Source: Bacteriovorax sp. BAL6_X (lineage in GTDB: Bacteria > Bdellovibrionota > Bacteriovoracia > Bacteriovoracales > Bacteriovoracaceae). Taken from it: 64,000 nucleotides of DNA. Below the pieces are notes generated by a model that was given only the letters and a program-made list of their open reading frames with translations, did not search any database and was not told the DNA's origin. The position numbers and the translations under genes are program-made. Numbering within the stretch: the first letter of the stretch is position 1; each line of letters starts with the position of its first letter. Shown piece by piece: positions 1-64,000 of the stretch. The stretch is from NCBI RefSeq assembly GCF_000443995.1, contig NZ_AUMC01000003.1, positions 744,001 to 808,000 on the forward strand, written 5' to 3'.

Positions 1-1
1 G

Positions 2-415
2 GCATCAGAAAAGAATATCAAACTAGTTCTAGATTCAAATATTGATACACAATTTTCCATAAGAACAAATAAAGAAGCTCTAAAAGATAGTGTCTTAGGA
101 AATATTCTTCAAAATGCGATTAAATTCTCTCCTGAAAACTCAGAAGTTAAATTCAAACTAGAAGTTACTGGAAATGAATTCTTCCTTTCTTGTAAAGACC
201 ACGGTATTGGTATTGAGGCAAGCTTAGTTAATGAAATCAATCGAAATGAAGATAAGATCTTTAAGAGTACGGTTGGAACACATGGTGAGAAGGGAAGAGG
301 ACTTGGCCTATTCATTATTAGAAAGGTTTGTCGTGAACTAGGACTAGATGTTCGCTTCGTTTCTGAACTCGGAAATGGAACAAAGGTCATTATCTCACAA
401 CCATACAAATGTTGA
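2..415 (+). CDS. Histidine kinase, C-terminal ATPase domain (5' end outside window)
   Basis: The reading frame is open from base 2 to a TGA at 413-415, so only the last 137 codons are present. It contains the hallmarks of a GHKL/HATPase_c domain: an N-box (NILQNAIKFSPE), a G1 box (DHGIGI) and a G2 box (GEKGRGLGL), in the normal order and spacing. This is the ATP-binding half of a sensor histidine kinase that would phosphorylate its own His and then a response regulator. The sensor and dimerisation parts lie upstream of the window, so the signal is unknown. Its 3' end overlaps the convergent methyltransferase gene by 21 bases. Confidence 0.85.
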   Translation, partial: ASEKNIKLVLDSNIDTQFSIRTNKEALKDSVLGNILQNAIKFSPENSEVKFKLEVTGNEFFLSCKDHGIGIEASLVNEINRNEDKIFKSTVGTHGEKGRGLGLFIIRKVCRELGLDVRFVSELGNGTKVIISQPYKC

Positions 416-1231
416 TTCATTCTGTTTCATCATATGGCGACAGGGAATATCGATCTCTTTATTATTTGGATAAATTCTCAACGTGTTAGTTAGTGCCATT
501 GGATGATTAAATTCAGTGATTTTATGCTTTGCTGTCGTTGACACTGGAACAAAACTACAGGAAACTGCCTTTGTCGAAATAAAACAGCCTTCTTCATCGC
601 ACTTCTTCAATACATATAAAATATCAGAATTGAGATCACCTTTGAGAACAAAGATTAGAATAGCTTCATCTTCAAGTTGCTTATGAAAGACGGCCGGAAG
701 ATCATAAGTACCTGCTGTAAAGATTGCTCTATCGTAAGGTGCTTCATCAATATATCCCTCTGTTCCATCTCCTTGTATAATCTTTACGTTCTTTATATGA
801 AGTCTATCTAAGCAAGACTTGGCCCTATCTACGAGATCGGGAATAATTTCAATACTGATCACTCGTCCATACCTTCCTATGATATGACCCATCAGGGCCG
901 CATTCCATCCACTACCTGAGCCTAGTTCAAAAACTTTGTGCCCTGGCTTAAGCTCTAGAAAATCCAGAATCGTTAAAACAAATGAAGGCTGAGAAATCGT
1001 GGAGATGACTTGTTCAACTCCAAAAATAGCAAGGGGATGATCAGCATAAAGTATGGATAGATATTCTTCCACATTATCTTCTGTAATGGTGATCCACTTA
1101 TCAGGATAGTCTCTCAGGTATGGAACGAACATATGGCGTGGAACACTATAGTAGGCATCGATAACTTCTTTCGAAAACCCTGTGTTTTGAGCGATAAAAC
1201 GGTCTTGAAGCTCTTTATATAGTTCCGTCAT
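395..1231 (-). CDS. pcm: Protein-L-isoaspartate O-methyltransferase
   Basis: This 278-residue protein matches the PCMT family, which methylates isoaspartyl residues of damaged proteins with S-adenosylmethionine. Visible signatures are the family motif ISQPSFV (about residues 79-85), SAM motif I FELGSGSGWNAAL (101-113) and the downstream GDGTEGY/APYDRAIFTAG block. At 278 residues it is longer than the usual 210-230; the extra residues are an insertion between the N-terminal helix and the ISQP motif and a C-terminal extension of about 50 residues. No signal peptide is visible, so it is presumably cytosolic. It is transcribed alone and converges on the kinase upstream. Confidence 0.88.
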   Translation of the reverse strand: MTELYKELQDRFIAQNTGFSKEVIDAYYSVPRHMFVPYLRDYPDKWITITEDNVEEYLSILYADHPLAIFGVEQVISTISQPSFVLTILDFLELKPGHKVFELGSGSGWNAALMGHIIGRYGRVISIEIIPDLVDRAKSCLDRLHIKNVKIIQGDGTEGYIDEAPYDRAIFTAGTYDLPAVFHKQLEDEAILIFVLKGDLNSDILYVLKKCDEEGCFISTKAVSCSFVPVSTTAKHKITEFNHPMALTNTLRIYPNNKEIDIPCRHMMKQNESTFVWL

Positions 1232-1397
1232 TTACTTAGAGTAATGACTATTAAGAGTTTTCACAAAGTAAGATTGGTAAAAAACAAAGCTTAAGAAAGT
1301 TAAGACCTAATGAATTTATTTCAATATTATTAGTGGGTTAGCTCTTTACTTGATAAAAATACTAAAGCATGGCGATGCCTTAACCGATAAGAAACTT

Positions 1398-2009
1398 ATG
1401 AAAAAAGTAAGCATTCTTCTATTATTAGTAACTTCCACTGCAACCTATGGGCGAAATGAAGTTGATCATTATAAATACTCTCAAAAATGCCCAGATGGTT
1501 ATCTCTATAAACTTACGGAAGTGAACGGTAAGAATAAAACAACTACCTTTAGTTGTGTGGCGGACTCTGGAAAGGTTCACCCTGGTTATTCGTTTAAAAT
1601 CGCGAATTGGAAAAGTGGTGATTATCTACTGGAAGAAAATGTTGGAAAGATTAAAATGAAGTTTCAATATAATAACGAAGGAAAGGTTAAGTCTGTAACT
1701 CAATCAGTAAATGGTGTGGATTTTTCAAGTAAGTGTGATTTTTTCTACAAAGATGGGAAGCTTATGCCTTCTAAGATCGAACAATGTAAAGAAATTCAAA
1801 AAGAGTTCGGAAATATGACAACATCAATTAAGCATGAAGTTTTTTGTGAACCTAATGCTACTGAGTCCGCGTGTACGACAAGTGATGGCCGCGTCTTTAG
1901 GCCTTCAACAAAAGAAACTGGTGTCCTTAGGTACTTCTATGAAAACGGCCATGTTGTTGATGAAGTTGAGGTTAGGCCGTCTTCAAATAGTCGTGCAATT
2001 TCTAAATAA
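1398..2009 (+). CDS. Secreted protein of unknown function
   Basis: I do not recognise this family. The ATG at 1398 is preferred over an in-frame TTG 48 bases upstream because it begins directly with a typical Sec signal peptide (MKKVSILLLLVTSTATYG), giving 203 residues. The mature part has several cysteines (for example in SQKCPDGYLYK, SSKCDFF, IEQCKE and the CEPNATESACTT segment), consistent with disulfides in the periplasm or outside the cell. Hydrophobic segments are absent after the signal. The stop codon TAA is followed at once by the ATG of the DEAD-box helicase, so the two may be cotranscribed, though their functions look unrelated. Confidence 0.7.
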   Translation: MKKVSILLLLVTSTATYGRNEVDHYKYSQKCPDGYLYKLTEVNGKNKTTTFSCVADSGKVHPGYSFKIANWKSGDYLLEENVGKIKMKFQYNNEGKVKSVTQSVNGVDFSSKCDFFYKDGKLMPSKIEQCKEIQKEFGNMTTSIKHEVFCEPNATESACTTSDGRVFRPSTKETGVLRYFYENGHVVDEVEVRPSSNSRAISK

Positions 2010-3203
2010 ATGACCTGTTTTCGTTCATTAAATTTATCAGCTTCAACTCTTAATGCCCTTGAAAAAATTGGCTTCAAGGTCGCAACCCCAATTCAGGAAA
2101 AATCGATTCCGGCCTTACTAGAAGGTCGAGACTTACTAGGAATTGCTCAAACAGGAACAGGTAAAACAGCGGCCTTCTCCCTACCTATAATAGAAAGATT
2201 GAATAAGAATAGAAAAGAGATTGCACCTAATCATTGTCGCGCCATTATACTTGCTCCTACTAGAGAACTTGCCACTCAAATAAATGACAGTGTTGTATCA
2301 TTCGCAAAAGGCACGAAGATAACTTCAGTTTTAATTATTGGAGGAGTAAGCAATGAACCACAAAAGAAATCAATGAGCTTAGGGGCCGATATTGTTATTG
2401 CAACTCCTGGGCGATTTATTGATCTTATGAATGATGGAATCATTAAAGTTTCACATGCGGAATTCTTTGTATTAGACGAGGCCGATATGATGCTTGATAT
2501 GGGCTTTTATGAAGGAGTGAATGATATTGCAAATAAGGCACCTGATTCTCGCCAAACAATTCTTTTGTCGGCAACGATGCCAAAACAAATCGAAAAGCTC
2601 GCTAATTCAATTTTGAAGAATCCTATAAAGGTTGAAATTACACCGGAATCTTCTACTGTTGATAAGATTAAACAATCTGTTTATTTTACCTTGGCAGAGA
2701 ATAAAAATTTTCTGCTCTTAAGTTTACTTGAGGACCAAACAAATTCTCGAATTCTTATTTTCTGTAAGGCCAAGTATGCTGTTGCAGAAATCGTCGAATT
2801 ACTTAATCGTAGTGAAGTTAGCGTTGGCGAAATTCATAGTAATCTAACACAGGGACAGAGAAACCAGTCCATAGAAGACTTCACGAATGGCAAAATACGA
2901 GTCTTAGTTGCAACAGATATAGCCTCTCGAGGAATTGATATTGATGCTGTGGACATGGTCATAAATTATAATATGCCAGAAGATGCAACCTACTATGTTC
3001 ACCGTATTGGGCGAACTGCAAGGGCGCAGAGAGAGGGGAGCGCCTTATCTCTATGTAGTGAAAAGGATCTACCATTTCTTAGGAATGTAGAGAAGTTGAT
3101 TGGATTGAAAATTTCTCGAGTAACAGATCACCCTTTTCATCACGACTATCCGGTGTCTAAACCGAAATCAAAGAGACGATTTCGTGGACGTCGCCGGCGC
3201 TAA
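2010..3203 (+). CDS. DEAD-box ATP-dependent RNA helicase (RhlE-like)
   Basis: The 397-residue protein carries the complete DEAD-box core: Q-motif region (ATPIQEKSIPALLEGRDLL), Walker A AQTGTGKT (46-53), PTRELA, GG and TPGR, the DEAD box (VLDEADMML), SAT, and the C-terminal helicase motifs ending in HRIGRTAR. A short basic tail rich in Arg and Lys follows, as in RhlE/DeaD proteins, and probably adds RNA affinity. The family unwinds short RNA duplexes in ribosome assembly or RNA decay. It starts immediately after the preceding stop codon. A second RhlE-type helicase lies at 57566-58693, so the genome has at least two paralogues. Confidence 0.92.
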   Translation: MTCFRSLNLSASTLNALEKIGFKVATPIQEKSIPALLEGRDLLGIAQTGTGKTAAFSLPIIERLNKNRKEIAPNHCRAIILAPTRELATQINDSVVSFAKGTKITSVLIIGGVSNEPQKKSMSLGADIVIATPGRFIDLMNDGIIKVSHAEFFVLDEADMMLDMGFYEGVNDIANKAPDSRQTILLSATMPKQIEKLANSILKNPIKVEITPESSTVDKIKQSVYFTLAENKNFLLLSLLEDQTNSRILIFCKAKYAVAEIVELLNRSEVSVGEIHSNLTQGQRNQSIEDFTNGKIRVLVATDIASRGIDIDAVDMVINYNMPEDATYYVHRIGRTARAQREGSALSLCSEKDLPFLRNVEKLIGLKISRVTDHPFHHDYPVSKPKSKRRFRGRRRR

Positions 3204-3334
3204 ATAATTTGACTCAAAATACTCTTAAAGTCACTTGAACTCATATTAAATTTCTATCTTGAATTGGCCTAGAAAGCATTACACTATCCAATATTTTTAG
3301 TTACTTCATTTAGAAATAAGTGTTAGGTTGAAAT

Positions 3335-4174
3335 ATGTTCTTTCAAAATTCTGATAAAAAATGGAAAAAGGTTCTTGCAGCACCTATCGATAAACAAAGT
3401 AAGTTTTTAAATAAAATATGCAAGATTAATAAACGAGACTCACTTGTTCTTACAGAGCGATACTTTGATGGTATTGACTATCCGCTAATGGCCGAAATTT
3501 TTAAATCTGTGAAGACGATCATTTCTCGTGGAGAATTTGACCCTAGTTTTCGTGACTTAATTTATGATCGACTTCTTCGTATTATTAATATTGAGCACCT
3601 GTATCCTGAAGAATATGAAGAGGGTAATGAATGTAATGGTGATGATGATAATGTGATTTTTGGAGAAAATTATCATGTATACACTGCTTGTTATGATGAT
3701 CTTGACCTACTTATAAGTTTTATTAATTCTAGAAACGATATTAAGAGCGTATGCGATCTCGGTTCTGGTACTGGACGTGCACTTCTTTATATGGCACTTA
3801 TGATGGATAAGAAGCTGGACTACTTAGGGCTTGAATTAGTCGATGAAAGAGTTCAGTTTACAAATTCTGTCTCTAAACATTTCAAACTAGATCACGTTAA
3901 ATTTCAAACATGTGACTTCTTAGAAAATCCTGAAGCCTTCGCAGGGTATGATGTTTACTACCTTTATGATTCCGTCGGCACAGAGAATGTTCCAAGGTTA
4001 GTTTCACATTTTAAAGAACTAATTGATTCTGGATCTAAATTCTACTTACTCTTTATTTCTGGTTGGGATGAGATTATGCTAAATTCACTCGATAATCTCC
4101 CTGGCCTAAAAAAGCTAGAGTCTCATACAAGTCGTAAACAGGAAGGTCGTGTTGTTAACTTCTACTGTACTTAG
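3335..4174 (+). CDS. SAM-dependent methyltransferase-like protein
   Basis: This 279-residue protein has a class I methyltransferase fold signature, VCDLGSGTGRAL (139-150), followed by an acidic strand end (GLELVDERV) and a motif like CDFL at the expected spacing. A conserved Asp/Tyr strand (AGYDVYYLYDS) fits motif II. The N-terminal 130 residues are helical and end in an acidic stretch (PEEYEEGNECNGDDDN) that I cannot assign. The substrate is unknown. It stands alone, with an AT-rich leader of 131 bases upstream, and its stop codon overlaps the stop of the convergent downstream gene in a TTAG tetranucleotide. Confidence 0.65.
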   Translation: MFFQNSDKKWKKVLAAPIDKQSKFLNKICKINKRDSLVLTERYFDGIDYPLMAEIFKSVKTIISRGEFDPSFRDLIYDRLLRIINIEHLYPEEYEEGNECNGDDDNVIFGENYHVYTACYDDLDLLISFINSRNDIKSVCDLGSGTGRALLYMALMMDKKLDYLGLELVDERVQFTNSVSKHFKLDHVKFQTCDFLENPEAFAGYDVYYLYDSVGTENVPRLVSHFKELIDSGSKFYLLFISGWDEIMLNSLDNLPGLKKLESHTSRKQEGRVVNFYCT

Positions 4175-5571
4175 AAGCGATATTCAACACCTATACTAAA
4201 GCTTGTTTCATACTCATTATTCTCTTGTCCCGTAAGACTATATTGGTGTCTTCGTTGATTTAGAGTTCCATTATCAGCTTTTGCTTCAGCAAAAAAAGAG
4301 AAACCACTCGTTTTACCCACATTATACTTTGACTTTATTGAGATACCTCTACCATTTTGGTCATTGAAATATGTTTTTACTGATGTTTGCCACTCATCTG
4401 CTTTATATGTAAACCCTAGTCCTACTTCACTGATTGATTCTCCTAAAAGAGATGTCTCAAAAGAGAATTGATAAGTCATACGTGACTTTGTTAGTAAACT
4501 TGCCGAAATCTTTCCACTAACTCCCTTTTCATTTAGAAATGCTGCAAACTCTGGCCAAGTGATCTCACCAAGTGGAGTTTCGAATGTATAGGTATCAGTG
4601 TAATGTTTATTTAGCATTATCTCATCACTAAAAGCGTTCACGGCCTCCCATGTTCTTCCTGACAGGAGAGTGGCCAAGAGTGATATATTTGAAATAAATT
4701 TCTTAGTTGTATTGATTTCATCTTCTTCAATTAGGCCCTGTTGATGAAGTGCTCTGGCGTAGTTGGCCAAGTCGCTCATATTTGAGTTTGGGTCATATTG
4801 ATAGTAAATAGTAGAGATCACTTTATTTAATATATAGTGAAGAGCGTCACTCTGATCAAATCTTTGATTGATGATACTTTCTTCTGCAATATCTTCTGCT
4901 AAACTAATTTGAGAATTAATTCCCGCTGCTGATATAACTGCTTCCTGTTGCGCAGAAGGTATTTCAATTGCATAGCTTATAGAACCACGATTGTAGGTTG
5001 ACATAAATGCTAGATAGAAAGCACCTACACTATGATAGGCCTCGTCTCCAACCCATAATTGGATTTCTGTTCCGCCAAATTCCTTTACAGCTTGTGCATG
5101 GGCCACTTCGTGAACTAAAGTATAATTTGTACGAGTAATCCACCACGAGACTACTTGATGGGCCATATTCATCGAGGCCCTAACAGCAGTATGTTCGTTA
5201 TAACGTTTATGGTTAGTAATGACGTTATAAAATACTTTACTTACATTTCTTATATTGTGGTACCACTCAACAGCACCATCACGGTTAAATCGATTCCTAG
5301 AGAAACTTAAAGTTGATATTTTTAAATTACCTACACTTTGTGCTAGTTCATCAAGATCTTGATTACTGAGGTCTATCCCAAAGTTATTTCCAGTTTCGTT
5401 AACAAGCACTTTAAACTCATGTAGCTCGCTATCTTTTTGAGATGCATAGATATCATCTTCAGCGGAGGAGTTTGTGTCCGAACAGTAAGTGGACTGCTGT
5501 CCAATAATTAGACAAAGCATTAGTGTGTGCATCATTATAACGATGTGATTTCTGGTGTTTTTCAACTTCAT
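4171..5571 (-). CDS. Exported HExxH protein with beta-barrel-like C-terminus
   Basis: The protein (466 residues) begins with a hydrophobic export signal ending near Cys30. Residues 154-158 read HEVAH within LVHEVAHAQAV, a zinc-protease-type HExxH motif. The last 110 residues alternate polar and hydrophobic positions and end in YRF, the terminal-aromatic pattern of outer-membrane beta-barrel proteins. The family is not one I can name. A plausible reading is an outer-membrane or surface-attached metallopeptidase, but no third zinc ligand is certain and the HExxH may be structural. The gene is monocistronic and shares its stop tetranucleotide with the convergent methyltransferase. Confidence 0.6.
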   Translation of the reverse strand: MKLKNTRNHIVIMMHTLMLCLIIGQQSTYCSDTNSSAEDDIYASQKDSELHEFKVLVNETGNNFGIDLSNQDLDELAQSVGNLKISTLSFSRNRFNRDGAVEWYHNIRNVSKVFYNVITNHKRYNEHTAVRASMNMAHQVVSWWITRTNYTLVHEVAHAQAVKEFGGTEIQLWVGDEAYHSVGAFYLAFMSTYNRGSISYAIEIPSAQQEAVISAAGINSQISLAEDIAEESIINQRFDQSDALHYILNKVISTIYYQYDPNSNMSDLANYARALHQQGLIEEDEINTTKKFISNISLLATLLSGRTWEAVNAFSDEIMLNKHYTDTYTFETPLGEITWPEFAAFLNEKGVSGKISASLLTKSRMTYQFSFETSLLGESISEVGLGFTYKADEWQTSVKTYFNDQNGRGISIKSKYNVGKTSGFSFFAEAKADNGTLNQRRHQYSLTGQENNEYETSFSIGVEYRF

Positions 5572-5687
5572 GAAGCTATATTTAGCAAGTCAAGTGCCAA
5601 CTGATACTTCGGACTTCTTGGAATATATAGAGCTAATTTAAGTTTTATTAAATGCCTATGCCAAATATTATAGAGATTGGAGGCATC

Positions 5688-6602
5688 ATGAAAAAATTGG
5701 TTATCTGTTCAGACCTTCATGAAGGTTCTGAAAAAAATATTCGTTCAGGTTATAATTTTGCAAAAGCACTTGGTTTAAAGCCCTCGCTCTATCACATCGA
5801 TACAATTTCACCACAACTCGAAAGACAATTTCATGCATCATCTACTCGCTCTAGAAGAATAAAGGACCCTGTGTGGAATAAAAATATTGAAGAGACGTCA
5901 TTAGAAATGGTGAATGCAACCCTAGGTCGTCTTAATATAAGTAAAGAAGATATCGATTTTGAAAATTTTGAAGGTTCAATCAATGAGGGGATTGAACATT
6001 TAAGTGAAGACTCTGAAATGGAAATTCTATCAGTTGGTGCTAGTCACCATGGTGATCTTCATCGCTTTTTTCTAAATACATTTGCTGAAAAATCTCTCTT
6101 TAATTTAAAAAGGGATGTTCTTATCAATAAATCAGGTGTCGATAATTTTAAAAGAATAACCTATCTCATTCCCTACGAATCTCTTGATAAAGATGATTTA
6201 GCTAAAGTTGCTAATTTGGCAAGATGTAACAATGCCAAAGTGCATATGGACTGTATCGTTCCACTAAATTTTGTTAGCTATAACTTAGAAGTTTTTCCTG
6301 AAGGGCCGTATCCTAGAGAAATTATAGCTAATGAAATGTCTGAACTTCATAAAGGTGCAGAGGATGAATTACAAAAAGCGGTAGCAATTTTAAAAGAAGA
6401 AGGTGTAAATGCAAATTATACTTTAAAAATGATTCTTAATGCTGATCCAGGACAACGTTTAGAGGAGCTAGTTAAAGAAGAGAAGACAGACCTTGTCGTG
6501 ATAAAACCACAACATTATATTTTTGATCATCTCTCTCTAGGAAGCATAACATTAGATATTATGAAGAATACTGACTGTAACTTATATCTTCTACATGTTT
6601 AA
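5688..6602 (+). CDS. Universal stress protein with two UspA-like domains
   Basis: The ATG at 5688 is chosen because a good Shine-Dalgarno (TTGGAGG) lies just upstream; an in-frame ATG at 5652 has none. The 304-residue product starts KKLVICSDLHEGSEKN, like the first strand of UspA domains, and the second half ends VVIKPQHYIFDHLSLGSI followed by a strand ending LYLLHV, matching the GS(T/V)-containing C-terminal ATP-binding segment of Usp proteins. The tandem length fits UspE-type proteins, which bind nucleotides and support stress survival. The next two genes (response regulator and kinase) converge on it with a shared stop tetranucleotide TTAA. Confidence 0.8.
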   Translation: MKKLVICSDLHEGSEKNIRSGYNFAKALGLKPSLYHIDTISPQLERQFHASSTRSRRIKDPVWNKNIEETSLEMVNATLGRLNISKEDIDFENFEGSINEGIEHLSEDSEMEILSVGASHHGDLHRFFLNTFAEKSLFNLKRDVLINKSGVDNFKRITYLIPYESLDKDDLAKVANLARCNNAKVHMDCIVPLNFVSYNLEVFPEGPYPREIIANEMSELHKGAEDELQKAVAILKEEGVNANYTLKMILNADPGQRLEELVKEEKTDLVVIKPQHYIFDHLSLGSITLDIMKNTDCNLYLLHV

Positions 6603-6982
6603 GCAACGTCTTCTTCAATTGTTCTTTTTAAATCAATAAAGTCCACGGGCTTGTTGAAGTAGTGTTTGATATCAAGCATTCTTACTTCTTCTAAGGTTTT
6701 TTGGTCTTCATATGCTGACATCATGTAAATTAGGATGTTTGGGAAGTTGATTTTTACTTGTTTAACTAGTTCAAAGCCACTTAGGTAAGGCATATTGATA
6801 TCAGTAACAAGAACAGATATATCCTTACCTTCTTCACTGTTAAGTTTCTTTAGTGCATCTTTTCCAGAAAGAGCAAAGTTCGTTTTAAACTTACCATCTA
6901 AAACATCCTCTTCAAAAATCATTGCAATTAATTCGAGAAGCGCCTCTTCATCATCTACAAATAGGATATTAGTCGCCATCAC
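6599..6982 (-). CDS. Single-domain response regulator (CheY-like receiver)
   Basis: The 127-residue protein is a bare receiver domain. The acidic pair VDDEE (Asp10, Asp11), the phosphoacceptor Asp61 in VTDINMP, Ser89 and Lys111 in NKPVD are all in place. It lacks an output domain, so it must act by protein contact or pass on phosphate. Its start overlaps the end of the upstream PAS kinase by 14 bases, which indicates translational coupling and makes that kinase its likely partner. The gene ends against the convergent Usp gene. Confidence 0.92.
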   Translation of the reverse strand: MMATNILFVDDEEALLELIAMIFEEDVLDGKFKTNFALSGKDALKKLNSEEGKDISVLVTDINMPYLSGFELVKQVKINFPNILIYMMSAYEDQKTLEEVRMLDIKHYFNKPVDFIDLKRTIEEDVA

Positions 6983-8144
6983 TATGCCTCCATCTTTCTT
7001 TAGGGATGTTTAGAATTACCTCTGTCCAGTGTCCAATGTCACTTACAAATGAAATATCAATTCTATCACTTTGAAGTAGAAACTTTGCAATAGCAAGGCC
7101 AAGACCTCCTCCTGTCTTCTGTGATGTTGAAGAGAAGAATGGGAGAGTAATACTTTTAACATAGTCTTCAGATATACCAACTCCGGTGTCGTATATCTTG
7201 ATCATGAGTGCCTGACTCATTTTGTTCACTTCAATACTAATCTTTATCTCTTTTTTAATACCATCTTTTGCTTCTTTAATAGCATTGATTGAATTTTTTA
7301 AAATATTTTTAAAGGCCTGAATGAAGTTTGGCCCTGTAATAAATAAATTATAATCTTGAATATTTTTGGGAAGAATAAGTTTTATTTCTTGTTCTTTAAA
7401 TTCTTGTTTTAATTCAATTGAAATACTTTTATCGATAAGCTTCTTTACATTATATAGTTCTTTAACATTGGAGACAGAGCGGAATGTTAGATCAATTGTT
7501 TCGACAATATCATTAATGCGTTTATTAGCATCTCTCATAACTGTAAGTAAGGTTTCAATTCTTTCTTGTCTTTGCTCTTTTCGAAATAACTCGGCCCTTA
7601 GGATTTGATATGAGTTCAATGTAAGTGTTAATGGGTTTTTTAGTTCGTGGGCCATGCCCTTTGTAAGATCAAGAATACGCTGAAAGTTGGCCCTTTCAAT
7701 TTCGCCTTCTTTCTTTTTTAATAATTCTTTGGCCTGTTTTTCGACAATGTCCATAAGTTCGATTTCGGTAAGTTTTTTTATGGTGATATCACAAATATAA
7801 CCTTCTAGTGCCACAAATTCATCATTTTCAAATATACCAATTCCTTGCTCCCATACATAGATATAGTGACCTTTTTTATGCCTTATACGATATTCGATAG
7901 TAAAGAACGTCTTGTTGTCGATGGCCAACTGCACTTCATTCCAAACTCTTGGTAAATCCTCTGGATGGAAAATATCTGAAAAGGACAATTCTTTATTATT
8001 GATAAACTCTTCGGCCTTATAACCTAGAATTCTTTCTACTCCTGAGGTCATAAAGAGCATTGTCCAGTTCTTATCATTTAGGCATCGATAGGCAATGCCA
8101 TCAATATTCTCTAGTAGTATGTCGAGATTAAGCTTGTTTTCCAC
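6969..8144 (-). CDS. PAS-domain sensor histidine kinase
   Basis: The 391-residue protein has an N-terminal PAS domain (about 10-125, with the PAC-like tail FTIEYRIRHKKGHYIYVWEQG), a coiled linker, a HisKA dimerisation helix with His166 in GMAHELKNPL, and a HATPase domain with the YDTGVGIS G1 box and TGGGLGLAIA G2 box. There is no membrane segment, so it senses a cytosolic signal. It shares a 14-base overlap with the single-domain response regulator downstream, forming a two-gene phosphorelay. The PAS domain could bind a cofactor or small ligand; the sequence does not say which. Confidence 0.92.
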   Translation of the reverse strand: MENKLNLDILLENIDGIAYRCLNDKNWTMLFMTSGVERILGYKAEEFINNKELSFSDIFHPEDLPRVWNEVQLAIDNKTFFTIEYRIRHKKGHYIYVWEQGIGIFENDEFVALEGYICDITIKKLTEIELMDIVEKQAKELLKKKEGEIERANFQRILDLTKGMAHELKNPLTLTLNSYQILRAELFRKEQRQERIETLLTVMRDANKRINDIVETIDLTFRSVSNVKELYNVKKLIDKSISIELKQEFKEQEIKLILPKNIQDYNLFITGPNFIQAFKNILKNSINAIKEAKDGIKKEIKISIEVNKMSQALMIKIYDTGVGISEDYVKSITLPFFSSTSQKTGGGLGLAIAKFLLQSDRIDISFVSDIGHWTEVILNIPKERWRHSDGD

Positions 8145-8321
8145 AAGTGCTTCTTCGGCAATAGCATTTGTTGAGTGGATTAAAGAATGTTTAAATAAAT
8201 AACTAACTTAAGTTATTAATATTAGTGGGGCCTGTAGACCGTTCACTTTATATACACAGTCGTAGATATTTCAAATATTGAGTAACTTATTTAAAAATCA
8301 TTTAATCTCATATCTATAACT

Positions 8322-8981
8322 ATGATGAAGAAACTTAAAATTCTATTCTTATGTATTTCATTTTTTTGGAGTACTGTTCAGGCCAATACTTTAGATTATC
8401 AGTGTATTGATGCTTATAAAAATAAGATTGAGACATTCTATCATAAAGATCAGTCAGTAAATCAAGATAGAAATGATTGGGTATATAAGTTAAAGGGCTA
8501 CTACTGGCTTGCAAAGGTTGTTAGTCATCCTGTTGCTGTATTCATTGTGGCGTTTGTACCTTTTTCAATACCTGTCGTTCTAGGGATTACAGCAGTTGCT
8601 TCATTCTTTGATATTTTGAAGAATGAAAAAGGGATTATTGGTACGTATATCATTTTAAAGATGTCTGAATTAACTGAAGATGAAATTGCTAACCAAGATA
8701 TTGATTCAAAAATAGAAGAAGAAGTTCTTGAACTACAAGAAAACAAATATAGCCGTGAAAATAATCTTTTTTTCACATTTGTAAATCGCGTCAATCGTAA
8801 ATATAAGAATACGAATTATTCATATGAAGAGGTTCGTAAGGCCGTAATCGAGATTGCCACTGAAAATGATGGGCTATGTAAACGTAAGGGAAAAGAAAAG
8901 TTTATCTCTCTTAGTCGTTTAATTCGTTTAACAAAAAAGAAACTTAATACTAATAGAGGTTTAATTGAAAATTCGCTTTAG
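8322..8981 (+). CDS. Exported or membrane protein of unknown function
   Basis: No family is recognised. The product (219 residues, starting MMKK) has a signal peptide ending near VQA and a strongly hydrophobic segment around residues 67-95 (VAVFIVAFVPFSIPVVLGIT) that should span the membrane, followed by a Lys/Glu-rich soluble tail. Its last codons overlap the TTG start of the following trypsin-like protease by 17 bases, and that gene in turn overlaps an acetyltransferase, so the three form a coupled operon. It may anchor or present the protease, which is inference from position alone. Confidence 0.7.
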   Translation: MMKKLKILFLCISFFWSTVQANTLDYQCIDAYKNKIETFYHKDQSVNQDRNDWVYKLKGYYWLAKVVSHPVAVFIVAFVPFSIPVVLGITAVASFFDILKNEKGIIGTYIILKMSELTEDEIANQDIDSKIEEEVLELQENKYSRENNLFFTFVNRVNRKYKNTNYSYEEVRKAVIEIATENDGLCKRKGKEKFISLSRLIRLTKKKLNTNRGLIENSL

Positions 8982-10104
8982 AACATTATCACTGCTGATC
9001 ACTTTTTTTATCACTTTCAATGCTCATGCAAAACTATGTAGTGAAGAGCAGGAGATGTCTTCTCTGCAGAATATTACAAGAATAATGCAAGAGATGAGTA
9101 AAGATGAGATTTATATCACGAATATAATGGACTTAAGGCAAGAGCGTATTAGGATCTATATAACGCAGGTTAATCGTATTGAGCAAACTTGCTCTTCACC
9201 TTCAATCTATAGGGCAATTATTAAGCTATATGAAAATATCAACTATCCTAGCGTTTACTTAAAATATGTTCTTTCAAATCAAAGAAAGGATTTAGAAATT
9301 AAAGAATATGTAGTTGGTGATGAATGGAATCGTACTCATATTGGAGAAGATGACACTCCAGATGTTGAAGAGCTTAAGAGTTCAATCCTTATCACCGGTC
9401 TTGGTATCGTGAATACAGCAAAGAAGTTGACGCTTAAGAATGTCGGAACGGCATTCTATCTTGGTAAGTTTGAAGGTGAGCACCTTGTTGCAACGGCTGC
9501 TCATGTAATTGATCGCGAAAATTTTAATGATATGCTCTTTCATTTTATTACAGGGCCAAAATTCTCATTGAAAGCTAAAAAGTTGATCTTTTTTAGTGAT
9601 GATATTGATTTTGCAATTGTTTCTATCGATATAGAAGATAAAGAATCAGTACTAATGGAAACTGTTTCTGCAGTTAAGCTTAACTTCGATAAAGTAGCTG
9701 AAGAGGGAACGCTTCTAACAACGATTGGTTTTGGATTCTTTGATAATGAAAGGCTAGGAGTTGCTCGCTATGAAAACTCTAACGACTGCCAGATCATCTT
9801 TGGTGATGATAAAGTCAAAAAACTTGATAAGGTCTTCTCAATTGCAACAGGCTGTGATGCTTCTGGTGGAGACTCTGGGTCTCCAATCGTTGACCGTAAT
9901 ACTGGAGAGCTAATTGGAGTGATGACTAGGATTCGAACTGAAAAAATTGGACTTACTTCAAAGCAATTGATTGAAGAAAAAGAAGAGAATATTTCTAGCA
10001 TTTGGAATGATGCAAGCTTTGCAACTTCGATGAAGTATATAAAACGTGAACTAGAAAAAGAAGAAAACTCACTTATTAAGTCTTTATTGGAAAGTAATGA
10101 ATAA
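8965..10104 (+). CDS. Trypsin-like serine protease, secreted
   Basis: The start is TTG at 8965, preceded by AGAGGT; it begins directly with a signal peptide (MKIRFRTLSLLITFFITFNAHA). The 379-residue protein has the S1 catalytic triad: His180 in VATAAHV, Asp215 in DDIDFAIVS and Ser304 in ASGGDSGSP. About 120 residues of helical sequence precede the protease domain and may be a propeptide or regulatory part. The gene overlaps both neighbours (17 bases upstream, 8 downstream). A role in digestion of prey protein or envelope processing is plausible but not shown. Confidence 0.88.
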   Translation: MKIRFRTLSLLITFFITFNAHAKLCSEEQEMSSLQNITRIMQEMSKDEIYITNIMDLRQERIRIYITQVNRIEQTCSSPSIYRAIIKLYENINYPSVYLKYVLSNQRKDLEIKEYVVGDEWNRTHIGEDDTPDVEELKSSILITGLGIVNTAKKLTLKNVGTAFYLGKFEGEHLVATAAHVIDRENFNDMLFHFITGPKFSLKAKKLIFFSDDIDFAIVSIDIEDKESVLMETVSAVKLNFDKVAEEGTLLTTIGFGFFDNERLGVARYENSNDCQIIFGDDKVKKLDKVFSIATGCDASGGDSGSPIVDRNTGELIGVMTRIRTEKIGLTSKQLIEEKEENISSIWNDASFATSMKYIKRELEKEENSLIKSLLESNE

Positions 10105-10972
10105 GCAGAGTCTCGACTTTCTATATGAAGGATCTGCTCTTGTTAGATTTTGTAAGGGTAAGAATATTTCTGTACCAAAAGAATTCTCTGTTTTACGTAA
10201 AAGAGATATTAAGGAAAGTCTTACAGATCAATCTAAACATACTCGTTATAGTCTAAAGAGACCGAAGTATCTATATCAATTCTTTCCTTCAAATGATATC
10301 GGAATTAAAATTATTAGAGTAGATGTCTTAATTGCTCCTAAATGGTCGATAGATAAAACTAAGGCCATGGTTGAAGATGCCTTTCAAAATGTTAAGCGTA
10401 TCAAAAGAGCTCATTTTTATGTTCCGGTAAAGTCTCAGATTTATAACCAGCTCATTGAGCTCGGTGGCCGTAGTCGTGGACAAGAATTATTGGCAACTAC
10501 TGATGATGGCCTCAAGTACTTATCTCAATATGAATATGATAATGATGTAAAGGTTGTTAAACTTAGTAAGAAGTATAGAGATGAAATTGCTGATATCGAA
10601 TATTTAGCACATAAATATAGCAAGAGTTCTCGTTGTGAAAATTTCCCACGTAAGATGTTTTTGTGGTTTGTTGACCATTTAATTGAGAATAAGGTTGAGG
10701 CCCTTGTCGCAGTAGAAGATGGCAGGGCAATCGGTTTTATTGTTCCAAGTATTACAAAAGCTAGAATTGGTCATATTATGTCGGTCTCTGTACATCCTGA
10801 TGATCAGGGACGTGGTGTCTCAAAGCTTTTATATTATGAGGCAATGAAGTACTTTAAGAAGAATAAAATTAGAGTTTACGCAGGCGTTTCCTCAACGAAT
10901 GAGGTTTTAGCTTTCTCAAAAAAGCTCAAACGCAAACCTATATATGCTTATCTGGAGCTAGTTCGAAAGTAA
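10097..10972 (+). CDS. GNAT-family N-acetyltransferase
   Basis: The C-terminal part of this 291-residue protein is a GNAT domain: strand VAVEDGRAIGFIVPS, strand HIMSVSVHPDDQGRGVSK with the acetyl-CoA-binding QGRGVS loop, and the closing FSKKLKRKPI segment. The first 140 residues do not match a family I know and may bind the substrate. There is no signal peptide, so it works in the cytosol. The ATG lies inside the last codons of the protease gene, 8 bases overlapping, with GGAAAG as ribosome-binding site. It abuts the convergent secreted-protein gene with no spacing. Confidence 0.82.
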   Translation: MNKQSLDFLYEGSALVRFCKGKNISVPKEFSVLRKRDIKESLTDQSKHTRYSLKRPKYLYQFFPSNDIGIKIIRVDVLIAPKWSIDKTKAMVEDAFQNVKRIKRAHFYVPVKSQIYNQLIELGGRSRGQELLATTDDGLKYLSQYEYDNDVKVVKLSKKYRDEIADIEYLAHKYSKSSRCENFPRKMFLWFVDHLIENKVEALVAVEDGRAIGFIVPSITKARIGHIMSVSVHPDDQGRGVSKLLYYEAMKYFKKNKIRVYAGVSSTNEVLAFSKKLKRKPIYAYLELVRK

Positions 10973-11776
10973 CTACTTTTCATACCAACGATAGAAGCCT
11001 TTATGAGATCGATCTCTATTTGGAAAGTAAGACTTACGTTTAATCTTTAGTTCATCACAGTCTATTTCTAAGTCTCTATCTTTAAGTGGTATCAAGTAAA
11101 TAGGGCTTTTTTTCAGATCTGGATTCTGAATGGGATTACTTTGTGTCACCAAGTCCTTTTTAGAAGCACCGATGATATATTGTTGAGAACGATCACGTAC
11201 AGTGCCAGCTAAAATTCCATTTTTCATTTTCTTTAAGTCGTAGGAGAAGATCTCTTTTCTTGCGATATATAATTCTTCATCTACAAATGGTTTAAAAGTT
11301 AAATTAACTGTGACACCTGGTTTACCGTCGTCATCCGCATCGATAAATCGAGGATCGTTAGGGTCAGTCGGAAAGTCTTGAGTATAGTCATCTAATTCAA
11401 CCCCGAGTAGTGTCGGAGTCTCAGGGCGATGAATAAGTATTTCCCCATTTGTTTGCATGAACTCCATTTCAACTACTTCAGGCTCAATTGCCCTTGTGAA
11501 TTTATCATCTGTTTTGGCCTGAAATGGGATATTGGCCTTGTACTCAGAAAAGCAAAACTGATCTTTGGACATGAGTTTTCCATCTTCTAAGTAGTACTCA
11601 GTGAAGCCATAGCTAATAATGCGGTTCTTAAGTTTTATAGGGCCAAAAAAGTCACCGATATAAGAGACAATATCATAGTGAGCATATCGTCTTAATAGGG
11701 ATTCTAGATCCACTTGTGCATAACTATTGATTGTAACTAGTGATGCTATTGATAGAATAATTTTTTTATGTTTCAT
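10973..11776 (-). CDS. Secreted protein of unknown function
   Basis: A 267-residue protein with a clear signal peptide (MKHKKIILSIASLVTINSYA) and a mature part rich in acidic and aromatic residues. The segment around residues 130-150 (DPNDPRFIDADDDGKPGVTV) looks like an Asp-rich calcium-binding loop. No catalytic motif is evident and I cannot name a family. It is transcribed alone; a leader of about 100 bases separates it from the repeat next to the transposase gene. TTTGGAGAAACC provides a ribosome-binding site before the ATG. Confidence 0.65.
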   Translation of the reverse strand: MKHKKIILSIASLVTINSYAQVDLESLLRRYAHYDIVSYIGDFFGPIKLKNRIISYGFTEYYLEDGKLMSKDQFCFSEYKANIPFQAKTDDKFTRAIEPEVVEMEFMQTNGEILIHRPETPTLLGVELDDYTQDFPTDPNDPRFIDADDDGKPGVTVNLTFKPFVDEELYIARKEIFSYDLKKMKNGILAGTVRDRSQQYIIGASKKDLVTQSNPIQNPDLKKSPIYLIPLKDRDLEIDCDELKIKRKSYFPNRDRSHKGFYRWYEK

Positions 11777-11873
11777 GGTTTCTCCAAATCTTTGGCATTA
11801 CGCTAAAATATTGAAGTCAAACTCTCAAGTTAGGAAAGGTTAAGATCTATTCATAATAACTAAAAAACTTAAA

Positions 11874-11904
11874 GGGGCGCGGGTACCAATCGAGAATTCC
11901 AATA
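11874..11904 (+). repeat. RAYT-associated GC-rich repeat, copy 1
   Basis: This 31-base element begins GGGGCGCGGGTACC and ends GAATTCCAATA. It is identical to the copy at 13274-13304 and shares a 22-base core with an inverted copy at 13453-13474. It starts 2 bases beyond the stop codon of the transposase gene on the other strand, as REP-like sequences commonly do beside their RAYT. Its high GC content contrasts sharply with the surroundings. Confidence 0.85.
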
Positions 11905-11905
11905 C

Positions 11906-12535
11906 TTATATTGTAATCTTGAAGTCCTTGAGTCTTTTTAGATATAGTGCAGATATACTTTGTTTTGGAGTGAAGTAGCTCTTCTTTAAAGATTTCCGAA
12001 TACAATCATCAAATTCTGTATCATATCTTCTTTCAATAAGCTGCTTAGCACCAGCATAGTCTATATGAGGACGATACTGAAATAGTTCTGCCTCAAAACT
12101 TGAAAAGTGTAGTGATGTATATGGATAATCAATACAAGCTTCAGAGATTCCTGCTCGTATTGGATTTTGATAAATATAGCGATAAACATTATATAAATAA
12201 TTTTGTTCTGTAACGATTGACCACTTATATCGATTACTAAATTTATGATTTATTCGACTTGTCCTCAAAGAGATTAAATAACTAATTCGCCAGTTAAAAT
12301 GCATCATAAAACGATCAATATTTTCATTTGGTGTCGTTAGAAGCAGATGGTAGTGATTTGACATGAGCACAAAACAGTTTATTTGTACCTTTTCTTTTTC
12401 TTGTGCATAAATCAAAGCCTCTTTACAAATATCCCATACTTCATACATGGGAATGCTAAACCAGTCTCGGTTATTATTTCGTGTTGTTACATGGTAAGGA
12501 AAATCTCCTTGGCGGATTAGTTTCTTTTTTGGCAT
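11906..12535 (-). CDS. REP-associated tyrosine transposase (RAYT, Y1_Tnp domain)
   Basis: The 209-residue protein carries the HUH endonuclease signature SNHYHLL (His61 and His63) after NCFVLM, and the catalytic-tyrosine helix RYIYQNPIRAG (about Tyr120). RAYTs are single-copy relatives of IS200/IS605 transposases that act on REP sequences. The ATG at 12535 is chosen because GAGGAAG lies just upstream; a longer frame up to 12577 would translate the terminator hairpin of the upstream gene (its first residues MWRTKRHFFF are encoded by the stem and T-run). Copies of a GC-rich repeat lie 2 bases past its stop and 1.4 kb away on the other side. The sequence looks intact. Confidence 0.88.
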   Translation of the reverse strand: MPKKKLIRQGDFPYHVTTRNNNRDWFSIPMYEVWDICKEALIYAQEKEKVQINCFVLMSNHYHLLLTTPNENIDRFMMHFNWRISYLISLRTSRINHKFSNRYKWSIVTEQNYLYNVYRYIYQNPIRAGISEACIDYPYTSLHFSSFEAELFQYRPHIDYAGAKQLIERRYDTEFDDCIRKSLKKSYFTPKQSISALYLKRLKDFKITI

Positions 12536-12547
12536 TACTTCCTCGCT

Positions 12548-12574
12548 AAAAAAAAAATGGCGCTTAGTGCGCCA
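12548..12574 (-). terminator. Intrinsic terminator of the membrane-protein gene
   Basis: Reading on the minus strand, TGGCGC, a 5-base loop (ACTAA) and GCGCCA form a perfect 6-bp stem followed by ten T residues. It lies 7 bases after the stop codon of the membrane-protein gene and ends 13 bases before the transposase start, so it should insulate the transposase from upstream transcription. Confidence 0.85.
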
Positions 12575-12580
12575 CATTTA

Positions 12581-13186
12581 CTATTTAAGATTTTTATAAA
12601 GTTGATAATTAATACATGCGATTAGAGGTGTTACGATAAAAAGACCAAGTCCAAGTGTCAGCACTGCAAATAGAGCGAGAATGAGATACGTAAGTGTTGT
12701 TGCCAGAATAATTTGATAGTTTTCTGAAAAGATCTTTCGACTTTTCTCAAGTAACTCCCACGCTTTCGTGTTTTGTTCTTCTTGTTCAAGCGTTAGAGGT
12801 ATAACAAAGAGATAGGAAGCAAAGAAATAAATTCCTGGAATAATAAAAAGAATAACACCAAAGAAAGTAATCAGTGTCGATAAAGAGCCCGTTATAAAAA
12901 TCAAATTAAATTTTTCTTTTGGTATCGAAAGAAAATCGTAAATTGTAAGTTGTTTTTGTGTTTCGGATTTTGTGATCGCTGTATAAGTTGCTGCCAAGTA
13001 AAATGGAGTGATAAGGCACGAAGAAAATGGAATGGCAGAGAGAAGCCAGACTAGTAGAGTGACAGCCAGGGTAAAGCCACTGTATATTAAGGCATTGTCT
13101 TTATATGTTTGCCATCCAGTATCTAAAATTTGCGATAACTCATTTATTGTTTTTGATTCTTTAAAGTTAGTTAGTAGTTGATTCAT
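12581..13186 (-). CDS. Integral membrane protein (YciC/DUF975-like)
   Basis: The product (201 residues from the ATG at 13186) has about five or six hydrophobic segments and the motif FFGVILFIIPGIYFFASYLF followed by a helix AWELLEKSRKIF, a pattern typical of YciC and DUF975-type inner-membrane proteins. Their function is poorly defined. The start at 13186 follows a GTGAGGT ribosome-binding site; a frame open to 13270 would add 28 residues without one. The Shine-Dalgarno lies in a perfect 8-bp hairpin. The gene sits between two direct copies of the RAYT repeat. Confidence 0.75.
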   Translation of the reverse strand: MNQLLTNFKESKTINELSQILDTGWQTYKDNALIYSGFTLAVTLLVWLLSAIPFSSCLITPFYLAATYTAITKSETQKQLTIYDFLSIPKEKFNLIFITGSLSTLITFFGVILFIIPGIYFFASYLFVIPLTLEQEEQNTKAWELLEKSRKIFSENYQIILATTLTYLILALFAVLTLGLGLFIVTPLIACINYQLYKNLK

Positions 13187-13188
13187 AT

Positions 13189-13213
13189 TTACCTCACTTG
13201 TTTGTTGAGGTAA
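13189..13213 (-). promoter_or_regulatory. Leader hairpin that buries the Shine-Dalgarno
   Basis: On the minus strand TTACCTCA and TGAGGTAA form a perfect 8-bp stem around a 9-base loop (13197-13205), directly before the ATG at 13186. The second arm contains the GAGGT ribosome-binding site, so the folded form should hide it. No T-run follows, so it is not a terminator. Regulation of translation is an inference. Confidence 0.55.
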
Positions 13214-13273
13214 TAGGCGCCTAGGATCTTTTTCGCATTTAAATTTCATTTTGATATTAAGTTTTTTCAAAAT

Positions 13274-13304
13274 GGGGCGCGGGTACCAATCGAGAATTCC
13301 AATA
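13274..13304 (+). repeat. RAYT-associated GC-rich repeat, copy 2
   Basis: Identical over 31 bases to the copy at 11874-11904 and in the same orientation. The two direct copies bracket the transposase and membrane-protein genes. Together with the inverted copy at 13453-13474 it forms an inverted pair with a 157-base spacer, resembling a REPIN-type doublet. Confidence 0.85.
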
Positions 13305-13354
13305 GTTGGTGGTGAAAAATTAATAGCATATAGGCAAATGCGTGTGATTTACAT

Positions 13355-13398
13355 GTAAGTAGTCCATCAAAGGGATGAATTTATGGTAAGTAGACCAT
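13355..13398. repeat. Short direct repeats, possible operator
   Basis: GTAAGTAGTCCAT (13355-13367) and GTAAGTAGACCAT (13386-13398) differ at one base and start 31 bases apart, about three helical turns. They lie in the 250-base gap upstream of the membrane-protein gene and could bind a regulator. Nothing else is evident in this gap apart from the GC-rich repeats. Confidence 0.4.
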
Positions 13399-13436
13399 GA
13401 AATGTGCATAAGAGGCCAGATTACGCGAATTTTGAA

Positions 13437-14219
13437 TTATAAGTCTTCGAAATCTCGATTGGTACCCGCGCCCCTAACTGATAAGATTGTTTTTGCGTAA
13501 TGGGAGGCTTTTTCAAGGTTGTTGTGGGCGAGGTATGCGCCAAGGAATGCATCGCCAGCTCCAGTGGAGTCGACTACGACATCAATCGGTTGAGGAGTAT
13601 AGCTAATCGATTCATACTTATTAAAGAAAGAAATTTCACCGGCACCTCTTGTGATGAGTACTGATGTTTTATGAGCTTTTACAAAATCCCTAAGATAAAA
13701 TTCAAGGTCATGACTTGGTGTTAGTCCAAATAGTGCCAACTCTGCTTCTTTCAAATATTTTTCTATTGTAAACCCTTGGGCATCATGAAAATCAAAGACA
13801 AACTTTGCTCTAGGTCTTGCTTCAATAAGTTGGTCTACGAATGGAAGGATCTGTGTATAGAGAGGACAGACGATATGACCTTCAAACTCTTTAATTAATT
13901 GAAGTTCTTCTTTGGTGAATTTAAAGTTTTCAAGGACACCACCTTTGTATTCAGTGAAATTCTTTTCGCCACCTTCCAAGGTTTCGATAAATTGAATCGG
14001 AGTCATTCCCTTTCGAAGAAGTGGTATGGCCTGAATTCCTTCTTTTTGACAATGGTTGATAATTGCTTGGCCATCACTTGCTGCGGGATAGATTAGAGTT
14101 GCTTTTGAATTTGAATTTCGCATAAAATGCGTGGCCACATTTAAAGAACAACCACCAAGATGTCTTTCTTGTACCGATGTATAATCATCAAAGCCAGCAT
14201 CGCCAATAAAGGTGTACAT
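13437..14219 (-). CDS. PfkB-family carbohydrate or nucleoside kinase
   Basis: This 260-residue protein has both PfkB signatures: an N-terminal glycine-rich block (LGGCSLNVATHF) and the C-terminal VVDSTGAGDAFLGAYLA with the catalytic Asp of GAGD. The family phosphorylates sugars or nucleosides with ATP. It overlaps the preceding BtpA-like gene by one base (TAATG), so the two are translated together and likely act on the same compound. The last 12 residues (RGAGTNRDFEDL) are largely encoded by the inverted copy of the RAYT repeat. The exact substrate cannot be read from the sequence. Confidence 0.85.
   Translation of the reverse strand: MYTFIGDAGFDDYTSVQERHLGGCSLNVATHFMRNSNSKATLIYPAASDGQAIINHCQKEGIQAIPLLRKGMTPIQFIETLEGGEKNFTEYKGGVLENFKFTKEELQLIKEFEGHIVCPLYTQILPFVDQLIEARPRAKFVFDFHDAQGFTIEKYLKEAELALFGLTPSHDLEFYLRDFVKAHKTSVLITRGAGEISFFNKYESISYTPQPIDVVVDSTGAGDAFLGAYLAHNNLEKASHYAKTILSVRGAGTNRDFEDL
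13453..13474 (-). repeat. RAYT-associated GC-rich repeat, inverted copy inside a gene
   Basis: The 22-base core is identical to copies 1 and 2 but on the opposite strand; after the core the similarity fades (GAGAATTCC against GAGATTTCG). Here it is in frame in the 3' end of the PfkB-type kinase gene, encoding GAGTNRD. Either the repeat was inserted into the gene end or the intergenic copies derive from it. Confidence 0.85.
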
Positions 14220-15001
14220 TATTGTCTAAGCCTTCTTACGATATCCATAAATGGTGCAACCTTTTCATAATCCATACGAGTGTCTGTCATAAGTGCACTA
14301 CCAACGATAGCACCGTCAAGAGCAGGATAGAGTTCATCTAGATTTTGATGAGAAAGACCTGAGCCAATGATAATAGGAAGCTCTGGAGCGCCTTCTTTTG
14401 CTTCCATTATTTCTTTTACACTTGGAGCGATTCCGGTTTCACGGCCAGAGACAACGGCCGCAGCACTTTTAAACTCGTAAGCTTCGCGAGCAGATTGGGC
14501 GAGGGTTTTCTCTTCTAACATCGTTGCATACTTAACCTGAATATCTGTTAAGAGTTGAATATCGTCTGCTGCGATTTTTTTGCGATAATTGAGAAGACCT
14601 TGAGGATCAATTTTCATCTCACCACCATATTCTTCGCGTGCCATGCGATCAACAAAGTAATCAGTACGGATAAAAGAATTACCACCGGCCTTCGCAATTG
14701 CAAGGGAAGCTTCTGGGTCATTGATTAAAAATTCTGAACCAATTGGGTAGTTACCCGCTTGTCTTTGGACCATATTGGCCACAACGCTCATGCTTGCAAT
14801 AACTTCTTTAGAAGCCGTTACTGTATAAGGCCTGTCGTGCTCATTTTCTAAGAGGGCCGCATCGACTCCGCACTTTCTTAGAACCTCAAGGTCTTCAAGA
14901 GCGTAATCAATGACTTGATTAATTCCAGGATGACTCGTGTAGCCAAGTAGTGGGCGTAGATAAATAACTGCAATTATTGGTTTTGCCTTAAAGTCTAGCA
15001 T
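14219..15001 (-). CDS. BtpA/SgcQ-family TIM-barrel protein
   Basis: The 260-residue protein starts with the family's pattern (PIIAVIYLRPLLGYTSHPG), contains CGVDAALLENEHDRPYT and IRTDYFVD, and ends with the phosphate-binding-like IIGSGLSHQNLDELYPALDGAIVGSAL. BtpA was named for a role in photosystem I assembly in cyanobacteria, but SgcQ-type members occur beside sugar or nucleoside genes in other bacteria and are thought to be metabolic enzymes. Coupling to a PfkB kinase favours a catabolic role here. GGAGAG precedes the ATG. Confidence 0.82.
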   Translation of the reverse strand: MLDFKAKPIIAVIYLRPLLGYTSHPGINQVIDYALEDLEVLRKCGVDAALLENEHDRPYTVTASKEVIASMSVVANMVQRQAGNYPIGSEFLINDPEASLAIAKAGGNSFIRTDYFVDRMAREEYGGEMKIDPQGLLNYRKKIAADDIQLLTDIQVKYATMLEEKTLAQSAREAYEFKSAAAVVSGRETGIAPSVKEIMEAKEGAPELPIIIGSGLSHQNLDELYPALDGAIVGSALMTDTRMDYEKVAPFMDIVRRLRQ

Positions 15002-15077
15002 CTAATCTCTCCATGCATGTGTATTGTCATAGTAAACGACGAGTGATTTAATAGTCCAGCAACAATTTGGGGGAGCT

Positions 15078-16010
15078 ATGTTACGTCTACTCACACTTAC
15101 TCTAGTGTCAATTTCAACTTTTGCTATTTGTCAGAAATGGTCTGGTCCACAGGTTATTGGAAGACTTGATACTTCAGTTTTAAATGAGACGTCTGGGATT
15201 GCAATCTCTCAAGTTCATGATGATCGTATGTATAACTTAAATGACTCTGGTTCTGGGCCAGAGATTTTTTGGACGACGATTTCTGGAAAGAATACTAAGA
15301 AAGTAAAGGTTAATAACTTTAAACCATATGATATGGAAGATATGTCTTTAGGGCCATGTGGTGAACTTAAGTGTGTTTATCTTGCAGATATTGGCGATAA
15401 TCGTAAGAAGAGAAAATTTCTTTCAATTGTCGCCATTGATGAGATGAAGTTAAAAGCGGATACTACTGAAGTTGGGCCTGAGTTTGTCCTACGTTTCGTC
15501 TATCCTAATAAAGAAAAGTACGATGCTGAGAGTATGGTTGTTCATCCAAGTGGTGATATCTATATTTTAACGAAGGTTGTTGACGAAGAGAATCGCCGCG
15601 CTATGCCTGCAAAACTTTTTAAGTTAGGTAAAAAGAAAATTTCTAAAGCTATCGAGAAAGATGAAAAGGCTGAGTTAGAGGAAGTCGCTACAGTTGATCT
15701 TCCTTATCATCTTTATAATTATAATCTTTGGGGAAGAATTGCGACAGCAATGGATATCTCTAAAGATGGTAAAACACTTCTTGTTCTAACTTATGGAGCT
15801 GTTTTTGAATTTAATATTGAGTTTAACTCTTTAAAAAAGTTTAATGCGAGAAAACTAGATGCAAAGAGTGATTTTAGAATAGTAACGACTAAGAAGCTCT
15901 ATCAGCAAGAGGCCATTGCATACGGGCCTAAAGATAATGAATTTATTTATACAACAGAAGTTGAATCAGGTGATGGCGCAAGTGAAATTGTTAGACACGT
16001 ATGTGAATAA
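15078..16010 (+). CDS. Exported beta-propeller-like protein
   Basis: The 310-residue protein has a signal peptide (MLRLLTLTLVSISTFAICQ) and repeated strand motifs, with MYNLNDSGSGPEIF, DMEDMSLGP and CVYLADIGDNRKKR. This pattern occurs in a family of secreted or lipoprotein propellers annotated only as hypothetical or esterase-like phytase-type proteins. The acidic loops suggest metal binding. No enzyme activity can be assigned. GGGGGAGC precedes the ATG. It ends one base before the convergent thermonuclease gene. Confidence 0.65.
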   Translation: MLRLLTLTLVSISTFAICQKWSGPQVIGRLDTSVLNETSGIAISQVHDDRMYNLNDSGSGPEIFWTTISGKNTKKVKVNNFKPYDMEDMSLGPCGELKCVYLADIGDNRKKRKFLSIVAIDEMKLKADTTEVGPEFVLRFVYPNKEKYDAESMVVHPSGDIYILTKVVDEENRRAMPAKLFKLGKKKISKAIEKDEKAELEEVATVDLPYHLYNYNLWGRIATAMDISKDGKTLLVLTYGAVFEFNIEFNSLKKFNARKLDAKSDFRIVTTKKLYQQEAIAYGPKDNEFIYTTEVESGDGASEIVRHVCE

Positions 16011-16011
16011 C

Positions 16012-16662
16012 TTATTTCGAAAATAGCTTGTAACCTAATTGTTTCGCTCTCTCAAAAGATCGGATGAAAAGCCTGCGGTAAGGTGGAACCATGTGGCCAT
16101 CTTCAGGTGAGTAAAGAATTTTTGTCTCTAGATCCCCGACGTAATTCGTGCCGATACGATTTTGAACACTCATACGAAATTCATATGGTAGCTGTACGTT
16201 AAGTGCGTAAATCCCAATCTCTTCAAGAAAAACTTTTTTAGAAATGGCCATATATTCATACATAATTTCTTTATCAAAAGGTTCAATAAAGTAAGGTACT
16301 GCTAGTCCTGATTTTAGCATTTCTAAATTTATATCCTGGCCTTCGTATAAAACTGTACCAAGAAGACGACGTGTATTTAGGTCTCCATCTCTTCCTAGGT
16401 CAATAACAACTGTACTTCCAATTGGAACAAGTTTTCTAAGGTAGTCTCTAGCATCAAGAGCTATTTGTCCTTGAGTACTTCCATTGAAGTCGACTTCTGG
16501 AGTATCAATTCCAAGCATGCGGATATTTTTCTTCTTCCCCAGAAAGTCACTATAAACTGTCATGGTATCACCATCATGAATATACAGAACTCTAGCTTCA
16601 AATGAGATGGCAAAGATTGAAAACTGAATTAGTGCTAGAAATAGAAGCTTTATTTTTCTCAT
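16012..16662 (-). CDS. Thermonuclease-family secreted nuclease (SNase)
   Basis: This 216-residue protein has a signal peptide and the staphylococcal nuclease core: VLYIHDGDTMTVY, then IRMLGIDTPEVDF, with the Arg, Asp and Glu residues of the active site, and DLNTRRLLGTV supplying the second Arg. Such enzymes cleave DNA and RNA with calcium. After the core (about residue 125) comes a family-atypical C-terminal tail of some 90 residues. In a predator an exported nuclease would help digest prey nucleic acid, which is inference. Confidence 0.88.
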   Translation of the reverse strand: MRKIKLLFLALIQFSIFAISFEARVLYIHDGDTMTVYSDFLGKKKNIRMLGIDTPEVDFNGSTQGQIALDARDYLRKLVPIGSTVVIDLGRDGDLNTRRLLGTVLYEGQDINLEMLKSGLAVPYFIEPFDKEIMYEYMAISKKVFLEEIGIYALNVQLPYEFRMSVQNRIGTNYVGDLETKILYSPEDGHMVPPYRRLFIRSFERAKQLGYKLFSK

Positions 16663-16754
16663 AATGCTTTGTAATAAAATAAAGTAGTTATGAATAGGGA
16701 GTGGATAAGATTTACTTATCTCGACAATCTTTTAAGTTATTGAAATAACTAGTC

Positions 16755-16784
16755 TTGACCAAGGTTTTTACATATAATTACTAT
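16755..16784 (+). promoter_or_regulatory. Candidate sigma70 promoter of the trypsin-like lipoprotein
   Basis: TTGACC (16755-16760) and TACTAT (16779-16784) are separated by 18 bases and lie 54 bases before the ATG at 16838. Both boxes are close to the sigma70 consensus. Found by eye only. Confidence 0.4.
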
Positions 16785-16837
16785 CCGAATTAGGCTAAGT
16801 TTCACATGAGACTCTTTTCTTTTGCTACATTCCTAGC

Positions 16838-18157
16838 ATGAGAAAAGCCCCACTATCTATTATCCTATTACTATCACTCATTTCTTGTTCTGAAAGATCC
16901 TTGAAAGTTAAATCACAATCAAGTGCAATTATTGGTGGAGAGGAACTCTCTCATCAAGCTAAAGAGCTAAAATATACAGTGGCCATTACTAAAGAAAGTG
17001 ATCTTGATAAGTCATTTTGTACAGGTAGTCTGATTTCAAAACGTCATATCATAACGGCTGCTCATTGCTTAATTGGTAGCTCTTATAAAAATATGCAGGT
17101 GGCCTTTGTTTCTGAGGCCCCTAAGTTTATTAAAATTAAAGAAGCATACTTAGCACTGGATGCATTACTAAGAATGCACTCTCTGGAGAGTGTTAGAGGA
17201 GACTTTGGTCACAATTTTGATATTGCGATTTTAGAGTTAGAAGAAGATGCTCCAAAGAGTGCAGAGGTTATTGAAATTCTCGATGCATCAGAGAGTAATG
17301 AAGTTCTTGATAAGAAAGTTAAACTCATAGGCTTCGGTCAAGATGCAAACGGCGTTGTTGGTAAGCCTAAAAAGGTTGATGTTACGGCCACGGCGATTAG
17401 GCGTAATCTTTTAGAGCGCTCAATTCTTCTATACGAAGATAAGAGTGGAGCATGCCGTGGAGATTCTGGTGGCCCGGCTACAATCACAATCGATAACCAA
17501 ACATACTTAATTGGTGCAACTCAAGGATATGCAAAGGCTGCATTTGATGGGGTCGAGGATCTCGATTGCTCTTCTGGAAAAGGAATGTATACATTCTTAC
17601 CGGATTATAAAGCATGGATTGAAAGTGTCATTAATAAAACTGAATATAGTCCTTCTGATTTTGAATATAACCCATTTCAGTTTTCACAAAACGAAAGTGA
17701 AAACTCATTTTCTTTGGAATGTGATAATTTAAAATCTTTAAGCATCGCTCGTTGGCAAGGGCTTTATACCTATGCTTCACGTATTATTGGAAGTTTTAAA
17801 TGTGACTCAATGAATGAATGGTTTTCTTCGATTAGCACTTATTCTGAAAAGCCTAGTAGTAAGGCCGAGTTTATTCAAGGAAAGTGGTCAATTGTTGGAA
17901 ATTATTATTTCTTAAGATACTTTAAAAACCTAGAACAGGTCTCAATTGATCAGTCCATGAGAATAACAAGGCGTGACCAAATGATTCTAGGGGTAAATTC
18001 AAATGTTATTTACCTTAATAACACCTATGAAGACTTCAAACTTGGAGACAGTGTAAGAGAGCTTGCTCTACTCGGTGGAAGACTTTCACAAGATGATTAT
18101 GATGCTCTTATTTCAAGATCTGATTTCCTTCTCAAGAAGGTTAGTGTGGGGGAGTAA
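16838..18157 (+). CDS. Trypsin-like serine protease, lipoprotein
   Basis: The N-terminus (MRKAPLSIILLLSLISC) ends in a lipobox with Cys17, so the protein should be lipid-anchored. The triad is complete: His76 in ITAAHC, Asp128 in FDIAIL and Ser210 in GACRGDSGGP; the IIGG at 31-34 looks like the activation site of chymotrypsin-family zymogens, with only a short propeptide. Beyond the protease domain there is a C-terminal region of about 180 residues with no recognised domain. Total length is 439 residues. It is expressed alone, with a candidate promoter upstream. Confidence 0.9.
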   Translation: MRKAPLSIILLLSLISCSERSLKVKSQSSAIIGGEELSHQAKELKYTVAITKESDLDKSFCTGSLISKRHIITAAHCLIGSSYKNMQVAFVSEAPKFIKIKEAYLALDALLRMHSLESVRGDFGHNFDIAILELEEDAPKSAEVIEILDASESNEVLDKKVKLIGFGQDANGVVGKPKKVDVTATAIRRNLLERSILLYEDKSGACRGDSGGPATITIDNQTYLIGATQGYAKAAFDGVEDLDCSSGKGMYTFLPDYKAWIESVINKTEYSPSDFEYNPFQFSQNESENSFSLECDNLKSLSIARWQGLYTYASRIIGSFKCDSMNEWFSSISTYSEKPSSKAEFIQGKWSIVGNYYFLRYFKNLEQVSIDQSMRITRRDQMILGVNSNVIYLNNTYEDFKLGDSVRELALLGGRLSQDDYDALISRSDFLLKKVSVGE

Positions 18158-18381
18158 TTCGCTAGAAGTCCTTCCTGTATTGAGTATACTATTCAAGTCT
18201 TTGAATTCATTATTAGTATTGTCAGTCAAATTACTTATCTTATTTCTATAAATCCCCACCAGAGATCTGTACTTAGGCCATTATATTATGTTTATTGATA
18301 TGGTTTTATTTGTCGATTTTTATTGCCAATTAAATTTTTATGAATAGAATGGCCTTCGGTTTTTACGTGTTGTAGGTTTTT

Positions 18382-18969
18382 GTGAGTTTAAATAAAGAGA
18401 TCTCAAAGCATATCGAATCTATCTTTGAAAAGTCTGCAAAGACTTTTTCAGACTATCAATTAAATATGGGACTTCCTTGTCTCAGTGGTTGCGGCGCATG
18501 TTGCTTGAGTCAGGAAATATCTGCATCAACATCAGAAATGTTACCTAGTGCATTCCGTATACTAAATGAAGAAGGAATTGAAAGAGTCGAAGAGCTATTA
18601 GAAGAACTTGAAGGGACTCCTTCAAAAATATGTGTCTTCTATCATCGAAACTCTGAAGACGGAACAAAGGGTTATTGTATGAACTACTCTACAAGACCTG
18701 CTGTTTGTCGCTCATTTGGTGTTGCTGCTTACCGAGACAAGAGCGGGAGCAAAACAATGAGTATATGTAAGCGTTTAAAAGAAACGTATCCTGAGGAAGT
18801 AAAGACACTAAACCCAAATGAGGCACCGGTTATCGGGGATTTTGCTAAGCAAATTTACCTCTTAGGGCAAAGTTCTGATGCTAGATTAATGCACATTAAT
18901 GAAGCTCTTTATGAGGCCCTAAAGAAAGTGTGGCTAGGCCACACTTATGGTTTTAATGAAGATTCTTAG
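18382..18969 (+). CDS. YkgJ-family cysteine-cluster protein
   Basis: The start is GTG with TAGGT upstream. The 195-residue protein has the CxxxCxxCC cluster (CLSGCGACC), later Cys residues in SKICVFY, GYCMNYSTRPAVCRSFG and SICKRL. This is the zinc/iron-chelating pattern of the YkgJ family, whose members are metal-binding proteins of poorly known function. The preceding gap (224 bases) shows no other feature. The last 17 bases overlap the convergent ATP-grasp gene. Confidence 0.82.
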   Translation: MSLNKEISKHIESIFEKSAKTFSDYQLNMGLPCLSGCGACCLSQEISASTSEMLPSAFRILNEEGIERVEELLEELEGTPSKICVFYHRNSEDGTKGYCMNYSTRPAVCRSFGVAAYRDKSGSKTMSICKRLKETYPEEVKTLNPNEAPVIGDFAKQIYLLGQSSDARLMHINEALYEALKKVWLGHTYGFNEDS

Positions 18970-20440
18970 TTTCTTCGATTTTATGAATGAAGTGCTTGAT
19001 GACAATTTCATATAGCTCATCGCCAATTAACTCGTCTTCTACACCAAAGTCTAGGTTTGGGTTGTCATTTACCTCGACAACATAGGCATTCTTTCCGTCA
19101 TCTTTTATATCAACTCCAAAAAGACCGTCACCGATTTTTGCACAGGCCTTAGTCGCTGTATCAATTACATACTGCGGGACATCTTCAATGGCGAAACATT
19201 GTGAATCTCCTGAGCTATCTTCTTCACCACTTGCATGATTATATATCTGCCAATGCTCCTTACTCATAAAGTACTTGCAAGCATAGAATGGCCTTTTGTT
19301 AATTACACCAATGCGCCAATCAAAGTCGGTATATAGGAATTCCTGTACTAGGATTAGGGCCGACTTATGTAGGAACTCTTTGAGACTCTCTTTAAGTTCT
19401 TGGCGTGTTTCAACCTTTGAAACCCCAATCGAAAAGCTTCCATCTGGTATTTTTAGAACCATTGGCAACTTTAACTCTTTTTCAAGGAGATCTAAGGTTG
19501 CATCACTATAGTCACTGACTATTTCACTTTTTATTGTGCTTATTCCATTCTTTTTAAAGAGATTGTGAAGATAGATCTTATTCGTACATTTCAAGATGGC
19601 ATTGGGATCATCAATAACAACTAATCCTTCATCAACAGCAGTCTTTGCAAAGGCATATGTAGGATTTACTAGCGAAGTTGTCGTGCGAATAAAGAGGGCA
19701 TCAAATTCATTGATTCGTGCTAGGTCATATTTTGAAATCGTTTCAACATAGAGTCCGTTTTTATTTCCAATATGGATGAACTTTTTAATCGCTTCGGGAT
19801 TACTGGGTGGAAGCTTTTCTTTATCATCTACTAAGATTGCCAGGTCATACTTGTATTGTTTTCTCGTATTTGGAAGTCGCCAAATACGATTGTTAAAACG
19901 TTCAAGATGTTGGGCAAAGAAAGTCTCCTGTTCTTCGCTAAGGTCAGTTATGTGAATAGGTACAATGGAGTTAATTTTCCATATCTTATTAAATACTAAT
20001 CGTACCTCAAAAATAGGGACAGGATAATTATTAAAGATTACCTTGCCAATATTCCTAAAGAGCTTCTCTTTTGTTTCTCCAAAAAATACTCGAAAAGCAA
20101 TTGAGCGTACTTCCTCTTTATTGTCAATGTACTTTGTGGCAACTTCTTGGGCCAAGCTTTGAAGCTCATCAAGGTCATATGTATAGTGCTTCTTTTTACA
20201 TAGGTCATTAATCGTTTTGACCGTAGGCATGACCTTGTGACCTCTGGCTTCTGCGATAAGAGAAGTATAGTAACCAAGAGATAAGTACTTGGAAGAATTA
20301 CATAAATTTAAAACCCTAAGGTTCTTAACTTGATGATACTCTTCTTTGGATAGGTAGTCTTTGGCCGTAATGACCTGATCGGTTGGGAAGTAGGGTTGCC
20401 AGTCTTTTAGACGATCAACGATGACAACAAGTTTTTCCAT
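18953..20440 (-). CDS. RimK-like ATP-grasp ligase with N-terminal RimK-associated domain
   Basis: This 495-residue protein starts at 20440, where TGGAGAT precedes the ATG; a frame to 20527 would add a Tyr-rich stretch without a ribosome-binding site. Residues about 1-190 resemble the domain found before RimK-like ATP-grasps (SKYLSLGYYTSLIAEARGHKVMPT). The C-terminal half is an ATP-grasp: KIPDGSFSIGV glycine loop, LVQEFL, DWRIGVINKRPFY, and the metal site VVEVNDNPNLDFG. Such ligases form amide bonds to amino acids or peptides. The divergent GNAT-C39 gene is 81 bases away, and the pair is a known association. Confidence 0.85.
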   Translation of the reverse strand: MEKLVVIVDRLKDWQPYFPTDQVITAKDYLSKEEYHQVKNLRVLNLCNSSKYLSLGYYTSLIAEARGHKVMPTVKTINDLCKKKHYTYDLDELQSLAQEVATKYIDNKEEVRSIAFRVFFGETKEKLFRNIGKVIFNNYPVPIFEVRLVFNKIWKINSIVPIHITDLSEEQETFFAQHLERFNNRIWRLPNTRKQYKYDLAILVDDKEKLPPSNPEAIKKFIHIGNKNGLYVETISKYDLARINEFDALFIRTTTSLVNPTYAFAKTAVDEGLVVIDDPNAILKCTNKIYLHNLFKKNGISTIKSEIVSDYSDATLDLLEKELKLPMVLKIPDGSFSIGVSKVETRQELKESLKEFLHKSALILVQEFLYTDFDWRIGVINKRPFYACKYFMSKEHWQIYNHASGEEDSSGDSQCFAIEDVPQYVIDTATKACAKIGDGLFGVDIKDDGKNAYVVEVNDNPNLDFGVEDELIGDELYEIVIKHFIHKIEETKNLH

Positions 20441-20521
20441 CTTTTTTATCTCCACATAAAAATAAAGATATTTTTTTACATAAGAATAATATAAATTATA
20501 AAAAAAAAGCGAGAGTTTTTT

Positions 20522-21610
20522 ATGCATATTTTTAGAGATGCAACCTTAGAAGATCTGAACGAGCTCCTTAAAATCGAAGAGGAGTCTTTTGATGGCGATC
20601 GCCTAAGCGCCACGAATTTTAAATACGCCATTACTAAGTCCCATGGGGCCCTTAAACTTATTCTTGTTAATAAGGTTATTGCTGGCTATGTGCTCATACT
20701 CTTTCATCGTGGGACCTCCTTAGGACGTATTTACTCCATTGCTATTAGTCGTAATTTCCAAGGGCAAGGCCTTGCCAAAAGACTCATGTTATTGGCAGAA
20801 AAGGTAGGACAAGAGCACTCTTGTTCATACCTACGTCTTGAAGTAAAGAGAACAAATAAAGGTGCTATCTCATTGTATGAAAAGCTCGGCTATAAAGAGT
20901 TTAAAATAAAACAAGATTACTACGAAGACCATCAGGATGCTCTTTGTTATGAGAAGCGTATCCGCAAGGCACCGGCCAAGGCCAAAAGAAATATTGCCTA
21001 TTATCAACAAACTACAGACTTTACCTGTGGACCAAGTGCCTTAATGATGGCCTTAAAGTTTCTAAGACCCAAGGTAAAGTTAAATCAAGAACTCGAGCTA
21101 GATCTCTGGCGTGAAGCAACAACTATTTATATGGCCTCTGGACATGGAGGGTGTGGCCCACATGGGATTGCTCTGGCCGCTGCAAGAAGAGGGCTTAAGA
21201 CTGAGATTTATATTAATCGTAAGTCTTCACTTTTTACGGACTCTGTCAGGGATAAAAAGAAGAAAGAGGTTATTGAGCTTGTTCAACGCAATTTTGAAAA
21301 AAAACTCAAAGAAATTAGTGTGAAAACCCATTTTAAAAATTATGGCATAGCTAAGATTCGTGAGATAATTGAAGGTGGAGGACTGGCACTTGTTCTAATT
21401 AGTGCATACCGCTTAACTGAAACTAAAGTGCCTCATTGGATTGTTATTACGAATATCGATGATGACTTTGTTTATTTTAATGACTCTGATTTAAAAGATA
21501 ATCAGGACAAAGTAGACAATATTAATATCCCTGTTGGGATTAATGAGTTTGAAAAAATGGCCAAGTACGGAAGTGGACAGCTTAAATGTGTTATTTCGCT
21601 TTTTTCTTAA
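20522..21610 (+). CDS. GNAT acetyltransferase fused to a peptidase-C39-like domain
   Basis: The 362-residue protein has an N-terminal GNAT domain (about 1-145) with the acetyl-CoA loop NFQGQGLAKRL and the SLYEKLGY motif. A linker (KAPAKAKRN) joins it to a C39-like papain-fold domain with the nucleophile Cys169 in DFTCGPSALM, the GHGGCGPHG turn, and His305 in PHWIVI followed by the Asp of YFNDSD. This fusion accompanies RimK-like ATP-grasp genes and is thought to belong to a peptide-synthesis or modification pathway. It is divergent from the ATP-grasp and followed by an RMD1-like gene 18 bases downstream. Confidence 0.85.
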   Translation: MHIFRDATLEDLNELLKIEEESFDGDRLSATNFKYAITKSHGALKLILVNKVIAGYVLILFHRGTSLGRIYSIAISRNFQGQGLAKRLMLLAEKVGQEHSCSYLRLEVKRTNKGAISLYEKLGYKEFKIKQDYYEDHQDALCYEKRIRKAPAKAKRNIAYYQQTTDFTCGPSALMMALKFLRPKVKLNQELELDLWREATTIYMASGHGGCGPHGIALAAARRGLKTEIYINRKSSLFTDSVRDKKKKEVIELVQRNFEKKLKEISVKTHFKNYGIAKIREIIEGGGLALVLISAYRLTETKVPHWIVITNIDDDFVYFNDSDLKDNQDKVDNINIPVGINEFEKMAKYGSGQLKCVISLFS

Positions 21611-21628
21611 TCTTGGTAGCGGTGATTT

Positions 21629-22708
21629 ATGAATAAGAAGATGGGTGTCCTTAAAGTTTATCGAATTTTTGATATTGCTCATGAGGTATTATTAGATAAA
21701 GCCTATGAGAAACTCAAAAGCCTTACAATTCTTAAAAAATTTAGCCTAAATAGGCCATCTAAGAATATGCTCTTTCAGGATCCTCCATTAGTGGTCTTCT
21801 TAGGTGAGCATTCGATTAAGAATTTGAAAGTGGCCGTCACTGCAAAAATATGGAGCTATGGTGCTCTTTCTTTTTCTGTGGATATCGAATGTCCATTCTT
21901 TGTAGAGAAGAAGGAATTGATTGAATGGGTTGAGCAGTGGTCACAGGGAGATTCTGTTGAGAACTTCTGCCGTGAAAGAATAAGCTTCTTTGTCGAGTCG
22001 TTAGGAGAGTCACTCGTAAAACCTAAAATATGGGAGCAAAGTGAAGAATATAGTATATTTGTCACTTCTCCTAAGTATCATAACAAAGATTACTGGCTAG
22101 AAGACTCTTTTGTTTATCAATTATTGGCGATGGAAAAGAATGTAAAATTGAGTCCTGCAATGTTAGCACCTGTTGTTGACTGTACAATAAGCTATGGGCC
22201 AGACGATCTTGTGGCAATTGATTGGGATAACGCTTTTGTCTACTCTGAAGTTGATGGCCATGATATTTGTGATGTCATTGAGTTTGCAAATATTCAGCTT
22301 CTCGAACTACGTTACTTCGATGATCTTCTCGATAAAAAACTATCTGGACTATATCGACAAGTTGTCGAAAAGAATCCTTCAATCTTTAGTAAGGTTTCAG
22401 TACTCGCTAAGGATGCCAGTCAGTTGTACTTTGAGACAAGTGAACTAGTTGATCGAATTGAGAACTCTGTAAAAGTTATTGGAGATATCTACTATGCTCG
22501 CTTGTTCAGAATCTGTTTAAAGCGTTTACAAGTAGAGCAATGGCAATCACTTGTAGATCAGAAACTTAAGAATCTACTTGATGTTTCTCAGATGTATATG
22601 GCCGAAGTAAATAATCGCAAAAGTCACCTCATGGAGATCATTATTATCATTCTAATTGCAATAGAGGTTATACCTTTTGTTTATAACTTGGCCCTAAAGC
22701 TTATGTGA
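21629..22708 (+). CDS. RMD1/DUF155-like membrane protein
   Basis: The 359-residue protein contains LELRYFDDLLDKKLSGLY and a C-terminal block (RKSHLMEIIIIILIAIEVI) with a terminal transmembrane helix, as in the RMD1/SIF2 (DUF155) family. Eukaryotic RMD1 is mitochondrial; bacterial members have no settled role. The coiled helical region before the membrane segment is typical. It lies 18 bases after the GNAT-C39 gene on the same strand and so is likely in the same transcript. The 3' end overlaps the pterin dehydratase gene by 15 bases. Confidence 0.75.
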   Translation: MNKKMGVLKVYRIFDIAHEVLLDKAYEKLKSLTILKKFSLNRPSKNMLFQDPPLVVFLGEHSIKNLKVAVTAKIWSYGALSFSVDIECPFFVEKKELIEWVEQWSQGDSVENFCRERISFFVESLGESLVKPKIWEQSEEYSIFVTSPKYHNKDYWLEDSFVYQLLAMEKNVKLSPAMLAPVVDCTISYGPDDLVAIDWDNAFVYSEVDGHDICDVIEFANIQLLELRYFDDLLDKKLSGLYRQVVEKNPSIFSKVSVLAKDASQLYFETSELVDRIENSVKVIGDIYYARLFRICLKRLQVEQWQSLVDQKLKNLLDVSQMYMAEVNNRKSHLMEIIIIILIAIEVIPFVYNLALKLM

Positions 22709-23041
22709 CTTCAAAATCTGATCAATTTTACTAGCAAAAATAAAGTCGCTTTCGACGAGGTCATCAATTTTATGTGTCCAAAGATCAACCTTTAATTTAC
22801 CAAAGCTAATAAAGAGATCTGGGTGATGCCATTGTTCGTCTGCAACCTTTGCAATTTCATTTGCTATGGCCATCGGTTGATTAAATTTGTCACATGCAAG
22901 TTCAAGGCTGAGTCTTTTTTTGTCATTAGTAAAGCTCCAGCGAGGATCAAGTTGATCCTTTAGTTGAATTTTTTCATCCATAGGTAGGGGAGGAAATCCT
23001 CCCTGGCATGGGATACATGTTTTCTCATTAAGGGATGTCAT
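22694..23041 (-). CDS. phhB: Pterin-4a-carbinolamine dehydratase
   Basis: The 115-residue protein shows the family motif WHHPDLFISFGKLKVDLWTH, with the paired His and the distant His that form the active site, preceded by a typical helix (AIANEIAKVADEQ). The enzyme regenerates tetrahydropterin after aromatic hydroxylation, and in some bacteria moonlights. No phenylalanine hydroxylase is in this window. It follows the NIF3/CutA-like gene closely (8 bases), so they are probably one operon. Confidence 0.9.
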   Translation of the reverse strand: MTSLNEKTCIPCQGGFPPLPMDEKIQLKDQLDPRWSFTNDKKRLSLELACDKFNQPMAIANEIAKVADEQWHHPDLFISFGKLKVDLWTHKIDDLVESDFIFASKIDQILKSHKL

Positions 23042-23049
23042 ACTTACTC

Positions 23050-23361
23050 CTAGAAATTTAATAATTCATACAAATCTACCGCAGGCTCTTCATAGGGGTG
23101 GGCCATTCGAAGTGCCTTGAGGACATCATCTACTTTGTCATCAGGACATATCGTTTCAACTTTTAATTCGACAACTCGCTCTATTTCGCCATTTTTTCCA
23201 ATATGTGGATTGGCCTCTTGATTTGGCCTAAATTGTCCCACACCCTCAACTTCAAATGAGCATCGATCATAATTACCAATTGTTCCAGCTCCTGCATCGA
23301 AAACCGCATTTTTGACGACCTCTGCATTGGCCTTTGGGACAAAGAAAACTAGTTTTTTCAT
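23050..23361 (-). CDS. NIF3-insert/YqfO-type CutA-like domain protein
   Basis: The start at 23361 follows AAGGATG; a longer frame to 23406 lacks a ribosome-binding site. The 103-residue protein ends with the diagnostic HPYEEPAVDLYEL motif of the CutA-like domain normally inserted in NIF3/YqfO proteins and here alone. It begins KKLVFFVPKANAEVVKNAVF and contains AGAGTIGNYDRCSF, both typical. Its role is not established. It is cotranscribed with the pterin dehydratase. Confidence 0.85.
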   Translation of the reverse strand: MKKLVFFVPKANAEVVKNAVFDAGAGTIGNYDRCSFEVEGVGQFRPNQEANPHIGKNGEIERVVELKVETICPDDKVDDVLKALRMAHPYEEPAVDLYELLNF

Positions 23362-23523
23362 TAAAATCATCCTTATTAAATTAATTCCATTAGGGAGAAG
23401 CATCAACTTTATTAAAGTTTACATTTTTCTGAGCCTGATTAAAATCATAAAAATAATTGAGCTTGGTTCATTAATTAGTTTTTTAAACTGACGAGGAGTA
23501 AGAGGTATTCAGGAGGAAATCTA

Positions 23524-25101
23524 ATGGTAAGTTTAAAAGATAAAATCAAATACTTCTTTTCTGCGTCAGTTTATTCAATTTTGTCATCGGCCGTTTTTGT
23601 AGTTCTACTATTTGCTGTAACTCTTCCATCGATTAACTCTACTGCTCGAAATGGTAAAAATGAAAGTATAAAGGTTGCGATTCATAATGCTTATAGTATG
23701 GTGAAGTATCTTTATGATGAGTCACAAGCTGGTAAGATTTCAGAACAAGAAGCAAAGACTTATGCGAAAAACTTACTACAGTCCCTTCGCTATGATGGGA
23801 AGAATTACTTCTTTGTCAGTGATAAGAATTTAAACGTAGTTGCTCACGGCGCAGATCCTTATAAAGTTGGAAATAATATGGCCAAGTACCAAGACGGAAA
23901 GGGAACTTATCTTTATAAAGAGTTTCTTAAGATTGGTCTAGAGAAAGGTGAAGGGCCTTTAACATATTATCGTGCTCGTAAGAAAGAAAGTGATATTATT
24001 GAAAAGACTTCTTATATCAAGTACTTTGCTCCTTGGGGGTGGGTTATCGGAACCGGTGTTTATCTCGATGATGTAAAGGTTGCTACCTTTGAAGCTAGAA
24101 AGAGTACTCTTATTGGTCTTATGATTTGTGTTGCCATTGCTCTAGGGCTTTCTCTGTGGAATGCTCACTCAATGTACGCAAACTTTATTTCGCCAATTAA
24201 AAACGTTATTAGAAATTTAAAGGCAGAATATGTTGAGCTAGAGCGCATTGCAAATAATATAAATTCGAGTTCAAGGCAGATCCTCGATGTATCTAGTAAA
24301 CAAACTGATTCTGTCGACAATGTTGCAGCTGCCATTACTGAAATAAAGTCAATGGTTGACTCAACTAGAGATAATGCCGATCGGTCAAGTGGCCTTGCCA
24401 AACATACTGCAAATACCTCAAATGAATCAAAAGAAAAAATCTTAAGACTAGTTCATTCATTTGATATTATTAAAAAAGATAATGAGGAAGTTATTCAAGT
24501 TATTCGTGATAATAGTATTCAGCTAAATGATATTTCAAACACAATTAATGATATTCAAGAAAAAACTGAAGTCATTAGTGATATCGTTTTCCAAACAAAA
24601 CTTCTGTCTTTTAATGCCTCTGTTGAAGCGGCGAGGGCAGGTGAGCACGGTAAGGGCTTTAGTGTTGTGGCCGAGGAAATTGGAGGCCTTGCTAAAGTCA
24701 GCGGTGAGTCGGCCATTGAAATTGCTACTATTATTGAAGAGTCAACTCGTCGAGTGAAAGAATTAACAGATATGACAACTAAGACTGTAGAGAACCTTGT
24801 TCAGGTAACAGAAAAAGATTTACTTGAAGGCCAGAAACTTATGGCCGATTGTCGAGATGCTCTTGAAGAGCTAGTTGGTCAATCAATGGAGTCTTCTAGT
24901 ATGTGTAATGAAATTCTAGGTGCACTTTCAGAGCAAGAAAATGGTATTGCAGATGTAAATACATCCATAAACACTCTAAATGAGTCTCAGTGGCAATTAA
25001 AGAGTTCACAAGAGACTTCTGCTCGTGAGGTTGAAGATCTTGTGAAAAAGAGTGAACAAATTAAGACTGCTGTTGAAAAGTTAGAAAAAATCGCAGCATA
25101 A
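23524..25101 (+). CDS. Methyl-accepting chemotaxis protein with Cache domain
   Basis: The 525-residue protein has an N-terminal membrane helix, a periplasmic single-Cache domain (about 45-190; motifs [15 protein letters not shown] and [12 protein letters not shown]), a second helix ([15 protein letters not shown]) and a cytoplasmic signalling domain. The hairpin tip [20 protein letters not shown] is the CheA/CheW contact. There is little between membrane and signalling helices, so a clear HAMP is not obvious. CAGGAGGAAATC is a strong ribosome-binding site. The ligand is probably a small carboxylate or amine, as for Cache receptors, but not known. Confidence 0.93.
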
Positions 25102-25224
25102 CAAACTAGTAATTGATTCAGATGGCCCATTAAAGTATGGAACAAGCCTTAAAGGAATTAAGTTATTCTTTTGGAAGTACTCATTCTCTTCTTCATGAAT
25201 AAAAATGTTAGCGATATAAGAAAG

Positions 25225-25245
25225 AGACCTGCCTCGTGCAGGTCT
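25225..25245 (-). terminator. Terminator after the glutathione peroxidase gene
   Basis: A perfect 8-bp stem (AGACCTGC / GCAGGTCT) with a 5-base loop lies just after the stop codon at 25249, on the minus strand; the T-rich tail (CTTTCTTAT) is weak. The 147-base gap between the chemoreceptor and this gene shows nothing else. Confidence 0.55.
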
Positions 25246-25248
25246 TAC

Positions 25249-25788
25249 TTATAGTAGCTCTTTCAATTTTGATATGATTTTTTCATCTGTCGGTGCGATA
25301 TCTGGGAAGAATCTTTCAATAATTTCACCATCTTGATCTAGAAGAAATTTTTCAAAATTCCAATGAATGTCGTGAGGCATGCCAGATATTAGTCCTTTAT
25401 TAGTAAGAAGTTGTTCAAAGTCTGGTTTGTCATTTCTAACAGCATCTTTTTTTGATTCTGTTAGCGCTTTGTATAAAGGGTGTTGCCCTTCGCCCTTAAC
25501 GATAATCTTTTCATTTACCGGAAAAGTCACGTTGTATTCAAGATTGCAGAATTGCTGAATTTCTTCGTTAGTTCCAGGTTCTTGTCCAAGGAATTCATTT
25601 GCTGGGAAGGCCAAAATTTCTAGACCTTGATCCTTATATTCGGAGTAAAGATTCTGTAGGGCCTCATACTGTGGTGTTAGTCCACACTTAGAAGCAACAT
25701 TAACAATAAGATAGGCCTTGGCATTAAAGTCCTTAATTGTCTTATCTAGCCCTTTACCATCTTTAAATTGAATTGTATTTAGATTCAT
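25249..25788 (-). CDS. Glutathione peroxidase family protein (Cys type)
   Basis: The 179-residue protein has VNVASKCGLTPQYEALQ with the peroxidatic Cys, the FPANEFLGQEPGTNEEI motif with the conserved Gln, and HWNFEKFLLDQDG with the conserved Trp and Asn. This is a Cys-homologue of the selenium enzymes, usually driven by thioredoxin, reducing lipid or hydrogen peroxides. No signal peptide is seen. It precedes a terminator hairpin and is not clearly linked to its neighbours. Confidence 0.92.
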   Translation of the reverse strand: MNLNTIQFKDGKGLDKTIKDFNAKAYLIVNVASKCGLTPQYEALQNLYSEYKDQGLEILAFPANEFLGQEPGTNEEIQQFCNLEYNVTFPVNEKIIVKGEGQHPLYKALTESKKDAVRNDKPDFEQLLTNKGLISGMPHDIHWNFEKFLLDQDGEIIERFFPDIAPTDEKIISKLKELL

Positions 25789-25831
25789 ATAGGTAACCTC
25801 CTAAAGTTTTCTAAGAGGTTACCATAAAGGT

Positions 25832-28006
25832 TTATTTTAGAAAGTTGTGGCGTGCCAATTGAAGCTTTTTATAACTTTCAATTAACTTTAAATGTTTATC
25901 AATTCCTTCAAGGTTCATTCCTGTTGGTGTAAGTCCATCAAAACGATTCTCTCCAGAAATTGTCTTACTTACTCGCTCCATTAATTCGCTACCATACATA
26001 CGAGTTAAGTTTTCGATGTAGTCTGTCATTTCTAAGTCTTCACCTAGTTCAATATCAAGAGCGATATTAAGTACTTGATAGAAGCGTCTTCTTTCAATTG
26101 TATTGTCATTGAATGTTCCAAGCATTTCAACAAGCTCTTTGGCATCTTCAAATTGCTTTAATGCAAGGTAAGTGAGTGCCTTAAGTTCTCCAATAACGAG
26201 TTGTCCCCATACTGTACTTTCGTCAAAGGCCACACCGATAAGTTCTGATACTGGCATATAGTTATCAAGTGAACTTTCTTCAAGTTGCCCTACTAGTTCA
26301 GACAGGTCTTCTTCATCAAGAGCATGGAGATTTAATATGGCCTCTCGGTAGTCTAGTGCTTGATTATGATTATCCCAAATTAAGTCTTCTGGTAGATAGA
26401 TTTCAGAATAATTTGGAACTAGAATTCGACATGCGGCCGCCCCCAGTTCATTGTAATCGGCAATATAAACTTCTTTTTCAAGTTGATTAAGAATGTCCAT
26501 TAAGTAGTTATATTCTTCTTGTGTTGTTCCTGAAAAGTTCCACTCGTTAAACTCATATTGTGATTTCGCACCAAAGAATTTCCACGAGATAACACCTGTT
26601 GAGTCAATAAAGTGATCGACAATATTATTTTGCTCACGAATTGCAAACTCGTTAAATGTTGGTGGAAAAGTATCATTCATACCTTCAAAGCTTCTTCCTT
26701 GTAGAAGCTCTGTTAATGATCTCTCAAGAGCTACCTCAAAACGAGGGTGTGCCCCAAAAGAAGCAAAGACTCCACCGTTTCTTGGATTCATTAGCGTCAC
26801 ACACATGACAGGAAATCGGCCACCAAGAGAAGCATCTTTAATGACAATTGGAAAGCCAGCTTCTTCAAGTTTAGCAACCCCTTCCATAATTGTTGGGTAC
26901 TTTTCGAGAACTGCTTTTGGTACATCAGGAAGGGTTATTTCATCGACAATAATTTGTTTCTTTACCGCTCTTTCAAAGATTTCAGAAAGACATTGTACGC
27001 GCGCCTCATACTTAGTATTCCCAGCACTCATCCCATTACTTACAAATAGGTTTGCAATAAGGTTTGCCGGAATATAAACAGTCTCTCCATCTGATTGGCG
27101 CACATAAGGAAGTGCACAAATACCGCGCTCATAATTTCCTGAGTTTGTGTCAACAAGGTGAGAAGCTGAAAGCTCACCATCATTATCATAAGCAGCAATT
27201 AGGGTATTATCCATTAGGCCATCTGGAAGTGTGTCATCTTCTGGTATTTCAAACCACTTCTCATTAGGGTAGTGAACGAAGTCGCTATTTGCGATCTCTT
27301 CACCAAGATAGTAATCACTATAAAAGTAATTGGTGCTGATACGTTCAAGATACTCACCAAGGGCCGAAGCAAGGGCAGCGTCCTTTGTCGCTCCTTTTCC
27401 ATTCGTAAAGCACATTGGAGAGTCTGCATCTCTGATATGAACAGACCAAACGTGTGGGACTTGATTGCGCCAAGAGGCGATTTCAATCTTTATTCCTAGA
27501 TTCGCAAGAAGCGAAGTCATATTCTCAATTGTTTCCTCGAGAGAACAGTCTTTTCCTGCAATCATGGTCTTAGCGTCATTTACTTCATATTCAAGTTTGA
27601 CATCATTTCCTAAGATTTCTTTGGCCTCGATTTTAAAGTCGATTTCATTTTGGATCACACGCTTTACAGTACAGCGATTCATTGATGCAAGAATACCCTT
27701 CTTATCTTTTTCAGATATTGAAGCTGGAAGTTCTGCATGAATCACAAATGATTGTTTGTAACGATTATCGGGATCCACAATATTTTGCTGACTGATACGA
27801 ATATCTTCTGTCGGGATATCACGACTATTACAATAGACCTTGGCAAAGTAGGCTGCACACATGGCAGACGATGCTAGGAAATAGTCATATGGGCCAGGAG
27901 CTGTACCGTCACCTTTGTAGCGAACAGGCTGGTCTGAAATGATTTTAAAGTCGTCGAAGCTGGCTTCGATTTTTAAATTGTCGAGGTATTTTACGTTTAC
28001 TTGCAT
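25832..28006 (-). CDS. OsmC-YcaO fusion protein
   Basis: The 724-residue protein joins an OsmC-like domain (about 1-130, with APGPYDYFLASSAMCAAYFA and the Cys of the NRCTVK segment) to a YcaO domain. The YcaO part has the ATP-binding features GATKDAALASALGEYLERIS and EARVQCLSEIFERAVKKQ, and ends with a helical region like E. coli YcaO. YcaO enzymes activate amide backbones with ATP; E. coli YcaO is linked to RimO-dependent methylthiolation of ribosomal S12. OsmC domains are thiol peroxidases. The fusion is known from other Proteobacteria. It is transcribed alone. Confidence 0.88.
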   Translation of the reverse strand: MQVNVKYLDNLKIEASFDDFKIISDQPVRYKGDGTAPGPYDYFLASSAMCAAYFAKVYCNSRDIPTEDIRISQQNIVDPDNRYKQSFVIHAELPASISEKDKKGILASMNRCTVKRVIQNEIDFKIEAKEILGNDVKLEYEVNDAKTMIAGKDCSLEETIENMTSLLANLGIKIEIASWRNQVPHVWSVHIRDADSPMCFTNGKGATKDAALASALGEYLERISTNYFYSDYYLGEEIANSDFVHYPNEKWFEIPEDDTLPDGLMDNTLIAAYDNDGELSASHLVDTNSGNYERGICALPYVRQSDGETVYIPANLIANLFVSNGMSAGNTKYEARVQCLSEIFERAVKKQIIVDEITLPDVPKAVLEKYPTIMEGVAKLEEAGFPIVIKDASLGGRFPVMCVTLMNPRNGGVFASFGAHPRFEVALERSLTELLQGRSFEGMNDTFPPTFNEFAIREQNNIVDHFIDSTGVISWKFFGAKSQYEFNEWNFSGTTQEEYNYLMDILNQLEKEVYIADYNELGAAACRILVPNYSEIYLPEDLIWDNHNQALDYREAILNLHALDEEDLSELVGQLEESSLDNYMPVSELIGVAFDESTVWGQLVIGELKALTYLALKQFEDAKELVEMLGTFNDNTIERRRFYQVLNIALDIELGEDLEMTDYIENLTRMYGSELMERVSKTISGENRFDGLTPTGMNLEGIDKHLKLIESYKKLQLARHNFLK

Positions 28007-28191
28007 AGCGCTATAACTACCATAAATAGGTATGTTATGGCCCTATCCTTCTTCAATCCTATAAGAATTACTGCTATTTATGCCATCGTAAGTATATGAA
28101 AATCAATAAATTTAACTTTCTTAAGTTGTCATATATTGCCATTCCATGATCTTTATTGCGAAAATACTCGTTCAATTTAAAGGAGAAGTTA

Positions 28192-28647
28192 ATGAAATCT
28201 ATCATTCTAATGCTGGCAATGCTGCCTTGCCTTGTTTTTGGTTATAACCACCCAGACGCAAAAACACTTATGACTGAATACCAAGAGTTTCGTTCGATGG
28301 TTTCAACAATGAAGCACGACTACTTAGTTGGTGATTGGTATAAGGCCAAAGACTTTGGTGACACAACTCTTATGTGGAATCTTGGTGATAATCTTACGGA
28401 TCGTGAAGTTATTCGTTTTTTTAGAAGAAAAGCCGATGGTTCTGTTTTCACTGTAACATATCATCGCTCAGACTATATTGTTGATGGAAGAATCGTTCTT
28501 CGTCGTTTTGTTGGTCCAGAGCCAACAGGTTGGATCAACCATACGATCGATTATGAAACAGGTGAGCAGCTAGGTTCTCAAGGCTGGTGGCCAATGTTTG
28601 ATGATTCAGATCATGCATTCATGCAACAGTGGGGATTCCATTACTAA
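28192..28647 (+). CDS. Small secreted protein of unknown function
   Basis: An AAAGGAGAAG ribosome-binding site fixes the ATG at 28192, giving 151 residues with a signal peptide (MKSIILMLAMLPCLVFG). The mature part has many aromatic and charged residues (WYKAKDFGDTTLMWNLGDN) and no cysteine pattern. I do not recognise it. A strong terminator 13 bases after the stop suggests a single-gene transcript with high expression. No catalytic motif is apparent. The 185 bases upstream hold nothing I can identify apart from the ribosome-binding site. Confidence 0.7.
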   Translation: MKSIILMLAMLPCLVFGYNHPDAKTLMTEYQEFRSMVSTMKHDYLVGDWYKAKDFGDTTLMWNLGDNLTDREVIRFFRRKADGSVFTVTYHRSDYIVDGRIVLRRFVGPEPTGWINHTIDYETGEQLGSQGWWPMFDDSDHAFMQQWGFHY

Positions 28648-28660
28648 GAATTAAAAATGA

Positions 28661-28687
28661 AAGCCTACAAAAGTAGGCTTTTTTTTA
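28661..28687 (+). terminator. Intrinsic terminator
   Basis: AAGCCTAC (28661-28668), loop AAAA, and GTAGGCTT (28673-28680) form an 8-bp stem followed by a T-run. It closes the secreted-protein gene ending at 28647. Confidence 0.9.
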
Positions 28688-28775
28688 TTTTTATTTTTAT
28701 CTCTGACCTGCCTCATAAAAATTTAAAAACTCTTTTGCTATTTTTTTTATATAAAAAAACACATAAGGAGTTTTT

Positions 28776-29369
28776 GTGAAAAAAACATCAATCATTTCAA
28801 TTCTATTTTTCTTAATGTTTAATTCTTTTTCATTCGCGCAAGAAAACGCGATGGTGCGTGTAAGAGCACTTGGTGTAAGCCCTGATGTTAGTGATAATAT
28901 CGGTGGTAATATTGCAATTAATAACGAATCAGTACCTGAAGTCGACTTCTCTTACTTCTTCCATCCAAACTTTGCTGTTGAATTAATTCTTGCAACAGCA
29001 ACTCATGACGTAAATCTTAATGGAACAGGAAGCCTTGGAAGTGTTTCTCTTCTACCTCCAACATTACTTGCTCAGTACCATATGGACTTTGGAGTTTTCA
29101 AACCATATGTAGGAGCAGGGATCAACTACACAATCTTTTATGGAGAAGTACCAGGAGATATGGCATCAACTAAGTACGATGATTCATTTGGATATGCATT
29201 ACAGCTTGGTACAGATATCAAGGTTGCACAAAATATGTATCTAAACTTTGACGTCAAAAAACTTTACTTACAAACAGATGCAACAGTTGATACTGGATCT
29301 GGAGTAGTGAATGCTGAAGTTGATATCGATCCTCTCCTTGTTGGTGTCGGTATTGGTTTTAGATTCTAA
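28776..29369 (+). CDS. OmpW-family outer-membrane protein
   Basis: A GTG start at 28776 follows AAGGAG. The 197-residue product has a signal peptide ending in SFAQ, then a beta-barrel of about eight strands ending in VGIGFRF, and the family's motifs (VRVRALGVSPD, VDFSYFFHPNFAVELI, FKPYVGAGINYTIFY). OmpW proteins form narrow hydrophobic channels in the outer membrane. The DVKKLYLQTDA segment is the typical seventh strand. Length and order of motifs are complete. Confidence 0.93.
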   Translation: MKKTSIISILFFLMFNSFSFAQENAMVRVRALGVSPDVSDNIGGNIAINNESVPEVDFSYFFHPNFAVELILATATHDVNLNGTGSLGSVSLLPPTLLAQYHMDFGVFKPYVGAGINYTIFYGEVPGDMASTKYDDSFGYALQLGTDIKVAQNMYLNFDVKKLYLQTDATVDTGSGVVNAEVDIDPLLVGVGIGFRF

Positions 29370-29383
29370 TACTCTAAAATGGG

Positions 29384-29406
29384 GGAGGTTATGTGGCGTA
29401 GCCTCC
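29384..29406 (+). terminator. Possible terminator after the OmpW gene
   Basis: GGAGGTTA and TAGCCTCC pair over 8 bp (one G-T) around a 7-base loop, followed by TCTTTAACTCTT. The T-tract is weak. Confidence 0.5.
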
Positions 29407-29463
29407 TCTTTAACTCTTCCTTAATTCATTTGCACCCATCGATATTTCCTGTATCATTTCTCT

Positions 29464-30030
29464 ATGATGGAATTTGAAATTAGAATCCTAGAAGGCAAAG
29501 AATTTGATAAGTATTATCAAGCACACAAAGAGGCAGTCTTTGAAGAAGACCATAGTTATGTTCTTTGGGATATTCTCTCGGAAGAAGAATTAGCTAATAT
29601 TAAAAGATTAAAAGAGAATATGGGCAAACCATATCAGCTCTGTCTTGCGGCCTTCGATAAGGATGATAATTTCATTGGCTGGAGCTGGGGTTTTCAAGAA
29701 AATAGTACAACTTATTATATGTGTAACTCGGCAGTTCTTCCTGAGTATCGTCGCCATGGTGTTTATGGGGCCATGCTTGATAAGACTCTCGCTATTTTAG
29801 AGGCCGAGGGCTTTCAAATGGTCTACTCTCGCCACTGTGCTACGAATAATGCTGTTATTATTCCAAAACTTAAGGCCGGCTTTCTTATATCTAAAATGGA
29901 AATTGATGATAAGTTTGGCATCTTGATTCATCTTCATCACTACTTTAATGAGAAGAGAAAAAAGGTTATGGACTATCGTGCCGGGCAAATCAAACCCGAC
30001 ACTGAAATTAAAAAACTTTTTAAGCTTTAG
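29464..30030 (+). CDS. GNAT-family acetyltransferase
   Basis: The 188-residue protein has the GNAT core: NFIGWSWGFQ strand, CNSAVLPEYRRHGVYGAML with the acetyl-CoA loop RRHGVYG, and a C-terminal strand region. The substrate is unknown. It starts MMEFEIRIL with no signal, and its stop codon overlaps that of the convergent secreted-protein gene in a TTAG. Such enzymes acetylate amines of antibiotics, proteins or metabolites. Confidence 0.82.
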   Translation: MMEFEIRILEGKEFDKYYQAHKEAVFEEDHSYVLWDILSEEELANIKRLKENMGKPYQLCLAAFDKDDNFIGWSWGFQENSTTYYMCNSAVLPEYRRHGVYGAMLDKTLAILEAEGFQMVYSRHCATNNAVIIPKLKAGFLISKMEIDDKFGILIHLHHYFNEKRKKVMDYRAGQIKPDTEIKKLFKL

Positions 30031-30974
30031 CGAACACAGTAGTAATTCATTACTTTTGCATTCACTGACCATGGGTCACGTACTGGTGATGGATTCATAA
30101 GTCCTGGGTGGTATACCTTTCCACCGCGAAGTGCCCAGATATTTTGATGAATTGAAACTCCGCCATTCCAATCACCATAAGCATCGATGGCCTCAAGTTC
30201 ATTTCCATTAGGAAGTCTTGCATACATATTGTCACAGGCCCTCTCTGCTTGTCTTAATGATGTTACTCTTCCAACTGATCCATTATGAGTTCCAATAATA
30301 GTAAGCTTTCGTCCATTCACTCTTAGTGTTGATGGAAATTGAGTTCTTTGAAAGTCCTCAAACATACGTGAAGCAATTTGAGACATCACAACTGAAGGTT
30401 GTCCTATTCCCTGATAATTCTTTGTCGAACCATCTGATCCTACAAGAGTAAGTGTAACTTGGATATTACCTCGACAATTAGGGGCAAATGAATATGTACC
30501 ATAGGCCATATAATCAACAAGATCTCCTGCATTATCAGGAATCCAACCTGGTCTTTGACCGTTATTGATTGAGTTAATGATATAACGAATATTATTCATT
30601 TGAACGAATTCAAGCTTTCTATCAACCACTGGAAAATCACGATAGTAACCATCAAAGTATGCCTTTAATGTACTTTCGAGTGTCACATCAAGATACTTAT
30701 GTTGAGTAGCAAGTCTTACGTTCTTGTCGTACAAGGCATCGAAAGTAACAAGCATCTGCATGGCCTCACTACCTTTTGCTCCTGATTGCATAAGCTCTGA
30801 GGCCAGACCTGTCATCTCGCTCATATATTCTGAGCGTGTTTGTGAGTAAGCCTGCTTATAAGCGCAAAGGTCCGCACCTCTTACAAAAGGTATAGATGAC
30901 CAGATACGGGCCGCTTGAGCTTGAGCACTAATTCCAATAAGAACAATTAGAGCTAAGGATTTCAACTTATTCAT
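30027..30974 (-). CDS. Secreted protein with C-terminal DUF1566-like segment
   Basis: The 315-residue protein has a signal peptide (MNKLKSLALIVLIGISAQAQA). Its C-terminal 60 residues (CDNMYARLPNGNELEAIDAYGDWNGGVSI to the ending YYCVR) resemble the DUF1566/FGE-like pattern, in which a Cys and RLP/ELE motif begin a surface domain. The N-terminal part is helical. TTTGGAGATAT precedes the ATG. Function unknown; export to the periplasm or surface is likely. Confidence 0.6.
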   Translation of the reverse strand: MNKLKSLALIVLIGISAQAQAARIWSSIPFVRGADLCAYKQAYSQTRSEYMSEMTGLASELMQSGAKGSEAMQMLVTFDALYDKNVRLATQHKYLDVTLESTLKAYFDGYYRDFPVVDRKLEFVQMNNIRYIINSINNGQRPGWIPDNAGDLVDYMAYGTYSFAPNCRGNIQVTLTLVGSDGSTKNYQGIGQPSVVMSQIASRMFEDFQRTQFPSTLRVNGRKLTIIGTHNGSVGRVTSLRQAERACDNMYARLPNGNELEAIDAYGDWNGGVSIHQNIWALRGGKVYHPGLMNPSPVRDPWSVNAKVMNYYCVR

Positions 30975-31022
30975 AATATCTCCAAATTTCCTGACTATGG
31001 GTGATATCGATATTTATCGTTA

Positions 31023-32177
31023 CTAGTTTTGTGACCTTAAGTAAGCTTCATAGATACAGGCGCGGATCTTCTCTTTTCCTTCTGGCATCTTTTTACATTG
31101 AAATTCTCCCTGAGAGTTCTTTCTCTTAGGTGTCCACTCAAAATTAACCATGAAGGTACTTGATTCAGCGTTCCAGCTTGGAAAGACCATTAGTCCACCT
31201 TCGCTATCATCACTTTCATGCATTCTGATAACAAGTTTCGTGATAAGATGTCCTGCGATTGCACCTGCAAAAACATCAGATAACCAGTGTTTTCTGTCGT
31301 GTAGACGTCCGTATGAAGTTAGGGCCGCAACACCATAGGCTAGATAAGGAACAACTTTATTATCTTTGTAGATTTCTGCAAATACTGTTGCAAATGACCA
31401 AGCACCAGATGAGTGCCCAGAAAAGAAAGACTTTCCTTCTGTTCCAAATGCATAGGCACCGAGGTCTTTATTTGGTCTTTGTCGGCCAAAAGTTTTCTTA
31501 AAACCTTCTGTTACAATTTGTGTCGCAATTTGTGACGTGACAACGTATAGTCCTGCTTTCTTGAGCTTTCCATCTTCAAGGACAACACCCATGAAGTAAG
31601 AACCAGCTGCGGCACCACCCATAATAAGGCGCTCATGATTGTTAGTTGGATATACTAATTTTTCTGTAAAGCCATTTTTATGATCTTGAATGAAGTCCAT
31701 TGTTTCTTCATCCGAGGCAAACATAACAAGCCCTAGTGATGTTGATGCTGCTAGCATTAGTGCTTCCTTGTCGCTTAGGCCAAGGGGAATAAAGTATCCT
31801 TTTTTACTATCACTAGGATCGTATCTTCTTAGGAATTCAGAAAACTCTTTAGGGTTCATACCACCACGGATTGTTTCATTTCCAATACGTCCTTTGATAC
31901 CTTCCATATCATCGATACGTTTTTGTTCTTCATCGCTACAACCTTGAATAGTATTCTTACAACTGTAGATATTATCAAGCATCCTCTTTGCCTGAGAACG
32001 CATATCGATTTGATTTTCATCTACTGTTACACAGCCTTCATAGCGCCATTCACAATTTTCTTGGAGCGTATTAAGCATCTCCTGTTGCCAGAAGTAGTTA
32101 TTCTCTTGTGCTAAAGCACTCGATACGATAGTTGATAAAATTATGCCTTTAGTTACGATCTTTCTTATATTTTTCAT
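31023..32177 (-). CDS. PAP2-superfamily phosphatase, exported
   Basis: The 384-residue protein has a signal peptide and the three phosphatase motifs in order: KKTFGRQRP, FFSGHSSGAW and GRLHDRKHWLSDVFAG, with the catalytic His residues. PAP2 enzymes remove phosphate from lipid phosphates such as undecaprenyl pyrophosphate or phosphatidate. An N-terminal Cys-rich region (ENCEWRYEGC, YSCKNTIQGC) of about 90 residues precedes the catalytic part. The gene runs alone against the small secreted-protein gene on the other side. Confidence 0.88.
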   Translation of the reverse strand: MKNIRKIVTKGIILSTIVSSALAQENNYFWQQEMLNTLQENCEWRYEGCVTVDENQIDMRSQAKRMLDNIYSCKNTIQGCSDEEQKRIDDMEGIKGRIGNETIRGGMNPKEFSEFLRRYDPSDSKKGYFIPLGLSDKEALMLAASTSLGLVMFASDEETMDFIQDHKNGFTEKLVYPTNNHERLIMGGAAAGSYFMGVVLEDGKLKKAGLYVVTSQIATQIVTEGFKKTFGRQRPNKDLGAYAFGTEGKSFFSGHSSGAWSFATVFAEIYKDNKVVPYLAYGVAALTSYGRLHDRKHWLSDVFAGAIAGHLITKLVIRMHESDDSEGGLMVFPSWNAESSTFMVNFEWTPKRKNSQGEFQCKKMPEGKEKIRACIYEAYLRSQN

Positions 32178-32357
32178 GTGTCGAATATAGCTTAATGCAG
32201 AAATAAGTGGTGTTAAGTGTAAATAATTATAAGGTAGTCAAAAAATAGACAGTGTAAGTATCTAAAAATAAGAAGAATAAATTACATACATACGAATACT
32301 CATAGACGATTAAATAGAAATCTTGTTATTTAGACAAAAAACTATGAGGAGAATTAG

Positions 32358-32684
32358 ATGAAAAAATTACTAATGGTAGCAATGCTATCTCTTACTTCAA
32401 TTGCAGCACCTGTTTCAAACTCAGTAATCACTCAAGCAAAGAAAGCTGTTGATAAAACTGCAAAAGCATATTTTGGGCCTAAAGTGTATGTTTACTACTC
32501 AAAAAGTAGTGCAGAAGATAAAGAAGTATTTTTTAACGTACTATGGACTGAAGAAACAGCAGATGTATACTATGATGAAGGTGAGCAAATCTATGTTCCT
32601 GTTAAAACTGAATGTGAGCAGGAAATGGTTTACCTAGTAGATTCTCAAAAAGTTCTACTTACACAGAATGCTTATTGCTACTAA
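32358..32684 (+). CDS. Small secreted protein
   Basis: A 108-residue protein with a signal peptide (MKKLLMVAMLSLTSIAA) preceded by GAGGAG. The mature 90 residues hold Cys in TECEQEM and the end NAYCY, so one disulfide is likely, and many Tyr and Val residues. No family is known to me. It is one of at least four small Cys-containing exported proteins between 32 and 47 kb, each with its own strong ribosome-binding site. An intrinsic terminator follows 6 bases after the stop. Confidence 0.7.
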   Translation: MKKLLMVAMLSLTSIAAPVSNSVITQAKKAVDKTAKAYFGPKVYVYYSKSSAEDKEVFFNVLWTEETADVYYDEGEQIYVPVKTECEQEMVYLVDSQKVLLTQNAYCY

Positions 32685-32690
32685 GATATA

Positions 32691-32717
32691 AAGGGAGCTT
32701 GTTGCTCCCTTTTTTTA
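32691..32717 (+). terminator. Intrinsic terminator
   Basis: AAGGGAGC, loop TTGTT, and GCTCCCTT form an 8-bp stem, followed by six T residues. It ends the small secreted-protein transcript. Confidence 0.9.
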
Positions 32718-32784
32718 AATGAGTTATTACATAATGATATAGATGGTTGTTTGAAATATTAAAGTGATATGGTAAGAAGATATC

Positions 32785-33621
32785 ATGAATATCAACCTCA
32801 ACTATATTGAAGTTTTTTGCCACCTCGGCCAAAATTTAAATTTTTCTCAAACAGCTAGAGAACTTAATACTTCTCAACCTGCAATTTCACGTAAGATCAA
32901 ACTTTTAGAAGATGAACTGGGTTATGAGCTCTTTGTTCGATCAAATAAAACAACTTCTTTAACAACTAAGGGACAGGCGTTTCTAGATCAAGTCCTTCCA
33001 AGCTTTAATACAATAAGTGGTGCTATTCAAAATAAAGTACAAAAAATCAACTTGAAGGTTGGAAGTATTTTTGAAGCAGGGGAGAAGTTTCTTTTACCCG
33101 CCTTAAGTGAGTTACACGATAGGAAGAATATTGGTCACTTTGATTTAGTTTTTGACTCTGCCATGAAGCTTATTGAGAAATTACAGGCGGGAGAGTTAGA
33201 TATTATTATGACTCATATTATTCCGACACAAAAAAGCTTGACCGCTTTTGAGGTCTGTCGTGATGGGACATACCTAGTAGGTCCTATAAATGAAAAGAGC
33301 AGTGAAAATAGAAAGCTTGTTACTTATCGTAAGGAAGACCTTTATACCGAAAAATTCTTGACTCGTTCAGTTGGCAAGACTTGGCGATCAAAATTTGAAG
33401 TAATTGGATGTGTAAACTCTCATAAGGCAATGTTAACACTTTGTGAGATTGGTGGACTTTTTTGTGTTGTTCCGTCATCTAGTTTTAATAACTCTAAAAT
33501 GCTAAAGATCTATAAGAAGAAGGAAAGTAGTCATGGTATCTATATTTGTGTCAGACAAAACTACCTTGAAAATAGAGATACGAAAAATCTTATTTTGGAG
33601 CTAATTGACTGCTTAAAATAG
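32785..33621 (+). CDS. LysR-family transcriptional regulator
   Basis: The 278-residue protein has the LysR winged HTH in its first 60 residues (FCHLGQNLNFSQTARELNTSQPAISRKIKLLE) and a substrate-binding-type effector domain after it. It is a little shorter than the usual 300. It starts 68 bases after the terminator, so it has its own promoter. The target and effector are unknown; it may control the sensor kinase and small-protein genes that follow. Confidence 0.88.
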   Translation: MNINLNYIEVFCHLGQNLNFSQTARELNTSQPAISRKIKLLEDELGYELFVRSNKTTSLTTKGQAFLDQVLPSFNTISGAIQNKVQKINLKVGSIFEAGEKFLLPALSELHDRKNIGHFDLVFDSAMKLIEKLQAGELDIIMTHIIPTQKSLTAFEVCRDGTYLVGPINEKSSENRKLVTYRKEDLYTEKFLTRSVGKTWRSKFEVIGCVNSHKAMLTLCEIGGLFCVVPSSSFNNSKMLKIYKKKESSHGIYICVRQNYLENRDTKNLILELIDCLK

Positions 33622-33736
33622 ATTTCTAATTCTTTACCTTTTCGTAAATTGACAGCAGTTTCCCTACAATTGAATATATCTTCATTTAGTAGGAGATTGC
33701 TTGGGATTTCTTTCATCACTAAATGATGCAATTTGA

Positions 33737-33850
33737 ATTAACTCAAAAGCTTTGGATTTTTCTGAAGATCAGCTTCTTATGATTCATAATATGGGACAAT
33801 CATGCCGTTATTGTACACTATGGGGGATGAGAGTATTGAGAAGTTCTTGA
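33737..33850 (+). pseudogene. Remnant of a DUF899-family (thioredoxin-like) gene
   Basis: One short open stretch between stop codons encodes QLLMIHNMGQSCRYCTLWG, close to the DUF899 signature (HNMG...CxYCTLWAD). Everything around it is interrupted by stops, there is no start codon or ribosome-binding site, and the sequence diverges soon after. The 284-base gap it lies in holds nothing else but the leader of the next gene. This is probably a decayed gene. Confidence 0.55.
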
Positions 33851-33905
33851 ATGTTTGATAGGTAGGGTACATAATATTTATGTATTTTGTTAAGAGGGAG
33901 ATGGC

Positions 33906-35312
33906 GTGAGCCTTGATATTTATATTCATATTACACGTTATTTTACGATATTTTTCTTGGCATTTTTCACTTATCAGTTCTTTTCGGGTCTGGTTAGCTA
34001 TTACACTATTAAGGAACGTTCTAGCCTTTGGTATACACAGATGTGTCTCTTTTCTGCACTATACTGTCTTTTCTTCACTATTAATACTCATGTTACAGAT
34101 ATTAAGACATCAAATGCCATATTGAATCTTTTATGGATTTTTGCATTTATTGCTTTCTTCTCATATATGCATGCGATTGAAGCATTCTTGGGTAAGAGCT
34201 TGAAGTACTTAAAAGCTCCTAAAGTTGTAATTGCTGTTCTTACTGTAATACAATTCATTTCCCTGGGCTCTTATATAATTTTTAACAAAAGCTTTATCTT
34301 CACAGGCCAGGGAGTCGTCAATGAGACATTTTTTTATCAATCGGCACAGATTGGAATGTCTCCGAATGTCTTTGGACAGATTGTCGGTAGCCTAGGTGCT
34401 CTATCTGTCTTCTTCGCTAGTGCTATTATATGGAAGGAATTACAAAAATCGAATTCAAAAGAATACCTTTTAAAAATAGGGATTCTTTTAACTATATTGT
34501 CTGTAATAAATGATACGTGCTTAAGTCTAGAGGTCTCAGGTGCACTCGTTCCAATATATTATCTAGCAAATGCTTTTGAGGCCGTTAGATTTAATTTCTT
34601 TTATCGAAAACTTGCCTTTGAAAAATTATTCAATCTTGAAAGAGAGGTCATAAGGCTCTCGAAGGTTGCCCAATTTGGTTTCGCAGCTGCAAGCATTGCT
34701 CACGATATTAAAAATCATATATTTGTTATTAAGTTAAGAATAAACTCGCTTCTTAGAAATAAAAATGAAGATAAGGAGAAGACATACCAAGAAATCTTAA
34801 AGCACAATGATAAACTTCTAGAGATAACTGATCTCTATATGAATATCTTTAAAAATAATATTGCCTCTAGGAAAGAGAATTATTCTAGTTTAGAAATTAT
34901 TCAGGATGTTAAAGAACTAGTGAGTACTAAATTTGAAGGCTCTAACGTGAAGTTTGAAATTGCTGCTGATGACTTCATCATTCACTGTAATAAAACAGAA
35001 ATAGTTATCTCTGTTGTTAATCTTATAAGAAATGCTCTTGAAGCTGTACAAGGCCATAAGAGCACAAATAAATGGGTAAAACTAATTTTTAAGGGGGAAG
35101 ATAAATCAATTCATGTCGTGGATAGTGGGAGTGGAATCGAGCCGAATACAGCTGAGCATATTTTTGATTTTGGCTTCACTTATAATAAGGAAAGCTGTGG
35201 GCATGGAATTGGCCTTGCTATCACAAAAGAGCTTTTAAGTCGCTCTGGTTTTAAATTGTGGCTAAATGAAAAAACACCCAATACAACCTTTACAATTGAC
35301 CTTATTGAATAA
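33906..35312 (+). CDS. Multi-TM sensor histidine kinase (paralogue A)
   Basis: The GTG start has AGAGGGAG upstream. The 468-residue protein has about seven hydrophobic segments in residues 10-230, then a dimerisation helix with His266 in SIAHDIKNHIF and a HATPase (NLIRNAL, DSGSGIEP, GHGIGLAI). The residue normally Pro after the H-box is His. A sequence INTHVTDIKTSN at about 59-70 matches the same position in the paralogue at 37563. No response regulator follows. A small secreted protein gene comes next. Confidence 0.88.
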   Translation: MSLDIYIHITRYFTIFFLAFFTYQFFSGLVSYYTIKERSSLWYTQMCLFSALYCLFFTINTHVTDIKTSNAILNLLWIFAFIAFFSYMHAIEAFLGKSLKYLKAPKVVIAVLTVIQFISLGSYIIFNKSFIFTGQGVVNETFFYQSAQIGMSPNVFGQIVGSLGALSVFFASAIIWKELQKSNSKEYLLKIGILLTILSVINDTCLSLEVSGALVPIYYLANAFEAVRFNFFYRKLAFEKLFNLEREVIRLSKVAQFGFAAASIAHDIKNHIFVIKLRINSLLRNKNEDKEKTYQEILKHNDKLLEITDLYMNIFKNNIASRKENYSSLEIIQDVKELVSTKFEGSNVKFEIAADDFIIHCNKTEIVISVVNLIRNALEAVQGHKSTNKWVKLIFKGEDKSIHVVDSGSGIEPNTAEHIFDFGFTYNKESCGHGIGLAITKELLSRSGFKLWLNEKTPNTTFTIDLIE

Positions 35313-35448
35313 CTCTATTGTAAGTTATTGATCTTATTTAAATTATATAACCTATTAACAGGTAGGTTATTATTACAGATTAAGGTGATTAAATTTTATT
35401 TTTTAGGTATAAGCTTCTTTATAAATATTAATAATAAGGGAGAATTAT

Positions 35449-35901
35449 ATGAAATCATTATCTTTAGCAGTCTTATTTACACTTTCTGCACTTGGTGCAA
35501 ATGTATCTGCCAACTCTAATGTTGATAGTTTTGTGTCAGATTTAAAAAGCTTAAGCGGTAAATCAGGTAAGGTGATGATGAACGGAGAAGAAAGAGGGAG
35601 TTGTACTGTAGTTGTAGAGAGTGATAGTGATGCAGTAAGAGTAGAATTTGATACTCCTGAACTATATGCAAATCCAGTTTCTGTTGCACTTCTTGATAGT
35701 GCCGAGCTTTTAGATAATGATACTCTTTTAGTTTCGACAAATTCTAATCGTCCAGGAGGCGATGCTTGTGGGGACTTCGGTGGAGCTTCTAATTATAAAG
35801 AAAAGATTCTTATCGATGATAATTCAGTTTCAATTGATATTAGCTACCGTTGTTTTCTATTCAAAAAGAATGAAATTAATTACACTTGTGAGCTAAACTA
35901 A
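35449..35901 (+). CDS. Small secreted protein following kinase A
   Basis: AAGGGAGAA precedes the ATG. The 150-residue protein has a signal peptide (MKSLSLAVLFTLSALGANVSA) and three or more cysteines (GSCTVV, DACGDFG, YRCFLF, YTCELN). The Asp-rich, Ser-rich central part is unremarkable. The hairpin at the start of the next gene could also end its transcript. No family recognised. Its position after a membrane kinase recurs at 37563-39448. Confidence 0.7.
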   Translation: MKSLSLAVLFTLSALGANVSANSNVDSFVSDLKSLSGKSGKVMMNGEERGSCTVVVESDSDAVRVEFDTPELYANPVSVALLDSAELLDNDTLLVSTNSNRPGGDACGDFGGASNYKEKILIDDNSVSIDISYRCFLFKKNEINYTCELN

Positions 35902-35971
35902 GAAGTGTCTAAAGTTTAATCTTGGACATAGTTTTTTCAAAGTTCAAATATAGTATTCAAAATTAAGATAT

Positions 35972-36001
35972 AAAGGGATTATGAAAATAATCCCTTTTTT
36001 T
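35972..36001 (+). terminator. Terminator-like hairpin containing the subtilase start codon
   Basis: AAAGGGATTAT and ATAATCCCTTT form a perfect 11-bp stem capped by a GAAA tetraloop, followed by T residues, exactly like an intrinsic terminator. The ATG at 35981 of the subtilase gene lies within the first arm and loop. It may end transcription of the small secreted-protein gene and also govern the downstream gene. Confidence 0.75.
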
Positions 36002-37501
36002 ATTACCCTTATTTCAGTTACAAATATTTTAGCAGTAGAGTCATGTACTCTTGATGGTAATGTCAAAACATGTATTGACGGTGCAAAGAAAAGTATTTCT
36101 AAATACTTTGAAAAGAATAAAAAAATCTCATCAGAAGAATATTTTTTAGATAATAAACTGATAAAGCAAAACTTCTATACGATAGAAGGAGAGCAGATCT
36201 CAAGTATTACTTATGAATACAAAAGCGACTCAGTTTTTTATAAAACGGTATTTAATACTCAAAATAACCACGTTCAATCTAAGGTTTTAATTCAAAGAAA
36301 TGGTAATCAAGAAATTATTCTTAAAGAATTTGGTTTTGATAAGAGAACACATGCATTAGAAAGCATTGATACGATTTTAGATGATTTAATTGTTGAAAGA
36401 AAAGTTATCAATCCTGATGGTGAGGACTATAAATATAAATTTATCTATGATGAAAAGCGCATCATTGGATTTAATGTCTTCAATAATAATGACGTCAAAA
36501 TTGGTGATTATATTCAAAATGAGATTGGAGAGGTTTCAGGCGGACCTAGTGATGCAGCTGTTAAGATTGCAGTTATTGATTCTGGCTTCGATCATAATCA
36601 TCAAGATATTCAAGATCATATTCTCGTTAACTCGATCGAATCTTTCAATATGGAAGACAGTGATGGTGATGGCCTTATTGATAATGTTCTAGGTGTTCAC
36701 TTTGATGGAGATAGCGATATAAAGTTTATGAATCCTTTCTCTGGCTTCTTACCTCGTACGGGAGGTAGCTCAAGTCAGAAAGCGGGGATTTACGGAATTC
36801 CTTTTGAGACAATTAAGGCAAAGGGGACGACTGGTCCAATCACTTCTCACGGAACTCATGTTTCCTCAATTGCGCTTAACGGTCTTCAATCCGCATCACT
36901 TCTTGCTTTTGCGGGGGACTTTGGTGAGTCAAAGTATCTGGATATGATTTCTAAAAAGCTTCAAAATTCAGAAGTTGATTTTGTTAATATGAGTTTTTCT
37001 TTTCCACATCAATCCTTAGGGCTTGTAGATCGTAAAACTTATCGTAGCCTTCAAAATATGTTCTTAAATAACCCCGAAGTAGTTTTCTTTGTTGCAGCTG
37101 GAAATGATGGACGCTACTTAAATGGAAGTCGTGATTGTATGTATCCGGCCTGTTACCCTTATCCAAATGTTATAACTATTGGAGCAACAGCGGATAGTGG
37201 TTGGCGAAATGATGAAAATTATGAGATGGCCGACTTTTCAAATTATAGCTCCAGCTATGTTGATTTCTTTGCCCCTGGAACAAAAATTGAGGCGGCCCTT
37301 CTTGGAGATATGAAAATTCGTCATTCAGGAACTTCGATGGCATCGCCAATGGCCCTTAATATGGCAGCACGTCTGAAGGAGTTAAACCCGAATATGCGTC
37401 CATTGGAAATTGTTGAACTAATGAAAGAACAGAGTATTAAGAAGAACTCAATTCAATCAAAATTTGGTGTCATAAGACCTTTACCAACTATCTTGAGATA
37501 A
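35981..37501 (+). CDS. Subtilisin-like serine protease (S8), secreted
   Basis: The 506-residue protein has the S8 triad: Asp200 in VIDSGFDH, His290 in SHGTHVSS and Ser in SGTSMASP near the C-terminus, plus the oxyanion Asn in AAGNDG. A signal peptide (MKIIPFFITLISVTNILA) and a propeptide region of about 170 residues precede the catalytic domain. A DxDxDG loop (EDSDGDGLID) may bind calcium. The start codon lies in a terminator-like hairpin, which the mRNA must pass or unfold. Confidence 0.9.
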   Translation: MKIIPFFITLISVTNILAVESCTLDGNVKTCIDGAKKSISKYFEKNKKISSEEYFLDNKLIKQNFYTIEGEQISSITYEYKSDSVFYKTVFNTQNNHVQSKVLIQRNGNQEIILKEFGFDKRTHALESIDTILDDLIVERKVINPDGEDYKYKFIYDEKRIIGFNVFNNNDVKIGDYIQNEIGEVSGGPSDAAVKIAVIDSGFDHNHQDIQDHILVNSIESFNMEDSDGDGLIDNVLGVHFDGDSDIKFMNPFSGFLPRTGGSSSQKAGIYGIPFETIKAKGTTGPITSHGTHVSSIALNGLQSASLLAFAGDFGESKYLDMISKKLQNSEVDFVNMSFSFPHQSLGLVDRKTYRSLQNMFLNNPEVVFFVAAGNDGRYLNGSRDCMYPACYPYPNVITIGATADSGWRNDENYEMADFSNYSSSYVDFFAPGTKIEAALLGDMKIRHSGTSMASPMALNMAARLKELNPNMRPLEIVELMKEQSIKKNSIQSKFGVIRPLPTILR

Positions 37502-37562
37502 TTTTAATAAATTCGGGCATTTTTAAGTGTTTTAATTATTTTAAATATAGTATATTTACTGT

Positions 37563-38957
37563 ATGAGCATCGAGGAATACAAGGTTCTTACTAGATATGT
37601 AACGACCTTTGCATTTGCGTTTTTCTTGTACCAAGCTTCGATAGGGGTTTATACCTCTAGGAAGTTACTGAGTCGCAAGGTCTTTTGGCATATCGCTATG
37701 TGCTTGAGTGCGGGCTCGTATGCCATCTTGATTGCCTTTAATACTCATATTACAGATACTAAGTTTTCAAATTTCTTACTTCTTACATATTGGTTTTTCG
37801 CATACTTTACTTATTATTGTTATATCAGGGCAATTGAAGGTTTCTTTGGCCGAGATATAAAGCTCTTAAGGCCATCTAAGATTTTCTGTATTGGTCATTC
37901 TATCTTCCAGGTCGTAGGAGGGGTCCTCTATCTCTTTTCTGATATAGACCTTATGTTTATTCCTCGTGAAACACCACCAGCAACACTTTTTACCAAGAGC
38001 TTAAATTTAACAATATATCCAAGTAATTTAGTAGTCGTCGTTGGATTCTTCGGCATTATTACAATTCTATATACAACCGTTGTTATATGGCGCGAGCTTA
38101 ATAAGAAAGAAGGTAAGGAATACCTTTTTAAAGCAGGTATTTTGCTAACATTATTTGTTTCTTGCTGGGATACGATAATTGGAACAGAAGTAATCGGGTA
38201 TCTCGTACCGATCTACTATTTAGGATATGTTTTCGAATCGATGCGTTTTAATATGTACTATCAGGATCTGGCCTTTACTAAGATGTATAACCTTGAGAAA
38301 GATATGGTTAAGCTTTCAAAGGTAGCTCAGTTTGGTTTCGCTTCTGCAAGTATTGCTCACGATATTAGAAATCATCTCTTTGTACTAAGTACGACAAATG
38401 ATCGACTTGATAAGTTGATCGATAAGGAGTTCTCCCCGTATACACAAAAGCTACGTCGCCACATTGGTAAAATTCTTGAGGTAACTGAACTCTATATGAA
38501 TATTTTTAAAAAAAATTACTCATCTTCAAAACAAATTATTTCAGTTTCACATATCACACAAGAAGCGCTTGAGCTTGTTAGTGATAAGATTACACGCCAT
38601 TGCGTAAGAGTTGAAGTTGAAATGGATGACTTTTCTATTGAGGGAAATGAGACGGAGTTAAGCCTTTGCCTGGTTAACTTAATTAAAAACTCTTTAGATG
38701 AGATAAAGTCCACTGACTCACCTTGGATTAAGGTTGTCGCGTCTTCCACAGAACGTTTTATTAAGATAATTGACAGTGGAACAGGCATACCTCTAAAAGC
38801 TCAAGAGAGGATTTTTGAATTAGGTGATTCAAGAAAGAAGTGTGGTAATGGCCATGGTGTTGGACTTGCTATCACAAAGCAAATTATAGAACGTTCCGGA
38901 TATAATTTGTTTATCGACAACGAAAGTGAGAACACAACTTTTGTTATTAATTTTTAG
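37563..38957 (+). CDS. Multi-TM sensor histidine kinase (paralogue B)
   Basis: The 464-residue protein is a clear paralogue of the kinase at 33906: the same length, the same membrane topology, and His266 in SIAHDIRNHLF at the identical position. HATPase boxes are NLIKNSLDE, IDSGTGIP and GHGVGLAI. The FNTHITDTKFSN segment occupies the same place as in paralogue A and may be part of the sensor. Again there is no Pro after the H-box and no cognate response regulator nearby. A small secreted protein follows. Confidence 0.88.
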   Translation: MSIEEYKVLTRYVTTFAFAFFLYQASIGVYTSRKLLSRKVFWHIAMCLSAGSYAILIAFNTHITDTKFSNFLLLTYWFFAYFTYYCYIRAIEGFFGRDIKLLRPSKIFCIGHSIFQVVGGVLYLFSDIDLMFIPRETPPATLFTKSLNLTIYPSNLVVVVGFFGIITILYTTVVIWRELNKKEGKEYLFKAGILLTLFVSCWDTIIGTEVIGYLVPIYYLGYVFESMRFNMYYQDLAFTKMYNLEKDMVKLSKVAQFGFASASIAHDIRNHLFVLSTTNDRLDKLIDKEFSPYTQKLRRHIGKILEVTELYMNIFKKNYSSSKQIISVSHITQEALELVSDKITRHCVRVEVEMDDFSIEGNETELSLCLVNLIKNSLDEIKSTDSPWIKVVASSTERFIKIIDSGTGIPLKAQERIFELGDSRKKCGNGHGVGLAITKQIIERSGYNLFIDNESENTTFVINF

Positions 38958-39043
38958 ATTTCGTTAAGAATATATTATTGTTTTATTTATTGAGTTTACC
39001 ATGCTAGAAATTGTTAAACATATTAAGTATTAGGGAGCTCAAT

Positions 39044-39448
39044 ATGAAAACAATTTTTAAAACACTCATATTTGTGAGTGCTATTTCAACGTTTGCAAAT
39101 TCATCAAATTCGACCTTTATCGTTACATCTGATCTAAAGCTTGGGGCGATTATTGGCTTCAGTGATTCAAGTTTTAATTACAATCAAGATGATACAATTC
39201 GGTCACGTCAGTTCTGTTATGTTGGTGAAGTAAATCAGGTTTGCAACCAGATCTACCAAGCAGCAAATGACATGAATGGCCGATATTATCAAGGTTCACA
39301 TGATCGTATTGAAATATTAAGTTGTGTAGAAAGTCTTACAACTGATGAGTATTCAAACGATGAAGTCTTTGTAGAATATAATCTAAGTGATGATTATGGA
39401 TCAGACTTCAGTGTGACTCGCAATATTGGTCCATGTGTTAGCATTTAG
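39044..39448 (+). CDS. Small secreted protein following kinase B
   Basis: TAGGGAGC fixes the ATG at 39044; the 134-residue protein has a signal peptide ending near FAN and several cysteines (QFCYVG, QVCNQI, LSCVES, GPCVSI). Its sequence does not resemble the protein after kinase A. The stop overlaps the convergent photolyase stop in a TTAG. No family recognised. Confidence 0.65.
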   Translation: MKTIFKTLIFVSAISTFANSSNSTFIVTSDLKLGAIIGFSDSSFNYNQDDTIRSRQFCYVGEVNQVCNQIYQAANDMNGRYYQGSHDRIEILSCVESLTTDEYSNDEVFVEYNLSDDYGSDFSVTRNIGPCVSI

Positions 39449-40752
39449 TTACAGGCCTTGTAGGCTTTAAGTGTTTGATGGTAAGCAATTTTATGATCAA
39501 TTATTTCATCTGGGTATTCTGATGTTCCATATTCAGGTACCCATTTCTTTATATATTTGAAATTAGGATCAAATTTCTTCTGCTGAGTATAAGGATTAAA
39601 GATTCTAAAGTAGGGAGCAGCGTCACAGCCTGTTCCTGCAACCCATTGCCAATTGCCATTATTGGAGGCCAGTTCAAAGTCATTAAGCTTCCTTGCAAAA
39701 TACTCTTCACCCCAACGCCAATCAATAAGTAAGTCTTTGACAAGAAATGAGGCAGCAATCATGCGAACGCGGTTATGCATATATCCTGTTTCGTTTAGCT
39801 CACGCATTCCTGCATCAACGATAGGGTAGCCGGTTTTTCCCTCACACCACTTCTTAAATTGCTTCTTGTTATTGTTCCATTTAATTTGACTATACTTTTC
39901 TCTAAATGGCCCATTTATAACATGTGGAAAGTGATACATGATTTGGATGAAAAATTCGCGCCAAATTAATTCACTTAGCCAAACTTGATTTCTTTTAAAA
40001 CCAACTTGTGCACATTTTCTAGGTGAGAGAGTTCCAAAACGAAGATGAACCCCTAGCTTTGAAGTTGCATCTAGTGCTGGAATATCGCGATTTTGATCGT
40101 AGCTATCAATGATCTTTCTCTTTATAGTTTTTACTTGATCCTTTGCTTTCTCATTGTAGATAAATCCCATCTCTTCTAAATTTGGATAACTTTTTATTTT
40201 AAATTTGTGAAAGTTATTGAAGTACTTATGCGTTTCAATTGTTGCGATATCTTTTGGAGCAAGCGTCGAAAGCCATTTGTTTTTAAAGGGGGTGTAGACA
40301 ACATAAGGTTTACCATCTTCTTTTAGTATGTCGTCTTTTGCAAAGATACAGTGGTCTTTGTAGCGTGAGAATTTAATACCTTCTTTCTTAAGAAGTTGCT
40401 CAATTTTATTATCTCTCTTTATTGCATAAGGCTCATAGTCTTCATTAGTAAAAACCTCTGCTAGATTGTAGCGTTTAGTTAACTCTTTATAAGCCGCTTC
40501 AGGAGTGGAATGAAAGACTAAGATATCACTGCTTAGTTTATTTAACTCCTCTTTCAATTCTTTAATTGTGTCATGAATAAAGCTAACTCTAAGATCATCT
40601 TCATCTTGAAGTTTTGAAAGAATATTCTTATCAAAGATAAAGACCGGAATAACTGGCCTACCTGATTGAAGTGCGAAGAGAAGTCCTCGGTTATCTTTTA
40701 ATCTAAGGTCTCTTCTAAACCAAAATATATTAACTTCTTCTTTATTTTTCAT
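39445..40752 (-). CDS. phrB: Deoxyribodipyrimidine photolyase
   Basis: The protein has the photolyase N-terminal domain (IFWFRRDLRLKDNRGLL) and FAD domain motifs: GYPIVDAGMRELNETGYMHNRVRM, WRWGEEYFAR and GTGCDAAPYFRIFNP. It repairs cyclobutane pyrimidine dimers with blue light. ATG at 40752 is one base beyond the stop of the upstream gene (TAAAATG), so it is probably translated by coupling; a TTG at 40761 is an alternative. It is the last gene of the four-gene operon from 43671. Confidence 0.93.
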   Translation of the reverse strand: MKNKEEVNIFWFRRDLRLKDNRGLLFALQSGRPVIPVFIFDKNILSKLQDEDDLRVSFIHDTIKELKEELNKLSSDILVFHSTPEAAYKELTKRYNLAEVFTNEDYEPYAIKRDNKIEQLLKKEGIKFSRYKDHCIFAKDDILKEDGKPYVVYTPFKNKWLSTLAPKDIATIETHKYFNNFHKFKIKSYPNLEEMGFIYNEKAKDQVKTIKRKIIDSYDQNRDIPALDATSKLGVHLRFGTLSPRKCAQVGFKRNQVWLSELIWREFFIQIMYHFPHVINGPFREKYSQIKWNNNKKQFKKWCEGKTGYPIVDAGMRELNETGYMHNRVRMIAASFLVKDLLIDWRWGEEYFARKLNDFELASNNGNWQWVAGTGCDAAPYFRIFNPYTQQKKFDPNFKYIKKWVPEYGTSEYPDEIIDHKIAYHQTLKAYKACN

Positions 40753-40753
40753 T

Positions 40754-41710
40754 TTATGCAATATTCTTTAATAGTTTTAAATCTTTTGGATATGGACCAA
40801 AAATATACTGATCTTGAAGATAAGACTTTTTGTGTGTATTTGTGAGAATGTTTAAAAATGAGTTCACCGTTAGATAATTAGAGTTACCATTCTTATAGTC
40901 TTCCATCATTTTTATAAGAATATCTTTTTCGTGAGAAGTTAGATCTTTTTTAAAATACCCGAATACATGAAAACAGGCATTGAGACGATTCTTTCTGGTA
41001 GGAAGAATATCTAGGGTCTCCATAAAGAGATTGAAGTACTTTATATAAACCTCGCTCGCTTCTAACTTATCATGGTTGGCCGCAATACCTCCAAGCGTTC
41101 TCAGGTTATTCTGATTGTGCTCCATGATAGAATACTTATACATTTGATGAAATTGTTGTAGTTCTCTAATTGTGCCATCGAGCTCTTGAAATCTTACATG
41201 TGAAAAAACTTTTTTAACAAAATTCTCTCTTAATTCGAGATTCTTAATTCTCCCACTATCGATATAAGGAAGGGTTGGCATGGCATTCATGATATAATTA
41301 GCATAAAGCCCTGTGGACTTTGTGACATAATTTTCATCACTAAGAGTGATCGTTTTTACATTATCGGTTCCACAAGTAGGGGATTTCCTTGTAAATATAT
41401 GGCCGTTTATCTTTTCAAGTGAAATTCGTTCTTGAATTCTTTTATATATTTCATTGGCCTCTTCTGTGAGATCTTTTTTAGATAATTTCGATCTTAATCG
41501 AATTTCATTAGAGTCTTTATCAACTTTGAATAAATGAACTTCTTCTCTTGGAACACCTAGGCCCATTTCAAATTCGGGGCATACTGGAACAAAATCAACA
41601 AATTTTGAAAGTTCAGAAAACACCCAGTCTTCACGGCAGTGACCGCCATTGTAGCGAATATTCTCACCTAACAGACAAGAGCTAATGGCAATTTTTGGTC
41701 GCAAAGACAT
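40754..41710 (-). CDS. DUF523 (TudS-like) and DUF1722 fusion protein
   Basis: The N-terminal half (about 1-150) matches DUF523: ISSCLLGENIRYNGGH, VPVCPEFEMGLGVPRE and SPTCGTDNV, the Cys set that holds an iron-sulfur cluster in 2-thiouracil desulfidase TudS. The C-terminal half (about 180-318) matches YbgA/DUF1722, with MEHNQNNLRTLGGIAAN and HVFGYFKKDLTSHEK. The fusion often lies next to photolyase genes, as here. Whether it acts on thiopyrimidines or another base is not shown. Confidence 0.87.
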   Translation of the reverse strand: MSLRPKIAISSCLLGENIRYNGGHCREDWVFSELSKFVDFVPVCPEFEMGLGVPREEVHLFKVDKDSNEIRLRSKLSKKDLTEEANEIYKRIQERISLEKINGHIFTRKSPTCGTDNVKTITLSDENYVTKSTGLYANYIMNAMPTLPYIDSGRIKNLELRENFVKKVFSHVRFQELDGTIRELQQFHQMYKYSIMEHNQNNLRTLGGIAANHDKLEASEVYIKYFNLFMETLDILPTRKNRLNACFHVFGYFKKDLTSHEKDILIKMMEDYKNGNSNYLTVNSFLNILTNTHKKSYLQDQYIFGPYPKDLKLLKNIA

Positions 41711-41730
41711 TGGGTTCTCCTTATTAGTAA

Positions 41731-42264
41731 CTATTGCTTTGTTTTAATTAATTTAGATGTATCAAAGTGAAGATCCTTGGCCTTGGCAACTAGTTCAAGG
41801 TAGATCTTTTCATCAAGTTCTCTAGTTCTTGATAGGATCCATAGGTACTTTCTAGATTTATCTCCAACCATGGCATATTCGTAATTATTACCTAGGTCTA
41901 AAATCCAATAATTTCCAGCAAAGATAGGAAGTTTTATTCCACGTAGGAAGAATTGAACTTTAAGCTTTGCATTTGTTTCTTTATCAACAACCCAAGCTCT
42001 TGCCTTGGCCGTTTTCAATTCGCCTGATGGAGAGCCTTGTCGACATGTGTTTAGAACTTCGATATCTCCATCGGATCTCAGGCTATAATTAGCTGTAACT
42101 GCGGTACAGCCTTTTTGAAAGCTTTGCTCAAAGCGTGCAATTTCATACCATTTACCAAGGTACTTTTGTAGTTCGACATAATCAACTGTATCCAAAGGGA
42201 GAGTAGACCCAGAGAAAGTAAGTGAACTTGATAAAATGGCAATAAGTAACATGAGCTTCTTCAT
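41731..42264 (-). CDS. blc: Outer-membrane lipocalin (Blc-like)
   Basis: The 177-residue protein has the lipocalin motif GKWYEIARFEQSFQKGC, a GDIEVLNTCRQG strand, and the late motif YLWILSRTRELDE. The signal peptide (MKKLMLLIAILSSSLTFSGS) lacks a clear lipobox Cys, so it may be periplasmic rather than lipid-anchored. Lipocalins bind lipids or porphyrins; a role in membrane stress fits the light-damage operon. It lies 20 bases from the next gene. Confidence 0.88.
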   Translation of the reverse strand: MKKLMLLIAILSSSLTFSGSTLPLDTVDYVELQKYLGKWYEIARFEQSFQKGCTAVTANYSLRSDGDIEVLNTCRQGSPSGELKTAKARAWVVDKETNAKLKVQFFLRGIKLPIFAGNYWILDLGNNYEYAMVGDKSRKYLWILSRTRELDEKIYLELVAKAKDLHFDTSKLIKTKQ

Positions 42265-42282
42265 TTTTTCTCCTTTATAATT

Positions 42283-43671
42283 TTATTCAACATGGTTTTT
42301 AGTTTCACCAAAAATTTTGTATAATTTTTGGCTACGATAATTAAAAATTTTATTAATATCCTTTCTAATAAAGGCGCCAGCAAAGATTCGTCCAATCTCG
42401 CCCATAGGAACTTTATATGTAATATTATCAGTCATTAATGTTCCATTGGCGTACCTCTTAAAGCCGTGAGTATGAACCCACTTCTTATATGGCCCCTTAA
42501 GTTGTGTATCAGTGAATTCTTTATTGCGATTGAAATTCGAAATCTCAGTCTTCCACTTGAATGGCAGGCCGTAGAGACTTAATTTATAGTCAATGATTGT
42601 ACCGGTCTCAATCTGTTCAGTACTTTTTCCAATTACTTTGAAGCTAAGTGATTCAGGGGTAATTGTTTCAAGATTTCTTTCATCACTAAAGAAATCAAAA
42701 ACTTCAGCTAATGGATGTTTCAACCATTGTATTTGTTTAAATTCTTCTTCTGGCCCAACAAGGTTAGTAAGCGCATCTTCAAGGTGTTCAAATTTGAATT
42801 TATAGCCTTTCTCTAAAAGATTCTTCGGATATACATTTTGTCCATCAAGCACAAGTGTGGCCATTTCCCCAAGAGCTATCCTTATTGCAAAAGCTGGAGC
42901 TGGAAGTAATGTTGGACGTTTTAAAACCTTTCCCAAAATTCTCGTGAAATTAGAATTTGAGTGGGCCTTAGGTGCAACAGCATTAAATGCTTTTTCAGTA
43001 AAGTTATTCTCCACTAGGAAGCGATAAATTGAAACCATATCCGAAAGATGAATCCAACTCATCATCTGCTCACCACTACCTAGTTTTCCTGCCACTCCTA
43101 GCTTAAACGGAATAAGCATCTTCTCAAGAGCTCCACCATTTCGTGCAAGGACAACTCCTGTTCTGACATGATTGACGACAATTTCTTTATTTTGAATATT
43201 AGCAGTTTCTTTCTCCCAAGCAATGCAAGTCTTAGCGAGAAAGTCACTTCCAAAATCTGCTTGCTCATCTAAGATTTGGTCTCCATTTTGATTACCATAG
43301 ATTCCGATGGCACTTGCGCTAATAAACTTTTTAATCGGCAGAGTTTTATTTTCATTAATTGTATCCACGAGTAGACGAGTTGAATGCACGCGCGAGTTGA
43401 TGATCTTTTCTTTTTGTTTTTTGGACCACCTTCTAGCTCCAATATTTTCACCAGCAAGATGAATAATAGTATGAACTGAATTAAGTGCAGCTTTATCAAT
43501 TTTGGCCTTTTCAGGATCCCAGTAGAAGCATTTGATTGGAATATTGAAGGAAGCCTGCGCCTTCTTAGGATTTCTAGTTAGAACGTGAATATTTTCGTGT
43601 CCATGGATGGCCAAATCATGAATTAATTCACGGCCAATTAGTCCTGTTGCACCGGTAATTAGAATTCCCAT
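42283..43671 (-). CDS. TIGR01777-family oxidoreductase with SRPBCC domain
   Basis: The 462-residue protein has a Rossmann SDR epimerase domain (MGILITGATGLIGRELI; SASAIGIYG), the DUF1731 C-terminus (TLLPAPAFAIRIALGEMA), and an additional SRPBCC (START-like) domain from about residue 310 (HPLAEVFDFFSDERNLETI). It is the first gene of the operon and is preceded by AAGGAG. The family is often found near photolyase and LitR genes; the reaction is unknown, but lipid or isoprenoid chemistry is plausible. Confidence 0.85.
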   Translation of the reverse strand: MGILITGATGLIGRELIHDLAIHGHENIHVLTRNPKKAQASFNIPIKCFYWDPEKAKIDKAALNSVHTIIHLAGENIGARRWSKKQKEKIINSRVHSTRLLVDTINENKTLPIKKFISASAIGIYGNQNGDQILDEQADFGSDFLAKTCIAWEKETANIQNKEIVVNHVRTGVVLARNGGALEKMLIPFKLGVAGKLGSGEQMMSWIHLSDMVSIYRFLVENNFTEKAFNAVAPKAHSNSNFTRILGKVLKRPTLLPAPAFAIRIALGEMATLVLDGQNVYPKNLLEKGYKFKFEHLEDALTNLVGPEEEFKQIQWLKHPLAEVFDFFSDERNLETITPESLSFKVIGKSTEQIETGTIIDYKLSLYGLPFKWKTEISNFNRNKEFTDTQLKGPYKKWVHTHGFKRYANGTLMTDNITYKVPMGEIGRIFAGAFIRKDINKIFNYRSQKLYKIFGETKNHVE

Positions 43672-43693
43672 TAATTACTCCTTGTGTAGGTTA

Positions 43694-43735
43694 TGTATAT
43701 ATAATATAATATACAACACTTAAACAATATATTGT
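43694..43735. promoter_or_regulatory. Two palindromes between the photolyase operon and its regulator
   Basis: TGTATAT (43694-43700) and ATATACA (43709-43715) form a 7-bp inverted repeat with an 8-base centre, and ACAATATATTGT (43724-43735) is a perfect 12-base palindrome. Both lie in the 81-base divergent gap, where TATAAT-like boxes are embedded. They are candidate binding sites for the MerR/B12 regulator. Confidence 0.5.
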
Positions 43736-43752
43736 GAGATATTGAGGTAGAA

Positions 43753-44658
43753 ATGAAGCAAAATGTAGCAATTCGAATAATATCAGGTATTTGTAATGTT
43801 CAACCTCACACAATTCGCATGTGGGAGAAGAGATATAATGCTTTTTGTCCTATTCGAGATGAGGCCGGTCAACGCTTGTATGGCCCAGAAGATCTGGCCC
43901 GAGCTAAAATCATTGCCTCGCTTATAAAGTCGGGCCAAACTATTTCAAAGGTGGCAAGTCTTTCATTAGACGATTTAAAGGAGATGAGTCTTGTCATAAA
44001 TCAGTCAAGTATCTCGCAAGAGGATAAAGTCGAAAAATCAATTGATATCCTATTTGCGTCATTAGCTCTATATGAAATTGAAAATGTGAGAAATGAAATT
44101 GAGTTTCTAAGGCTAAGTCTTAGTGCTCAAGATTTTATTTTTTTAGTTGTTCTTCCAATTATGCAAAAAATTGGTGGTTTAGTTTTTGATGGGAACTACA
44201 GTGTTACTCAAGAACATATTATCTCCACGATAGTACGTGATCAATTAGGACAGATTCGTTTACCTAATAATGACCTCAAAGGCCGATATGTACTTGCAAC
44301 CCCAGAGGGGAATCTTCATGAACTCTCAATTATTATTGCAGACATACTTTGTCGTACAAAAAGAATAGGCACATACTATCTTGGTGCTGCAAATCCTGCT
44401 GATTGTTTAGCTGAGGCCATTAATGCGCTAAATTGCAAAGGTCTTATCTTGGGTGCTGTTTCATCTGATGGCTGGGATTATTTTAAAAGCATTATTCCAT
44501 ATCTACAAAAAATCGATGAGAAACTTGAGCGAAAGATAGATGTAGTGATCGGTGGAGGCCATCCTATTAAGCTACCTAAATTCAAAAATATTGAGTTAGT
44601 ATTAATTATTAATGACTTTCAGACTTTTAATAATACTTTTCTGGCAAATGCCATATAA
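43753..44658 (+). CDS. MerR-type regulator with B12-binding domain (CarH/LitR-like)
   Basis: The 301-residue protein has a MerR helix-turn-helix (1-70; HTIRMWEKRYNAFCP), a cap-like helical domain and a cobalamin-binding Rossmann domain. The cap has Glu154-His155 (TQEH), and His189 in GNLHELS is where the lower axial ligand of CarH sits. In the cap motif W-x9-EH, the Trp position is Val144. CarH/LitR regulators use adenosylcobalamin to sense light and repress genes in the dark. It diverges from the photolyase operon. Confidence 0.85.
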   Translation: MKQNVAIRIISGICNVQPHTIRMWEKRYNAFCPIRDEAGQRLYGPEDLARAKIIASLIKSGQTISKVASLSLDDLKEMSLVINQSSISQEDKVEKSIDILFASLALYEIENVRNEIEFLRLSLSAQDFIFLVVLPIMQKIGGLVFDGNYSVTQEHIISTIVRDQLGQIRLPNNDLKGRYVLATPEGNLHELSIIIADILCRTKRIGTYYLGAANPADCLAEAINALNCKGLILGAVSSDGWDYFKSIIPYLQKIDEKLERKIDVVIGGGHPIKLPKFKNIELVLIINDFQTFNNTFLANAI

Positions 44659-44727
44659 ATAACGCAGTATGTTTTGTCATATTATTGTTTGATAGGTAAA
44701 ACTTCCTCACTTTTATAAGGGGGAAAA

Positions 44728-45069
44728 ATGAAAAACACACTTATGATGTTAGTGGCACTATTTGTTAGTACACAAGTTTTTGCTATCAACGGATCCAATG
44801 AATGTCTTAGATTTGAAAATGATGCAGTTAAGGTTGAAGCAATACAATTTACTGCTGACCTTTTAAATTACGAAAATGTCGAAGCTTTTTGTACAGCAGA
44901 TCGTCTATGGGACCTTCAAGTTTCACACGCACCAAATTTTTGGCCAGTAGGTGAAGAAGAGGATCATCATGTTAAATTAATGCTTCACTATGAGTACCAT
45001 AGCTGCACGATCTACTATAATCAAACTCAAAAGAAGTTAAGTCGCCAACGTTGTTACAATACTTGGTAA
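44728..45069 (+). CDS. Small secreted protein
   Basis: AAGGGGGAAAA precedes the ATG. The 113-residue protein has a signal peptide (MKNTLMMLVALFVSTQVFA) and four cysteines (NECLRF, AFCTAD, HSCTIY, QRCYNT), with His- and Trp-rich central part. No family is recognised. It ends in a terminator. Similar in size and layout to the small exported proteins at 32358 and 46760, but the sequences are not clearly related. Confidence 0.7.
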   Translation: MKNTLMMLVALFVSTQVFAINGSNECLRFENDAVKVEAIQFTADLLNYENVEAFCTADRLWDLQVSHAPNFWPVGEEEDHHVKLMLHYEYHSCTIYYNQTQKKLSRQRCYNTW

Positions 45070-45096
45070 TCTAGACAACATATTTTCATATATTTA

Positions 45097-45121
45097 AGGC
45101 CCACAAATGTGGGTCTTTTTT
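45097..45121 (+). terminator. Intrinsic terminator
   Basis: AGGCCCACA, loop AA, and TGTGGGTCT pair over 9 bp with one G-T, followed by a run of T. It ends the small secreted-protein gene at 45069. Confidence 0.85.
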
Positions 45122-45158
45122 GTCATTTTTTTCATGATTATTCCGATAAATAAATATC

Positions 45159-46661
45159 ATGATGAATTCATACTTAAAATTTCTTATCTTACTTACTTTG
45201 TCTTTCTTTAGCATACTTGCCAGAGCTGAAGATAGGCAGGTCTTTGAATTTGATGATAATAAAGATGGAAAAGTAGATAATATCTTTCGTTATAAAAATC
45301 ATCGCTTAGTAGAACATTTAAATGATCGTAATTACGATGGAAAATTTGATTATCAAATGAAGGTAGTAGGAGAGCTTACAACGATTGAATCGGATAATAA
45401 TTTCGATTTAAACTTTGATCGAGTGGAATTAATTGAAAAACTGGAGAAAGAGTCTATATACAAGCTCTACCGTATTGAAAATGGTAAGCGTATTCTGGCC
45501 ATCGAAAAAAGAATTCAAAACATTCAACATAGTGAAGCCGTAAATATGTGTTCTTATGAAAGCTTTTTAAATTCGATCAGTTCACTTGATAACCTAATTT
45601 CTGATTTTGATCCAATTCTTGAAAAACTTAATAATGGCTTCTATGAATTCACACCTGGAGTAAAAATTCATAAAAGTTGTCTTGATAACTTTGGTAATGA
45701 TAATTTTGAAACTCTTATGCGTAACTCTCTGGATAAGGGAATGAGTTGTCTTTCTGAATTGGGAACTAATAATAAAGAGACTGGTGCAAAAGGTGAGATT
45801 GCAAATATAATCAACCTTCTAAATATTCAGCTAAGTGGAAAGGTAAAGCCTACATCGATAATGTGTAATCAAAAAGATTACTCATGGGATGGAACAATAG
45901 CTTTTGCTTCTGTCGGGAGCAATAGGCACAAAAGCTACGGAGTTAATGGCCCATTTATCTCCTTAAACCCAAAAATGAAATCTGGCTTTCTAAACTCAAT
46001 TAAAAATGGCCCACCTAAAGACGAGCTTGAAGGAGTTGTCTTTCATGAGCTTCTACATAACTTAGGTTATCGCCATGGACACGGGGTTGATGTGAGTTAT
46101 GGTTGTGAAGTCTGTTGTTTCTCTGATAATAAGTCAGCAAAAGCTTCGGCATGTAATATTTGTCTGGGTGCCTATGATCCGAAAAATGAAATAGATCCAA
46201 ACTACTTAAGAGATATGGCCACACTCTCTAGCGAGACGGGATTAGTTAGTGCTGAAATTTTTATTTATAAAAATATAAGTCGTATTCCAGTTAATCAAAA
46301 AAATATTGATTCAGTTTTTCTTGGACTGGCCACGCGTGGGCCTGGTGTTATGCAGGAGTTTATGCGACAAATAAAAGAGCGAGGGCTTGAGGTTTCTGAA
46401 GATGGAAGCCGTATGAAAAAATATATCAAAAAGGCCAATAGGTATCGTCCGGTTAATAAATTCATTGCTCAAGTGAATGAAGCCTATGTCTCAGCAGTGA
46501 TTACTGGTTTTATTGATAAGCAGGCCACGACGGCAAAATTTAAGCTCTCTAGGAAGATTAAATCTAGTGACTTAAGAGAAATTGCAAGTCGAAATGAAAG
46601 AGACTCAGAAGCTTCTAGCAAGCTAGCTCGTGGTGTTGAGATGATTGAGCAATTATTTTAA
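45159..46661 (+). CDS. Secreted zinc metalloprotease (metzincin-like)
   Basis: The 500-residue protein has a signal peptide (to LARA) and Asp-rich repeats at about 32-88 (DDNKDGKVD, DRNYDGKFD, DNNFDLNFD) that look like calcium-binding loops. Residues 296-306 read HELLHNLGYRH, the HExxHxxGxxH zinc site of metzincins; a Cys-rich loop (YGCEVCCFSD, SACNICLG) follows. No Met-turn is clear. It probably acts outside the cell. The gene is expressed alone after a terminator. Confidence 0.8.
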   Translation: MMNSYLKFLILLTLSFFSILARAEDRQVFEFDDNKDGKVDNIFRYKNHRLVEHLNDRNYDGKFDYQMKVVGELTTIESDNNFDLNFDRVELIEKLEKESIYKLYRIENGKRILAIEKRIQNIQHSEAVNMCSYESFLNSISSLDNLISDFDPILEKLNNGFYEFTPGVKIHKSCLDNFGNDNFETLMRNSLDKGMSCLSELGTNNKETGAKGEIANIINLLNIQLSGKVKPTSIMCNQKDYSWDGTIAFASVGSNRHKSYGVNGPFISLNPKMKSGFLNSIKNGPPKDELEGVVFHELLHNLGYRHGHGVDVSYGCEVCCFSDNKSAKASACNICLGAYDPKNEIDPNYLRDMATLSSETGLVSAEIFIYKNISRIPVNQKNIDSVFLGLATRGPGVMQEFMRQIKERGLEVSEDGSRMKKYIKKANRYRPVNKFIAQVNEAYVSAVITGFIDKQATTAKFKLSRKIKSSDLREIASRNERDSEASSKLARGVEMIEQLF

Positions 46662-46759
46662 CCTATCTAAAAATTGAATCGTGTAAATACTATTAATAGG
46701 ATTTACATACAATATATCACATTCTATATTCCCAAAAAATCAATATTGGGAGATCTGTC

Positions 46760-47161
46760 ATGAAAAAAATCATTATTCTAGCATTCTTTACATCATCAAT
46801 TTTTGCAAATACTTTAACGAAAGAAGAAGAGAGCATAGTTGTTACTGAGATTGATAATATCTGTGGTGATACTTGGTGTGAAGGTGATTTCAATTTTAGA
46901 TTTGATACTTTCAAATGTAATGCTGAAACAAACTCTTGTGTTCTAGACTTTGTTATTCTAGATGAAGTTTGGGGGGATGATGATTCTTATTCGGCAACTG
47001 AGAATGAGGCATCTTGTGAAATCAAGGGATATACAAAGTATGATCAAATGATTGAAGTTTCTCGCAATGGTTGGCCAAGATTAAATAATGATTTTTACTT
47101 TGCAGTTTCAGATTGTGTGACTGAGCAGGAAGAAGTTGTTTACGAAAAATTAGGTTACTAA
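46760..47161 (+). CDS. Small secreted protein
   Basis: A signal peptide (MKKIIILAFFTSSIFA) preceded by TGGGAGATC, then 117 mature residues with Cys in NICGDTWCEG, FKCNAETNSC, ASCEIK and SDCVTE, suggesting three disulfides. The protein is acidic and aromatic. No family recognised. It is followed by a bidirectional terminator shared with the convergent gene. Confidence 0.7.
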   Translation: MKKIIILAFFTSSIFANTLTKEEESIVVTEIDNICGDTWCEGDFNFRFDTFKCNAETNSCVLDFVILDEVWGDDDSYSATENEASCEIKGYTKYDQMIEVSRNGWPRLNNDFYFAVSDCVTEQEEVVYEKLGY

Positions 47162-47167
47162 AAGAAT

Positions 47168-47197
47168 AAAGGCCTCTCTAAGAGGCCTTTTTTATTA
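47168..47197. terminator. Bidirectional terminator
   Basis: AAAGGCCTCT, loop CTA, and AGAGGCCTTT form a perfect 10-bp stem with T-runs on both strands, lying between the convergent genes ending at 47161 and 47195. Confidence 0.9.
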
Positions 47198-47824
47198 CTT
47201 TAAATTATAAGGTAGATTCGTTTTAGGATTCTTTAAAGCACTTTTACTAGATGTCGTCGGCATTTGATTTCCATCTGAAAGAATCGTTACATTTACTTGG
47301 TTGGCATTTGGAAGGGCCTCATATGCAAATGAAATTTCATTATTTTCAAAAAGCTTAATATTTTTATTTTCGCTTGGATCAAAAACAGTGTCATATTCTT
47401 TATAAGCATACATTTCATTTAAGAAGCTAAACTCAATTGGACGATGAAATTGATTTGCCCAACCAACTGCATACTTTGCACTTTGAACAATGATCTTAAT
47501 ACCACTTGTACACTCCTTACCGTATTTAAAGAATCCACTCATTTCTAAACTTTGAGTGTGATTTAAAGAAAAAGTGTAACGAGTAAGCCCACTTGATTGA
47601 TTAGATTTTTTTACAGTTAGTGGTGTTGTCTTATTCTTCTCCTCAAATTTTGCGCTATCTCCCCAAACTGGAATTTCATAGCGACATCTCTGCTCTAGAG
47701 TTACCTTAAAGTTTAGCTCTTTAGAAGGAGCATAAACGTCAAAGCTAAATGGCCTGGCCGTCGTCTCCACTGCGGCTACATTAAAGCTTAGGAATAAGGC
47801 CGCAACTGATAGTAATTTCTTCAT
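47195..47824 (-). CDS. Secreted protein of unknown function
   Basis: A 209-residue protein with a signal peptide (MKKLLSVAALFLSFNVAAVE), then beta-rich sequence with two cysteines (EQRCRYEIPVWG and KECTSG). No motif is recognised. AAGGACAC precedes the start. It converges on the small secreted gene across the shared terminator. The gap upstream holds the cobalamin riboswitch on the other strand. Confidence 0.65.
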   Translation of the reverse strand: MKKLLSVAALFLSFNVAAVETTARPFSFDVYAPSKELNFKVTLEQRCRYEIPVWGDSAKFEEKNKTTPLTVKKSNQSSGLTRYTFSLNHTQSLEMSGFFKYGKECTSGIKIIVQSAKYAVGWANQFHRPIEFSFLNEMYAYKEYDTVFDPSENKNIKLFENNEISFAYEALPNANQVNVTILSDGNQMPTTSSKSALKNPKTNLPYNLK

Positions 47825-47920
47825 AAAATGTGTCCTTAATTAATTATTGTTGAACCTGAATACCATGTCCAAATAAATTAGCCAGCATAATTGTAATTCT
47901 TATTGCCTTTAAGTTTATCG

Positions 47921-48027
47921 AGATTTAGGATAGTTAGCGCTAGGTGGTGAAGTTGGTGTAATTCCAACACTGTCCCGCAACGGTAAAGTCCGATCCCAAG
48001 CTAGCGAAATCTTTAAATCCCGAGGAG
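47921..48027 (+). promoter_or_regulatory. Cobalamin riboswitch
   Basis: The conserved core is plain: GTGTAATTCC, then CACTGTCCCGCAACGGTAA, close to the B12-box of cobalamin riboswitches. Supporting stems are AGATTT (47921-47926) with AAATCT (48007-48012) for P1, CGCTAG (47938-47943) with CTAGCG (48001-48006) for P2, and GTTGG with CCAAC around the first loop. The short path from core to the closing stem fits class II. The Shine-Dalgarno GAGGAGGA lies just after P1, so control is probably at translation start. Confidence 0.85.
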
Positions 48028-48033
48028 GAATCA

Positions 48034-48429
48034 ATGAATAAAGCGCAATTAAGCGAAGCAATTGCACGCGCAAAAACTACGGTAGTTAGGGCCGTTTTTC
48101 CTAATAGTACAAATCACTATGATACCTTATTTGGTGGTAACACCCTAAAATGGATGGATGAGGTGGCCTTTATCACAGCAACTCGTTTTGGCCGTAAAAA
48201 GTTTGTCACGGTCTCAAGTGACCGAGTTGACTTTAATATGCCTATTCCTGGAGGGCATTTCGCAGAGCTTGTCGGTGAGATTACGAAGGTTGGTAATAGC
48301 AGCTTAGTAGTTGAAGTAAGACTAATGCTAGAGGGAATGTATGAGGAAGGTCAAGTTGAAGCTGTTAAGGGAAGTTTCACATTAGTGGCCATTGACGATG
48401 ATCGCAGACCTGTACCAATTTTCTTATAA
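48034..48429 (+). CDS. Acyl-CoA thioesterase (YciA-like hotdog)
   Basis: The 131-residue protein is a hotdog-fold thioesterase: PNSTNHYDTLFGGNTLKWMDEVAFITATR with the conserved Asn/Asp, then VTVSSDRVDF and LVGEITKVGNSSLVVEV. YciA-type enzymes hydrolyse acyl-CoA esters. The gene starts just after a cobalamin riboswitch, so it should be expressed when B12 is scarce. GAGGAGGA precedes the ATG. The next genes follow at 44 and 25 bases on the same strand and may be in the same transcript. Confidence 0.88.
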   Translation: MNKAQLSEAIARAKTTVVRAVFPNSTNHYDTLFGGNTLKWMDEVAFITATRFGRKKFVTVSSDRVDFNMPIPGGHFAELVGEITKVGNSSLVVEVRLMLEGMYEEGQVEAVKGSFTLVAIDDDRRPVPIFL

Positions 48430-48473
48430 ATTTTAAAATAGCCTCGTTAATAAATTTAGTTTAAAATGCTTCC

Positions 48474-49040
48474 ATGCCATATTTTGAAGATGAAGTTTTT
48501 GATACTGAAAATATTAACGAGGTCAGTGAGTTAAGGGGGAGTGAATTTATCTGCTGTGAATTCGTTAGTATTGATATTAGTGAACTCGATGCATCGAATG
48601 CAAAATTTATCGAGTGTACTTTTACAAACTGTAACTTGAGTAATTTAAAACTACTCGGGGCAAGCTTTCGTGATGTGACATTCGTTGATTCTAAATGCAT
48701 TGGCCTAAACTTCAGTGACTGTAATACGCTTTTCGAACTCAAGTTTAATCGTAGTATTCTAAACTATGCTTCCTTTCAAGATTGTACAATCCATGGAGCT
48801 CAGTTTATTTCTTCAACTCTCAAAGATACTGATTTTACTCAAAGCACTTTTGAGAGTGGTGACTTTTCAGATAGTGATCTGCTGGGAACAAATTTTACGA
48901 GAACTAATTTAAAGGGTTCTAAGTTTCTAAATGCGCGAAATTTCTATATTGATATTACAAATACAAATTTAAAAAACTGTAAGTTTTCAATGCCTGAAGT
49001 TCTCAATCTGTTGAGTCCATTTGGTATTGAAATCGAATAA
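48474..49040 (+). CDS. Pentapeptide-repeat protein
   Basis: The 188-residue protein consists of A(D/N)LXX-type repeats throughout (for example NAKFIECTF, NLSNLKLLGASF, LNYASFQDC, DTDFTQSTF, GTNFTRTNLKGSKF). This right-handed beta-helix occurs in Qnr and McbG proteins that protect DNA gyrase, and in many unrelated ones. No repeat loop typical of Qnr is identified. It lies 44 bases after the thioesterase. Confidence 0.85.
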   Translation: MPYFEDEVFDTENINEVSELRGSEFICCEFVSIDISELDASNAKFIECTFTNCNLSNLKLLGASFRDVTFVDSKCIGLNFSDCNTLFELKFNRSILNYASFQDCTIHGAQFISSTLKDTDFTQSTFESGDFSDSDLLGTNFTRTNLKGSKFLNARNFYIDITNTNLKNCKFSMPEVLNLLSPFGIEIE

Positions 49041-49065
49041 TACATTTTTAAGCTAGGAAGGCAAA

Positions 49066-50556
49066 ATGAAGAATCAAGGTAAATTCTCAATTAGAGTTAA
49101 GGATAAAATCCGCTCTCAAGTCAATAGTGCGACTTCTCCTGAACATCTGTACTCTCAAAAAGATTTCATGTACGAACGAAAAGGTCCTTGGCCGCAGCCA
49201 TCACCTGTACATCCATGGGGAGAGTCGCCAGCGGTTATTCATATTCCATTAAGAGAAACTCTTGATTGGTGGTTATTTATTGGTTCACGTTATGTTGCGA
49301 CACTGGCACTTTCGCCATATTACTTTATTAAAGGTCTTTTATTTCCAGGCCTAAAAGAAGTGCGAAATGATGAATTTGAAGATCTTTTAAATTATTCTAT
49401 GATGAGTAAATTTCTTACTGATAAATTAGATGACGAAGATTGGCAGTGCTTTCACAATTATAACAAAGATGAGAAGAGTTGGTTTATTGTGGACCTAGAT
49501 GCCGTTCGTGTTGTTAAGCCTTTGAAAGGGATTCATGTCAGTGCGACAAAAACTCTTCTTTATAAAGAAGGGGATCGCTTTAAAGTTCAAGCGATTTATG
49601 TTCAAAAAACTGAAACTATTTTTGACTTCTCGACTCCTAGTGATGGATTAGAGTTAGCTAAGTACTTTGTTCTTCAAGGGGGGGCCTTATGTGCAACTCT
49701 TGTTGTTCATCCTTTGTTACATTTTCCTTTTGATTCAATTAATGCCATTTCGAAAACGTCATTACCAAAAGACCATATCCTCTTTAGACTTCTGTCTCCA
49801 CATTTCAGGTTTACTCTTCCGCTAGAGAACGCAGTTCTGAATTATAAGAGTTCTCTTTTACAGGAGAAATGGTGGATGACCTATGCTCCATATCCTGGAG
49901 GACCTGAGGGACTAAGAGATCTACTTGTGGAAGGCTATAAAGGTATTAAAGGAAATCTTTCATATCCACCTTTTTCATACTCTCTTAAATCACCATGTGT
50001 AGAAGGTAAATACGGGACGTATTTGAACCGTTACTATGAAGTGTTTTATAAATTTGTAAAAGGTATTTTGGCAGATGTGAGTGTCGATGATTTTTGGATT
50101 AGTAAATGGGCCGACTACTGCAATCAACATGTAAATGACTTTCCTTCGAGCAAAGAGATTTTCAAAGAGGATACATTAGTACGCGCTGTTACTACCTATC
50201 TTTTTACTGTCACAGTGGCCCATGCTACTGATCATTATAATTATGGAATCTTAGATAAAAGAAAAGTACCTCTAAGGTTAAGACAGGCACCTCCAAATAA
50301 GGATACGAAAATGATAAAGAGGTCAAAGCTTGTAAATGCAATTGATCAAATGAAGTATTCAATGGCCGATAATTTATTTTTTTCTCCAACAACAGTTACA
50401 AAGTTAATTAATGCTCGCTATAAGTTTAAGGATCCAAAACAAATGAAGGTTGCTCAAAACTTTAAAGAAGAATTGAGAGCTTTAGATAAATCATTGAAGT
50501 TAGAAGGGATAGAGTATATGCCACTTAGGAGAATTTCTGCCAGTATACAATTTTAA
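49066..50556 (+). CDS. Lipoxygenase-like protein
   Basis: The 496-residue protein has parts of the lipoxygenase iron site. The region VVHPLLHFPFD (His215, His219) precedes SLPKDHILFRLLSPHFRFT (232-250), very like the lipoxygenase segment after the first iron His pair. His386 and His390 in AHATDHYNYG correspond to the next two iron ligands. The first pair is spaced one residue closer than the usual H-x4-H. If active it would oxygenate polyunsaturated fatty acids. No signal peptide is seen. It has AGGAAGGC before its start and probably shares a transcript with the thioesterase. Confidence 0.62.
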   Translation: MKNQGKFSIRVKDKIRSQVNSATSPEHLYSQKDFMYERKGPWPQPSPVHPWGESPAVIHIPLRETLDWWLFIGSRYVATLALSPYYFIKGLLFPGLKEVRNDEFEDLLNYSMMSKFLTDKLDDEDWQCFHNYNKDEKSWFIVDLDAVRVVKPLKGIHVSATKTLLYKEGDRFKVQAIYVQKTETIFDFSTPSDGLELAKYFVLQGGALCATLVVHPLLHFPFDSINAISKTSLPKDHILFRLLSPHFRFTLPLENAVLNYKSSLLQEKWWMTYAPYPGGPEGLRDLLVEGYKGIKGNLSYPPFSYSLKSPCVEGKYGTYLNRYYEVFYKFVKGILADVSVDDFWISKWADYCNQHVNDFPSSKEIFKEDTLVRAVTTYLFTVTVAHATDHYNYGILDKRKVPLRLRQAPPNKDTKMIKRSKLVNAIDQMKYSMADNLFFSPTTVTKLINARYKFKDPKQMKVAQNFKEELRALDKSLKLEGIEYMPLRRISASIQF

Positions 50557-50711
50557 ATTGCCACTTTTATAGGGCGATTACTATGCTGTTTAGCGCTCTT
50601 GTAAAAATTACTAAAATTGGTCAGTTCTGGATTTGTTCTTTATTTTTAAGGCCTTATCAATTAAAAAGAAGAGAATCTTCTAAATAGAATTTGTGTTTAT
50701 GGTATTAATAA

Positions 50712-52040
50712 ATGATTATGAATCCAGTAAGTCCAATTAATAAAATCATTAGGTTTCTTGCGCTTAGGAATCCTGATATGCCTGCACGCGAGCTTTCGCA
50801 GCTAGGTCTTTATATTTATACTGTTTTTTTAACTGCTCCTTTAATGTGGGGACATTTAGTTATCTCGTACTTTTTTTGCCAGAATCCACTACTTTATCAG
50901 ATTGGTATAGCTTCGTGTTTAATACATTTCTTCAGTCCTGTATTATATTACTTCTTTGGTTCGTTATCACTTGCGCTAAATATTACAATCCTGGCAGGAT
51001 TTATCCATGAGTTTTCTTGGTCTATTTTAACAGGAGGTTTTATTAGTGTCTCCCCAATTTGGTTTGCTGTTCTACCAATGATTGCTGGACTTATTGGAAC
51101 AAAGAGAGAACTTTTCCTTTGGTTTATTTTATCTATATTGGCCACGTCGTATTTATTCGCATTACATTTAAATGGCGTTATTTTGCAAAACTACTTGAGT
51201 CATTCAGGTGAGGTCTTGGCACGTGTTTTGATCATGATCGGTTTTATTTTATTAAACTCGCTATTCATGTTTGCGTACATGGTGGATCGCGATCGCTTCT
51301 ATCATGCTATTGTCGAAAAGAAGGAGCAGATTGATACTCTTCTAACATTAGTTGGACACGATATTAGTAATCCACTAACTGTCGTTAATCTTTCAGCTAA
51401 AAGACTAAGTAAGCTACTAACCTCAAATGAAGATCCAGATATCCACAAGTGCTTAACTCGAATTAACTCGTGTACATCTGGAATCAGTAATATATTGACC
51501 CAAATTCGAGACCTGCAATCAATTAAGCAAGGAAAAGTTGAACTTAAGTTTGAAAAAGTTTATTTAAATCAAGTTATTGAATACTTATATCGAGTTTTTG
51601 AGTCAAAACTACATGATAAGAATATCAGTCTAAAATATGATTATTCTGCTAATGAGCATATCTATTTTATGGGGAATTCAACGGCCTTAAAATATCAAAT
51701 TTTTGGAAATCTTTTATCTAATGCGATTAAGTTTTCAGACATTGGACAAGAAATTGAAATCTCTGTTGAAGAAAGAAGTGATGGTGTTCAGGTTCATTTA
51801 ATAGATAGAGGAGTTGGCATTGAAGAGGAATTATTAGAAGTTCTCTTTGAAAATAATGCTATACCTTCAAAGATTGGAACAAGCGGGGAGAAGGGGACTG
51901 GTTTTGGAATGTCAATCGTTAAGACATTTGTTGAACTAAGTCACGGTACTATCTCTGTACGTTCAAAGACCAAAGATATATCACCTGACAATCACGGTAC
52001 ACAATTCTCATTGTTATTTAAAAAGAGTCTGTTTTCTTAG
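50712..52040 (+). CDS. Membrane-bound sensor histidine kinase, orphan
   Basis: This 442-residue protein has about six membrane segments in residues 25-190, then His in LVGHDISNPLTVV, and HATPase boxes NLLSNAIKFSD, DRGVGIEE and GEKGTGFGMSIVK. Unlike the paralogues at 33906 and 37563 it keeps the Pro after the H-box. There is no response regulator beside it. The start could be the ATG at 50712 or the in-frame ATG two codons later. No strong ribosome-binding site is visible. Confidence 0.88.
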   Translation: MIMNPVSPINKIIRFLALRNPDMPARELSQLGLYIYTVFLTAPLMWGHLVISYFFCQNPLLYQIGIASCLIHFFSPVLYYFFGSLSLALNITILAGFIHEFSWSILTGGFISVSPIWFAVLPMIAGLIGTKRELFLWFILSILATSYLFALHLNGVILQNYLSHSGEVLARVLIMIGFILLNSLFMFAYMVDRDRFYHAIVEKKEQIDTLLTLVGHDISNPLTVVNLSAKRLSKLLTSNEDPDIHKCLTRINSCTSGISNILTQIRDLQSIKQGKVELKFEKVYLNQVIEYLYRVFESKLHDKNISLKYDYSANEHIYFMGNSTALKYQIFGNLLSNAIKFSDIGQEIEISVEERSDGVQVHLIDRGVGIEEELLEVLFENNAIPSKIGTSGEKGTGFGMSIVKTFVELSHGTISVRSKTKDISPDNHGTQFSLLFKKSLFS

Positions 52041-52094
52041 ACCAAAGCTGTCTGCTTTTGATATAATATTTTAAATTATAACAAAAGAGGAATT

Positions 52095-52841
52095 ATGAGG
52101 TCGACTAATCCGACACTAAGAAATGATGTATTTAATACTGGAACTCTATCTGATGAAAGAATGTCTTTTTCTGGAGTATTTAATAAAGGGATGATTCTCT
52201 TTGCTCTAATGCTAATGACATTTATTTATACTTGGAATGTAACACTTGGAACGCTAGAGAATTCAATGCAGCCGCAAATGGGAATGTATCCTATGATTGG
52301 TGGTATTGGTGGCTTTATCTTTGCAATGGTTACGATCTTTAAACCTAGATTGGCGATGTTTACAGCGCCTGCCTATGCACTTTGTGAAGGGCTACTTCTG
52401 GGGTCTATTTCCGCTATCTATGAATTCCAATTTAGAGGAATTGTTTTTAATGCCGTAACAATTACATTTGCGGCCTTCATTACTTTATTCTTTCTTTATC
52501 GTTGGGGCCTTGTTAGAGCGACTGGAACATTTAGAAAGATTATTATGACAGCAATGTTCTCTATTATGGGAATTTATCTAGTGAGCTTTATCATGTCTTT
52601 CTTTGGAGCATCGATTCCAATGATTCATGGAAATGGGCCAGTAGGAATTGGTTTTAGCCTTATCGTCGTTGGTGTTGCAGCATTTAGTTTAATTCTTGAT
52701 TTTGATTTTATTGAAAAGAGTGTTGATCAAGGTGCTCCAAAGTATCTTGAGTGGTACGCGGGCTTTTCATTAATGGTGACTCTTGTATGGCTTTATATTG
52801 AAGTTTTAAGACTTCTTTCGAAATTAAATAGTCGCGATTAA
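52095..52841 (+). CDS. Bax inhibitor-1/YccA-family membrane protein
   Basis: The 248-residue protein has seven hydrophobic segments and family motifs MSFSGVFNKGMILFALML, YALCEGLLLGSISAIYE and YLEWYAGFSLMVTLVWLYIE. BI-1 relatives are inner-membrane proteins that may leak calcium or protons, or interact with membrane proteases. It begins after AAAGAGG, 54 bases from the kinase. Function in this organism is unknown. Confidence 0.9.
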   Translation: MRSTNPTLRNDVFNTGTLSDERMSFSGVFNKGMILFALMLMTFIYTWNVTLGTLENSMQPQMGMYPMIGGIGGFIFAMVTIFKPRLAMFTAPAYALCEGLLLGSISAIYEFQFRGIVFNAVTITFAAFITLFFLYRWGLVRATGTFRKIIMTAMFSIMGIYLVSFIMSFFGASIPMIHGNGPVGIGFSLIVVGVAAFSLILDFDFIEKSVDQGAPKYLEWYAGFSLMVTLVWLYIEVLRLLSKLNSRD

Positions 52842-52843
52842 TT

Positions 52844-53506
52844 TTAAATATTCATGGACCAACTTGCTCCAAAGAGTATTTGGTCCATGATTAACTTTTG
52901 AGCTGTTAATTCACTTCCCGTATTTCCATTTCTTTCTTGAAGCATAAGACGATATTCATCAAATAAATTTCGGCCCTCTGGTAATTGTTGCGACATCTCT
53001 TCTAAAATATGTGCTGCTTGAGCAAACTCTTTCGCAACCGAGGAATTAGACTGGCCCGCTATCTTATAACTAGGGTAAACTTTCTTTAAATGATCTTTGA
53101 ACTCTGTTAGAAGCTTAAGTGTGTACTCATTCTCTAATGGGATAGACTGTTTGGCCCATTCTTTTATTTCTTTAATATTTGTTTGATGTGCATAGAACTC
53201 TTCGGTGCGATCGTAGTCGTATCCCCATTTTGACTTCTTTACGACAACGCCTTGGCAAACAACTTTTAAGGCATCATCAGTAAGGCTTGTAACAACTATC
53301 TTTGAGATACCCGATATTTTCTCCGTTGATTGACCTTCCATATCGCGACATTCGTACTGACAACTAAAGATCACTTCCTTTGGATAAGGTGCTGTGAAGT
53401 CATTTTGGATATATTTCTTTGTCGTATATTTAGCGAGGCAGAAGCCCGAGCTAGGTTGTACTGCAAAAATATTTAATGTAAGGAGTCCAATTAGTAATGC
53501 CTTCAT
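52844..53506 (-). CDS. Secreted protein of unknown function
   Basis: The 220-residue protein has a signal peptide (MKALLIGLLTLNIFA) and a mature part with several Cys (SGFCLA, SCQYECRDM, VVCQGV). No family is recognised. The start codon overlaps the stop of a 36-residue membrane-peptide gene (TAATG), so the two are translationally coupled. It ends 2 bases from the convergent BI-1 gene. Confidence 0.65.
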   Translation of the reverse strand: MKALLIGLLTLNIFAVQPSSGFCLAKYTTKKYIQNDFTAPYPKEVIFSCQYECRDMEGQSTEKISGISKIVVTSLTDDALKVVCQGVVVKKSKWGYDYDRTEEFYAHQTNIKEIKEWAKQSIPLENEYTLKLLTEFKDHLKKVYPSYKIAGQSNSSVAKEFAQAAHILEEMSQQLPEGRNLFDEYRLMLQERNGNTGSELTAQKLIMDQILFGASWSMNI

Positions 53507-53616
53507 TATTTACCACTCATTCCTTGGTAGAGCGCAAACCATATATAAATACTCAGAATTAAAAGGACTACTTTGAAGCTAATACGCCAGTAGTTAAGTG
53601 GTTTTTTATTTTTCAT
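53506..53616 (-). CDS. Small single-TM membrane protein (36 residues)
   Basis: Too short for most gene callers. From the ATG at 53616 it encodes a basic N-terminus (MKNKKPLNYWRISFK) and one transmembrane helix (VVLLILSIYIWFALY), 36 residues in all. Its TAA shares a base with the ATG of the next gene. The pattern of lysines then a helix and the coupling support it as a real gene, but the ribosome-binding site is weak and no homologue is known to me. Confidence 0.5.
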   Translation of the reverse strand: MKNKKPLNYWRISFKVVLLILSIYIWFALYQGMSGK

Positions 53617-53754
53617 GCCGCGATTATATGTATGTCATCATCTTTAGGCAAGAATGTAAGTTGCTGTTATTACTTGGTTGGTAGTCTTTTCGTCAAGTAT
53701 TCTTGTGGGGTTACCGAAACGTATGTGAACAATTTATCGCTATTAAGGACGTTC

Positions 53755-56700
53755 ATGAAGTTTTTTAAGAACTCTTCTTTTATCTTAGTATTTACATTTT
53801 TACTTGGTGTATTCCCTCAGGTTTACTTTACTTACAGTGGTTTACCAGAAGTCGATTGGCGCACGCCTGCTTCCTCTAAAAAGACTGCTTATGATATTTG
53901 GGGAGAGATGATGGAAGCATCTGTTGGCTACAGTGCCAAGGCCACGGGAGTCTTAGGCTCGGGTAATCGATCAATCACGTGGGGGGCGGAGAAAGAAGGT
54001 TCATCTTCATATATTACAAGGTTGCTAGGCCCAAACTTTAATGCATTTAATAATGCTCTTTCTGCTGATCAATCTGATCGGGCCAAGTTTTTAAAGATAT
54101 TCTTCACTCGTTGGATGGATGATACACCAGAAAATTCAATAAGGGTTTGGATAGACGATAAGGGAGAGTACCACGATCCAGCTAAAGAACTCTTTGATGA
54201 GAAGGGAAGAAATAAGTCGATGAGTATAGCATTTCTTAATGGCCTTAACCCTGAAGATGCCTCATTGCAAGATCTTGAGGAGAAGTGGCAAGAATGGGGG
54301 AGCAGAACTAATAACAGCCCATTTAGTTATCTATCACCACAAACTAGAAGAGAACTCTTTAAGGGAAAGTTTCCTTATATTGATAAAAAATTAAATCCTT
54401 ACTCTCAAATGACTCCTATTATAGGCGAAGCCCAAAAATATATTGATAGGGCCGAGGCAACCTCTGTTGGTTGGGAAATCCTCTTTAAACCTCAAAAGTC
54501 TTTTGGTGAATTCCAAGAAATGATCGCATGGTTTAAGGAGCTTATGGGAAGAAATGGTGAGTTATTTCAAGCACCAGGTCATCAGCGAATGGTCGTACCT
54601 GTTGGAGATAATTTTAATCGTCAAAAGGCCGCGGAGCTGACTAAGGCCGCCCAAGCATTAATTGTACTTGAAGGGATTGCCGGACGATCAGGTATTGAAA
54701 GTGCGGACTATAAAGACGTTTTAGATGACTGGGAAATTTCAGAAGGAATTATCGACGGAGAAGAAACAGGCCGAGGACCATTAAGAGTGGATTATGAGGG
54801 ACGCTTTGTTAAAGACTCTGTTTCAATTGAATTTCGATCGGGGACAAAGAATTTAAGAGTTGCACGCTTTATACAAGCTAGTCTTGCTTCTCGTTTTTCA
54901 CGCAACGACTTTAGTGGGATTGAAAAGGTACACTCATGGACTTTAGTGGATGATCAAACAATGAATCATGTAGATACATTGGATATAAAGTATAGATTTG
55001 GTCTAACAATGGAGCAGGCAAAGAGTGCTGCATCTAAACTTAATCAAGCTTCGCTAGATGGTTATAACGTTGCGCTTTGGAATTGGTACAATGAATGTCC
55101 AATGTTTGGAAAAACTAAAAAGACAATTCTTAAAAACTTAACTAAAGACTATCTAATTGATGTTGCAAGTCTTAAACATACAAACAGAGACAATCTAAAA
55201 AAAGCAATCATCTCTCTTCAAAGAGAGTGGGTTGCTTCATCTAATATTATCGAAGATATTCGAAAGTACATGATGCCACAGAGAAATTTTTTAGATCGTG
55301 AAAGCTTTCATAAGTTTAAACCAGGTACTAATTTGCCAATTGATGTTAATAAAATTGACCTTGGTATTGAGTATTCAGCAAAGTTTCCTCTTAAGTTTCA
55401 AGGTGATTATGCAATGATTGAAAATGAGGATGGAAGTTATAAGAGAGAAAGACTATTAGATGGAAAGATGTCATGGTTACAAACTCGTGTGGATATGTCT
55501 GCAGATGAAAAAGAAGCATATCTAGAAAAGCTTGCTACAGACCTCCGAGATCGTCTAGGTGGAGAAGGACAGGTCGAAAGGCTTTATGAAGACGGCCATG
55601 GCCACGGTCTTGATATTGCTTTTAAGATTCGTGATTCCAAAGATCGCTCATGGAGAGTTGAGTGGGATGGGATTGGCCGAAACTATACTCCTGCTGGCGA
55701 TGTGATTATTGATTCTGTTAGGGCCGGATCTATTGAAGTTGTCACTCCAAAGTTTGAACCTAATATGGATGAAATACAGGCCGTATTTGATACATTTCAA
55801 AAAAACAATGCCCTTCCCTATATTAAAGCAGGGGGAGGTCACTTAAATATTGATCTAACGGTTTTTGAAAATAAGCCTTACGAGTTTGCTCGTTTTCTTG
55901 CTATTTTTAATGAGTATCGATCTGTCATTGCTTTTATGTTTCAAGACCTGAACCGTGTTAAGAGTGCTGAGCCTGTTGTAATCTCAGATGAATTTGCGAA
56001 GAAACTTGCAAATTGGAATGGCACAGAAACAGAACTTAAGATGGCCCTTTATAATGAAGGTTACTTTAACAAGCGAGTCGGTAGAAAGGCACGATATACT
56101 CACTTAGATGTGTCAGCATATTTTCAAGATGTTATTCCTGAAAAATTTATTAGTGACGATTTTGATATTTCTAATCCAAAAGTACCATGGCGACCAGCAT
56201 TCAGAGTTAATCCAAAAATTAGAAAAGCCGAAGTTCGTTTAATGAATGCGCCTCGTGATGCATATGAGAGCGCACTACAAATGAAACTATTCAGGGCCAT
56301 CTTAAACAAGGCCTTAAATACGACAAGTGAGATATCTGGCACATTACAAAATATTAGTCATGAAAGATATCTAAATAATTATGCAAGGCTTATTGAAGAT
56401 CTGAAGAAAATGACAGATGACCTAGGGCTTGAAATGCGAGAGTATCGTCCAATTATTGGCGAAGGGCTTGCGAACGTTGAACAATACACAAGTATGAAGT
56501 TTTATCGACCACTTAAAGATCAATTAGTTAATAACCCTGTCTTTAATGGTTGGGAGAAGGCGGTTAGGCCAAGAGGTAAAAATAAGGCAATTACATCAGA
56601 AGCAAGAGCTTATACTGGTCCAATTTATCCAGAAGCACTTGAATTTCAGGAGCTTCGTATTGAATCAAGCAAACAAAGTGAGACTTATCGTACTACACTA

Positions 56701-56781
56701 GATCCGAATTTCTATGGTGGAGAACAATTCACACGAAAGACAAATTGTGCAGAGGCAATAAAAGGGCTCATTGCAAATTAA
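53755..56781 (+). CDS. Large exported protein with two amidoligase-like domains
   Basis: The 1008-residue protein begins at 53755 (AAGGAC before the ATG; the upstream frame adds 41 residues without a ribosome-binding site) with a signal peptide (MKFFKNSSFILVFTFLLGVF). Two domains share the glutamine-synthetase-like amidoligase pattern. Domain 1 has TWGAEKEG (75-82), WEILFKPQ, GHQRMVVP (275-282) and SIEFRSGT. Domain 2 has SIEVVTPKFEP (659-669), GGGHLNIDL (693-701) and KAEVRLMNAP (824-833). They align with one another, so they are likely duplicated. Amidoligases form amide or isopeptide bonds with ATP. Confidence 0.7.
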   Translation: MKFFKNSSFILVFTFLLGVFPQVYFTYSGLPEVDWRTPASSKKTAYDIWGEMMEASVGYSAKATGVLGSGNRSITWGAEKEGSSSYITRLLGPNFNAFNNALSADQSDRAKFLKIFFTRWMDDTPENSIRVWIDDKGEYHDPAKELFDEKGRNKSMSIAFLNGLNPEDASLQDLEEKWQEWGSRTNNSPFSYLSPQTRRELFKGKFPYIDKKLNPYSQMTPIIGEAQKYIDRAEATSVGWEILFKPQKSFGEFQEMIAWFKELMGRNGELFQAPGHQRMVVPVGDNFNRQKAAELTKAAQALIVLEGIAGRSGIESADYKDVLDDWEISEGIIDGEETGRGPLRVDYEGRFVKDSVSIEFRSGTKNLRVARFIQASLASRFSRNDFSGIEKVHSWTLVDDQTMNHVDTLDIKYRFGLTMEQAKSAASKLNQASLDGYNVALWNWYNECPMFGKTKKTILKNLTKDYLIDVASLKHTNRDNLKKAIISLQREWVASSNIIEDIRKYMMPQRNFLDRESFHKFKPGTNLPIDVNKIDLGIEYSAKFPLKFQGDYAMIENEDGSYKRERLLDGKMSWLQTRVDMSADEKEAYLEKLATDLRDRLGGEGQVERLYEDGHGHGLDIAFKIRDSKDRSWRVEWDGIGRNYTPAGDVIIDSVRAGSIEVVTPKFEPNMDEIQAVFDTFQKNNALPYIKAGGGHLNIDLTVFENKPYEFARFLAIFNEYRSVIAFMFQDLNRVKSAEPVVISDEFAKKLANWNGTETELKMALYNEGYFNKRVGRKARYTHLDVSAYFQDVIPEKFISDDFDISNPKVPWRPAFRVNPKIRKAEVRLMNAPRDAYESALQMKLFRAILNKALNTTSEISGTLQNISHERYLNNYARLIEDLKKMTDDLGLEMREYRPIIGEGLANVEQYTSMKFYRPLKDQLVNNPVFNGWEKAVRPRGKNKAITSEARAYTGPIYPEALEFQELRIESSKQSETYRTTLDPNFYGGEQFTRKTNCAEAIKGLIAN

Positions 56782-57246
56782 ATGAAAACAAAGCTAATCT
56801 ATACAACTTTAATTTTAGAAGATGCAAAACAAGTAAGAGTGATATTAGAAGAGGCCGGTATTAAGGTAAAGTCTTCTAGTGGCCATTTAAATGAACATAT
56901 TTATTTAAACTCAGCGGCCGCACAAGAGTATACGATCTCTGTTGAGGAATTATACTATGTGGACGCTAAGTATATTTTAGAAAAGAATGGTATCGAGGTC
57001 TTAGGCCCTCAAGAGAATAAATCTGAAAAAGAAGTGGATTATATGCACGATTCTCTAAGGCTTGCTATTTTTGGCATGATCTTCGTTCCGGTCATCCTCA
57101 ATCTACTATCTCTTTATAAATTTGGATTAGGAATTAAAAACAAGGAACAGTTTAAAATTTTTCAAGTTACTCAAATTATTGTCTTAAATATTATAGGATT
57201 AGCGTTTTGGAGCACTGTTCTTTATAATAAATACTTCTTATCATAG
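56782..57246 (+). CDS. DUF2007-like protein with two membrane segments
   Basis: The 154-residue protein has an N-terminal domain (KLIYTTLILEDAKQVRVILEEAGIKVK) resembling the DUF2007 signalling domain, then two hydrophobic helices (LAIFGMIFVPVILNLLSLY and QIIVLNIIGLAFWSTVLY). The ATG follows the amidoligase-like gene's TAA at once, so the two are likely cotranscribed. No function is known. Confidence 0.68.
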   Translation: MKTKLIYTTLILEDAKQVRVILEEAGIKVKSSSGHLNEHIYLNSAAAQEYTISVEELYYVDAKYILEKNGIEVLGPQENKSEKEVDYMHDSLRLAIFGMIFVPVILNLLSLYKFGLGIKNKEQFKIFQVTQIIVLNIIGLAFWSTVLYNKYFLS

Positions 57247-57286
57247 GGTCGCACTATTTTGTCTTAACGAGTCGGTGAGGATTGGT

Positions 57287-57505
57287 TTAGCGCAAGTCTT
57301 TGAATAAGAATTCAAGTCCATTTAATTTGATCTCTGCAAGCTCTTCAAGGAGTCTGCCGAGCTGACCTTGAGGGAAGCCTTTTTGTGAAAACCAAACGAG
57401 GTACTCATCTGGAAGATCAATAAGAAGTCTACCTTTGTATTTCCCAAAGGGCATGGTTGTTTGAACGAATTTTAAAAGATGTTCTTTATCAAATGTAACT
57501 TCCAT
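57287..57505 (-). CDS. DUF3820-family protein
   Basis: From the ATG at 57505 the 72-residue protein contains the DUF3820 core (TTMPFGKYKGRLLIDLPDEYLVWFSQKGFP). A longer frame to 57583 would add 26 residues and run into the opposite gene's start. The family is small, cytosolic and of unknown function. It diverges from the RhlE gene. Confidence 0.8.
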   Translation of the reverse strand: MEVTFDKEHLLKFVQTTMPFGKYKGRLLIDLPDEYLVWFSQKGFPQGQLGRLLEELAEIKLNGLEFLFKDLR

Positions 57506-57565
57506 ATGCTTAGTATAATGGATTACTCGTTGACTGGCCCCTATAAACTCTGCTAAAAATGACGA

Positions 57566-58693
57566 ATGGCAGAATTTACGCACTTGGGTTTATCCAAAAC
57601 TATTGAAGATGCCCTTTCAAAGAAGGGATATACACAACCTACTCAAATTCAAACACAGGGAATTCCTGCTGTTTTGGAAGGCAAGGACCTACTTGCAATT
57701 TCTCAAACGGGAAGTGGGAAGACTGCCGCGTTTTCAACGCCAATTCTTGATTTAATTTCTAAAACTAAATCAAAACTTAAACCGTACCATATACGATCTC
57801 TTGTCATTGCTCCAACTCGTGAGCTTGCGATGCAAGTAGAAGAAAGCTTTAAAGAGTATGGTAAGGGCCTTGCTCTTTCAACACTTGCTGTTTATGGTGG
57901 TAGTGCCAAGAAGCTTCAAGTTCAAAAACTTGCTAAAGGTGTTCAAATCTTAGTTGCTACACCTGGGCGTTTAGTTGATCTTATTAAAGACGAGAAGATC
58001 TTTCTTGATGAGGTCACGCATTTAGTTCTTGATGAAGCTGACCGCATGTTAGATATGGGCTTTAAAGATGATTTGGAGTTTGTTTTAAATAAGGTTCCAG
58101 ATCAAAAACAATGTCTTTTCTTTTCTGCAACAATGCCAAGGGAAGTTGAAGTTATTGCTAATAAACTTTTAAAAAATCCTCATAAGATCGAAATCGCTCC
58201 TATTAAGTCAAGACATGAGGGGATTCGCCAGATGGCCTACCTCGTAGAAGAAGAAAAGAAGGCAGACTTTCTTTTAAAATTTTTAAAGGATCGTCATGTC
58301 AAAAGTATTATTGTCTTTGTGAAAACTAAGTCTCAGGCCAATAAATTAGAAAGACATTTAAAGGCCAATCATATTAAGGCCTGTGCAATTCACTCTGACC
58401 GTGATCAACGCCAGCGTATTTATAATTTAAAAGAATTTCAAAAGGGTAATATGCATGTGCTTGTGGCCACCGATATTGCAGCTCGTGGGCTTGATATTGA
58501 CGGTGTAGGTTATGTTTTGAATTTTAATCTTCCGCAGCAGATTGAAAACTACACTCATCGAATTGGCCGCACAGGACGTGGAGGAAGAAGAGGGATTGCC
58601 ATCTCTTATATTTCACCAAGTGAAGAAAATTATTTTAAAAGAATTCAAAAAGAACTTGGACTTGAAATCCATATAAAAGGGCCTACAAAGTAG
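57566..58693 (+). CDS. rhlE: DEAD-box RNA helicase RhlE
   Basis: The 375-residue protein has AQ motif QPTQIQTQGIPAVLEGKDLL, Walker A SQTGSGKT, PTRELA, DEADRMLDMGF, SAT, and HRIGRTGRGGRRG. The order and the FTHLGLSKTIEDAL start are typical of RhlE. Unlike the helicase at 2010 it lacks a long basic tail. It unwinds RNA in ribosome maturation. A strong hairpin overlaps its stop codon. Confidence 0.93.
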   Translation: MAEFTHLGLSKTIEDALSKKGYTQPTQIQTQGIPAVLEGKDLLAISQTGSGKTAAFSTPILDLISKTKSKLKPYHIRSLVIAPTRELAMQVEESFKEYGKGLALSTLAVYGGSAKKLQVQKLAKGVQILVATPGRLVDLIKDEKIFLDEVTHLVLDEADRMLDMGFKDDLEFVLNKVPDQKQCLFFSATMPREVEVIANKLLKNPHKIEIAPIKSRHEGIRQMAYLVEEEKKADFLLKFLKDRHVKSIIVFVKTKSQANKLERHLKANHIKACAIHSDRDQRQRIYNLKEFQKGNMHVLVATDIAARGLDIDGVGYVLNFNLPQQIENYTHRIGRTGRGGRRGIAISYISPSEENYFKRIQKELGLEIHIKGPTK

Positions 58694-58704
58694 GCCCTTC
58701 TTCT
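58677..58704. terminator. Bidirectional terminator overlapping the RhlE stop
   Basis: AAGGGCCTAC, loop AAA, and GTAGGCCCTT form a perfect 10-bp stem (58677-58699) with CTTCTT following on the plus strand and A-rich sequence on the other side. The RhlE TAG (58691-58693) lies in the second arm. It also faces the convergent SWIB gene. Confidence 0.8.
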
Positions 58705-58710
58705 TAGTAT

Positions 58711-59040
58711 TTATTTTTCGATATTTGCACCAACAACAGCTGCCATTTGCATCATGTTGATTGTTTCACCTTCCTTCATATTACGAAGGTCAGTAACTTT
58801 ACCAGACTTTGAAGTTGAGTTTGTATGCTTAAAGACAGAAAGTAGAGTTGCATCAGCTACGATGAACTTTCCTGCGTTCTCTGGGCTTCCATTTTCAGTC
58901 TTAGTTTGAAGACCTTTTTCTTTAATATAGTCCCACAGTCTTTTAGTGATTTCAGTTCTTGGAAGTTCTGTTTCACCAAGCATTGCTGCTAAGTCTGCTT
59001 TTAATTTTACTGGTTTTTTTAATCCTTTTTCTTCACTCAT
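58711..59040 (-). CDS. SWIB/MDM2-domain protein
   Basis: The 109-residue protein has the SWIB core: LPRTEITKRLWDYIKEKGLQ, then FIVADATLLSVF. SWIB domains occur in eukaryotic chromatin remodellers and in few bacteria, notably Chlamydiae and Bdellovibrio-like organisms, where they may act in nucleoid or topoisomerase-linked processes. Here it is a separate gene. It is convergent to RhlE, and its promoter side faces the SulP gene's 3' end. Confidence 0.9.
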   Translation of the reverse strand: MSEEKGLKKPVKLKADLAAMLGETELPRTEITKRLWDYIKEKGLQTKTENGSPENAGKFIVADATLLSVFKHTNSTSKSGKVTDLRNMKEGETINMMQMAAVVGANIEK

Positions 59041-59110
59041 AATTTAATCCTTTAATTAGTGTCTCTAATAATTGTTTAGGAAAAGACTTTCTTTGTACAG
59101 AGAAAATCAA

Positions 59111-60769
59111 TTACCCATCGAGTCGATCATCTGCAATATGAGTATTTAAATCCTCAATTACCGATAATTCAACTATATTTGATGCTTTATCTAGTAGTAC
59201 TAGACAGTCTTTACTTAAATTAAGAAGGTGTAACTTCTTACCTTGCTGTGCGTAGCGTTCGGTGATATTTTGTAAGGCTTCAATTCCTGAGTGATCCCAA
59301 ACACGTGAATTGTCAAAATCGATATACACGTGCTCTTTATCATCTTTAAAGTCAAAAAGGTCTTTAAATGAAGTTACTGAACCAAAGAATAGTGGCCCAT
59401 CTAACTCATAAATTGTTTTATCGTCTTCATCTTTCTTTTTTGCATGCATTGTCTTTCCATGCTCCCATGCAAACACTAGCGCCGAAACAATGATACCGAC
59501 AAGTACTGCAATGGCCAGGTCCGCTAGAATTGTAACAACTGAAACAAGGACAATTACTAAGAAGTCTGAAAGTGGAATTCTTTTAAAGAGACGTAAGCTT
59601 GACCACTCAAAAGTTCCGATAACAACCATAAACATAACCCCAACAAGAGCACCAAGAGGAATCATTTCTATTAACGGAGCTCCAAAGAGTACAAATCCTA
59701 GAAGTAGGATCGCTGCTGTAACTCCTGAGAAACGACCACGTCCACCACCTCGGATATTGATCATTGATTGACCAATCATGGCACAACCACCCATTCCTCC
59801 GAAGAAGCCATTAACCATATTGGCAAGTCCTTGACCAACACATTCTCGGTTTCCCTTTCCACGTGTATCAGTTAGCTCATCAACAAGTTGAAGTGTCATT
59901 AGTGATTCAATTAGACCAACTGCGGCCGCAAGTAGTGCATATGGAAGAATCAACTTTAGGTTATCCATTGTTAACTCTACAAATGGGATCTTAAATGTAG
60001 GCAGACCCGCTGCAATTGTTGTGATTGTCTTATCTTGATCTTGAACAAAATCAAGTACTGTTCTAACCAGCCCTGGGTTTGCTTCATTTAATAGGTAGCC
60101 AATAACTGTAGAAGCGACGATCCCTACAAGGGTAGCAGGAACGGCCTTTGTTAATTTTGGAAGGAAAACACTAATTCCCATCGTTAGGGCAATTAGTCCA
60201 CACATAACTAAAAGTTGAGCTGAAGGCAGAAGCTCTCCACCAACAGTGAATTGCGAAAATTGTGCACGGAAAATAATGATGGCAAGACCATTAACAAATC
60301 CAAGCATTACTGGGTGGGGAACAAGGCGAATAAACTTCCCAAGCTTAAGTAGCCCAAATACTATTTGAATTAGACCCATAATGACAACAGCAGCAAAAAG
60401 GTAGCTTAGTGCATTGTCCATGGCCGCATCAAAAGTCATCCCACTATCTTTGCTCATTTCCATTACTTTATATACAAGTGGCGCAAAGATAACTGCTACG
60501 GCCCCTGTGGCCCCTGAAATCATTCCTGGACGTCCTCCAAAGATTGCGGTGATAAGTCCCATCATGAAGGCCGCGTAAAGACCAACTTTTGGGTGGACAC
60601 CTGCAACAAAGGCAAACGCAATTGCTTCAGGAACAAGTGCTAGAGCAACAGTTAATCCTGAAAGGAAGTCATTTTTTAAGTTCTCTGGTTTCTTGATCGT
60701 TAGATCAATAAAACGATTTTTAAGTGAAGCACTCACATCTTCACTATGCTTGATTTTATCAGCTGACAT
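59111..60769 (-). CDS. SulP-family anion transporter with STAS domain
   Basis: The 552-residue protein has the SulP transport domain: FLSGLTVALALVPEAIAFAF, a GATGAVAVI segment, and GGMGGCAMIGQSMINI. A STAS domain follows from about residue 440 (YELDGPLFFGSVTSF, SRVWDHSGIEAL). SulP proteins carry sulfate, bicarbonate, chloride or dicarboxylates. The long leader on the minus strand has a 16-base palindrome (60798-60813). Confidence 0.9.
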   Translation of the reverse strand: MSADKIKHSEDVSASLKNRFIDLTIKKPENLKNDFLSGLTVALALVPEAIAFAFVAGVHPKVGLYAAFMMGLITAIFGGRPGMISGATGAVAVIFAPLVYKVMEMSKDSGMTFDAAMDNALSYLFAAVVIMGLIQIVFGLLKLGKFIRLVPHPVMLGFVNGLAIIIFRAQFSQFTVGGELLPSAQLLVMCGLIALTMGISVFLPKLTKAVPATLVGIVASTVIGYLLNEANPGLVRTVLDFVQDQDKTITTIAAGLPTFKIPFVELTMDNLKLILPYALLAAAVGLIESLMTLQLVDELTDTRGKGNRECVGQGLANMVNGFFGGMGGCAMIGQSMINIRGGGRGRFSGVTAAILLLGFVLFGAPLIEMIPLGALVGVMFMVVIGTFEWSSLRLFKRIPLSDFLVIVLVSVVTILADLAIAVLVGIIVSALVFAWEHGKTMHAKKKDEDDKTIYELDGPLFFGSVTSFKDLFDFKDDKEHVYIDFDNSRVWDHSGIEALQNITERYAQQGKKLHLLNLSKDCLVLLDKASNIVELSVIEDLNTHIADDRLDG

Positions 60770-60797
60770 GTCTCTCTTCCTATTTAAGTGTAAGCCT

Positions 60798-60813
60798 AAA
60801 TACTATAGTATTT
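60798..60813. promoter_or_regulatory. Perfect palindrome upstream of the SulP gene
   Basis: AAATACTATAGTATTT is its own reverse complement and lies 29 bases above the SulP start. It may be an operator, but it is AT-rich and could be chance. The rest of the 222-base gap holds a weak hairpin (TGAGCTT...AAGCTCA, 60910-60933) of uncertain meaning. Confidence 0.4.
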
Positions 60814-60991
60814 GACGCAACATTTAAAGGCTTTGTTCATTAAATAAAAATATCTTTTTGTTAAAGTTACAATAAAAATTATTATTTTGGGGAATCCACT
60901 GACTTATTATGAGCTTGATAGCAAGAAAGCTCAGTAGGCCCTCTATTTTTTTGAAATAGACTTCGATACTTTTTCCATTATAATAATATTT

Positions 60992-61414
60992 ATGGAAAAT
61001 AAAATTGAAGTATCAGACAAAGTTAAGCAGGCATATGAGATTGCAGTCAAAGCACGTTCAAATGCACATGCTCCATATTCAAAATTTCAAGTAGGTTCGG
61101 CACTCAAGATTAGTGGTGTCGATGCGCCTGTTCCTGGCTGTAATGTTGAAAATGCAAGTTACGGTGGAACAATTTGTGCTGAAAGGGGAAGTGTCCTTTC
61201 AAGTGTTGCAAAATTTGGTAAAAAAGACTTTGAATTTATCGTAGTTGTAACCGACCAAGATGCGCCGGCCGTTCCATGTGCATTCTGTCTTCAGGTTATG
61301 TCAGAATTTGTAAATGCAGACTTTCCAGTTTACTTGGGCAATCTTAAAGGGATTACGAAAAAAGTTCTTTTTAAAGAACTTCTTCCGCATCCATTTACTG
61401 AATTTACTGTTTAA
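60992..61414 (+). CDS. cdd: Cytidine deaminase
   Basis: The 140-residue protein has the homotetrameric cytidine deaminase pattern: APYSKFQVGSALKI, GCNVENASYGGTICAERGSV with the catalytic Glu and first zinc Cys, and PCAFCLQVM with the other two. It converts cytidine and deoxycytidine to uridine. It converges on the adenylosuccinate lyase gene 5 bases away. Confidence 0.93.
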   Translation: MENKIEVSDKVKQAYEIAVKARSNAHAPYSKFQVGSALKISGVDAPVPGCNVENASYGGTICAERGSVLSSVAKFGKKDFEFIVVVTDQDAPAVPCAFCLQVMSEFVNADFPVYLGNLKGITKKVLFKELLPHPFTEFTV

Positions 61415-61419
61415 TATCT

Positions 61420-62706
61420 TTAGCTACGAGAAAAAATGCTTTGTGTATGGGCGCTGTAGATTTCAAGGTCGTTGAGATTCTTTAGTTGCCCGATAAGCTT
61501 CTTGTCTTCACTATCGCTAAGCTCAGCTTCCAAAATTGTGAAGAAGCTTTGACGATCACTTGCTTCAAATGATGCCTTTTGAACCATACGATATAGGTCT
61601 TCTCTTGTATTATTTGAAACCTCAATTAACTTATGTAGTACAAAGCTAGAAAGATGTTTAAAGTTTTGGGTTACTTTCGCTTTCATTGCTTCTTTGTCAA
61701 TGACAAGGTCTCCAACTGTATTATTCATGCGCTCAATCGAGTAGAGTAGAATTCCAAACATATCTGGAAGGAAGAATCTTTCCGCACTTGAATGACTAAT
61801 ATCTCTTTCGTGCCAAAGGAGACAATTGTCCATGGCAACTTGGTTATATGTTCTTAGCATTCTTGCCATTCCCGTAAGATTCTCACTAGAGATTGGATTC
61901 TTCTTGTGTGGCATTGTCGAAGATCCTTTTTGACCCTTCTTAAAGCCCTCGAAAACTTCTGCAACATCAGAGTGTTGAAGATGACGGATTTCGACACATA
62001 GTCTTTCTAAGGCACACCCAAAAAGAGCGATGATATTAGTTAGCTTTGCAATTCGATCACGGGGGATAACTTGAGTCGAAATAGGTTCTACTTTGAGACC
62101 GAGATAGCTTAAGACTTCTTCTTCAATCTCGGGAGTCAGGATGGTAAAATTTCCAACCGCTCCGGACATTTGACCAGTTAGTTCATTATCATAGAAGTCT
62201 TTTAAATCATTATAGCGTCTTTTAAATTCACAAAGATGACCTCTAAGCTTTTGTCCAAAGCTCATTGGTTCAGCAAAAATTCCATGTGAGCGTCCAATAC
62301 AAATTGTATCGATATGTTCTTGAGATTTTTCATCGAGGGTTTTTAAAAGATTTTCAAATGCTGGAAGGATACGATTAAGTGATTCCTTGATTTGAAGTGT
62401 AAGTGCCGTATCGATGATATCTGACGATGTAACACCGTAATGAAAGTATTTACCTTCATTTGTCTCTAGTTGTTCGGTAATTGACGTACAAAAAGCGATA
62501 ACATCATGTCTTGTTTCTTTTTCAATTTCTTTGATTCGTTCAGGGTTAACTGTGACAAGGTTAAGTTTATTAGAGAACGCCTCTTTGATAACACCTGCAT
62601 TCTCAAGAGCTTTTGTTAAAGAGTGTTCAACTTCGAGAAATTTCTCAAATTTAAATTGCTCACTCCAGATCTCACTAATCTCTTTCTTTTCATACCTTTC
62701 AATCAT
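61420..62706 (-). CDS. purB: Adenylosuccinate lyase
   Basis: The 428-residue protein has the fumarase/aspartase-family signature GSSTMPHKKNPI and the ADSL features HYGVTSSDIIDTAL and GRSHGIFAEPMSFG. It splits adenylosuccinate in AMP synthesis and SAICAR in purine synthesis. The length is in the family's range. It follows the exported-protein gene by 15 bases on the same strand. Confidence 0.95.
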   Translation of the reverse strand: MIERYEKKEISEIWSEQFKFEKFLEVEHSLTKALENAGVIKEAFSNKLNLVTVNPERIKEIEKETRHDVIAFCTSITEQLETNEGKYFHYGVTSSDIIDTALTLQIKESLNRILPAFENLLKTLDEKSQEHIDTICIGRSHGIFAEPMSFGQKLRGHLCEFKRRYNDLKDFYDNELTGQMSGAVGNFTILTPEIEEEVLSYLGLKVEPISTQVIPRDRIAKLTNIIALFGCALERLCVEIRHLQHSDVAEVFEGFKKGQKGSSTMPHKKNPISSENLTGMARMLRTYNQVAMDNCLLWHERDISHSSAERFFLPDMFGILLYSIERMNNTVGDLVIDKEAMKAKVTQNFKHLSSFVLHKLIEVSNNTREDLYRMVQKASFEASDRQSFFTILEAELSDSEDKKLIGQLKNLNDLEIYSAHTQSIFSRS

Positions 62707-62721
62707 AAAAATTCCAATTTC

Positions 62722-63363
62722 TTAAAAAATAAAACCTACTCCAAGCTGAGCACTTACCCAACTTGCGGATGCTTCTGCTGTTACCACTTCATCAGAACTT
62801 TTAAGGGCCATTAGGTTATAGATAAGCCTTGTTGAAAAGTGAAGGCCGCTGCTAGCTCGATAAATTACCCCATAGCCAGCATTAAATCCAGGCCCTGATA
62901 AGTCTGTTCCAAATGCTTCAGAGTCAGTCATATTATAGGTAATATGGACATGAATTTCATCGTAAATAGACTTAATATTAATGAAGTCATTTATTAAAAC
63001 GGAGCGTCTGCTTAGTCCGAGTCCACCAGTATAAACACTTAGGCTGGCATCGAGGTTATCAAATTCAGTTACACTTGCCACATCAAGAGTATTTAGAGCA
63101 CCGTAAAGACTTAGAGAGTATCTATCACTATAGAAAGTTAGTGTTCCACTAATTGTATTTGTTGAGGCAAATTCACTTAGATTTGTAATTCCACCATAAT
63201 TAAACTCTAGTGAGAAGTTATCATCCTTAATATTGTAGCGTGAGGTCTCGAAGCCGTAGTCTTCATCAACAATATTGATATCCTGAAAGCTTGTTAAGTC
63301 TTGTGAAAATACAGAAGAACTTAAAGCTAGAAGTAGAGTAGAGATTAAACTTAACTTTTTCAT
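62722..63363 (-). CDS. Exported beta-rich protein linked to a TolC-like gene
   Basis: The 213-residue protein has a signal peptide (MKKLSLISTLLLALSSSVFSQ) and alternating beta-strand sequence ending in AQLGVGFIF, the terminal pattern of outer-membrane barrels. Its ATG overlaps the stop of the TolC-family gene by one base. It is probably an outer-membrane protein of unknown function. Confidence 0.68.
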   Translation of the reverse strand: MKKLSLISTLLLALSSSVFSQDLTSFQDINIVDEDYGFETSRYNIKDDNFSLEFNYGGITNLSEFASTNTISGTLTFYSDRYSLSLYGALNTLDVASVTEFDNLDASLSVYTGGLGLSRRSVLINDFINIKSIYDEIHVHITYNMTDSEAFGTDLSGPGFNAGYGVIYRASSGLHFSTRLIYNLMALKSSDEVVTAEASASWVSAQLGVGFIF

Positions 63364-64000
63364 TAACGTCCTCCTCCTTTAATAATCGCCTTATCAAAAG
63401 CTTGATCAGGGAGATTCTCGATACCGACAATTTGAGCAAGCTCAACTCTTTTAGCTAGGTATTGAAATTTTATAATAGACTCTCTTGTTAGTGAGTCAAA
63501 GTAGTCCTGCATGGCCAGCTGGTATTCTAAGTAGCGAGTTTTTCGATTTGTATACTGGTAAAGGGCCGTCTCCATTCTCTTCTTTAATGAATCGTTACGG
63601 GACTTGATAATATTAAGTTGTTCAACCGAAGAATTTAGGAAGTTGAATATATTAACAATGGCCTCTTCAACTTTCCTTCTTGTTAGGCTTAAGTCATACA
63701 TGGCCTTCTCTTTTTCGAGCCTTGCATTTGCAAGCTTTCTGCGATTGAAAAGCCCGCCATCTCCAAATAGAGTCCAACTAGCGTTTAAACTTGCTACAAG
63801 ATCAATATTTGAGTTACCCGGCGAAGTTGTGTAGTAGTCGTTTGTCACAGAGCTGCCATCAAATATTTGAGAGTAAGTTCCAAAATTTACAGTGATCTTT
63901 GGTAGAGGTAGGTTATCTCTAACAGCAATTTCGTATTCACGGTTTTTGATATTTCTTTCAACCTGCTTATCGAGTATAAAAGGTGAAACTTTTCTTGCTG
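63363..64000 (-). CDS. TolC-family outer-membrane efflux protein (5' end outside window)
   Basis: The frame is open to the window end, so the gene starts outside. The 212 visible codons show the TolC/OEP pattern: ERNIKNREYEIAVRDNLPLP, then a strand (KITVNFGTYSQ), long helix NARLEKEKAMYDLSLTRRKVEEA, and EYQLAMQDYFDSLTRESI. Such trimeric tunnels work with periplasmic adaptors and inner-membrane pumps, which are presumably upstream. Confidence 0.85.
   Translation of the reverse strand, partial: ARKVSPFILDKQVERNIKNREYEIAVRDNLPLPKITVNFGTYSQIFDGSSVTNDYYTTSPGNSNIDLVASLNASWTLFGDGGLFNRRKLANARLEKEKAMYDLSLTRRKVEEAIVNIFNFLNSSVEQLNIIKSRNDSLKKRMETALYQYTNRKTRYLEYQLAMQDYFDSLTRESIIKFQYLAKRVELAQIVGIENLPDQAFDKAIIKGGGR

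Follow-up and report, generated by a model that had tools for sequence, protein, structure and literature searches.

What is a gene for an acyl-CoA thioesterase doing behind a vitamin B12 sensor? In the window, i.e. the whole 64-kb stretch of the Bacteriovorax sp. BAL6_X genome analysed here, an earlier note made from the sequence alone had placed a class II cobalamin riboswitch upstream of such a gene, and an Infernal check was positive. When the window was compared with all Rfam models using cmscan, the sole match above threshold was RF01689 (AdoCbl-II), positions 1-81 of which were matched in full by an aptamer at 47938-48006 on the + strand (43.2 bits against a gathering score of 36.5, E = 4.7e-7). 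In a whole-genome search, a second model, RF00174, also exceeded its gathering score on the same aptamer (47909-48031; 32.1 versus 31.5 bits). The conserved core, CTGTCCCGCAACGGTAA, lies at 47970-47986 on the + strand, is exact and occurs once in the window; shuffled sequences gave no matches even with three mismatches allowed, and 0.00 are expected by chance.

The riboswitch itself belongs to a known class and is unremarkable within it. “Class II” is here a model label: the window leader best fits RF01689 and has a short P6-region arm, but the same locus in sister genomes (leaders L005-L008), before the same gene, best fits the class I model RF01482. The label is unstable along the locus because the arm inside CGGTAA...AGTCCGA differs in length between loci. 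This P6-region arm is present or absent when L005-L008, L040, L042 and L060 are compared with 47938-48006 of the window and, as judged from these leaders, one locus seems to change back and forth between class I-like and class II-like forms.

The gap between the end of the aptamer and the thioesterase ATG is 27 nt and holds the putative expression platform, a P13/L13-like element T-CCCGAGGAGG-A at 48018-48029 (+ strand). CCCGAGGAGG itself spans 48019-48028 and includes the Shine-Dalgarno sequence AGGAGG (48023-48028), 5 nt 5’ of the start codon. Most orthologous leaders have the same element, CCCG(A/C/T)GGAGG, ahead of the start codon, and it also lies before btuB genes. Its closing pair covaries: among 20 sequences it is T-A in 10, A-T in 7 and unpaired in 3, i.e. 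paired in 17 of the 20, with a Fisher P of 7e-4 that takes no account of relatedness. An L5-L13 kissing pairing was sought by eye in the leader and none could be defined with confidence, so the covarying pair given here is solely the closing one of the L13-like hairpin. Because the Shine-Dalgarno lies inside the conserved CCCGAGGAGG and the 27-nt space is too small for a terminator before the ATG, control of the thioesterase is most likely exerted at translation initiation and not at transcription termination.

Several leaders are built differently. L059 (G080) and L061 (G086) keep the aptamer while the CCCGNGGAGG element is gone and CACGAGGTATGT stands in its place, hence their expression platform differs. 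In L039 (G124) and L041 (G030), the ribosome-binding site of the riboswitch serves a frame of 7 codons (MNFIITS* and MNISSDL*, respectively) that stops about 100 nt short of the thioesterase start and may be either a leader peptide or a start that has been displaced. In L048 (G003) and L050 (G002), where the riboswitch lies 300-450 nt upstream of the thioesterase, the interval between aptamer and gene holds several near-identical, hairpin-like tandem units of about 85 nt.

The gene itself (48034-48429, + strand) encodes a hotdog-fold acyl-CoA thioesterase of 131 amino acids, which scores 56.7 bits against the Pfam 4HBT model (PF03061; gathering score 20.6). It had been described as YciA-type. 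The protein does belong to the same hotdog superfamily and shares the overall motif LFGG..MDE with YciA and ACOT7-type hydrolases, but it is not YciA proper, scoring 30.2 bits against the NCBIfam model NF007970, for which the equivalog cut-off is 162. Its closest relatives of solved structure are 2GVH (AGR_L_2016p of Agrobacterium; 159.7 bits) and 2EIS (TTHB207 of Thermus; 112.9 bits), and we refer to it as the TTHB207/2GVH type; these scores, 113-160 bits with a single sequence, become 144-217 bits with a family profile. Paralogues of the YciA/ACOT7 type in the order reach only about 65 bits, and the five that were placed in a tree fall outside the riboswitch clade. Residues N27, D42 and E43 are invariant in 21 orthologues; D42 we take to be the counterpart of the catalytic Asp of YciA.

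We then asked whether riboswitch and thioesterase stay together elsewhere. Close orthologues (124-281 bits) were found in 25 of the 129 genomes of the order that were searched, with a clear gap to YciA-like paralogues, which score about 65 bits or less, and a cobalamin riboswitch lies upstream of 23 of the 25, the exceptions being those of G053 and G054; the background rate of such riboswitches is, on a rough estimate, in the range of 3e-4 per gene. Two further families of Bdellovibrionota (f3 and f10) carry the riboswitch before four of five orthologues examined, at 60.2, 33.0 and 30.3 bits and, in the fourth, at 17.8 bits, where inspection of the sequence shows both the core and CCCGCGGAGG; none was detectable before the orthologue of G244 (f10). 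The core, P1 and the leader are retained even though thioesterase identity falls to about 50% and the surrounding gene order is entirely different. The pairing that the earlier note had singled out is thus real: three families of the phylum have kept it, and it turns up again in Deinococcota and Alphaproteobacteria.

In the order, a BtuB-like gene stands next to the riboswitch at 44 of 59 loci inspected, and the other next genes include the thioesterase, NrdG with class III NrdD (G006) and class I NrdB-NrdA (G124); inspection of sequences added a BtuF-type periplasmic binding protein. The loci before ribonucleotide reductase genes (L019, L023 and L026) cover class III nrdGD (G006; NrdG in G085) and class I nrdBA (G124). 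The order's regulon, as read from these gene assignments, combines B12 uptake with genes whose products work without B12. On plasmids of three Thermus species, the order is riboswitch (32.7, 35.4 and 48.3 bits), thioesterase, nrdB and nrdA, with nrdB directly next. In Deinococcus, the thioesterase precedes nrdI-nrdE, behind leaders that are weak (24.6-33.5 bits, several near 25) or unmatched, and in D. radiophilus genes other than nrdI-nrdE follow it. A strong riboswitch in Shinella (129 bits) and Ensifer (114 bits) is followed by metE and then by a 2GVH-type thioesterase with tandem hotdog domains, the frame of which is overlapped by the end of metE in Ensifer and nearly met by it in Shinella; a second strong riboswitch lies behind metE-thioesterase in both, in Shinella before nrdHIEF. 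Novosphingobium has a 115-bit riboswitch followed by DUF1852, methionine synthase and thioesterase genes, then acnD-prpF. Thus, the thioesterase recurs behind the riboswitch and clustered with metE or with B12-independent ribonucleotide reductase genes, as expected of a member of the back-up regulon.

Relatives that have no riboswitch sit in methylcitrate (propionate) operons, in Paracoccus (thioesterase-prpD-prpC-prpB), Azospira and Variovorax, the last two at an identity of just 37-38%, and this placement supports propionyl-CoA-type substrates. Among the annotated neighbours of distant paralogues in Bacillus, S. meliloti and Sphingobium, neither context was present. In a tree of 53 proteins whose deep joins are weakly supported (75/88), the riboswitch label changes 7 times, versus 14.6 in shuffles. 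A close relative, 52% identical and with no detectable riboswitch, lies downstream of a PhzF-like gene in NZ_OL790811.1 (Proteus mirabilis; L161), a nearly unannotated “plasmid” record that at 4.08 Mb is the size of a chromosome.

Does the host depend on B12 in a manner that would give such an enzyme work to do? Its 3.23-Mb genome (99.98% complete) was searched family by family. It contains exactly two cobalamin riboswitches, that of the thioesterase locus and one preceding a TonB receptor of 591 amino acids closest to BtuB (TIGR01779, 184 bits, under the cut-off). The B12-dependent mutases on which the earlier note's inference depended are both encoded and both over their cut-offs: methylmalonyl-CoA mutase (MCM; 707 amino acids, 1260 bits versus 876) and IcmF (1049 amino acids, 1620 bits versus 1500). 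MeaB, an adenosyltransferase, MetH and propionyl-CoA carboxylase-like genes are also present, while the family searches found no CbiC, MetE or PrpD, for each of which positive controls were matched; a search for class II ribonucleotide reductase (PF08471) found no match in control genomes either and hence carries no information. Because MCM, IcmF, MetH and a BtuB-like receptor are present and CbiC, MetE and PrpD absent, the host looks like a B12 importer that needs B12 to make methionine and to dispose of propionyl-CoA. Across the order, MCM occurs in 123 of 129 genomes, whether or not the thioesterase is present; as nearly all genomes have it, its co-occurrence cannot test a link to the thioesterase. 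PrpD over its cut-off was found in none of the 25 thioesterase-bearing genomes versus 8 of all 129 (P = 0.17), which is compatible with the link and not significant.

Together, these results point to a role in B12 shortage: in the reading that we consider probable, the riboswitch represses the thioesterase while B12 is present, and shortage would release an enzyme that relieves the cell of propionyl-type CoA esters left by stalled mutases. With B12 plentiful, the ligand would stabilise burial of the Shine-Dalgarno in the L13-like element, and little enzyme would be made; with B12 scarce, the gene would be translated. Upon exhaustion of B12, MetH and the adenosylcobalamin-dependent mutases MCM and IcmF would stall, and propionyl-CoA arising from odd-chain fatty acids, branched-chain amino acids and methionine would back up, with no methylcitrate dehydratase in the host to offer another outlet. 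The thioesterase is then predicted to hydrolyse the stranded short acyl-CoA esters, so that CoA is freed and the acid leaves or waits, which would be the benefit to the cell. Since propionyl-CoA is the common denominator of the mutase and methylcitrate contexts, it is most likely the main substrate; methylmalonyl-CoA or (iso)butyryl-CoA may perhaps be hydrolysed as well.

Other explanations start from the neighbourhood of the gene in the window. A pentapeptide-repeat gene (48474-49040) and a gene for a lipoxygenase-like protein of 496 amino acids (49066-50556) follow closely, as the earlier note had stated, the intervals being 44 and 25 nt; no terminator-like site was found on the + strand between the three genes. 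Co-transcription is therefore allowed, and either neighbour could in principle be the true target, with the thioesterase as a passenger. We regard this as scarcely credible: gene order around the riboswitch-thioesterase pair differs from genus to genus and the thioesterase alone is constant among the loci compared, which refutes it as a general explanation, and the 27-nt spacing with its embedded Shine-Dalgarno points to the thioesterase start as the control point. The candidate operon of thioesterase, pentapeptide-repeat and lipoxygenase-like genes was likewise discarded as a conserved unit, both neighbours being present after the thioesterase in the window and at no other locus compared. The product of 49066-50556 is a divergent bacterial lipoxygenase-like protein, with a weak match to animal 12/15-lipoxygenases (E = 1e-6) and no matches in Pfam or NCBIfam. 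Lipocalin and SDR genes occur near LitR-type regulators, and the window has such a group at 41731-44658, 3.3 kb upstream of the riboswitch: a CarH/LitR-like gene with MerR and B12-binding domains (43753-44658; 67 bits with the CarH model, far under its cut-off of 400), divergent from genes for an SDR and a Blc-type lipocalin. The SDR matches TIGR01777 (YfcH-like) and has a C-terminal polyketide-cyclase-like domain. The locus could on this basis be a light-responsive island, in which photolysis of adenosylcobalamin relieves both the riboswitch and a CarH/LitR-like repressor, and thioesterase, lipoxygenase-like protein, lipocalin and SDR together serve a photo-oxidative lipid response. However, several unrelated genes separate the CarH-like gene from the riboswitch, and no relative shares these window neighbours while the riboswitch-thioesterase pair is kept, making this account very improbable.

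That the riboswitch-like sequence is decayed or due to chance, and the pairing a mere inherited intergenic region, would agree with the leader folded alone by thermodynamic folding being no stabler than shuffles (z = 0.46), a single-sequence result that is not informative. The retention of core, P1 and leader despite thioesterase divergence and reshuffled gene order, and the recurrence of the association in other phyla, leave this explanation next to no credence. A more serious alternative accepts the riboswitch control and assigns the enzyme to lipids, where it would either tune the pool of fatty acids (odd-chain or methyl-branched primers) or hydrolyse longer acyl-CoAs for membrane remodelling, with no relief of a mutase block. 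Thioesterases of this hotdog superfamily often accept a broad range of chain lengths, so that the substrate is not readable from sequence, and in a metagenome study a B12 riboswitch was reported to control a fatty-acid desaturase (PMC2211319). Yet the relatives adjoin metE and nrd genes and no lipid genes, and others sit in methylcitrate operons, where propionyl-CoA is the only CoA thioester substrate. We thus consider a lipid role unlikely, and retain relief of stalled mutases as the preferred reading.

If that reading is correct, the consequences extend beyond this host. On balance, we lean towards a dedicated “B12-outage” thioesterase in at least three phyla, which would form a third riboswitch arm beside MetE and B12-independent ribonucleotide reductase by hydrolysing mutase-stranded propionyl-type CoA esters. 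Of the three common B12-dependent steps, those for methionine and for deoxynucleotides are served by known back-ups; to our knowledge, coping with a stalled acyl-CoA mutase, the third step, is rarely addressed. The proposal offers a specific, easily assayed enzyme for that stall, conserved across phyla, and has a parallel in human methylmalonic and propionic acidaemia, in which acyl-CoA builds up. It would also give a physiological role to two structural-genomics orphans, TTHB207 (2EIS) and AGR_L_2016p (2GVH), for neither of which the literature searched gave one. In their main texts, the cobalamin-regulon papers searched do not name a thioesterase as a riboswitch target, and the pairing was not found in the literature searched, to which the surveys of 2003-2004 (Rodionov 2003, Vitreschak 2003, Nahvi 2004) did not belong, so priority is uncertain. 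What appears to be new is the target and the logic, i.e. relief of a blocked B12 enzyme and not its replacement.

How, then, does the locus compare with systems already known? TTHB207 resembles the window gene in lying behind a cobalamin riboswitch, and is itself followed by nrdB-nrdA. AGR_L_2016p differs in being a tandem hotdog, whereas the window protein has a single domain. The closest functional precedent is that of the B12-independent isozymes, metE and nrdAB, nrdHIEF and nrdDG, which are controlled by cobalamin riboswitches (PMC545781, PMC3766115, PMC9600662). The thioesterase shares with them the sensor family and the logic, a gene for coping without B12 that would be kept off while B12 is present. 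Unlike them, it is no isozyme of a B12 enzyme and would instead relieve the build-up of mutase substrate. By analogy, the best explanation is that the thioesterase would be to the mutases what metE is to MetH and what class I/III ribonucleotide reductases are to class II.
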